A stretch of 33,051 nt of DNA. It comes from Deltaproteobacteria bacterium (GTDB lineage Bacteria; Desulfobacterota; Syntrophia; Syntrophales; UBA2210). How positions within the stretch are numbered: position 1 is the stretch's first letter; each line of letters opens with the position of its first letter. Shown here piece after piece: positions 1 to 33,051 of the stretch. The DNA is taken from the NCBI GenBank assembly GCA_026388515.1, contig JAPLJO010000134.1:1-33051 (forward strand), written 5' to 3'. Under the pieces are notes generated by a model, which saw only the letters and a list, made by a program, of their open reading frames with translations, was not told the DNA's origin and ran no database searches. A program made the translations under genes and the position numbers.

Positions 1-596
1 TTCGGGGGCCTCCTGAGGACGGCATGGAGAGAAACCGCAACAGGCTCGATGAGGACGGCTTCTTCATCGGACATCGTATCGGGAACCTTCACCAGCTGCG
101 AACGGTGGACCATGCAGTAATCGCCGAATCCGGCGCCGCAATTGCCGGGCATGGCCCCCTCGGAAAAGTTCTCGCAGAGGTTGTAGTTCCCTTCAGCGCA
201 GGGCCCACAGGGGGGCTCGATTTCCTTGATGGAGCAGCACGGGAGGTAGCGCTGCAGCGTCACTCGGTCACCCGTCTTGAGATCATTGACTCCCGAACCT
301 GTCTCGGCAACGGTGCCCGCGATTTCATGCCCCATGAACACCCGCGGAACACCCGGCAGCGCGGCCAGTGAAATCCCGGGGCTGGCCTTCACGTAAAACA
401 TGGCAAGATCGGTGCCGCAGATCCCGGCGAGAATATTTTTCACCCTCACCCAGTTCGGCCCGGGGAGTTTCTGATCGGGGATTTCTCCATAGCGCACCGG
501 AGACAAGGGACTGAAATAGACGGGCGGGAACACGGGTGCGAACACTTTTGTGGCAAGAATTTTCGGAATGTTCACATCGAAGTAAATTGACTTCAT
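1..596 (-). CDS. Zinc-dependent alcohol dehydrogenase (MDR family), C-terminus cut by window edge
   Basis: Reading from an ATG at 596 leftward gives 198 residues before the window ends, so the Rossmann half is missing. What is visible is the GroES-like catalytic domain of medium-chain dehydrogenases: GICGTD (catalytic Cys, about residue 60), GHEIAGTV (catalytic zinc His/Glu, about residue 90) and a Cys cluster PCGPC...NLC for the structural zinc. IEPVAVSLHAV matches the start of the domain junction. A G-rich ribosome site (AAGGGGG) lies 5 bases before the ATG. The family oxidises alcohols or reduces aldehydes with NAD(P); the substrate cannot be told. The N-terminal extension of about 50 residues before the catalytic core is longer than in classical ADH. 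It diverges from the CoA-transferase at 929, so the two may share a control region and a pathway, which is inference. Confidence 0.88.
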   Translation of the reverse strand, partial: MKSIYFDVNIPKILATKVFAPVFPPVYFSPLSPVRYGEIPDQKLPGPNWVRVKNILAGICGTDLAMFYVKASPGISLAALPGVPRVFMGHEIAGTVAETGSGVNDLKTGDRVTLQRYLPCCSIKEIEPPCGPCAEGNYNLCENFSEGAMPGNCGAGFGDYCMVHRSQLVKVPDTMSDEEAVLIEPVAVSLHAVLRRPP

Positions 597-616
597 GACA
601 CCCCCTTGATGCGCGG

Positions 617-814
617 TTACTCACCTGTTGCCGTAATAAGGTTTTCTTTTGAGAAGCCATCAATTTTGCCAATACAGGATTTGACGCAATTCCGCAAGTC
701 GTGAAAATACTCATCTGTGAGGATTGCACGTCTTTCCTGTTGACAATGGTTGCACCTCTTTTGTACATATATCTGCACAATATTGGAGGCCACTCCCCTT
801 ACATGCCCTGTCAA
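617..814 (-). CDS. Possible small Cys-rich protein upstream of the alcohol dehydrogenase
   Basis: An open frame of 65 codons (TTG at 814, or GTG at 793 or 778) ends 20 bases before the alcohol dehydrogenase start on the same strand. It contains RCNHC and, 24 residues on, CVKSC, a spacing that could bind a metal ion. Base composition is more AT-rich than the neighbouring genes, and no ATG with a good ribosome site is present, so it may be chance or a degraded gene. It also overlaps a possible plus-strand promoter. I do not recognise a family. Apart from this ORF and the promoter candidate, I see nothing else in the 332-base divergent gap. Confidence 0.2.
   Translation of the reverse strand: MTGHVRGVASNIVQIYVQKRCNHCQQERRAILTDEYFHDLRNCVKSCIGKIDGFSKENLITATGE
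740..769 (+). promoter_or_regulatory. Possible sigma-70 promoter in the divergent gap before the CoA-transferase
   Basis: A perfect -35 box TTGACA (740-745) is followed after 18 bases by TACATA (764-769), a weak -10. It points toward the CoA-transferase gene and would leave an untranslated leader of about 150 bases. The weak -10 makes this tentative. Confidence 0.3.
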
Positions 815-928
815 GTAAAATTTTCGTTCGCTCTCTGTACGGCACGAGCGTGAGAGCGGCAGAGCGTTGCATCGTATATCATCACCGGCGGGTCATTATA
901 TTTTCAACATCACAGAGGAATATCCCCT

Positions 929-2236
929 ATGAAAAGCTATGACAGTCTCTACAGGAAAAAACTCACGACACCGGCGCGCGCGGTGAAACAAATCAGGAAC
1001 GGCGACACAGTGATACACGGCATGGCCGCAGCGGAGCCGCCGGCCCTTCTCGGCGCCATGGCGGACCGGCTCCGGGCGGGGAACCTGAAGGGTATAAAAA
1101 TCTATTCCCTTTTTGCCACGCCATGTGTCGCAAAGACCGTGCTGGCACCGGACCTTGCCGACTGCGTGGAAGCCTATGCATGGTTCGTCAGCGCGGCGAA
1201 CAGGAACATGGTGAAGGTCGGGCTCGACTACTTCGTGCCCAACTACTTTCACCAGATCCCGAAGATATGCCGGGAGTACATGAATATCGACTGCACCGTC
1301 ACCACCGTGTCCCCCATGGACAAGTTCGGCTACTTCAGCTTCGGCACGGCCAACGACTTCACCTCGACTGCGGCCCGGCACTGCAGGCGCCTTCTTGTCG
1401 AGGTAAACCGCCACATGCCCCGTGTCTTCGGTGAATCGCTCCTGCACGTATCCGAGGTGGACGCGATAGTGGAAAATCACGTCCCGCTCCTTGAGATACC
1501 GCCCGGCGAGGCACCGCCGGAAGCCGATATGATAGGAAGACTGATCGCCGCTCTGGTCCCCGACGGAGCGACGATTCAGCTCGGTATCGGAGCGATTCCC
1601 AACGCCGTCGCTCACTGCCTCGCAGGACACAAGGACCTCGGAATCCACACGGAGCTCTTTGTCCCCGGCATGGTGGACCTCATTGAAAGCGGCGTCGTCA
1701 CGGGACGCAAAAAAACGCTCCATCCCATGAAGCATGTTTTTACCTTCACCATCGCCACGCGCGAGGTGTATGAGTTTATCAACGACAATCCGAGCATCGA
1801 GACCTACCCGGTGTCGCATACGAACGATCCTGCCGTCATCGCACAGAACGAAAATATGATATCCGTGAATTCCGTCCTCGAGGTGGACCTCCTGGGACAG
1901 GCAAACGCGGAGTATCTTGAAGGCGCCCAGTACAGCGGGACGGGCGGCCAGCTCGATTACGTCCGTGGCGCCTTCAACTCGAAGGGCGGCAAATCATTCC
2001 TTACCTTTTACTCATCGGCGAAACACCAGACGGTTTCACGGGTCGTCCCGCGACTGAAATCAGGTGCGGTGGTGACCACGCCGAGAATGGATGTGCACTA
2101 CCTCGTCACGGAGCACGGCCTCGTCAACTTGAAGGGAAAGTCGACAAAGGAGCGGGCCCTCGACATCATAAGCCTTGCCCACCCGAAATTCAGGGACGAC
2201 CTCCTGAAAGAAGCCGAGGATATGTACCTCCTGTAG
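929..2236 (+). CDS. Acetyl-CoA hydrolase / 4-hydroxybutyrate CoA-transferase family protein
   Basis: 435 residues, the usual length of the Cat2/AbfT-type CoA-transferases, which move CoA from acetyl-CoA to a carboxylic acid through a glutamyl-CoA thioester. The N-terminal half (about 1-200) carries IRNGDTVIHG, and the C-terminal half has IQLGIGAIPNAV. GIHTELF contains Glu242, the likely catalytic glutamate by family comparison, and the glycine motif GTGGQLDYVRG (337-347) would form the CoA-binding loop. The start ATG has an AGAGGA ribosome site about 10 bases upstream. It stands alone on its strand, diverging from an alcohol dehydrogenase. In the same window are CoA-ester dehydratases, for which such an enzyme could make the CoA ester; that link is inference. 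Exact acid substrate unknown. Confidence 0.9.
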   Translation: MKSYDSLYRKKLTTPARAVKQIRNGDTVIHGMAAAEPPALLGAMADRLRAGNLKGIKIYSLFATPCVAKTVLAPDLADCVEAYAWFVSAANRNMVKVGLDYFVPNYFHQIPKICREYMNIDCTVTTVSPMDKFGYFSFGTANDFTSTAARHCRRLLVEVNRHMPRVFGESLLHVSEVDAIVENHVPLLEIPPGEAPPEADMIGRLIAALVPDGATIQLGIGAIPNAVAHCLAGHKDLGIHTELFVPGMVDLIESGVVTGRKKTLHPMKHVFTFTIATREVYEFINDNPSIETYPVSHTNDPAVIAQNENMISVNSVLEVDLLGQANAEYLEGAQYSGTGGQLDYVRGAFNSKGGKSFLTFYSSAKHQTVSRVVPRLKSGAVVTTPRMDVHYLVTEHGLVNLKGKSTKERALDIISLAHPKFRDDLLKEAEDMYLL

Positions 2237-2572
2237 GAATGGCGGATATCCTTTCCGGAATGAGTCGAAGCTTTGTCGAAAAACGCCCTGAGAAACGGAA
2301 AAGAGTTCCATGGGGCTGGAGCACAGGCCCTCCGGAAAACCTTAAAGCGATACTTTCAGTAATCGTACGGCTCGAATCGTCATGTGTGACACCCGCCGCG
2401 GCATCACCGGTGACAGCTTCACCGGACAATCACTATAAACGTAGACCATGATTTTCATTGATTTATCGTGACATAATTGGTATAGACTTTTCGTTTTCCG
2501 CCTGTATCGTCGTCCTGCAGATACCGGCGGATTTTTTCCCGTAGTTCCAGATGATATCAAAAAGGATTCAGC
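2237..2572. other. Intergenic gap between CoA-transferase and glycosyltransferase cluster
   Basis: 336 bases without a credible gene. The only signal I can support is the promoter candidate at 2458-2486. No clear hairpin terminator follows the CoA-transferase stop. A short palindrome, TCACCGGTGA, lies near 2404 and could be an operator half, but nothing else supports that. Confidence 0.5.
2458..2486 (+). promoter_or_regulatory. Probable sigma-70 promoter for the glycan cluster
   Basis: TTGATT (2458-2463) and TATAGA (2481-2486) are separated by exactly 17 bases, each matching four of six consensus positions. The site lies about 87 bases before the glycosyltransferase ATG, and no other promoter-like pair is evident in the gap. 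It would drive the overlapping genes that follow. Confidence 0.4.
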
Positions 2573-3877
2573 ATGGCAGTGCAGTTGAAGAAGCAGGGAC
2601 CGTTGTCACCGCACACGAAACGGATGGACGATTCCACACCCTTGAATATATGCCTCCTTACGTACCGTGGAAACCCGACCTGCGGGGGCCAGGGCGTATA
2701 CATCAAGCGGCTGAGCAGGGCCCTCAGGGATATCGGCCATAACGTCGACGTAATTTCCGGTCCGCCCTATCCCCACCTCGATGACGACATCGGGCTGCAC
2801 CGGCTTCAGAGCCTCGACCTCTACAACCCCAAAGACCTCTTCCGGCTGCCTTCCTTCAATGAACTCAGGTCGCCCATTAATGTCATGGAGTGGCTTTCCA
2901 TGTCGAGCGGCGGCTTTCCCGAACCGCTTACCTTCAGCCTGCGCGCCTACAACTTCTTCCGCCACAACGGACATCACCACTACGACATCATTCACGACAA
3001 CCAGTGTCTCGCCTACGGGCTCTTCGGCATCAGGTCGCTCGGCTATCCGCTCACCGCCACCATCCACCATCCCATCACCGTGGACCGCGATCTCGAGGTG
3101 GAAGCGGAACGCAAGTGGTGGCGGAAACTGAAGGTACATCGGTGGTACTCTTTTATTCCAATGCAGAAGCGCGCGGCCCGGCGGCTTTCTCATATTATCA
3201 CGGTCTCCGAGGCATCCCGGACGGACATCAGCAGGGAATTCGGAATTTCTCCCGGGAAATTCCGCGTCGTGGCAAACGGCATCAATACCGATATCTTTCA
3301 TCCGGAGCCGGGAGTTGCACGCGAAAAGAACCGGCTCATGGCGACCAACAGTGCCGACACTCCCCTGAAAGGCCTTCGCTATCTTCTGGAGGCGCTCGCC
3401 TCGATCCGGAAAACACGCGACGTCAGGCTGACCGTAATTGGAGCCCTGAAAGAAGACGGGCCGATCATACGCCTCGTGAAGGAATTGAAACTTGGAAAGT
3501 GCGTGACCTTCACGGGCCGAATCAAGGACAGCGAATTCGCGCACTACTATGCGAAGGCGACCATCGCCGTCGTGCCTTCCCTTTACGAGGGATTCGGACT
3601 CCCCGCGGGTGAGGCAATGGCATGCGGCGTGCCCGTCGTCAGCACCACCGGCGGGGCGCTCCCCGAAGTGGTGGGTGACGCGGGAGTACTGGTGCCGCCG
3701 GGGGATGCAGGGGCGCTTGAACGGGCCATCATAGACCTCCTTGACCATCCCGAAAAACGGGAACAGCTCGGCAGGGCCGGGTACGAAAGGGTCCTGCAGA
3801 ACTTTACGTGGCGCGCCACCGCACTCAGGGTCGCCGAGGTCTACCGGGAGGCCATTAATGCTCACCGTGGATTTTAA
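2573..3877 (+). CDS. GT4-family glycosyltransferase (GT-B fold)
   Basis: 434 residues, typical for GT4 retaining transferases that add a sugar from a nucleotide-sugar donor to a lipid- or glycan-linked acceptor at the cytoplasmic face. The N-terminal domain has LLTYRGNPTCGGQGVYIKRL with the glycine-rich acceptor loop (about residues 28-45). The C-terminal donor domain has VVANGINTDIF, FTGRI and the E-x7-E motif EGFGLPAGE (Glu339 and Glu347), followed by CGVPVVSTTGGALPEV. The chosen ATG has AAGGA six bases upstream; a second ATG at 2624 (MDDSTPLN) is possible but lacks as good a site. It is the first gene of a plus-strand run and overlaps the next by 20 bases, so the two are probably co-translated. 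Donor and acceptor unknown. Confidence 0.93.
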   Translation: MAVQLKKQGPLSPHTKRMDDSTPLNICLLTYRGNPTCGGQGVYIKRLSRALRDIGHNVDVISGPPYPHLDDDIGLHRLQSLDLYNPKDLFRLPSFNELRSPINVMEWLSMSSGGFPEPLTFSLRAYNFFRHNGHHHYDIIHDNQCLAYGLFGIRSLGYPLTATIHHPITVDRDLEVEAERKWWRKLKVHRWYSFIPMQKRAARRLSHIITVSEASRTDISREFGISPGKFRVVANGINTDIFHPEPGVAREKNRLMATNSADTPLKGLRYLLEALASIRKTRDVRLTVIGALKEDGPIIRLVKELKLGKCVTFTGRIKDSEFAHYYAKATIAVVPSLYEGFGLPAGEAMACGVPVVSTTGGALPEVVGDAGVLVPPGDAGALERAIIDLLDHPEKREQLGRAGYERVLQNFTWRATALRVAEVYREAINAHRGF

Positions 3878-4583
3878 GAAACTCGGCTTCGCTCCCGGCA
3901 TGGTCGTGCTCGATGCGGGATGCGGCGGAGGGCGCCATCTGGGGGAGGCGTTCCGGTACCGGGGCGTGAACGTCGTGGGAATCGATCTCAGCGGGGAAAA
4001 CGTCGTCACGGCGAAGAACACGCTCAACATCATGCAGCACGAAGGTGAAGGCGGCGGCGGTGCGTGGCTGGTGCTCCGCTGCGATATCACAAAGCTTCCC
4101 TTCCGTGAGGGAGCCTTTGACGCGGTCATATGCTCCGAGGTGCTCGAACATATACCCGATGACGATACCGCCACCGGTGAAATAATGCGGGTGCTGAAAC
4201 ACGACGGCCCCCTCGTGGTCAGCGTGCCCAGGTACCTGCCGGAGCGGATATGCTGGGCGCTCTCCGAAGCGTATCACACGGAAGAAGGCGGACACGTGCG
4301 CATCTACCGCAGGAAGGAGCTGATGAAGCTTCTCGAATCGGCGGGGGCGCGGTGCGAGGCACAGGGCTTCGCTCATGCGCTTCACAGCCCCTACTGGTGG
4401 CTCAAGTGCCTCGTAGGACATAAGAACAATGACGCATGGGTCGTGAAGACGTATCATAAATTCCTGGTGTGGGACATAATAAAGAAACCCTGGTTCACCA
4501 GGATGCTTGACCGGGTGCTGAACCCGCTGATAGCAAAGAGCATCGTACTTTATATGAAGAAAGGGAATCATTATGGAGCTTAA
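3858..4583 (+). CDS. Class I SAM-dependent methyltransferase
   Basis: 241 residues from an ATG at 3858, preceded by GGGAGG and lying inside the last 20 bases of the glycosyltransferase. A longer reading from further upstream would only add out-of-frame shadow of that gene. Motif I VLDAGCGGGRHL (about 17-28) is the SAM-binding loop, VVGIDLS is the acidic end of beta-2, and ICSEVLEHIPDDD is the Methyltransf_11-type post-motif. The C-terminal 80 residues (SPYWWLKCLVGHKNND...YHKFLVW) are rich in aromatic and basic residues and could touch a membrane or glycolipid. Its position between a GT4 enzyme and an alpha/alpha toroid protein suggests it methylates a sugar or lipid carrier intermediate; the substrate is inferred only from context. 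Confidence 0.9.
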   Translation: MLTVDFKKLGFAPGMVVLDAGCGGGRHLGEAFRYRGVNVVGIDLSGENVVTAKNTLNIMQHEGEGGGGAWLVLRCDITKLPFREGAFDAVICSEVLEHIPDDDTATGEIMRVLKHDGPLVVSVPRYLPERICWALSEAYHTEEGGHVRIYRRKELMKLLESAGARCEAQGFAHALHSPYWWLKCLVGHKNNDAWVVKTYHKFLVWDIIKKPWFTRMLDRVLNPLIAKSIVLYMKKGNHYGA

Positions 4584-5691
4584 AGCATCCCGCCGGCCAC
4601 AGGCGCTGCCCTTCGATATTGAGGTGCTCGCCGCCTCCATTGCGGATGTGCAGCGGGCAAGCGGTGAAATTCCCTGGCACGTGGGAGGAAAAACCGATCC
4701 CTGGGATCATGTGGAATCAGCCATCGGGCTCACCATCGGCGGCTATTTCAAGGAAGCGCGCCACGCCTTCGAGTGGCTGAAGCGAAACCAGCTCGATGAC
4801 GGAAGCTGGTATTCGGCATACATTGAAGGCACGCCGGTGGACCTCACCCGCGAGGCCAACATGTCCTCCTACATCGCCGTGGGGCTCTTCCACTACTACC
4901 TCGTGACGAAAGACCGGGCATTCCTTTCTCATATGTGGCCCTCTGTGGCGGCGGGCATTGATTTTGCGCTTTCCCTCCAGGCGCCGGGCGGCGAAATTTA
5001 CTGGGCAAAGAGCCCGCAAGGCGACGTGGACCCCATGGCGCTTCTCACCGGATCGAGCTCCGTCTTCATGAGCGTCAAGTGCGCACTGGCCATCGCCGCA
5101 CTCCTCGGAAAGGAAAAGCCCGCGTGGCAGCGGTCCCTCTCACGTCTCGGCACCGCCGTGCGCACGCGACCGGACCATTTCAACGGGGAAAAGGCACGCT
5201 ACTCCATGGACTGGTTCTACCCGGTGCTCACAGGCGCGGTCATGGGAAGAGGCGCGCTCACGCGCATGATGCAGTCCTGGAATACCTTCGTCGTACCGGG
5301 CCTCGGCGTCCGGTGCGTGTGCGATGAACCATGGGTCACCATGGCGGAAACGTCGGAGCTGGCGCTGGCGCTCGCGGCAATGAACTACGGGAAGCTCGCC
5401 GAAACATTACTCACGTGGATCAAGGATAATACCCATGACGACGGCACCTACTGGTGCGGCGTCACGTTCCCCAAGGGAGAGATCTGGCCCGAGGAGAAAA
5501 TAACCTGGACGAACGCCGCCGTGATGATGGCGGCGGACGCGGTGTACAATCTTACGCCTGCCTCGCATCTGTTCAACCACACCTTCTGGGAACGCCACGC
5601 CACGCGCCGTTCCCAGCCCGCGTACCCGAGGGACGGTCATCACAAAGAGGTGTCGCTCCGGGGGATGGAGGAAGCACCGGCGGAGGCATAA
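4573..5691 (+). CDS. Alpha/alpha-toroid (prenyltransferase / six-hairpin-like) protein
   Basis: 372 residues, starting 11 bases inside the methyltransferase gene. Helix-rich, with repeated aromatic turn motifs: NQLDDGSWY (about residue 75) resembles the QW motif of terpene cyclases and prenyltransferase toroids, and DDGTYWCGVTFP (about 295) recurs near the end. DPWDHVESAIG and REANMSSYIAVGLFHYY fit paired helices of an (alpha/alpha)6 barrel. Such proteins are often labelled 'prenyltransferase', but six-hairpin glycoside hydrolases share the fold and the Asp-rich turns are equally compatible with sugar binding. No DxDD cyclase motif is visible. It is the third gene of the run, so it probably works on the product of the glycosyltransferase. 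Catalytic role uncertain. Confidence 0.75.
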   Translation: MELKASRRPQALPFDIEVLAASIADVQRASGEIPWHVGGKTDPWDHVESAIGLTIGGYFKEARHAFEWLKRNQLDDGSWYSAYIEGTPVDLTREANMSSYIAVGLFHYYLVTKDRAFLSHMWPSVAAGIDFALSLQAPGGEIYWAKSPQGDVDPMALLTGSSSVFMSVKCALAIAALLGKEKPAWQRSLSRLGTAVRTRPDHFNGEKARYSMDWFYPVLTGAVMGRGALTRMMQSWNTFVVPGLGVRCVCDEPWVTMAETSELALALAAMNYGKLAETLLTWIKDNTHDDGTYWCGVTFPKGEIWPEEKITWTNAAVMMAADAVYNLTPASHLFNHTFWERHATRRSQPAYPRDGHHKEVSLRGMEEAPAEA

Positions 5692-5715
5692 GAGAGCACC
5701 CGGAGCTGCATACCA

Positions 5716-6438
5716 TTGAGGAGAGACCATAAACCATACTATATTAAGAAGCTGCAACTGGGGTTCCGTGACTGGTACGTCAGGCATTTTCTTGAGTCGC
5801 AGTTCACCTTCCTCGGCAAAGGATATACCTTTCTCTCGCCCTGGCATGTCAAGGTCTTCGGCGAGCCGATTGAGGTGGGCGACCATGTGAACGTCATCTC
5901 CACCCCCGACAAGAAAGTCCGCCTGACCGTATGGTCGGAAAAGCGGGGGAAAGGCTCCATACGCATCGGGAGGCACTGCCTCATCTGTCCCGGTGTCAGG
6001 ATAAGCGCCGCCATGGGCATCACCATCGGCGACGACTGCATGATGGCCAGCGACGTCTATATCACCGATGCGGACTGGCACGGAATCTACGACCGCCTCG
6101 ACTATATCGGCCGGAACGAGCCGGTCACGGTGGGAAATAATGTCTGGCTCGGCGACGGCGCCATCGTCTGCAAGGGAGTGACCATCGGCGACAACAGCAT
6201 CATCGGCGCACGGGCGGTGGTTACCCGCGACATACCGGCGAATTCCATTGCGGCGGGGAATCCCGCCACGGTGATCGCCGGCCTCGATTCCTCGCGTCCC
6301 CTGCGGACACGGGGCGACTGGTTCGCCGACCCCGAAGACCTGGCGTTGCACATTGAGGAAATCGACCGGGACATGCTGCGGGGGAACACCATTCTCGGAT
6401 GGTTCCGTGCGCTTCTGTTTCCGACAAGGAAGGATTGA
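5716..6438 (+). CDS. Hexapeptide-repeat acyltransferase (LbH family), TTG start
   Basis: 240 residues. Left-handed beta-helix repeats run from about residue 78 to 200 (IRIGRHCLICPGVRISA, ITIGDDCMMASDVYI, VTVGNNVWLGDGAIV, VTIGDNSIIGARAVV), ending in the AGNPA cap typical of the sugar O-acetyltransferase branch. DADWHG supplies the likely catalytic His. The frame is closed by the stop of the previous gene at 5689-5691, which is in the same frame, and no ATG or GTG lies between that stop and the first helix, so TTG at 5716, with GGAG about 10 bases upstream, is the only plausible start. The C-terminus (residues 205-240) is helical. It probably acetylates the glycan built by the upstream genes. 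Confidence 0.88.
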   Translation: MRRDHKPYYIKKLQLGFRDWYVRHFLESQFTFLGKGYTFLSPWHVKVFGEPIEVGDHVNVISTPDKKVRLTVWSEKRGKGSIRIGRHCLICPGVRISAAMGITIGDDCMMASDVYITDADWHGIYDRLDYIGRNEPVTVGNNVWLGDGAIVCKGVTIGDNSIIGARAVVTRDIPANSIAAGNPATVIAGLDSSRPLRTRGDWFADPEDLALHIEEIDRDMLRGNTILGWFRALLFPTRKD

Positions 6439-6615
6439 CGGGAGAATGGGGGGAGAAAGTAGTTTGAACCGTCGGGCGCATACTCTGGTGCGTGCCTGCG
6501 AACGCACAATGTACGCACAGTTAATAATAACAATACATCCCAATTCATATCGTAGTGGCCGATCCATGTGTCGGCCCGCATTGGGTGTATTAGAAAGGTC
6601 ACCGGACTTAAAACC

Positions 6616-8211
6616 ATGAAAACCGTACTTATCGCTTCACCCTATCCTCTTGAAGAAGCGCCCGCACCACCGCTGGGGCTCTGCTATGCAGCCGCAGCGT
6701 GCGAGGCAGCGGGAGCGGAAGTCGTCATTCTCGATTATATCGTACGCCAGTACACGCCGGAAAAGCTCATCGCCGAAATCGACGCCCTCAAGCCCGACGC
6801 GGTGGGAACCAACTCCGTCACGCTGAACTTCAACAAGGCCGCCGGAATTCTCAGGACGATAAAGCGCCACAACCCCTCAATCGTTACCATGATGGGAGGG
6901 CCCCATGTGACCTTCGACGTGGACAACACGCTCACACGCTATCCCGAAATCGATGTCATTGTCATCGGCGAGGGCGAGGCGACGCTCTCCGAACTCATTC
7001 CTGCAATCGGCAACCGGGCGGCGTGGGAAGGTATCAAGGGCATCGCCTTCCGCCGCGACGGCGGGATTTTCGTCACGGAGCCGCGCGAGTTGATTCAGGA
7101 TCTCGATTCACTCCCGATCCCTGCACGTCATCTGCTGCCCATGTCGAGATACCGGGCACTGGGGTATGTCGGGAGCATCATCACCTCGAGGGGCTGTCCC
7201 AACAAGTGCATCTTCTGCCAGGGACGGCGCATGGTGGGATACAAAAGCCGGCTGCGTTCCGTCAGACTCGTGGTTGACGAAATCGAAGACGTGCTCTCCT
7301 ACGGATGGGATCGCATCAACATCGCCGATGACCTTTTCACGATGAATAAAAAGAGGGTCGTCGAGTTCTGTGATGAACTCACACGGCGCAATCTCACATT
7401 CAAATGGAGTGCCTTCGCCAGGGTCAATACCGTCGACGAGGAGATACTCCATCACATGAAAGACGCGGGATGTGATGCCGTGAGTTTCGGCATCGAAACG
7501 GGAAACCAGGAGATGCTGAAGCGCCTTCAGAAAGGCACCACGCTCGATCAGGCCCGCCAGGCGGTGAAGTGGTGCAAGGCAGCAGGCATCATCACCCACG
7601 CATCCTTCATGGTGGGACTTCCCGGCGAGACAATGGAAACCATGCGACAGACCGGTGATTTTGCCAGGGAACTGGATATCATCTACGGGTACCACATCCT
7701 GACGCCCTTCCCCGGCACCACACTCCGGGAGCGCATCGCCGACTACGACCTTGAAATACTCACCGATGACTGGGACCGGTATGCCGCCAATGAGGCCGTC
7801 ATGCGCACCTCGTCACTCACCCCTGAGGAAATCAACCGCTTCGTACATGATTTCGAACAGGAGATGGATGCTCCGTGGGAGGAGCTCGTGGCGCGCTACT
7901 GGAACGGGAAAGTGAACGACCAGGAATTTTTCAGGGTCGAAGGCCACTACCGGACGCAGCTTATCTACCGCATGCTTTCGGAAGACCTCATCGAGAAAAG
8001 CGGCGCCTTTAATGGAAGCGGCGACGATCCCGTGGCCGCACTCTCAGCGCACCTCACAAATCTTAGCGGCATGGACGGCCCCTTTGTGGAGAGGACCATA
8101 AGGAGTCTCGCCGGCAGCGGGTTTCTCAAATGCGCAGGTACCAGCGGCGCGGTCCAATGGTACTGGACTCACAACAACCGCGAGGACAGACTACCAGTCT
8201 CTCTTCTGTGA
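6616..8211 (+). CDS. Radical SAM protein with B12-binding-like N-terminal domain
   Basis: 531 residues from an ATG at 6616 (MKTVLIASP), with GGA nine bases upstream; a GTG at 6568 would only add a poorly conserved leader. Residues 1-150 form a B12-binding-type Rossmann domain (PLGLCYAAAACEAAG, MMGGPHVTF, VIGEGE), but the cobalamin His motif DxHxxG is absent. The radical SAM core follows, with the cluster motif C194-PNK-C198-IF-C201. GIETGNQEMLKRLQKG and FMVGLPGET are the usual beta-4 to beta-6 signatures. About 130 C-terminal residues after the core form an alpha-helical tail of unknown role. It lies 177 bases after the acyltransferase on the same strand and converges with a methyltransferase. 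The family catalyses methyl transfers, C-C bond formation and lipid modifications; the substrate cannot be told here. Confidence 0.9.
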   Translation: MKTVLIASPYPLEEAPAPPLGLCYAAAACEAAGAEVVILDYIVRQYTPEKLIAEIDALKPDAVGTNSVTLNFNKAAGILRTIKRHNPSIVTMMGGPHVTFDVDNTLTRYPEIDVIVIGEGEATLSELIPAIGNRAAWEGIKGIAFRRDGGIFVTEPRELIQDLDSLPIPARHLLPMSRYRALGYVGSIITSRGCPNKCIFCQGRRMVGYKSRLRSVRLVVDEIEDVLSYGWDRINIADDLFTMNKKRVVEFCDELTRRNLTFKWSAFARVNTVDEEILHHMKDAGCDAVSFGIETGNQEMLKRLQKGTTLDQARQAVKWCKAAGIITHASFMVGLPGETMETMRQTGDFARELDIIYGYHILTPFPGTTLRERIADYDLEILTDDWDRYAANEAVMRTSSLTPEEINRFVHDFEQEMDAPWEELVARYWNGKVNDQEFFRVEGHYRTQLIYRMLSEDLIEKSGAFNGSGDDPVAALSAHLTNLSGMDGPFVERTIRSLAGSGFLKCAGTSGAVQWYWTHNNREDRLPVSLL

Positions 8212-8853
8212 TATGCGGGCGGGAACTTCGCCCGCTTCCAGCCTTTTCAGAACCCCCAGTGTTTTGATCATGGGACGCTCGTGAAAAAGCCCCGATGCGA
8301 GCGCCTGCGTGTAGATGAAGCGGGGTGCCTGTCCGCCTTTCGAAGGGTCGGTAAAAATATCGTGAATCACGAGATACCCTCCCGGCGCCACATGGGACCC
8401 CCATGATGAGTAATCACTGAACGCCGCGTGATAGGTGTGGCCGCCGTCGATGAAGAGAAGGGAAAGCGGCGTCGCCCAGGCGCGCGCGGCCACCTGCGAA
8501 GGGGCGACGATGGGAACCACCGTGTCTTCAAGGGAGGCCGCTTCAATGGTCCTCCTGAAAAGCCGGAAGGTGTCTATCTTTCCTTCCTTCTCATCGAAGA
8601 GGTCGGAATCAAAATACTCTTCCCCCGGCTGCTGTTCTTCGGAGCCGCGATGGTGATCAATGGAAAAGAGAATCGCTCCGGATTCCCTGCAGCCGAGTCC
8701 CAGGTAGAGGGTCGACTTTCCGCAGTACCCGCCGATTTCAAGCACGGGGCCGCGCCTGCCCGCCTCGCGGGCGAGTTCGTAAAGCCTCATCCCCTCTTCC
8801 TCGTCGAGGAATCCCTTGATGTCGAGCTTCGGAATATCGTGGATGGTTATCAT
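8191..8853 (-). CDS. Class I SAM methyltransferase (Methyltransf_24 type)
   Basis: 220 residues. PVLEIGGYCGKSTLYLG (about 36-52) is the SAM loop, FSIDHHRGSEEQQ the beta-2 end, LLFIDGGHTYHAAFSDYSSW the metal/substrate loop seen in O-methyltransferases of the sugar and macrolide type, and GGYLVIHDIF the next strand. The ATG at 8853 has GAGAGA upstream. Its 3' end overlaps the last 21 bases of the radical SAM gene on the other strand, so the two are convergent. Upstream on its own strand come a repeat-filled gap and the dehydratase genes. It may belong functionally with the glycan cluster rather than the dehydratases, which is inference. Confidence 0.85.
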   Translation of the reverse strand: MITIHDIPKLDIKGFLDEEEGMRLYELAREAGRRGPVLEIGGYCGKSTLYLGLGCRESGAILFSIDHHRGSEEQQPGEEYFDSDLFDEKEGKIDTFRLFRRTIEAASLEDTVVPIVAPSQVAARAWATPLSLLFIDGGHTYHAAFSDYSSWGSHVAPGGYLVIHDIFTDPSKGGQAPRFIYTQALASGLFHERPMIKTLGVLKRLEAGEVPARISQKRDW

Positions 8854-8881
8854 GAAAGTCTCTCGTCTAATCTTCCTCTTT

Positions 8882-8984
8882 ACACACCCCTTGCTAAATC
8901 CCCTCTCCAGAGGGGACTTGCCCTTATCTTCGCACTCCGGAGGGAGCTTGCATTTTTCTCCCCTCTTGAGGGGCAGGGGGGGTA
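8882..8984. repeat. Intergenic repeat with CCCCTC/GAGGGG dyads
   Basis: The 152-base gap between the dehydratase stop and the methyltransferase start is almost filled by short GC-rich dyads: CCCCTCTCCAGAGGGG at 8900-8915, an imperfect CTCCGGAGGGAG near 8937, and CCCCTCTTGAGGGG at 8960-8973. The leading ACACACCCC and the CCCCTCTC/GAGAGGGG core recur at 17931-17962, so the two belong to one repeat family. They can fold into hairpins in either strand's transcript and may attenuate or terminate the dehydratase mRNA. Confidence 0.65.
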
Positions 8985-9005
8985 CGTTTTTTGTGCCTCC
9001 GTCCC

Positions 9006-10262
9006 TTACTCGATCCCCTTTCTCTCATACAACATCTCCATGAAGGCATCCACGCGGGTCTCGAACTGCGCGATGGAGAAATTCTGGTCATCCATGTGGT
9101 CGGCATCGATTATGACCGACGGCACGCCCAGCTCTTCTTCCAGCGCACGCTTAATGTCCATCTGGCCCAGCGTGATGGGGACGCAGGACTTGTTCCGGTG
9201 CAGTATCGCGCCATCGATGGCGTACTCCCGGCATGCCTTGAGGACCATTTCTTTCCGCTTTTTTACGGAAACACATGAGACCATTGGATAGGACATGAGG
9301 CTCTTCAGGGCAAGCGCCTCGAGGGGGTGCTCCGTATCGAGCCGGAGCGACCACGCCGCCGAGTAGGTCTCCGCCACCACCACACCGCCCATCTTTTCAA
9401 AGTAGTTGAAGACGCCCATGTTGTACCAGAGGGGGATATTATCCCAGAAGAGCCGCAGCTTCTCGTGCTCGATGACGCCGATGCCCGCCTGTGCCCGCTC
9501 CTTCACCTCGTCCCGCACGGCGGTGAGAAAGTCAACGGCCGTCTGCGTCCCCTGGCGCGTGACCATGACGAACATGATGCCGATTTCCGCCGCAGAGAAG
9601 GGGGTCGGGATATTACGGCGGTACGTCATGATTTCATCCCAGAGCGCGCATGCCTTGTCTGAGAGGACCACCACCTCTTTCAGCCTGTCCATGTCGAGCC
9701 GGCTGCCGCCCGCTTCTTCAAGAAAGGCAATCAGGCGGCCCATCTCATGGAGGGCATAGTCAAGGTGATGCTGCTGTATGTCCTCCACGGCAACCTGCGG
9801 GAGGTCGGCGTAAAAAACCTTCGCCTGCGGAAAACGCCGCTCGAGTATGTGGAATATCTTCATCACCGGGACGCATCCCCCGCCCGGCGAGAGAAGCATA
9901 ACCGGTTCGGGTAGCCCCCCCAGAGGCACGTGGCTCCCATGCATGTCGCCGTGGACGTAGCCCGTGATGTTCCGGAGATACCCGCAAAGATCACGTGAAT
10001 ACCCGAGGCCGTCGGTGATTTCGAAGTTCCGCGGCGTGAGGCCAAAGGCGGCACAGACGGGCGACCAGTTTTCCGGAAAGACAGGCTGGATATCCATGGC
10101 GTAGCAGAGCTCTATCGCGCCGTTCATGGGCGGCATCCAGCCCAGGGGCTTCCCCCGGCGCTTCGCCTCGTGGCATTCCTGGTAGTACTCGATGACCACC
10201 CGGTTCAGCTCTTTCGCCGATTTCAGCCGCTTGGTGGATTTTCTTGTTTTTTCAGCCTGCAT
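9006..10262 (-). CDS. 2-hydroxyacyl-CoA dehydratase / benzoyl-CoA reductase family subunit (larger type, copy 2)
   Basis: 418 residues from the ATG at 10262, which overlaps the TGA of the giant lipoprotein gene by one base (TGATG); a GTG four codons earlier is less likely because GAGG sits 11 bases before the ATG. The family (HgdB/BcrB-like, [4Fe-4S]) removes water from 2-hydroxyacyl-CoA or reduces aromatic acyl-CoA after one-electron transfer from the activator. The three cluster cysteines are recognisable in GYSRDLCGYLR, SPGGGCVPVMK and NKSCVPITLGQMDIKRA. VPSVIIDADHMDD and QFETRVDAFMEML are the C-terminal family signature. It is paralogous along its whole length to the gene at 20081-21328. 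Its natural partner is probably the smaller subunit at 17985-19094, although a 7.4 kb lipoprotein gene separates them. Confidence 0.9.
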   Translation of the reverse strand: MQAEKTRKSTKRLKSAKELNRVVIEYYQECHEAKRRGKPLGWMPPMNGAIELCYAMDIQPVFPENWSPVCAAFGLTPRNFEITDGLGYSRDLCGYLRNITGYVHGDMHGSHVPLGGLPEPVMLLSPGGGCVPVMKIFHILERRFPQAKVFYADLPQVAVEDIQQHHLDYALHEMGRLIAFLEEAGGSRLDMDRLKEVVVLSDKACALWDEIMTYRRNIPTPFSAAEIGIMFVMVTRQGTQTAVDFLTAVRDEVKERAQAGIGVIEHEKLRLFWDNIPLWYNMGVFNYFEKMGGVVVAETYSAAWSLRLDTEHPLEALALKSLMSYPMVSCVSVKKRKEMVLKACREYAIDGAILHRNKSCVPITLGQMDIKRALEEELGVPSVIIDADHMDDQNFSIAQFETRVDAFMEMLYERKGIE

Positions 10263-13200
10263 CAGGGCACGCACCTCAGCACCACGTTGTCGAACTTGCC
10301 CTCGTAATCCCAGCCGCTTCCTCCGAGGGCCAGTGTATTGATCGTGCGTATGAAATTGCCTAAATCCGCACCATCGGTAGATTTAACCGTCTTGAGATTC
10401 GGTGATGTATAGTGATACCAATTAAAACCGATATTCGGCGTGTAGTTGGTCTTGCCCTCTGAATCTGTGCCACTCAAAAATCCGTGATTCCAGAGAAGAT
10501 TTATGGTGCCATCCAGATCAGTGAAGTAAATCTTTGCTTCTGCAGGCCACTCACCTCGATAGAGAGCCCAGCCGCTACTCGGCAGGGTATAACTAATAAG
10601 CTTAACGTCAAATTCGAGATAGACTTCCGAGTACCCGGTAATATCAGTATTAATCGCTTTTTCAATTGCGGAGGCGCCGCCATTGGAACCGGAGCCGGTC
10701 CTCGCGTAATGATAGACGATGGTACCGTCGGTCAAGGTGTTCATGACAAAGCTTCCCACACCACCTGCGGTCTGTGTCCAGACGCCGATGCCACTCTCGA
10801 AGTTCTCGTTGACCAGATATACTATCGTGGGCGGTTCTGTCACGGTGAAGGTGAGCACATTGCTCCAGTCGCTTGCCACACCGGCCACCACATGACGGAC
10901 GTGCCAGTAGTATGTCCCGGCAGCAAGCGTGACATTAAAGGGTACGCGGTTTTCGAACGCCACCGGCTCTGACCCCAACGGAGGATCAAACACATTATTT
11001 ATGCTGATTTCATATTCCAGCGTCCCGGTGAAATTCCCCAGGCAGTTCGTCGTCCCGGCGACGACATTGAAGGTCAGGGTCACTTGGCCGTCGTCAATCT
11101 CGTACGAATCCGGATTGTCATCGCCGGAGATGGTGGGAGTGGCAACGCTGCCGGAACCGGTTCCGATAACACTGAAACAGGTGGCAGCACTCCACGCACC
11201 GGCCCCGCCCGCGTCGGAACCCCGGCCTCTCCAGTAATAAATACCCGCCGAAAGGGTGCCGAAGTCATGCGACGAAGACGCTTGCCCCAGAGATTCCATG
11301 GGGTGAGTAAATCCCGGAACCGTGTCATACTGGAAATCGTATGACGCAATTGGATCCCCATCCGGGTCCGTCACACCGAGGGTCAGCGTCACCGCATCCA
11401 CCGTCGTGAAGACCGCACCGGCCGCCGGCGTCACGTTATCCGCGGAGGGTCTTCTGTTCTCCGACGTAATGGTGAACTGGAGCGGTTCACTCCAGTCGCT
11501 TTTAATGCCGGCAACGGTATGTTTCGCTTTCCAGTAATAGTTACCGGGGGGAAGCGTAACCGTAAAGGGCACGTTGTTGATAAAGTCGCCGTCGATGGCA
11601 TCATTGAATTCTTCGTTATCCGCAATCAGGTAGCTGAGTGTACCTGTAAATTCACCACAGCAGTTCGTCGTCCTGGTAAGTGCATTGAACGTAATGGTGG
11701 TGTGTCCATCAATCCCCATACCGAAACTGTCCGCATTGCGGGCCTCTGCAATATTCGGTGCCGCCACCTTTTCAATAACACTGAAGCAGGTGGTCTCGCT
11801 GAAGGAGCCGCGGCCGATAGGATCATAGGATGCGGCGTGCCAGTAATAGACGCCTGCGGCAAGCGGATCGATCCTCACCGACGGCGACTCTTCCTTCCAC
11901 AGACGCACCAGGCGGCTCTTGAAATCAGGATTGCCGGCGTACTCGAAGTCATAGGGCCCGATGAAAACATCATCGGAATCGTTTACACTCACCTCGAGCC
12001 AGATTTCCTCTCCCGCGGCAAACACCTCGCAGTTCGAGGGATTCACGTTTGTCGTCACCGGCGGCTTATTATCCAGCACATTCAGTTTGCGGGATTTTGA
12101 ATACGCACTGTACTGGAACTCTCCGTCCTTCTTTGAAACGGCGCGACACGTCCAATTCCAAAAGCCTTTCGTCAATCCACTGACGCTCACGACGCCATTT
12201 GATGATTGCGCCTCGATAGTTTTACCTTCCTTTGCCACGACGACAAACTCATAACGATCCATGGGGTCCCCGTCGGGATCGCTAACCACACCCACCTTGA
12301 GCGAAACCCGGTCCCGCCCCACCTCGAACCCATCAGCGGGAGATATTGCGGTCGGCACAGGCGGCGGGCAGTCCCCGGTAACGACATGAAGCATATCTTC
12401 CTTGTTCCAGCCCGGACTTGTCGCACCCATCGTATCGACAGCATATATATCAACATAAAAATCATACCCGCCCTCGGCAAGATTGAACGTGAATGGTGAT
12501 GAAGTTGTCGTATATGATTTTATCTTGTTGAATCCGCTGTCGAGAAGAGTAATCATATACGTCAGCGTACCGCCGTCTGCATGGATGGCGTTGAAGGTGA
12601 GCTTGAGTGTGCCGTTAATGCATCCTCCGGCCTGGGAGTTTGAAAGCACGACGCTTGAAGGAGGGTTGTTCACCACATCAAAGTAGCGGGTTGCGCTCCA
12701 GTCACTGGCAACTCCATTCGCCCATGACCGCGCGCGCCAGTAATACCGTCCAATCGCGAATGTCCCCGCATTCCACTGGGTCGAGCCGGACACCACCCCG
12801 CCGGACGTGGCGAATGTTGACGATGTGGAGTACTGGTACTCATAGTACGACGCCTCGGGAATATCCTCGACATCGAATACCACTGCCTGCGTGTAACTTA
12901 ACCGGGCCGCCTGCGCCGGGTCATACAGCGAGGGCGCATAGAGTTTTATCGTAAAGTTCCAGGTTACTCCCCAGTCAATCTGGTTTCCCTGGAGGCGATA
13001 GCCGGCCACTTTCCAGTAATACACGTCCGGCATGAGGCCTTCCAGGTTTGCATCAAACAACTCGTATAAGCCTGAACCACCGGAGAAATCATCAATAACC
13101 GGGTTCGTAAAGTTTGGATTATCGGCAATCATTATCCGGTAATCGACATAATCGATGGCACCATCCCATTCGAAGTCTATGACCTCTGTAATACCATAGA

Positions 13201-16200
13201 CGAAACTCGCGCCGTTCAACGGTGCCATAAGTGTCACGGGCTCGGGTATCACAGTAAAAGACTTCACGGTGCTCCAACCGCTATATCCCACGCCATCATA
13301 TGCTCTTACCCGCATGTAATAAGTGTTCCCGTCGATGACTCCGCGGAGCGGGAACTGCGGTCCCGCCTCGACGTAATCATATACTATGCTCGTGAATGTC
13401 GAATTCGACGAAATCTGTATCTGGAAGGTTACCACCTGGCCGTCGGCATCGGAAGAACTGACCGGGATGTAGGTGCTGTGGAATATACTCGCGCCGCTGG
13501 TGAGCATCACCGTCGGCACCGTCGGTAGATTGTTGGGAGCTAAGACCGTAAAGGATTTCACCGTGCTCCATGCGCTGTACCCCAGGCCGTCATAGGCCCG
13601 CACCCTGATGTAATAGGTACTGCCGGCGGCAACTCCTTGAAGCGGGATCTGTGTCAACGAGGATGTGTAATCACTCACAATATTCGTGAATCCTGAATTC
13701 GTGGAAATCTGGATATTATAGGTGATGGTATCGCTATCGGCGTCCGATGAACTTACAGGTATAGGCGTGATCACATAGATGCTTGAGCCGCTGGTGAGCG
13801 TCACCGTCGGTACCGTCGGCAGATTGTTAGTGGTGACAAATGTAGTGTCGGCGTAATCGGCCCTTCCCTTGCTGTCCGTTACCTCATACCGGATCCGGAA
13901 ATTCCGAACAAGACTCGGCTTGAAGGCGAGGGTCGTACTGGAGAGCGACGTCACCTGCAGGACCGCCACGCCGTTCTCGTAATAGTTGCCCGTTCCCACA
14001 ATCTCCTGGCCGTTGACATACCAGTTCGCGTCCGTGACCGATGTCCCCGTTTCCAGCGTGGTGCTGCCGGTGAAGGTGACCGTGGCGCCCCTGGCTGCGG
14101 TAGCAGGAGACTGCGAAACCCCGGCGACGGGATAGGATTGAATCATCTTCGTCCCCGTGATGCCGCCCTGGGCCGAGGTCCTGAAGGGATCACCCTGGAA
14201 ACTCACCGAACCGCTGAGATAGGTCATCTGAGCGCCGAGACCGATGTTCACCTGTATGCCCTCGTCGAATCCGGCTTCTATCTTTCCGGAGAGCGGCAGC
14301 GCGAATGAAACTTTGGGAAACACCCCGGGCTGGTCAAGGACAATCAGCCTGCTTTTCTGGGTCGCCGTTGCCCCTTTCATGTCAAAGGCCTTTTTGACGA
14401 TGGGATAGAGGGCATTCATCACAAATTCGCCGTTCGCCGATACGGATGCGCCGAGGGCAATGCCCGCCTGCACGTTGGCGCCTTCCTCAAGTTCTCCATC
14501 GACCCCCGCCTGAAAGCTGAGTCCCATGTTGACATTCTGGGCGACGTTATTGAAGAAACTGTTTATGGCGTTGAACTTTTGGGTTTCCGTCTGTGAGCCC
14601 GCCGGAAGCTGGCCGATGATTTCTCCGAAAGTATTCTCAAGAATCCTCGCGGCGGCCTTCACATCAAAAGGATTATCACGGGCCTGTGAATTCATGGCCA
14701 TCATTGCATCGGCAAGCGGCGTCATTATGAACTGCGAGATATTCTGGGTCTTCAGGTAATCCAGAAAGACATTGGTGAAGAAGAGCAGATTGGCATTGAG
14801 GTCGATAGCCGCCCCCACGGTGACATTCGCGTTGGCGCCACCCGTCCCCGTGCCGCCCGCACCGATGCCGGCGCCCATTTCCGCCGACGGCGAGACGCCC
14901 ACGGTAATTGAAGAGAGAAGACTCGTTGCCACACCGCGGGTGACCAGTTCATCCTTCAGCTTCACGAAAAAATCCTTCAGGAAGGAAACGAATACCTTGT
15001 CGTCGGGGAATGTCATCATGCCGTTCTTACCGTCGGCATCGGTGACGGTGCTGAAGTACTGCGGGATGGTGCTCTTGCATGTCTGGAATGCTGCTTTGGC
15101 AGCTTCTTTGACGACACTGCTGGATATAGCGTTGGCGTCGATGCTGCAGTAGATCTGGACACTCACTTTCTCCTTGCCGCCCACCACCACGGCATAATTG
15201 ATTTCCTCTCCCAGGCTTATGTACGCCTGGAAGCTGTAGGCCGGCCTCAGGCGTGAGGTAATCTGCGCAAGGATGTCGCGGTACTTAGTCTGCACCGTCA
15301 TGGTTATCTCGGGGAAGGGACTCGCCACAAAGGAAAGAACCTCGAACATGGCATCAACGACATCGTCACCCGGGGATGGTATATTGAACGGCACAAATTC
15401 AAGAAGGACATAGGTGCTTGAAGAGAGCGGATTGGTGACCTTGACTTCCATCCTTGTCTCCGTCGGCTTGAGTTTCACCTGCAGGTGAGCAAGTTCGGAA
15501 CCGCCCGTATAGAACGTGACAAGGAACTTCAGTTCCTGGATGCCCCCGTCGTAGTAAAATCCCACCTCCCCTGCGAAGGCGGCACCATATGCCGTCTGAA
15601 GCGAGCTGAATTTTCCGATGATGCCGGAGAGCGGAAAATCGGCGCCTACTTTGTCCAGCACCTCTGACGCATAGGTATTGAAGGTGTTCAGCGTATCAAG
15701 AGACACCGTCTTCTCCACGGCGCCCACCTTCACCTTCAGCGAAACCGAGTCGGTACCCACATAGAATACAACGTACGCATTCGTATTGAGATTGGGAATG
15801 AACCCGGAAAAGTAGGTGCTGGCGTTGTTTACCGCGAGAAGCGGCTGTGATATGAGGTCAAAGGCGCCGCCGGTATTGTTGAGGACGTTGATCGCCGCCG
15901 CCGCCACGGATTTCACCGAGGAGCCCGCGCCCGTGTACAGAAAATTCCTCACGTCGCCCACGAGGAGCGCCGGGTCCGTTGCATTTGTGAGCACACTTCC
16001 GGCCGCGCTGAATCCGTTATAAAGCGACACAAACTCATCCTTGATCTCCACACAGCCGTTTTTCACATCGGAAATGTAGCCGAAAGGATTGAGCGACACC
16101 ACCTTTACAATGAAGTTCTTGATTGATTTCAGAGTATCGAGGAGGTCGCCGGTGAGGAGATTATAGATTGCCACCAGAGTGTCATCCACATCCACATCGG

Positions 16201-17680
16201 CGCTGACGCCGCTGGACCCGGCACTTGCCGACACAGTCACTATACCAAGGTTCACACTGAACCCTACGTTCCATCTGCCCTGGCGGTAGCTTCCGTCAAA
16301 CTTCTCTTCCTTCGAAACCTCCTCAATGCTGTCCAGCATGTAATACCCCTTACTCGTGTAGAGCACCGGCAGGGGTGAGCGGATTATTTTCGGCAGATAC
16401 GTTTGAAGTTTCCCGATGACAGCCTCGGAGATCGGGACCGACATCTTGTGAATCCAGGGGGTGGGGCTCATCCCCGGAATTTTGAGATCGATATCATAGG
16501 TGCCGTCGCTGTATTGAAGGTTGATATCTCCCTCGCTTATCAGGAGTTCGAGGACGTAATGGTCGCCATAGGGAAGCGAGGACACGATAGCGGGGAATCC
16601 CTTGAAACTCACGATGCCGAGAAAACGGCCTTCACCAATGAGGGTTTCGATATAATCAAGGTTGAATTCACCTGCCCGGTCAGGTCTGAGCGCCATGGAC
16701 ACAAGCGGCCTTCCGGGAAGGAACTCGGAGAGCGGCAGCCGTTCTCCCGTCTCCGCTTTTTCCGACATGCCGCCGCCGTTCACCGGCACCGACATGTCGG
16801 CTTCCACCACCGCCAGCGTGTCGTCTCCGTATTTACCCATCAATCCCGCGAGGGTTTCATCCTGCACGTCTTCAGGCGCTACGGTTTCCACATCGGTGAA
16901 GGCGCTCTGCTTCGCCAGTGCGTTCGTAATATTGCCGAATACGGCAACCTCGCGGGAGGCGGATGCCTGCCTCCCGTACGAATCTTCAACCTCGAGGCCG
17001 ATGTGGTAGACTCCGGGATTATCATAGGTGAAGAGGGCGGTCGGGTCATTTGACGTTTCTGAATCTGCCGTGCCCTGGTCGGCGACCCACCAGTGATATT
17101 GAAACAGCATCGATGATTCCGCGGAAAATGTCACGCCCTCGCCCTGGAGTATCACATCATGATCCGCCACGATGCTGACGACAGCACCGGAATCTTCGGT
17201 CGTCAACTCAAACACGGTGTCGGTCCCGAGATAGACATCGTCCACGGATTTTATAACGGCTGACACGAGCACGGTATAGGCGGTACCGGGTGAGAGAAAC
17301 TCCTTTGGTACGAAGATTAATCCCGTTCCGTCCTCGGAAAGATAGAGATTCCCTTCCACGGGGGCGAGCGTCTCTTTTACCAGCATCCTGACGAGTGTTC
17401 CATCGGCAACCGGGGTGAGAACTTCATCTTTCTGGGAGAGGCCGCCTGCTCCGTCGGCGGAGACGATACTGACTGGTTCACTGAAGGATAGTTCCACGAC
17501 GGCAGCGACGGACGTGTCGGTATATTTTTCCGTCAACTGATCCGCGCTGGAAAGAAGGTAAAAGTTGGGCGCCTCCTGCGAAGGTGTGTCGTCGTTGTTA
17601 TTACAGCCCGCAAGAAAGAAAGGAAGAATGAGGCACAGGATACAGAAAAATGAGATCGATCGCGTACAGTCACTTCTCAT
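10262..17680 (-). CDS. Giant multidomain lipoprotein (Ig/PKD plus ten Fn3-like domains)
   Basis: 2,472 residues. The N-terminus is a lipoprotein signal with lipobox FLAGC and lipidated Cys26, followed by an Asn/Asp-rich linker, so the protein is exported and membrane-anchored, probably at the outer membrane. Approximate layout: Big_5-like Ig domain 36-158; PKD domain 162-247 (VTFSAESS, WWVADQG, GVYHIGLEVEDSYG); a region of about 930 residues with no domain I recognise, including a Gly-rich stretch near 932-961; a second PKD-like domain 1186-1279; ten Fn3-like domains 1281-2284, each ending in a YYWRARS..GWS-like strand; and a C-terminal jelly-roll-like domain 2285-2472 (NENFESGIGVW...GKFDNVVLRC), typical of carbohydrate or surface binding. 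The ATG has AGGAGGG eight bases upstream. It lies inside the dehydratase gene set but has 304 bases upstream, so it may have its own promoter. No catalytic motif seen; adhesion or polymer binding is inferred. Confidence 0.9.
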   Translation of the reverse strand: MRSDCTRSISFFCILCLILPFFLAGCNNNDDTPSQEAPNFYLLSSADQLTEKYTDTSVAAVVELSFSEPVSIVSADGAGGLSQKDEVLTPVADGTLVRMLVKETLAPVEGNLYLSEDGTGLIFVPKEFLSPGTAYTVLVSAVIKSVDDVYLGTDTVFELTTEDSGAVVSIVADHDVILQGEGVTFSAESSMLFQYHWWVADQGTADSETSNDPTALFTYDNPGVYHIGLEVEDSYGRQASASREVAVFGNITNALAKQSAFTDVETVAPEDVQDETLAGLMGKYGDDTLAVVEADMSVPVNGGGMSEKAETGERLPLSEFLPGRPLVSMALRPDRAGEFNLDYIETLIGEGRFLGIVSFKGFPAIVSSLPYGDHYVLELLISEGDINLQYSDGTYDIDLKIPGMSPTPWIHKMSVPISEAVIGKLQTYLPKIIRSPLPVLYTSKGYYMLDSIEEVSKEEKFDGSYRQGRWNVGFSVNLGIVTVSASAGSSGVSADVDVDDTLVAIYNLLTGDLLDTLKSIKNFIVKVVSLNPFGYISDVKNGCVEIKDEFVSLYNGFSAAGSVLTNATDPALLVGDVRNFLYTGAGSSVKSVAAAAINVLNNTGGAFDLISQPLLAVNNASTYFSGFIPNLNTNAYVVFYVGTDSVSLKVKVGAVEKTVSLDTLNTFNTYASEVLDKVGADFPLSGIIGKFSSLQTAYGAAFAGEVGFYYDGGIQELKFLVTFYTGGSELAHLQVKLKPTETRMEVKVTNPLSSSTYVLLEFVPFNIPSPGDDVVDAMFEVLSFVASPFPEITMTVQTKYRDILAQITSRLRPAYSFQAYISLGEEINYAVVVGGKEKVSVQIYCSIDANAISSSVVKEAAKAAFQTCKSTIPQYFSTVTDADGKNGMMTFPDDKVFVSFLKDFFVKLKDELVTRGVATSLLSSITVGVSPSAEMGAGIGAGGTGTGGANANVTVGAAIDLNANLLFFTNVFLDYLKTQNISQFIMTPLADAMMAMNSQARDNPFDVKAAARILENTFGEIIGQLPAGSQTETQKFNAINSFFNNVAQNVNMGLSFQAGVDGELEEGANVQAGIALGASVSANGEFVMNALYPIVKKAFDMKGATATQKSRLIVLDQPGVFPKVSFALPLSGKIEAGFDEGIQVNIGLGAQMTYLSGSVSFQGDPFRTSAQGGITGTKMIQSYPVAGVSQSPATAARGATVTFTGSTTLETGTSVTDANWYVNGQEIVGTGNYYENGVAVLQVTSLSSTTLAFKPSLVRNFRIRYEVTDSKGRADYADTTFVTTNNLPTVPTVTLTSGSSIYVITPIPVSSSDADSDTITYNIQISTNSGFTNIVSDYTSSLTQIPLQGVAAGSTYYIRVRAYDGLGYSAWSTVKSFTVLAPNNLPTVPTVMLTSGASIFHSTYIPVSSSDADGQVVTFQIQISSNSTFTSIVYDYVEAGPQFPLRGVIDGNTYYMRVRAYDGVGYSGWSTVKSFTVIPEPVTLMAPLNGASFVYGITEVIDFEWDGAIDYVDYRIMIADNPNFTNPVIDDFSGGSGLYELFDANLEGLMPDVYYWKVAGYRLQGNQIDWGVTWNFTIKLYAPSLYDPAQAARLSYTQAVVFDVEDIPEASYYEYQYSTSSTFATSGGVVSGSTQWNAGTFAIGRYYWRARSWANGVASDWSATRYFDVVNNPPSSVVLSNSQAGGCINGTLKLTFNAIHADGGTLTYMITLLDSGFNKIKSYTTTSSPFTFNLAEGGYDFYVDIYAVDTMGATSPGWNKEDMLHVVTGDCPPPVPTAISPADGFEVGRDRVSLKVGVVSDPDGDPMDRYEFVVVAKEGKTIEAQSSNGVVSVSGLTKGFWNWTCRAVSKKDGEFQYSAYSKSRKLNVLDNKPPVTTNVNPSNCEVFAAGEEIWLEVSVNDSDDVFIGPYDFEYAGNPDFKSRLVRLWKEESPSVRIDPLAAGVYYWHAASYDPIGRGSFSETTCFSVIEKVAAPNIAEARNADSFGMGIDGHTTITFNALTRTTNCCGEFTGTLSYLIADNEEFNDAIDGDFINNVPFTVTLPPGNYYWKAKHTVAGIKSDWSEPLQFTITSENRRPSADNVTPAAGAVFTTVDAVTLTLGVTDPDGDPIASYDFQYDTVPGFTHPMESLGQASSSHDFGTLSAGIYYWRGRGSDAGGAGAWSAATCFSVIGTGSGSVATPTISGDDNPDSYEIDDGQVTLTFNVVAGTTNCLGNFTGTLEYEISINNVFDPPLGSEPVAFENRVPFNVTLAAGTYYWHVRHVVAGVASDWSNVLTFTVTEPPTIVYLVNENFESGIGVWTQTAGGVGSFVMNTLTDGTIVYHYARTGSGSNGGASAIEKAINTDITGYSEVYLEFDVKLISYTLPSSGWALYRGEWPAEAKIYFTDLDGTINLLWNHGFLSGTDSEGKTNYTPNIGFNWYHYTSPNLKTVKSTDGADLGNFIRTINTLALGGSGWDYEGKFDNVVLRCVP
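10838..12078 (-). repeat. Two-domain Fn3 super-repeat (A-B-A-B) in the lipoprotein gene
   Basis: The last four Fn3-like domains alternate. Type A (12078 to about 11775, and 11464 to about 11135) opens with PP..NV.P and closes with AAG(V/I)YYW...CFSVI. Type B (11774-11466 and about 11134-10838) has TTNC.G.FTGTL.Y, (N/R)VPF.VTL..G.YYW and VAG(I/V).SDWS. The two A-B halves are about 613 and 628 bases long, which points to duplication of a domain pair rather than single domains. Confidence 0.7.
13254..13841 (-). repeat. Tandem 294-base direct repeat encoding two Fn3-like domains
   Basis: Two units, 13254-13547 and 13548-13841, align at a constant offset of 294 bases (98 codons) without gaps at the points I checked: GTAAAAG/GTAAAGG at the starts and GCTGGTGAGC at 13497 and 13790. 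Both units encode (P)TV.LTSG.SI, VSSSDAD, the RVRAYDG strand and WSTVKSFTV. Nucleotide similarity is high enough to suggest a fairly recent duplication. Confidence 0.75.
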
Positions 17681-17984
17681 AAAACATCCCTCCTGATATG
17701 GCGCCCGTGAGGATGGGGACAGTATGATTTTTATAATGAACCTACATCGGCATCAGGGAATTTCATACTTCCTCAATGCAACGCCTGAACTCGGAATTAT
17801 TATGAAGAGAATTATCACAGAGGGTACGAGCGCGCAAATGGTATTTGCCGTCCTGAGTCACAGTACACTGCGGACCGGCACACGGTTCGGCCCGGTCACA
17901 TGGCATACAGCGGATAATGAACGAAAGCGGCACACACCCCCGACCCCTCTCGAGAGGGGAGCTAATAAGGAAGGCCCTTTAAAA
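17681..17984. other. Intergenic gap upstream of the giant lipoprotein gene
   Basis: 304 bases. On the minus strand it would be the leader and promoter region of the lipoprotein gene. A TATAAA-like box lies about 55 bases before the ATG, but no matching -35 is convincing. Near the far end sits the CCCCTCTC repeat (17931-17962). I see no credible small gene here. Confidence 0.45.
17931..17962. repeat. Second copy of the CCCCTCTC/GAGAGGGG intergenic repeat
   Basis: ACACACCCCC leads into a perfect 16-base palindrome, CCCCTCTCGAGAGGGG, at 17944-17959. It resembles the first dyad at 8900-8915 and, like it, follows immediately after a dehydratase stop codon on the minus strand (gene end at 17985). 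It could act as an mRNA hairpin or a weak terminator. Confidence 0.65.
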
Positions 17985-19094
17985 TCAACCGATGACCTGG
18001 AAGAAACTCTCGAGGCGGGTGCGGAGCTGCCCTTCCATGATGCCCGTCTCCTCCATCTCGAAAAATAAGCTCGGAATGCCGCGCTCTTTCAGCGCCTTCA
18101 CAAGGACCGGATGGTCGGCGAGGTGGGGTGTGCAGAACTTCTGGAGGAGAAAGACGACGCCGCGTGCACCGGAGCGCGAGACCAGTTCCACGAGACAGGG
18201 AATCCTCTCCTCGGCGCGTGTCCGCGAGGGACAGGGAATACGCTTCATGTATCGGTCGATGAGACGCTCCATGGGATCATGACCCTCCCCTTCCGGATGG
18301 GAAAACCAGCGGTACCCCGTACAGAGGTCGTCTGCAACGACGGCGCCCCCGGCATCTTCGCAGATGGCGACTATCTCCGGCACCTCGACGAGGCTTCCCG
18401 AGATGAGAATGGGAATGCCGCGCGGCGTATCGGTTTCGTCGGTATCCGCCGCCTGGTCCCGGAGGCGCTCTGCCATGACGAGGTAGTCTTCCGGCGGTGT
18501 GACAAACCCTGCCTGGAGTACACGGTAGAAATCAGCGCCCGAGAGGGGAAGTTTTCCGCTCTGCCGGAGTTCATAGAGCTCCATGACGGTTTTGCGTATC
18601 TTTCCGTAGAGCGCGAGGGAGCGGTTGAGGGAGCCGTCGCTCATGCAGCCGCCGGCGGCCTTGAGCTTCGCCGCAAGCTCCTGAAGGGAGGCACGGAGAA
18701 AATCCCGCGCCGCGGGACTGTCGTTGTAGGGAAGCGGGACCGTGTGGTAGATCTCGCCGCCGATGTTTTCCTCCCAAATGTGTACAAGGCCGCAGGCCAC
18801 GTCGCAGGTGTAGCCCTGCACGATGCCGGAGAGAAACCGGTACTCGCCCGCGAGCGCCCGTTCGAGGGCAACCCTCATGAAGGGACAGATGAAATTGGGG
18901 GTGAGGGCATCGGCCGCCGTGACCGCCGCGATGCCGCCGCCCACCCTCACCGGCGTGAATCCCGCCGCATGAATCATCTCCACGGGGGTATAGGTGCAGA
19001 AATAGCCGATGGCCTTCCCGCCTTTCGAGACGGAGTTCCGCGCCGGTTCCATGGAGAGCGCGTCGAGAAACGGTGCGAGGTGTGGTGAGTTCAT
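17985..19094 (-). CDS. 2-hydroxyacyl-CoA dehydratase family subunit (smaller type, copy 2)
   Basis: 369 residues. GKAIGYFCTYTPVEMIHAAG near the N-terminus, GYTCDVACGLVHIWEE near residue 100 and LLQKFCTPHLADHP near residue 320 supply the three cysteines expected for the [4Fe-4S] cluster of HgdA/BcrC-like subunits. ADDLCTGYRWF is a further family motif, and GQLRTRLESFFQVI is the usual C-terminus. It is paralogous to the gene at 21376-22494 (GYFCSYTPEEI, HTCDS, KFCDPHDFD, GQLRTRFETFM). It starts 12 bases after the activator ATPase stop, so it is surely in that operon. It should pair with a larger subunit; the nearest one downstream is at 9006-10262. Confidence 0.92.
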   Translation of the reverse strand: MNSPHLAPFLDALSMEPARNSVSKGGKAIGYFCTYTPVEMIHAAGFTPVRVGGGIAAVTAADALTPNFICPFMRVALERALAGEYRFLSGIVQGYTCDVACGLVHIWEENIGGEIYHTVPLPYNDSPAARDFLRASLQELAAKLKAAGGCMSDGSLNRSLALYGKIRKTVMELYELRQSGKLPLSGADFYRVLQAGFVTPPEDYLVMAERLRDQAADTDETDTPRGIPILISGSLVEVPEIVAICEDAGGAVVADDLCTGYRWFSHPEGEGHDPMERLIDRYMKRIPCPSRTRAEERIPCLVELVSRSGARGVVFLLQKFCTPHLADHPVLVKALKERGIPSLFFEMEETGIMEGQLRTRLESFFQVIG

Positions 19095-19106
19095 GCCATG
19101 TTCCCA

Positions 19107-19877
19107 TTATCCGTGGCGTGCGGCAATCACCGCCGCGCCGATTGCGCCGTTCGTCTGCGCGGACTCGAGCACCTCGATGGGCAGTTCGAGTTTCCTTTCC
19201 AGCGCCTTCACCACCCCGATATTCCTTGCGACGCCGCCGGTCATCATGACGGGCGGCCTGATGCCCGTCCGTTTTGCCAGCGCTGCGATGCGGGACGCCA
19301 CGGCATCGTGAATGCCCGCGATGATGTTCTTTCTTTGCTCCCCCTTCGATATGAGGGAGATCACCTCCGACTCGGCAAAGACGGTGCAGATGCTGCTGAT
19401 GCGCGACGGCTCGTCGGATACCAGCGACAGCTGCCCGAAGTCCGCAAGATCCACTTCGAGGGCGCGAGCCATGACCTCGAGAAATCTTCCCGTGCCGGCG
19501 GCGCACTTGTCGTTCATGGCGAAATCGGAAACCCTGCCTTCCCCGTTCAGGATTATCACCTTGCTGTCCTGTCCGCCCACGTCGATGACGGAACGGACAT
19601 GGGGATTCAGAAAATGGGCTCCTGCGCCGTGGCAGATGATCTCGGTCATCGCCTTCGATGCGAACGTGACGCTGTTCCGTCCATAGCCCGTGGAGACGAT
19701 CCTTGAGACCGACGAGGCGTCGAGGCCGAGCTCGCCGAGAAGTTCCTCATATACCCTGCGCCCCGCATCGCCGGCACTGTAGCCCGTAAAGATGACCTTC
19801 GTGCCGAGAACGGCGCCGTCCTTGAAAACGGCCGCCTTCGCCGTGATGGAACCAACATCTATGCCGGCAGTGTACAT
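19107..19877 (-). CDS. Activator ATPase of 2-hydroxyacyl-CoA dehydratase / benzoyl-CoA reductase (BcrD/HgdC/BadF family)
   Basis: 256 residues from the ATG at 19877 (MYTAGIDVGSITAKAAV), the standard start for this family; the open frame runs further upstream but without family similarity. The ASKHA ATPase fold shows phosphate loop GIDVGS, VIDVGGQDSKVI, and TGGVARNIGVV near the C-terminus. Cys125 in NDKCAAGTGRF and Cys164 in SSICTVFAESEV are the two ligands by which the homodimer holds one bridging [4Fe-4S] cluster. The enzyme couples ATP hydrolysis to low-potential electron transfer to the dehydratase. It is the only activator in the window and lies between the two dehydratase pairs, so it probably serves both. 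Confidence 0.95.
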   Translation of the reverse strand: MYTAGIDVGSITAKAAVFKDGAVLGTKVIFTGYSAGDAGRRVYEELLGELGLDASSVSRIVSTGYGRNSVTFASKAMTEIICHGAGAHFLNPHVRSVIDVGGQDSKVIILNGEGRVSDFAMNDKCAAGTGRFLEVMARALEVDLADFGQLSLVSDEPSRISSICTVFAESEVISLISKGEQRKNIIAGIHDAVASRIAALAKRTGIRPPVMMTGGVARNIGVVKALERKLELPIEVLESAQTNGAIGAAVIAARHG

Positions 19878-20015
19878 CTCTTCATCCCGTTCCTCTATGG
19901 CAGTTGCCCCGCTGCCCGGTTTCTCCACAGTGCATCCGGGGCTTTCCCGTCTTCTCCCGCTGATGTCCCCGCGCATCCCTCCGCCGGGGAGCCGCCGTGC
20001 CGCTTTGAAGCCGAT

Positions 20016-20084
20016 TCACCTGCCACCGCCCGTCGCCACCACCGCCCCGTCTTCCACGCAGCAGGCGGTTGCGTTCCTGTTCAT
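20016..20084 (-). CDS. 22-codon ORF coupled by ATGA to the upstream dehydratase gene
   Basis: The ATG at 20084-20082 overlaps the TGA stop of the dehydratase gene (ATGA) and follows AAAGGGGAG by only a few bases, a strong ribosome site. The peptide (MNRNATACC..., 22 residues, with a Cys-Cys pair and a Gly-rich end) stops at TGA 20018-20016. The same frame then stays open through 19878 into the activator gene. It may be a coupling peptide, a remnant of a former longer activator, or chance. No family recognised. The next 138 bases up to the activator ATG hold no other signal I can support. Confidence 0.35.
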   Translation of the reverse strand: MNRNATACCVEDGAVVATGGGR

Positions 20085-21328
20085 GCTCCCCTTTTTCCCT
20101 TCGATTCCCGGAGAATTTCCATGAAGGCGTCAATGCGCGTCTCGGCCTGGCTCTCGGAAAAACTCCTGTCGTCCACCATGTGGGACTCTATGATGACGGA
20201 GGGAATCCCTCGCTTCTCCTGGACCGCCCTGCGGATGTCGTACTGCCCCAGCGAGTAAGGCTTGCAGCTCCTGTTGGAGTGCATGACAAAACCATCGACG
20301 CCGTATTTATCCACCATCTCGAGGACGGACTTTATCATCTCGTCAACGCCGATATTCAGGTACACTCTCGTGTATCCTTCAGCCATTGAATCGAGAAACC
20401 GTCCCTCATCCATGTACTTCAGCTGGCCGCACCACGCCGAGGTATAGGTATCGGCGACCAGGCACGCCTCGTGGGCGGTGAAGATATCGGAGAGCCACTT
20501 AATGCGGTACCAGATGGGGAGATTGTCCCAGAGAAGCCGATACCGCTCGCGGGGCACGGCGCCGATTCCTTCTTTCACCCGCTCCCGCATCTCTTCAAGG
20601 AGCCCGCGGTAGAAATCAACGGTGACTTCCATCCCGCGGAGCGTCACGATAAGGGCGAGAAAGAAAAAGGCGTCGAAACAGGTCATGGGTGAGGGTTTCG
20701 TCATTGCCGTATCGAGGACGGACTGCCAGAGCACCTGCGCCTCGACTGAATATTTTCCCACCTCCATCATGCGGTCGTGATCGAATTTTTTTCCGGAGGA
20801 CTCTTCAAGAAAGGCGATGTACTCATCTATCTGACGGCGGACGTAACGCTTCACCTCGTCGCCGTACCCGGTATGGCAGAAGGGTGTGTCGAAAATAAAG
20901 AGCGGAACTTTGTAGTACCGCGCCTGGATTTCATACCACTTGAGAACGGTGCCGCAGATATTGTTGCAGCAGATGAGCATGTCCGGCGCGGGCAGTCCTC
21001 CGATGGGGCCGCCGTTCACCAGCGAGCAGGCGATATCGGCCCGGGCGTAGGAGCAGAGGTCATCGCTGTAGCCCATCTCACCGGCCTTTTCGCAGAGATT
21101 GCCTCCCATCTTCGACGCACCTATCATGGCGCCGTGATTTTCCGGGTAGACGGGTATGATATCCATGGCGATGAGCGGTTCCACAGGACCGCCGCTGGTG
21201 ATCCAGGCAACCTTCTTCCCCGTTTCCTTTGCGGACTTTGCCTCGATGTAGTAGGAGGTCATGATATCCCGCATCTTTTTCGCCGATGCGAATTTCCTTT
21301 TATCCCTGCCGGCGGCGGATTCGGTCAT
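20081..21328 (-). CDS. 2-hydroxyacyl-CoA dehydratase / benzoyl-CoA reductase family subunit (larger type, copy 1)
   Basis: 415 residues from the ATG at 21328 (MTESAAGRDK), which has AGGGG seven bases upstream; a TTG nine codons earlier is less likely. Cluster cysteines are seen in GYSDDLCSYAR, CCNNICGTVLKWYE and NRSCKPYSLGQYDIRRA, with the C-terminal signature PSVIIESHMVDDRSF...ETRIDAFMEIL. Residues 200-290 are the helical part with RYRLLWDNLPIWY, shared with the copy at 9006-10262 (KLRLFWDNIPLWY). It follows the smaller subunit gene by 47 bases and precedes the activator, giving the order small subunit, large subunit, activator, small subunit. The substrate could be a 2-hydroxyacyl-CoA or an aromatic acyl-CoA; sequence alone does not decide. 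Confidence 0.94.
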   Translation of the reverse strand: MTESAAGRDKRKFASAKKMRDIMTSYYIEAKSAKETGKKVAWITSGGPVEPLIAMDIIPVYPENHGAMIGASKMGGNLCEKAGEMGYSDDLCSYARADIACSLVNGGPIGGLPAPDMLICCNNICGTVLKWYEIQARYYKVPLFIFDTPFCHTGYGDEVKRYVRRQIDEYIAFLEESSGKKFDHDRMMEVGKYSVEAQVLWQSVLDTAMTKPSPMTCFDAFFFLALIVTLRGMEVTVDFYRGLLEEMRERVKEGIGAVPRERYRLLWDNLPIWYRIKWLSDIFTAHEACLVADTYTSAWCGQLKYMDEGRFLDSMAEGYTRVYLNIGVDEMIKSVLEMVDKYGVDGFVMHSNRSCKPYSLGQYDIRRAVQEKRGIPSVIIESHMVDDRSFSESQAETRIDAFMEILRESKGKRGA

Positions 21329-21375
21329 TGGGTTCCCCTGGTCGGTGATTTGCAAATACCTGCCATCTCTGTCCC

Positions 21376-22494
21376 TTATATTGTATGCATGAACGTTTCG
21401 AATCTCGTCCTCAACTGCCCTTCCGGCGGGAGCTGATGCTCCAGCTCAACGAGCATGGAGGGGATGCCCTCACGGTCGAGAGATTCCTTCAGATACGGAT
21501 AGTCAAAATCGTGCGGATCGCAGAATTTCAAAAGAAGAAATATCACACCACGCACCTTATGCTCCTTCGCGTCCCGCACGAGGCGCTCACCCCTCTCCGT
21601 CAGTGAACGGTGCTTGGCGGGACAGGCGAGGCGCGTCATGTATCGCTCCGTGATTGCCTCCAGGGGATTCCCGCCCTCGCGAATCATTCCCTCGAAGGCG
21701 CGCGTCCCCGTGCAGAGGTCGTCCCATACCACCACACCTCCCGACTCTTCGATGAGACGGTAGACGTCGGGATGGTCGCAGACGCCCCCGGCAAGCATGA
21801 TACGTTTTCCGCCTCCGGCATTGGAAGACGGCCCCTTCTTTCCGAGTTCGCCGGCGAGGCGCGTAATCATATCCGCACAGGCCCTGCGTTCCATGCTCAT
21901 GGCCGCTTTCACGACGGCGAGAAAATCGGACCCGCTCACTATTCCCGGACGGGCCGACCGCAGCCGGTAGAGATCCGCCATTCCCGCGCGGAGTTTGTTG
22001 AATGTCCGTATGGAATCGAGATACTTTTCGCCGGTGATGCCGGCGCCGAAGGCGGATTCAAGCTCCCTCGCAAATCGTTCGAGCACCTCCACCATATACA
22101 TGCGTGAGCTTTCCGTTGTCAGCTTGACGGGAAGGACCACATCGGCGAAGAATTTAAACCGCGTGGTGAGACGCCAGATATCGGAGAGCCGCTGGATGGA
22201 ATCGCAGGTGTGAGGAAACACGGCGCCTTCGAGGAAATTGAGTTCTCCCGAGAGCGCCTCTTCCAGGGCGCCCCGCACGACGGAACAACAATAGGCCTGG
22301 AGGTGGGCGTCCGCCCGCGAGATTTCCCCGTGTGTTCCGAAGAGCCGCATGGAGTGCGCCCCCGCGGCGAAAATAATTTCTTCCGGCGTGTAGGAGCAGA
22401 AGTAGCCTATGACGGCGCGCCCCTCGCCTTTCAGCCGCCGTGCATATCCGTAAGGATTATCCGCCACCTTTCGAAGTTCATCGAGCACATCCAT
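21376..22494 (-). CDS. 2-hydroxyacyl-CoA dehydratase family subunit (smaller type, copy 1)
   Basis: 372 residues and the first gene of the dehydratase operon. GRAVIGYFCSYTPEEIIFAAG (about 28-48), FPHTCDSIQRLSDIW (about 113-127) and LLLKFCDPHDFDYPYL give the three likely cluster cysteines. WDDLCTGTRAFEGM and the C-terminal GQLRTRFETFMHTI match the copy at 17985-19094. The ATG has GGGGAG ten bases upstream. The 282-base gap before it contains a palindromic repeat and presumably the operon promoter, though no box pair is convincing. With the 20081-21328 product it forms the first heterodimer. Confidence 0.93.
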   Translation of the reverse strand: MDVLDELRKVADNPYGYARRLKGEGRAVIGYFCSYTPEEIIFAAGAHSMRLFGTHGEISRADAHLQAYCCSVVRGALEEALSGELNFLEGAVFPHTCDSIQRLSDIWRLTTRFKFFADVVLPVKLTTESSRMYMVEVLERFARELESAFGAGITGEKYLDSIRTFNKLRAGMADLYRLRSARPGIVSGSDFLAVVKAAMSMERRACADMITRLAGELGKKGPSSNAGGGKRIMLAGGVCDHPDVYRLIEESGGVVVWDDLCTGTRAFEGMIREGGNPLEAITERYMTRLACPAKHRSLTERGERLVRDAKEHKVRGVIFLLLKFCDPHDFDYPYLKESLDREGIPSMLVELEHQLPPEGQLRTRFETFMHTI

Positions 22495-22629
22495 TATCGC
22501 ACTTCTCCCCGGAGCGTATCCGCGCCCACGTTGCTAACATATTCCCCGGAAAGTGTCATCTACTTTGTGTCCGCTGTGCGGTTCAGGATTTTAAGGCTGG
22601 TGATCACGAAGACGATACATATTTTTCTC

Positions 22630-22718
22630 GTCATTCCCGCGCAGGCGGGAATCCGTGTTTCACTGGTTCCCGGTTTTCACAGAGACGACGCCTGGACTCC
22701 AGCTTTCGCGGGAGTGAC
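22630..22718. repeat. GTCATTCCCGC-type inverted repeat element
   Basis: GTCATTCCCGC at 22630 and GCGGGAGTGAC ending at 22718 are near-perfect inverted ends (10 of 11 bases) of an 89-base unit. Each end also carries its own small hairpin (CCCGCGCAGGCGGG on the left, GCTTTCGCGGG on the right). This is a widespread class of short non-coding bacterial repeats. A shorter relative is at 24329-24394. Confidence 0.8.
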
Positions 22719-22776
22719 ACTTCCTAGATAATTACACAAAATGCCGGTAACAATCACTGAATTATGACACACGCCG

Positions 22777-23715
22777 TCAGTCGGCATTCTTCTCCATGAA
22801 GTCCAGAATCAATTCCACCGTCCGGTCGGGCATTTCTTCCTGGGGCATATGCCCGCAGCGCGGAATAACTTCCAGCTTCGCGCCGGGGATATCATTCGCG
22901 TATCTGTAGCCGTTCTGGACGGGAACCCAGGCATCCTTCTCACCCCAGATGACGAGCGTCGGTAGAGTGATATCCTTGAACCGCGCCCGGTAGGGGGCGA
23001 AGGCCTCCGGATCCATGGACCGCGCCACCGCCATCTGGGCGTCAAGTGCGCCCGGTGTGTTCAATCGTTCATAGTAGGCATCCACCCTCTCGTCCGTCAC
23101 GAACGAGGTGTCGTAAAACACCTCCTTGAGATTTCCCCGCACCATCCAGCGCCCGAAGATGAGCTTGGTGAATTCCCCGGCGAGGGGCAGGCGTATGAAT
23201 GCCACGATGAAGGGCATTTCCTGCGGATATCCCGCGGCGTCAATGAGGACAAGCCCTTTGACGCTCTCCGGATACCTGATGGCCATGAGTACGGCGACGG
23301 CGCCGCCCAGCGAATTCCCCACGAGGACGGCACGGTCAATACCCACCGCACCCATCCACTCGTGAATACCCTCCATGAGCGTCACGGCGTCATAGGGCGC
23401 CCCGGTGGGTTTATCGGACCAGCCGAATCCCTTCATGTCCGGTGCGAAGACGTGATAGCCTTCACCGCCGAGTCGGGGCGCCACGGCGTTCCACGTGTAC
23501 GACGAGGAGGAAAATCCGTGAATCATGATAATGGCCGTCGAATCGCCGGGATATTCAGTGTAGTGGTACCTGATTCCGCCGGCTTCAACGAAGCGGCCGT
23601 TGGCAGAGGACTCGGAAGGCAGCGCTCCCACTTCCACCGGCCCCCCGCATACGCCCGTTCCCGGGATACACAGAAGAACAATCAGCACGCAGATAATCAT
23701 TCCGATACGTTTCAT
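22777..23715 (-). CDS. Exported alpha/beta-hydrolase
   Basis: 312 residues from the ATG at 23715, chosen because AAAGGAG lies eight bases upstream; a GTG two codons earlier is too close to that site. A hydrophobic Sec signal (about 1-23, IGMIICVLIVLLCIPGTGVC) sends it to the periplasm; the Cys context is not a good lipobox. The fold is clear: oxyanion region MIHGFSSSSYTWN, nucleophile Ser135 in VGNSLGGA, Asp261 in IWGEKDAWVP and His289 in RCGHMPQEE complete the triad. Family members hydrolyse esters, lactones, epoxides or C-C bonds; none can be chosen here. It stands alone, diverging from the small YcgR-like gene, with the dehydratase operon downstream across a repeat. Confidence 0.92.
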   Translation of the reverse strand: MKRIGMIICVLIVLLCIPGTGVCGGPVEVGALPSESSANGRFVEAGGIRYHYTEYPGDSTAIIMIHGFSSSSYTWNAVAPRLGGEGYHVFAPDMKGFGWSDKPTGAPYDAVTLMEGIHEWMGAVGIDRAVLVGNSLGGAVAVLMAIRYPESVKGLVLIDAAGYPQEMPFIVAFIRLPLAGEFTKLIFGRWMVRGNLKEVFYDTSFVTDERVDAYYERLNTPGALDAQMAVARSMDPEAFAPYRARFKDITLPTLVIWGEKDAWVPVQNGYRYANDIPGAKLEVIPRCGHMPQEEMPDRTVELILDFMEKNAD

Positions 23716-23950
23716 GTTCACGGCTCCTTTCGATGCATTACAATGTTATTTGTATGATAGCGACAGCGAACCACTCTTACGGAAACCGTCTATCATGAAA
23801 TATCGCAAACCACAAAGTCATAGTGTGCACCAGCCTCAGGCGTGCATGTACGGCCCGCGGGCGCGGCGGGCTCATTTCACGTTTGCGTTATTTCTCTTCG
23901 TGGTATATGGGAAAACTACCGAGGGTATCACGGACACGAGGTGTGAACGG

Positions 23951-24268
23951 ATGAATCGTTTTCGGGCGGGTACCGCTGTCGATATAGTCCTCGAGGGGGG
24001 TAGAATCAAACAGTCGTTCATCCAGGATTACGATGAACGGCACGTTGTCCTTCTCCAGACCACGCCGCCCCTTGGTCATGATTATCTTAAGAAAACGATT
24101 GCCGTCATCTTCACCACAGGCGTAAAAAAGAAAACGCGGTATCGCTTCAATGCGCGTATTATCGAATTCAGGGAGGGATACGTCACCGTGGGGCGGGGAT
24201 TCCCCGCCATCATCGCCGAAGTGGTATCTGATGTGGAATCCCGCGACTCCGGCAAGACCGGCCGCTGA
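23951..24268 (+). CDS. Small protein resembling the N-terminal domain of YcgR-like flagellar brake proteins
   Basis: 105 residues from an ATG at 23951 with GAGG about nine bases upstream; the frame is open further upstream but that stretch looks non-coding. The pattern GTAVDIVLEGGRIKQSFIQDY, VVLLQTTPPLG, AVIFTTGVKKKTRYRFNARII and FPAIIAEV follows the beta-barrel that precedes the PilZ domain in YcgR-like c-di-GMP receptors. The PilZ domain itself (RxxxR and DxSxxG) is missing: the protein stops where it should begin. So it may be a stand-alone domain, a truncated gene, or a fast-diverging relative. A hairpin repeat with a T-rich tail follows and could terminate it. The assignment is by pattern only. 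Confidence 0.55.
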   Translation: MNRFRAGTAVDIVLEGGRIKQSFIQDYDERHVVLLQTTPPLGHDYLKKTIAVIFTTGVKKKTRYRFNARIIEFREGYVTVGRGFPAIIAEVVSDVESRDSGKTGR

Positions 24269-24328
24269 CAGGTTCCGCCCGCGCGCCGAATAATGATATT
24301 CCTGTACAAAGTCAAAATTGATATTCTC

Positions 24329-24394
24329 GTAAAAAGTCCCCAGAACGTCACTCCTGCTTTCGCAGGCGGGAGTGACGGCTTTTTGACTTTTTAC
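24329..24394. repeat. Nested inverted repeat, possible bidirectional terminator
   Basis: Outer arms GTAAAAAGTC (24329-24338) and GACTTTTTAC (24385-24394) are perfect complements. Inside them GTCACTCC (24347) pairs with GGAGTGAC (ending 24376). The inner arms match the ends of the element at 22630-22718. The GC-rich stem followed by GGCTTTTTGACTTTTT reads as a terminator for the plus-strand gene ending at 24268, and in reverse it lies just after the GT-C gene stop at 24409. Confidence 0.75.
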
Positions 24395-24408
24395 CAAGCC
24401 GTCAGGAT

Positions 24409-26283
24409 TCACATAAGATCATAGAAGGATTTAATATAGGTAAGTGTTTTTTCCTCCTGTGCCGCCATCTGCGGATTTTTTATTTTATAAAGGGCGATAA
24501 GTTTTTCCCGTGCTCTCCTCTGACCGTAGTTGATGGAAATTGACTTTTCAAAAGCGGCAATCGCCTCATCCATTTTCCTCTCATGAAAGAAGAAATCACC
24601 CAGTAATTCATATTTTCCCGCAGCGGCAAAGGAATCGTCCTGAATCTTCGCAAGATACGCGGTAGCCTCCCCTATGTTTCCCCTCCGGAAATATCTTCCC
24701 CCCAGAGCCAGATCGGCAAATGCCGAAAACGGCTTGCCCATTTCCGAAGACATTTTCCAGTATTGAATCGCCTCGTCCTCTTTTTCCTTTGAGGCAAGGA
24801 TAATTGCATGAGTGTTGAAGTACGCCGTCCTGTTATCGGTTCCCCGCACGGGTAGAAAGGCGATAACGAGAAAGAAGGTGGCAAGCACCACATTCCCCGC
24901 AACTTTGCCGTACTTTTTCTCCCTGAAGTCGGAGAGCAGTATGCATATCTCTGCCGCGGCAAAGGGAATCAGGACGGCTGCAATCGGCAGGCGGTACCGC
25001 GCAGTGGTAAAGAAGACGACAAGGGTTGCCGCGTAGACCGATATCAGGGCAACCAATGCCCGCGTCTTTCTTTCTTTTCTAAGTGCCAGGATACCCGCCA
25101 TGGACAGGGGGAAAATCACCCAGAACACGACAAACGGCGCCTTGAAGACTATCGCGAAGTCACTTATAAAATCAGTATCGTAATGATCGCAGGCCTCAAA
25201 GCGGTTCACAAGGACGAGGAGCTTTTGTCCCATCTTCCAGGCAAAGGCGGTCGGGTGGGCGGTGGCTTCCTTCAGCACTTCCCCCGTCCAGTAGTCAGAG
25301 GCCTCGCGCGAGGTCAGTTTCTTTCCCGCCCTCCGGCTCGCTTCGATGGTGAATTGTATGCCCTGCTCAAAGGGGGAGGAGGAGGCGAATGGAGCGGGCC
25401 GGTAGTAGGGATCGGGATTTCCGAGGTTGTTGCCGAGGTAAAGGTTGAAGCCGGCCTGCGATGTCGTGAGAGCGACTTCACCTGCCACCATGTAATTCCG
25501 TATCACGAAGGGCGCGACGGCGATGCAGAGCCCTGCACCATACACTGCAGCATCCTTCAGAAGTTTTTTCCAGGGGAGCCGGTCCCTGTATCCGTACCAG
25601 AAGAGAATGAGCGGTATGACAGGGACGAGGACGACGGCGTTGGGCCGCGCGTTCAGTACAAGCCCCGCTGCCGCACCGAGAAATCCGATTCGTATGAGGT
25701 TGCCCGTCTGCTGCATATCCTTTCTCTCAGCGCCGGAATCACCGGGGCTCAAAACCTTCACCAGCAGATACGTCACGAGGAGAAAGAGCACAAGTGAGAG
25801 GGATTCCTTGAGCGGTACGATGCTGTAGAGAATAAAAGGTTTATAGAGACAGGCGATCAGACAGGAAAGAAGGCCGACCTTTCTTCCGGCCAGTTCCTTT
25901 CCGGTGAGGTAAATGAGCCAGCATGACAGCGTGCCGAAGACTATGTTCAGGATTCTGATATGGTACGCATCGGGAGAAATCAGGCGATACACGAACGCCA
26001 TGACATAGGCCGGAAGCGGTGCAAACTCGTAGACTGAATTTGAATGAAAGGTGCCCGCGGCGATTTCCTTCGCCCATTTGTGATATATCCTCTCATCCCA
26101 GAGAAGATAATCAGCATACACGGTGCCCGAAAGATTGATAAGGGCAACAATGCGGATGATGAGTCCAACCGCAAGGACGGCAGCAAGCACGAGACCGGTA
26201 TTTCTGTCCAGCCATCCTGCGGATGCGCCGGCTGCGGCGGGCGCCGGATACACGGGCTGATTTTTTCTCTTCTTCTTTCCCAT
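24409..26283 (-). CDS. GT-C (PMT/ArnT-like, GT39-type) glycosyltransferase with C-terminal TPRs
   Basis: 624 residues from the ATG at 26283, which overlaps the TAA of the upstream GT2 gene (TAATG). Around ten membrane helices follow a basic, Lys-rich cytoplasmic start. The first periplasmic loop has LLWDERIYHKWAKEIA, where the Asp-Glu pair is the usual catalytic/metal site of GT-C enzymes that use polyprenyl-phosphate sugars. NLYLGNNLGNPDPYYRP and TARYRLPIAAVLIPFAA are further family features. After the last helix, about residues 500-610 contain two or three TPR-like repeats (AFADLALGGRYFRRGNIGEA, YELLGDFFFHERKMDEAIAAFEKSI). It should transfer a lipid-linked sugar to an exported acceptor, and the GT2 partner immediately upstream probably makes that lipid-linked donor. 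Confidence 0.9.
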   Translation of the reverse strand: MGKKKRKNQPVYPAPAAAGASAGWLDRNTGLVLAAVLAVGLIIRIVALINLSGTVYADYLLWDERIYHKWAKEIAAGTFHSNSVYEFAPLPAYVMAFVYRLISPDAYHIRILNIVFGTLSCWLIYLTGKELAGRKVGLLSCLIACLYKPFILYSIVPLKESLSLVLFLLVTYLLVKVLSPGDSGAERKDMQQTGNLIRIGFLGAAAGLVLNARPNAVVLVPVIPLILFWYGYRDRLPWKKLLKDAAVYGAGLCIAVAPFVIRNYMVAGEVALTTSQAGFNLYLGNNLGNPDPYYRPAPFASSSPFEQGIQFTIEASRRAGKKLTSREASDYWTGEVLKEATAHPTAFAWKMGQKLLVLVNRFEACDHYDTDFISDFAIVFKAPFVVFWVIFPLSMAGILALRKERKTRALVALISVYAATLVVFFTTARYRLPIAAVLIPFAAAEICILLSDFREKKYGKVAGNVVLATFFLVIAFLPVRGTDNRTAYFNTHAIILASKEKEDEAIQYWKMSSEMGKPFSAFADLALGGRYFRRGNIGEATAYLAKIQDDSFAAAGKYELLGDFFFHERKMDEAIAAFEKSISINYGQRRAREKLIALYKIKNPQMAAQEEKTLTYIKSFYDLM

Positions 26284-26975
26284 TACTCTTTTTCTGCAAA
26301 ACGATATTTGCACAATGTCCAGGCTGCCATGATACCATCGGTCCAGCGTATCTTTTTCCCCTCCGTAAAGCTCCGAGGATAGTACCGGATGGGCACTTCT
26401 TTAATCCTGATTCCCCGTTTCAAAATCTTGGCTGTTATTTCAAAGTCAAAGTCAAAGCGGCTGCATTCAAACGGAATCGAATGAATGAGTTCAGCTTTAA
26501 ACACCTTATAGCAGGTGGATATATCTTTCAGCCACTGACCAAAGAGGAAAGAGGCAAGTATTGAAAGCATTTTACCGCCCAGGTAGTACCGCAGGTATGA
26601 GTGGCGAGAACCTGTTCTCACACCATATACTGTCTCCGCTTCGCCTTCTTCAATAGGGCGGATAAGTTTTACGTAGTCGCTGGGGTCATATTCCAGATCT
26701 GCATCCTGGATAATGACGATATCGCCAGTCACATGGTTAATTGCCGAACGAATCGCTCTCCCTTTCCCCATATTTCTCTGATGCCTGAGTATGGTGATAT
26801 CGACATTATCCTTATACATATCTAAAACTGAAGGGGTTTGATCGCCAGATCCATCGTCTACTATGATGATTTCCTTATCAACAGGAACGGCAATAACCTG
26901 CCTGAGAATTGCGGGGAGTGTCTTTGCTTCGTTATATGTGGGAATTATTACAGAAAGCTTCAATGTTCCGGCCAT
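26283..26975 (-). CDS. GT2 glycosyltransferase, dolichyl/polyprenyl-phosphate mannosyltransferase-like
   Basis: 230 residues from the ATG at 26975 (MAGTLKLSVIIPTYNEAKTL). The usual DPM1-type features are present: SVIIPTYNE, IIIVDDGSGDQT, RNMGKGRAIRSAI, the metal motif QDADLEYDP, and DISTCYKVF...FDFDFEITAKI. No ribosome site is visible before the ATG; an in-frame TTG just after it is an alternative. The enzyme should load a hexose from a nucleotide sugar onto polyprenyl phosphate at the inner face of the membrane. The one-base overlap with the GT-C gene supports a donor-maker and donor-user pair. The upstream gap (26976-27218) carries a palindromic repeat and the divergent promoter of the FmdB gene. 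Confidence 0.92.
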   Translation of the reverse strand: MAGTLKLSVIIPTYNEAKTLPAILRQVIAVPVDKEIIIVDDGSGDQTPSVLDMYKDNVDITILRHQRNMGKGRAIRSAINHVTGDIVIIQDADLEYDPSDYVKLIRPIEEGEAETVYGVRTGSRHSYLRYYLGGKMLSILASFLFGQWLKDISTCYKVFKAELIHSIPFECSRFDFDFEITAKILKRGIRIKEVPIRYYPRSFTEGKKIRWTDGIMAAWTLCKYRFAEKE

Positions 26976-27096
26976 TATAATAAGAATATATAAACGGCAG
27001 GAGACTACCACAAGCGATACTCGAAGGCAACGAAGATGAGTCTGTATCTGACGCCCACACGGGTGCACTCCTGCAACACAACAATTTCGGATTGCA

Positions 27097-27139
27097 CACA
27101 TTCACACCCGCAGGGGCAAGGCATGCCGTGCCTCTACAA
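27097..27139. repeat. Palindromic repeat, degenerate copy
   Basis: Over 43 bases it matches the copy at 30731-30773 at 37 positions. The core is an imperfect dyad around GGCATGCC with flanks CAGGGGCA and TGCCTCTA. Conserved flanking bases (CACATTCA...CCCG before, ACAA after) show that the two copies are one repeat family and not two chance palindromes. Confidence 0.8.
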
Positions 27140-27144
27140 TAGAA

Positions 27145-27173
27145 TATGAAGATACGGAAGGTTCTGCTATAAT
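27145..27173 (+). promoter_or_regulatory. Extended -10 promoter of the FmdB/TMTC-like genes
   Basis: TGCTATAATAG (27165-27175) contains a perfect TATAAT preceded by TGN, the extended -10 form that tolerates a weak -35; TATGAA sits at the -35 distance (17-base spacer). Transcription would begin near 27180, about 40 bases before the zinc-ribbon ATG. Confidence 0.55.
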
Positions 27174-27218
27174 AGTGCCGTTCCCGGAATGAAGAAACAG
27201 GAAGGAGAAACTGTCGCT

Positions 27219-27383
27219 ATGCCCACCTATGAATTTAAATGCGAGAAATGCAAAAAAGCATTCTCCATGGTCCGGAGCATTTCCGAACACGCAAAATCAA
27301 AGGTTGCCTGCCCCAAGTGTAAAAGCAAAAAGGTAACACAGGTCATTTCCGTTTTCATGGCGAAAACAAGCAGGAAAAGCTGA
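27219..27383 (+). CDS. FmdB-type zinc-ribbon protein
   Basis: 54 residues, the normal size of the short FmdB/Zn_ribbon_8 proteins. MPTYEFKCEKCKKAF is the family start; Cys8, Cys11, Cys31 and Cys34 (CEKC, CPKC) would bind one zinc. GGAAGGAG lies upstream. An ATG ten codons earlier is in frame, but homology begins at MPTYEF. FmdB was named as a putative regulator in methylotrophs; the real role of the family is unclear, and here nothing in the context decides it. It precedes the TMTC-like gene by 84 bases, probably in one transcript from the promoter at 27145-27173. Confidence 0.85.
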   Translation: MPTYEFKCEKCKKAFSMVRSISEHAKSKVACPKCKSKKVTQVISVFMAKTSRKS

Positions 27384-27467
27384 CAGAGAAAACCACCGCT
27401 GTGCCGTCTGCTTTTAATCTTGAACCAGTTGCTCTGCTGTACTAATGATTGCGGAAAGGCAGGAGCA

Positions 27468-29105
27468 ATGAATTTCAAGAAACGATTCACTTCCCCGTTC
27501 GGTCAGCATATCCTTATTCCCCTTTTTCTTGTACTCATCACGCTCGCTGTCTACTGGAAGGTGCAGACGCATGAGTTCGTTCATTTCAGTGATTATCTCT
27601 TCGTGGTGGACAACAGCCATGTGAACACGGGGCTTTCACTTGATAACATCATCTGGGCTTTCGGAATCGACGAGGAGACCAACTACTGGCAGCCGCTCTC
27701 ATGGCTATCCCACATGCTCGATTGCCGGCTTTTCGGACTGGACGCGGGACGGCATCACCTGGTGAGCCTTCTTTTTCATGCCGCCAACGCCGCGCTCCTT
27801 TTCATCATGTTGACTGTACTGACGGGTTCGGTCTGGCGGAGCTTCTTCGCTGCTCTTCTGTTTTCGGTACATCCCGTCTACGTGGATGCCGTGGCGTGGC
27901 TCTCCGACAGAAAAAGCCTCTTGAGCACACTCTTTCTCCTGCTCACCATCATTTCATATGCGCGGTATTGCCGGCGCCCCGGACCGTGGCGCTATTCCCT
28001 TGTGTGCATCCTCTTCACACTGGGGCTCATGGCAAAGCCTACCATCATGACGCTTCCCTTTGTGCTGCTGCTGTTCGATTTCTGGCCTCTCAGACGGACG
28101 GGGCTTGCAATCGAGTACGGGACCGGGCATGCATCCGCCGGTTCAGCCGGCATGAAGGATTCCCGGGAGCGGCCCATCTTCCCTCCCGCCGCGCTTCCCA
28201 TGTATAAATTGATTATTGAAAAAATCCCCTTCTTCACTCTCTCAATACTTTCGGTTTTCATATCGGGCTACTCCCATACAAGCCGGATTATACCATTTGA
28301 GCATGTTCCTCTTGACCTGAGGGCGGCGAACGCCGTTATTTCCTACGTGAAATACCTCGTAAAACTGGTGTTTCCTGCAAACCTTGCGTTCTTTTATCCC
28401 TACCCAACCGCCATGCCGCCCCTGTGGCAGGTTCTTGCATCTCTCGCGCTGCTCGTGGTGATAACCATCGCATGTGCGCTTCTCTGGCGGAAACGGCCAT
28501 ACCTGATTGTCGGGTGGTTATGGTTTGTCGGAGTGCTGGTACCGATGAGCGGCATCATGCAGAACGGTTTGTGGCCCGCCCTGGCAGGGCGGTGGACCTA
28601 CGTGCCTTATATAGGACTCTTTATTATCATCGCCTGGGGTCTCGGCGACCTTTTATCCGGGCACAGTAGGATTCGACTCGCAGTTCCTTTTATTGTAGCC
28701 GGGATACTTGCACCCGCGACAATATACCAGCTGCAGTTCTGGAAAGATGATATCATCCTTTATTCCCATGCCATCGAAGTGACCGAGAATAATTATGTTG
28801 CACACAACAACCTGGGAGAGGCGCTTCGCCTGCAGGGACGACTGGATGAGTCCGTCCGTCATTTTGCCCGGACCGTCACCATACGGCCCGGCAACGCTGA
28901 TTACCGCTTCAACCTTGCAAGGGCGCTGGAGGCGAGGGGCAACCTTCCGGAAGCGATAGATCAGTACAGAGCCGCACTTCGTATAAGACCGGGTTTTGCG
29001 GACGCTCACCGGTATCTGGCACGGGCATTATATAAAGCAGGCGAATATAAAGAAGCGAGATACCACTTCAATGAATATCTGAAGCTCACGACCGGAGCGG
29101 ACTGA
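27468..29105 (+). CDS. TMTC-like GT-C glycosyltransferase with C-terminal TPRs
   Basis: 545 residues from the ATG at 27468 (MNFKKRFTSP), which has GGAAAGG nine bases upstream; a TTG further upstream is less likely. About ten membrane helices are followed by three TPRs (YVAHNNLGEALRLQGRLDES, YRFNLARALEARGNLPEA, ADAHRYLARALYKAGEYKEA). The pattern NYWQPLSWLSHMLDCRLFG, HHLVSLLFHAANAALLF, WLSDRKSLLSTLFLLL and MAKPTIMTLPFVLLLFDFWP is characteristic of the bacterial relatives of TMTC O-mannosyltransferases. It probably glycosylates exported proteins or polymers from a lipid-linked donor. Together with the GT39-type gene at 24409 it gives two GT-C/TPR proteins within 5 kb. Confidence 0.88.
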   Translation: MNFKKRFTSPFGQHILIPLFLVLITLAVYWKVQTHEFVHFSDYLFVVDNSHVNTGLSLDNIIWAFGIDEETNYWQPLSWLSHMLDCRLFGLDAGRHHLVSLLFHAANAALLFIMLTVLTGSVWRSFFAALLFSVHPVYVDAVAWLSDRKSLLSTLFLLLTIISYARYCRRPGPWRYSLVCILFTLGLMAKPTIMTLPFVLLLFDFWPLRRTGLAIEYGTGHASAGSAGMKDSRERPIFPPAALPMYKLIIEKIPFFTLSILSVFISGYSHTSRIIPFEHVPLDLRAANAVISYVKYLVKLVFPANLAFFYPYPTAMPPLWQVLASLALLVVITIACALLWRKRPYLIVGWLWFVGVLVPMSGIMQNGLWPALAGRWTYVPYIGLFIIIAWGLGDLLSGHSRIRLAVPFIVAGILAPATIYQLQFWKDDIILYSHAIEVTENNYVAHNNLGEALRLQGRLDESVRHFARTVTIRPGNADYRFNLARALEARGNLPEAIDQYRAALRIRPGFADAHRYLARALYKAGEYKEARYHFNEYLKLTTGAD

Positions 29106-29144
29106 CGATTCGATGATTCGTAATAATATGACAGAACGGCGAAT

Positions 29145-30050
29145 CTACAACTCCTCCGGTGTGAATGCCACCACCTCGTCTATCGAAGCGCTCCCCGTGA
29201 AGAGCATGACAAAACGGTCAATGCCGAAGGCGATGCCGGCGGCCTCCGGCATGGAAGCGAGCGCTTCAAGAAATTTTTCCGGCTCAGGGTATGCCGCCAT
29301 TCCCCGCGTACGGCGATGCTCCCGTTCACTCGCGAAACGCTCTTTCTGTTCGCCGACATCGGTGAGTTCCGAAAAGGCATTGGCAAGCTCGAGCCCGCCG
29401 ATATACAGCTCAAAGCGCTCGGCGAGCGTGGGGTCGTCGGCCTTCCTGCGTGCCAGCGATCCCAGCGCCACGGGATAATCAAAGAGGAACGACGGCTTCC
29501 CGCACCCGAGATGCGGCTCAATTGCGGTTACCATAAGTTCATCGAAGCGGTCGTTTAGAATCGCCTCTTCCGCGGAAATTCCCGCATAGCGAAGGAAGGC
29601 GTCACTGACGGCGATGCGTTCCCAAGGGCGCGCAAAGTCAACCGATACCCCGCGGTAGTCCAGCTTCCTTCCTAATCCAAGCGCCTCCGCCGTGAATGTT
29701 ACCATTTCCTCGCACTCATCCATGAGACTCACGTAGTCCGCACCCGTCCGGTACCATTCAAGGAGGGTAAATTCTGGAACGTGGAGCCTTCCGCACTCGC
29801 CGCTGCGGAAGCATTTTGATATCTGGAAAATCTTATCAAAGCCTGCGGCGAGAAGCCGCTTCATGCAGAGCTCGGGAGAGGTATGGAGAAACCAGCCGTC
29901 GGAGGGAACGGCGTCAATGTGGGATTCCGGTGCCAGTGTGGGAACGCGCAGCGGTGTTTCGACTTCGATATATCCCCGCTCATCGAAAAAGCGGCGGATC
30001 GCCTGGATTACTTTCGCACGGATTCGAAGGTTGTGTTCACGGGAAGAAAT
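29145..30050 (-). CDS. epmA: EF-P lysine lysyltransferase EpmA (PoxA/GenX), probable ATT start
   Basis: 301 residues if begun at ATT (30050-30048). The protein is a class II lysyl-tRNA-synthetase-like enzyme without anticodon domain that attaches (beta-)lysine to EF-P. The core is complete: RRFFDERGYIEVETP (motif 1), HTSPELCMKRLLAAGFDKIFQ, HVPEFTLLEWYR (motif 2 region), GGLELANAFSELTD, and GIDRFVML (motif 3). Between the efp stop (30074-30072, same frame) and the first conserved residues there is no ATG, GTG or TTG. ATT at 30050 follows GAGGTG by five bases, an excellent ribosome site, and gives the usual N-terminus length. The first ATG (29864) would delete motif 1. AUU starts are known in infC and pcnB. 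It lies 21 bases after efp, its substrate gene; epmB is not in the window. Confidence 0.9.
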   Translation of the reverse strand: MSSREHNLRIRAKVIQAIRRFFDERGYIEVETPLRVPTLAPESHIDAVPSDGWFLHTSPELCMKRLLAAGFDKIFQISKCFRSGECGRLHVPEFTLLEWYRTGADYVSLMDECEEMVTFTAEALGLGRKLDYRGVSVDFARPWERIAVSDAFLRYAGISAEEAILNDRFDELMVTAIEPHLGCGKPSFLFDYPVALGSLARRKADDPTLAERFELYIGGLELANAFSELTDVGEQKERFASEREHRRTRGMAAYPEPEKFLEALASMPEAAGIAFGIDRFVMLFTGSASIDEVVAFTPEEL

Positions 30051-30071
30051 CTCTGCACCTCTGCGTTTCTC

Positions 30072-30632
30072 TTATTTCACACGAGTGAGGTAGTCGCCGG
30101 TTCTCGTATCGATGCGGATTTTTTCTCCCTCCTCAACAAAGGGCGGCACCTGCACGACGTACCCCGTTTCCACCGTGACGGTCTTCATTTTCCCCGTCAC
30201 CGAATCCCCCCTTGCCCAGGGGTCCGCCTGCGTGACCACCAGATCAACAGAATTGGGAAGGGTGATGCCGAGTGGCCTCATCCCGAAAAAGAGAATCTCC
30301 ACGTCGAGATTTTCCATGAGAAAATTTTTTGCCTCCCCCACATGGTCATCGGTGAGGTGTATCTGCTCGTAGGTGTCATTGTCCATGAAGCAGTATCCGC
30401 TGTCGTCCCGATAGAGGTACTGCATGTGCTTTTCCTGAAGGTCCGCCTCCTCGAAGGAATCCACGGAGCGGAAGGTGCGGTCGAACTGGGAGCCCGTAAT
30501 CATATTCCTCAGCCTGCACCGGTAGAGGGCCTGTCCCTTGCCGGGCTTCACGAATTGAAAATCGACGACTACGTAGGGTTCCCCGTCAATCTGAATCTTG
30601 AGGTTCTTTTTAAGGTCGCTTGCGGAATACAT
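30072..30632 (-). CDS. efp: Translation elongation factor P
   Basis: 186 residues, normal EF-P length with three beta-barrel domains. EF-P enters the ribosomal E site and rescues peptidyl transfer at polyproline. VKPGKGQALYRCRLRN holds the modification loop; Lys32 in PGKGQ is the residue that EpmA would lysylate (Lys34 in E. coli numbering). RTFRSVDSFEEADL, MQYLYRDDSGYCFMD and TVTVETGYVVQVPPFVEEGEKI are standard. The C-terminal DTRTGDYLTRVK ends at a TAA. The ATG has GGGAG about nine bases upstream. Directly downstream and in the same frame is epmA. A sigma-70-like promoter is at 30674-30702. Confidence 0.97.
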   Translation of the reverse strand: MYSASDLKKNLKIQIDGEPYVVVDFQFVKPGKGQALYRCRLRNMITGSQFDRTFRSVDSFEEADLQEKHMQYLYRDDSGYCFMDNDTYEQIHLTDDHVGEAKNFLMENLDVEILFFGMRPLGITLPNSVDLVVTQADPWARGDSVTGKMKTVTVETGYVVQVPPFVEEGEKIRIDTRTGDYLTRVK

Positions 30633-30673
30633 GCGGTTTCTGCTCCCGAGAAATGAGAATCTGATACGGAGGG

Positions 30674-30702
30674 TCTTTAATTCATTTCGTGATAACTGTC
30701 AA
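30674..30702 (-). promoter_or_regulatory. Probable sigma-70 promoter of efp-epmA
   Basis: On the minus strand, a perfect TTGACA (30702-30697) and TAAAGA (30679-30674) are spaced by 17 bases, and the -10 lies about 41 bases before the efp ATG. The -10 matches only three of six positions, so this is moderate evidence. A TATAAT at 30730-30725 lacks a -35 partner. Confidence 0.45.
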
Positions 30703-30730
30703 ACCGGAAGTGCAGCAATTTCTGATTATA

Positions 30731-30773
30731 CATATTCAAGCCCGTAGGGGCACGGCATGCCGTGCCCCTACAA
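30731..30773. repeat. Palindromic repeat, intact copy
   Basis: The core 30744-30771 is a perfect 28-base palindrome: arm GTAGGGGCACGGCA followed directly by its reverse complement. Flanks match the copy at 27097-27139 (37 of 43 positions overall). The intact stem upstream of efp could fold as a cruciform or an RNA hairpin. Similar palindromes are dispersed in many environmental bacterial genomes. Confidence 0.85.
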
Positions 30774-30823
30774 GTCAACGCCGCATATATCCCCGCTATG
30801 AATGGCGATATATTGAGAGAAAA

Positions 30824-30849
30824 AAAAGGCGGCCCGAAGGCCGCCTTTT
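30824..30849 (-). terminator. Rho-independent terminator with C(UUCG)G tetraloop
   Basis: On the minus strand GGCGGCC, loop TTCG and GGCCGCC form a perfect seven-pair GC stem, extended by four A-T pairs, and followed by seven T residues. It lies 24 bases after the stop of the secreted-protein gene at 30874. On the plus strand the same stem is followed by only four T residues. Confidence 0.9.
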
Positions 30850-30873
30850 CTGTAAAGAGAGAAATGAGGGAGC

Positions 30874-33051
30874 TTAGAAAATACTCCAGCCTCCGTCCAC
30901 TTCCTCGTAACCGATCTGATCATACCACACGGAACTGTCGTTGCCCGAGCGGTCTTTCAGCTTGACCTGGAGTGCATCAGGTGCGCGTGACGAATTAGTC
31001 ACAACGATAGTTCCACTATCGAAGCACACCCATTGTTCCTGCTCATCCAGAGGGGGCAGGTCGCTGACAGTGACACCATTTGTGAACTTGGTAACACCAT
31101 GGATGTTCGCGCGATAGGCGACACCTGTCACTGTTGTCGTCCACGGGTTCTCTCCATCGGGATCAAAGGTGATCGTGCTGCCCACCTGGATTCCCGCAGA
31201 TTCGTGCAGCTCAATCATCGGGTACCCGAATGCAAGCACCGTGGAGAAGGTAATGCACTCATTAACATAATCATCCTCGTCTACAGTAATCGCCCCACCG
31301 TCAACGGTAATTGTGTCTGGATCACTGGCCGTATTAATATCGATGATCGTCCTCACAATTGTGGCATCGCTTATGTCAAAGACTACTGTGTCGCCAATGC
31401 TGAATCCACTTGCGTTATACACATCAACGACGTTATCACCCGAGTTGTCATTGTATACAGTCGTTGACGCACCACTTGGAGTGATACCTTCAACAGCTGT
31501 TCCCGCAGAATACGCGGATTCGGTAAAGTAAGGATATTCCAGACCAACTCCATCGAACTCACGGTAATTGTTGCTTCCGGTACCGGCAACATATGCCTTC
31601 TCAGGAGCCAGGATAACCGAACCACCGTCTATGTAGTGGTCTTCTGCTGACGCATCCTCAACAAGTATAAAGGGCGTATGGTAGCAAGTGCCTCTCTGGA
31701 CATATGTCTCAGTTCCGTCATAACCGGAGTTGACAGGTCCATTGAAGAATACCTTTGCACCTTCTGCAAGAATATCTTCGCAAATGCCGCGGTCCACAGC
31801 AATCCTGCCGGTATTGTTCAGCAGTTCACAATGGTTCCCACCGCCGTAGTGATTACCTTCGGCATCAGTAATCGTTATCGGATCGCCGGCGGCAAACCCG
31901 CCAACGGACTCTGTGAAGAGGTAGTATCCGTATTCATAACCCGGACCCAGCAGTACGTTTCCGCCGCAATACCCTCCGAAATCTTCCGTCAGTGTCGTTG
32001 CGATGGCCGGCTCAAGGTCAATCATGATGTACGCGCGATTGCTCGGGTAGGGCACACCCTGGCCGTCGACAAGCGCGAGGTCGGGATCATCCCAGTATGC
32101 CCTGGCTACCCTGAAGCTTCCGCTGGAGGCCCATGCACCATACACATTAGGTTCCTGAGCCATAAGCTCCACATCCTTCAGAGGTTCCTGCGAGAGGATG
32201 GCGATTTCCGTCTCATCATATTTCGTGCATGAATCGAATTTGTCCCGATCAGGCCCGAAGAAGTAGGGATAGAACCATGCATCGGCAGGGTAATTGTCGC
32301 CTTTCCCCGCAATCACCGGTCCCAGGTTGTCCTTCAGGGCAAGACCCACAATGGTCTTGTCATAGTTCGGATCCTGGGCAATGCCGTTGATGTTCTTGGG
32401 CATGACAACAATCTGGACCGTGTTCCCGGCATAGAAGGGCGCCCACATTTCCCAGGGATTTTCATACGCCCAGCCCTCCGGTAAAGGCTCGCAGTAGAAT
32501 GCATTCAGATAGTCATATTCTCCCTCTCCATACACGGTAATATTGGCCTCAACAAACTGACCGTCATTATATGTGTAGGTGACATCCCAATCGTCAACCA
32601 ACTGCCACGCGGTGTCGCTGTCTTTAATGTAGACGTCATAGCCGTAGCAGTCCGCGGCAGCCGCCCAGGAGAGCCTGATTGTGCCGTAATCCTGAATCCA
32701 GTCACTGGATTCAGCATATTCAAACGCATCCTGGTCGTCGTAGAACACTTTCCAGATATCGTTCCAGTCAACTACGTAAGTGTCAAACGCGTCGAAGCCC
32801 TGAATGTCGATCGCCGGCATGATGGAGGCAAGTGTCGAGGCGTTCGGGTCGTAGATGCTGAATTTGGCATAGTAGTCGTTGCCGCACCCTGCGTCATCGC
32901 CCGAGAATCCTACCACGTTGTCAGCATTCACCTCGAAGTAGTACTGGTTCCCCGTCGGTGTTAACGTAGTCATGGGTTTCAGTACGAAGAGATAGTTCCC
33001 CGTGTTGGAGACCAGCGTCAGCGGAACCACCGACCCGTCGCCCGCATACAG
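30874..33051 (-). CDS. Secreted acidic beta-rich protein, N-terminus beyond window edge
   Basis: 725 residues are visible and the frame is open at the right edge, so the start, any signal peptide and probably more domains lie outside. The sequence is rich in Asp, Glu, Gly and Tyr and poor in Lys, as in extracellular proteins. About residues 120-230 (TIRLSWAAAADCYGYDVYIKD...TVQIVVMPKN) look Fn3-like. Later parts have repeated short beta motifs (ASGFSIGDTVVFD, SAGIQVGSTITFDPDG) resembling hydroxyl-rich surface-layer or appendage modules. I recognise no family or catalytic motif. Several Cys pairs (GYCGGN, NHCELLNN, GICEDI, GTCYHT) could form disulfides outside the cytoplasm. A strong terminator follows. 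Confidence 0.85.
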   Translation of the reverse strand: MYAGDGSVVPLTLVSNTGNYLFVLKPMTTLTPTGNQYYFEVNADNVVGFSGDDAGCGNDYYAKFSIYDPNASTLASIMPAIDIQGFDAFDTYVVDWNDIWKVFYDDQDAFEYAESSDWIQDYGTIRLSWAAAADCYGYDVYIKDSDTAWQLVDDWDVTYTYNDGQFVEANITVYGEGEYDYLNAFYCEPLPEGWAYENPWEMWAPFYAGNTVQIVVMPKNINGIAQDPNYDKTIVGLALKDNLGPVIAGKGDNYPADAWFYPYFFGPDRDKFDSCTKYDETEIAILSQEPLKDVELMAQEPNVYGAWASSGSFRVARAYWDDPDLALVDGQGVPYPSNRAYIMIDLEPAIATTLTEDFGGYCGGNVLLGPGYEYGYYLFTESVGGFAAGDPITITDAEGNHYGGGNHCELLNNTGRIAVDRGICEDILAEGAKVFFNGPVNSGYDGTETYVQRGTCYHTPFILVEDASAEDHYIDGGSVILAPEKAYVAGTGSNNYREFDGVGLEYPYFTESAYSAGTAVEGITPSGASTTVYNDNSGDNVVDVYNASGFSIGDTVVFDISDATIVRTIIDINTASDPDTITVDGGAITVDEDDYVNECITFSTVLAFGYPMIELHESAGIQVGSTITFDPDGENPWTTTVTGVAYRANIHGVTKFTNGVTVSDLPPLDEQEQWVCFDSGTIVVTNSSRAPDALQVKLKDRSGNDSSVWYDQIGYEEVDGGWSIF

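Follow-up and report, generated by a model that had tools for sequence, protein, structure and literature searches.

A candidate AUU start codon for epmA directly behind efp in a Syntrophales genome

In the window analysed here (the whole 33,051-nt stretch of contig JAPLJO010000134.1, assembly GCA_026388515.1), epmA follows efp on the same strand and lacks an ATG, GTG or TTG codon ahead of its conserved N-terminus. On balance, the cell appears to use an AUU codon at position 30050 as the real start of the gene, most likely as a substitute that recently took the place of the usual ATG in this lineage. A control from the same genome, the AUA start of infC, shows that this lineage uses a near-cognate start and that comparison among relatives can detect one that is under selection. 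The ATT of epmA does not behave like it, and seems to be an isolated peculiarity, or else a mistake in the assembly, and not a control switch that has been conserved.

The efp–epmA locus and its initiation site

The identity of epmA is well supported by the NCBIfam equivalog model TIGR00462, with 333.9 bits (cut-off 286.9) and an alignment that starts at residue 8 when numbering from the ATT; structural relatives of the protein are found in the PDB (3g1z, 3a5z and 3a5y). The genome carries a single copy, with a lysS-like gene as the runner-up match. As the frame is intact at approximately 64–65% identity to the two nearest relatives, the gene looks to be under selection. The EF-P encoded next to it has an intact PGKGQA loop with the modifiable lysine (VKPGKGQA), and a search of the genome for the partner enzyme EpmB returned one aminomutase-family match, which scored below the EpmB cut-off (Table 1). 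Upstream of efp lie a 718-aa ORF without a Pfam match (30874-33030, minus strand) and a perfect 28-nt palindrome, GTAGGGGCACGGCATGCCGTGCCCCTAC (30744-30771), of which a degenerate copy occurs at 27110-27137 and no exact copy was found in the other loci fetched.

Table 1 Coordinates of the features discussed, in window positions unless a locus is given
Feature	Position	Strand	Remarks
efp, elongation factor P, 186 aa	30072..30632	minus	TIGR00038, 247.1 bits (cut-off 185.8); three Pfam EF-P domains
efp stop TAA	30074-30072	minus
epmA open frame	30071-29145	minus	same frame as efp, intact
epmA, EF-P--(R)-beta-lysine ligase, 301 aa with ATT as start	29145..30050	minus	TIGR00462
ATT, proposed AUU start of epmA	30048..30050	minus	proposed from the sequence
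Shine-Dalgarno-like GAGGTG	30056..30061	minus	6-nt contiguous match to TAAGGAGGTGATC, in register
Spacer from efp stop to ATT, 21 nt	30051..30071	minus	in frame with both genes; without ATG/GTG/TTG in the epmA frame
Out-of-frame GTG	30056..30058	minus	only nearby canonical codon that one missing base could bring in frame; 4-nt Shine-Dalgarno match
infC AUA start	L074:1495-1497 (G000:C105)		extended Shine-Dalgarno AGGAGGTGAC; without ATG/GTG/TTG at the site
Lysine-aminomutase-like gene	L253 (G000:C93:12128-13090)		265.7 bits, below EpmB cut-off 369.3

The in-frame codons that follow the efp TAA are GAG AAA CGC AGA GGT GCA GAG ATT TCT TCC CGT GAA CAC AAC CTT CGA ATC. Reading them one by one bears out the initial annotation, which had found no ATG, GTG or TTG in the stretch from the efp TAA to the conserved residues of EpmA. 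A canonical start first appears in the epmA frame at 29864, as an internal ATG; beginning there, the product would have 239 aa and lack the conserved N-terminus. Past the efp stop, the ATT at 30050 is the one near-cognate start codon reached before the conserved region, the ATC codons at 30023 and 30008 falling within the conserved region itself. The Shine-Dalgarno-like GAGGTG also lies where it had been placed, 5 nt before the ATT, with 7 nt between the last G of GAGG and the codon. In sample contigs of the genome totalling 506 kb, 1.4% of ATT triplets have a match of at least 6 nt in front of them at a usable distance, compared with 1.3% of random positions, such that the chance of finding one at 30050 is p about 0.014. 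These frequencies assume a standard anti-Shine-Dalgarno sequence; the 16S gene was not found in the assembly, so its 3′ end could not confirm this, and the infC site AGGAGGTGA fits the assumption. There is little RNA structure over the ATT site (z +1.47), a point in favour of initiation at AUU, and nothing unusual enough to suggest a structural control element at the epmA start, and that idea was rejected.

Start codons of epmA in relatives and the infC control

The focal genus is represented by this genome alone, and epmA was searched for in the family (19 genomes) and the order (155 genomes), with start regions read in 103 relatives (92 genomes of the order plus 11 additional contigs). All epmA genes that are not truncated at a contig end begin with ATG, GTG or TTG, mostly at a position other than that of the ATT. 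The expectation that ATT, or another non-AUG codon, would be kept among relatives was accordingly not borne out, with no non-canonical start among the non-truncated genes of the 103 relatives examined. Three apparent exceptions were rejected: L092 and L134 are both cut by contig ends, and L046 has an ATG at +5, just beyond the counting range (residues are numbered with the ATT as +1 and the preceding codon as 0). Nor do relatives carry an ATG one base away from the ATT at the same position, the finding that would have pointed to a sequencing error or a frameshift. Their starts usually lie 5–7 residues upstream; most common is an ATG at residue −5, six codons ahead of the aligned ATT, a position at which this genome has AAA. 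The distance from the efp stop to the aligned position also varies among relatives (17, 20, 24, 25, 26, 28, 34 and more nt), and in several of them the start codon of epmA overlaps the stop codon of efp (TAATG or ATGA type), pointing to translational coupling of the two genes there. A literature search on epmA start codons returned nothing relevant.

At the aligned position itself, relatives usually have an internal leucine codon (CTG/CTT), so an internal isoleucine (ATT) would also be natural there, and this counts against an AUU start. The two nearest relatives (64–65% identity) have an ATG at −5 (L007) and either a TTG at −7 or a GTG at +1 (L008); the latter aligns with the ATT and has practically no Shine-Dalgarno match. 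Across all 103 relatives, the match at the chosen epmA start is at most 5 nt, an approximate comparison since these starts were picked by a simple rule. The Shine-Dalgarno match at 30050 thus exceeds that of every other epmA start examined, and a site that stands out in this way is expected if it compensates for a weak codon.

In this genome, infC has an AUA start preceded by AGGAGGTGA, and all of the infC genes identified across the family (18 of 18; further loci L254-L270) retain AUA behind GGAGGTG. Were the ATT of epmA a regulatory start kept by selection, one would expect the same pattern as for infC; instead, it is found in one genome only. The two sites are alike in pairing an AUN-type near-cognate codon with a strong, well-spaced Shine-Dalgarno sequence, but differ in that the infC start is family-wide.

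Competing explanations for the missing start

AUU is read by the initiator tRNA with a third-base mismatch that IF3 disfavours, and AUU starts are IF3-sensitive, which would apply to epmA if its AUU is real. Under the favoured explanation, translation of epmA would begin at AUU 30050, with GAGGTG, 7 nt upstream, placing the 30S subunit on the codon, and ribosomes terminating on efp 21 nt upstream might reinitiate there. Initiation would presumably be weak, with low expression and sensitivity to IF3. The usual ATG would have been replaced recently in this lineage, with the better Shine-Dalgarno sequence offsetting the poor codon. The proposal of an AUU start in the initial annotation therefore stands as the most probable reading, resting on the missing canonical codon, the strong Shine-Dalgarno sequence and its correct spacing, but it lacks conservation: there is no second case among the epmA genes examined, and one genome in the genus.

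There is a lesser though real chance that the oddity lies in the assembly or consensus, with one wrong, missing or extra base concealing an ordinary start (for instance the GTG at 30058, or a canonical codon now read as ATT). The genome is a draft of 175 contigs with 4.84% contamination and the sole member of its genus, all non-truncated relatives have a canonical start, and a single missing base would put GTG 30058 in frame at about the right N-terminal length. However, that GTG has only a weak, 4-nt Shine-Dalgarno match, and the position of the commonest ATG of relatives, AAA here, is more than one base away from ATG. The error rate of the assembly also does not appear to be high, as none of 104 gene-like ORFs compared with two relatives was split in a frameshift-like manner. 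The same comparison, which was filtered for overlap against antisense shadow ORFs, gave 17 raw start-less candidates that were classified by eye; most were rejected as alignment overhangs of 5–12 residues, shadow frames or contig-end cases, and of the genes not at contig ends only epmA clearly lacks a start. A 765-aa ORF at L156:1-2334 (G000:C4) begins 39 nt from a contig end, with an in-frame stop ahead of it, whereas the homologue extends much further upstream; the start of this ORF is probably a contig-end artefact. What separates the two explanations is that initiation at AUU accounts for the missing canonical codon and the good Shine-Dalgarno sequence together, while a sequence error leaves the latter to chance (about 1–4%, with codon choice allowed for).

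The remaining alternatives are considerably weaker. It is improbable that epmA has been newly crippled by natural loss of its start and yields little or no full-length EpmA. A missing start in an otherwise intact gene is what a very recent loss would look like, but the frame is fully open without further lesion, EF-P retains its PGKGQA loop, and a good Shine-Dalgarno site faces the ATT. We consider it very improbable that selection maintains the AUU as an IF3-controlled switch holding EpmA below EF-P. IF3-sensitive starts that set protein amount are known, such as the GTC start of sigR in Streptomyces (PMC5472188), but no relative examined shares the ATT start, against 18 of 18 for the infC AUA in the family, and relatives tend instead to couple epmA to the efp stop. 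Least probable of all, with a very slight chance, is read-through of the efp TAA, giving a minor EF-P–EpmA fusion, or a frameshift from GTG 30058. The two genes do share a frame with one TAA between them, but the frame relation varies freely among relatives, making the in-frame arrangement a one-in-three coincidence, and the stop context has no suggestive feature. Similarly, inspection by eye revealed no slippery heptamer that could lead from GTG 30058 into the epmA frame.

Parallels with known non-AUG starts and implications

Non-AUG starts of infC serve IF3 autoregulation, with AUU in E. coli and AUA in S. aureus, and we know of no feedback of EpmA on IF3. The pcnB gene of E. coli is an enzyme gene with an AUU start; by analogy, epmA may likewise be expected to have low, IF3-sensitive translation. 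In S. aureus, the non-AUG starts of infC (AUA), cvfC1 (AUU) and ccpN (AUA) have extended Shine-Dalgarno sequences, and those of cvfC1 and ccpN are conserved among relatives and were shown by ribosome profiling (PMC13009471). The epmA site resembles cvfC1 and ccpN in combining a non-canonical start with a longer-than-usual Shine-Dalgarno match, but theirs are conserved and profiled, while that of epmA is known from the sequence of one genome. The GTC start of sigR has been shown experimentally, its regulatory elements are conserved across Streptomyces, and this rare start in an operon of interacting partners has been proposed to set their stoichiometry (PMC5472188). Although epmA, like sigR, has a rare start codon and sits next to the gene of its interaction partner, a role in stoichiometry would be speculation for epmA, in contrast to the experimental demonstration for sigR.

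An ATT in one genome without conservation says little about regulation, and the family's infC, with its conserved AUA, illustrates an IF3-type start better. Were IF3 control of EpmA via AUU nevertheless true, it would link EF-P modification to the level of an initiation factor in this lineage. If the AUU is real, gene finders restricted to ATG, GTG and TTG would truncate EpmA to the internal ATG and lose its conserved N-terminus, and epmA would be one more entry on the short list of near-cognate AUU starts.
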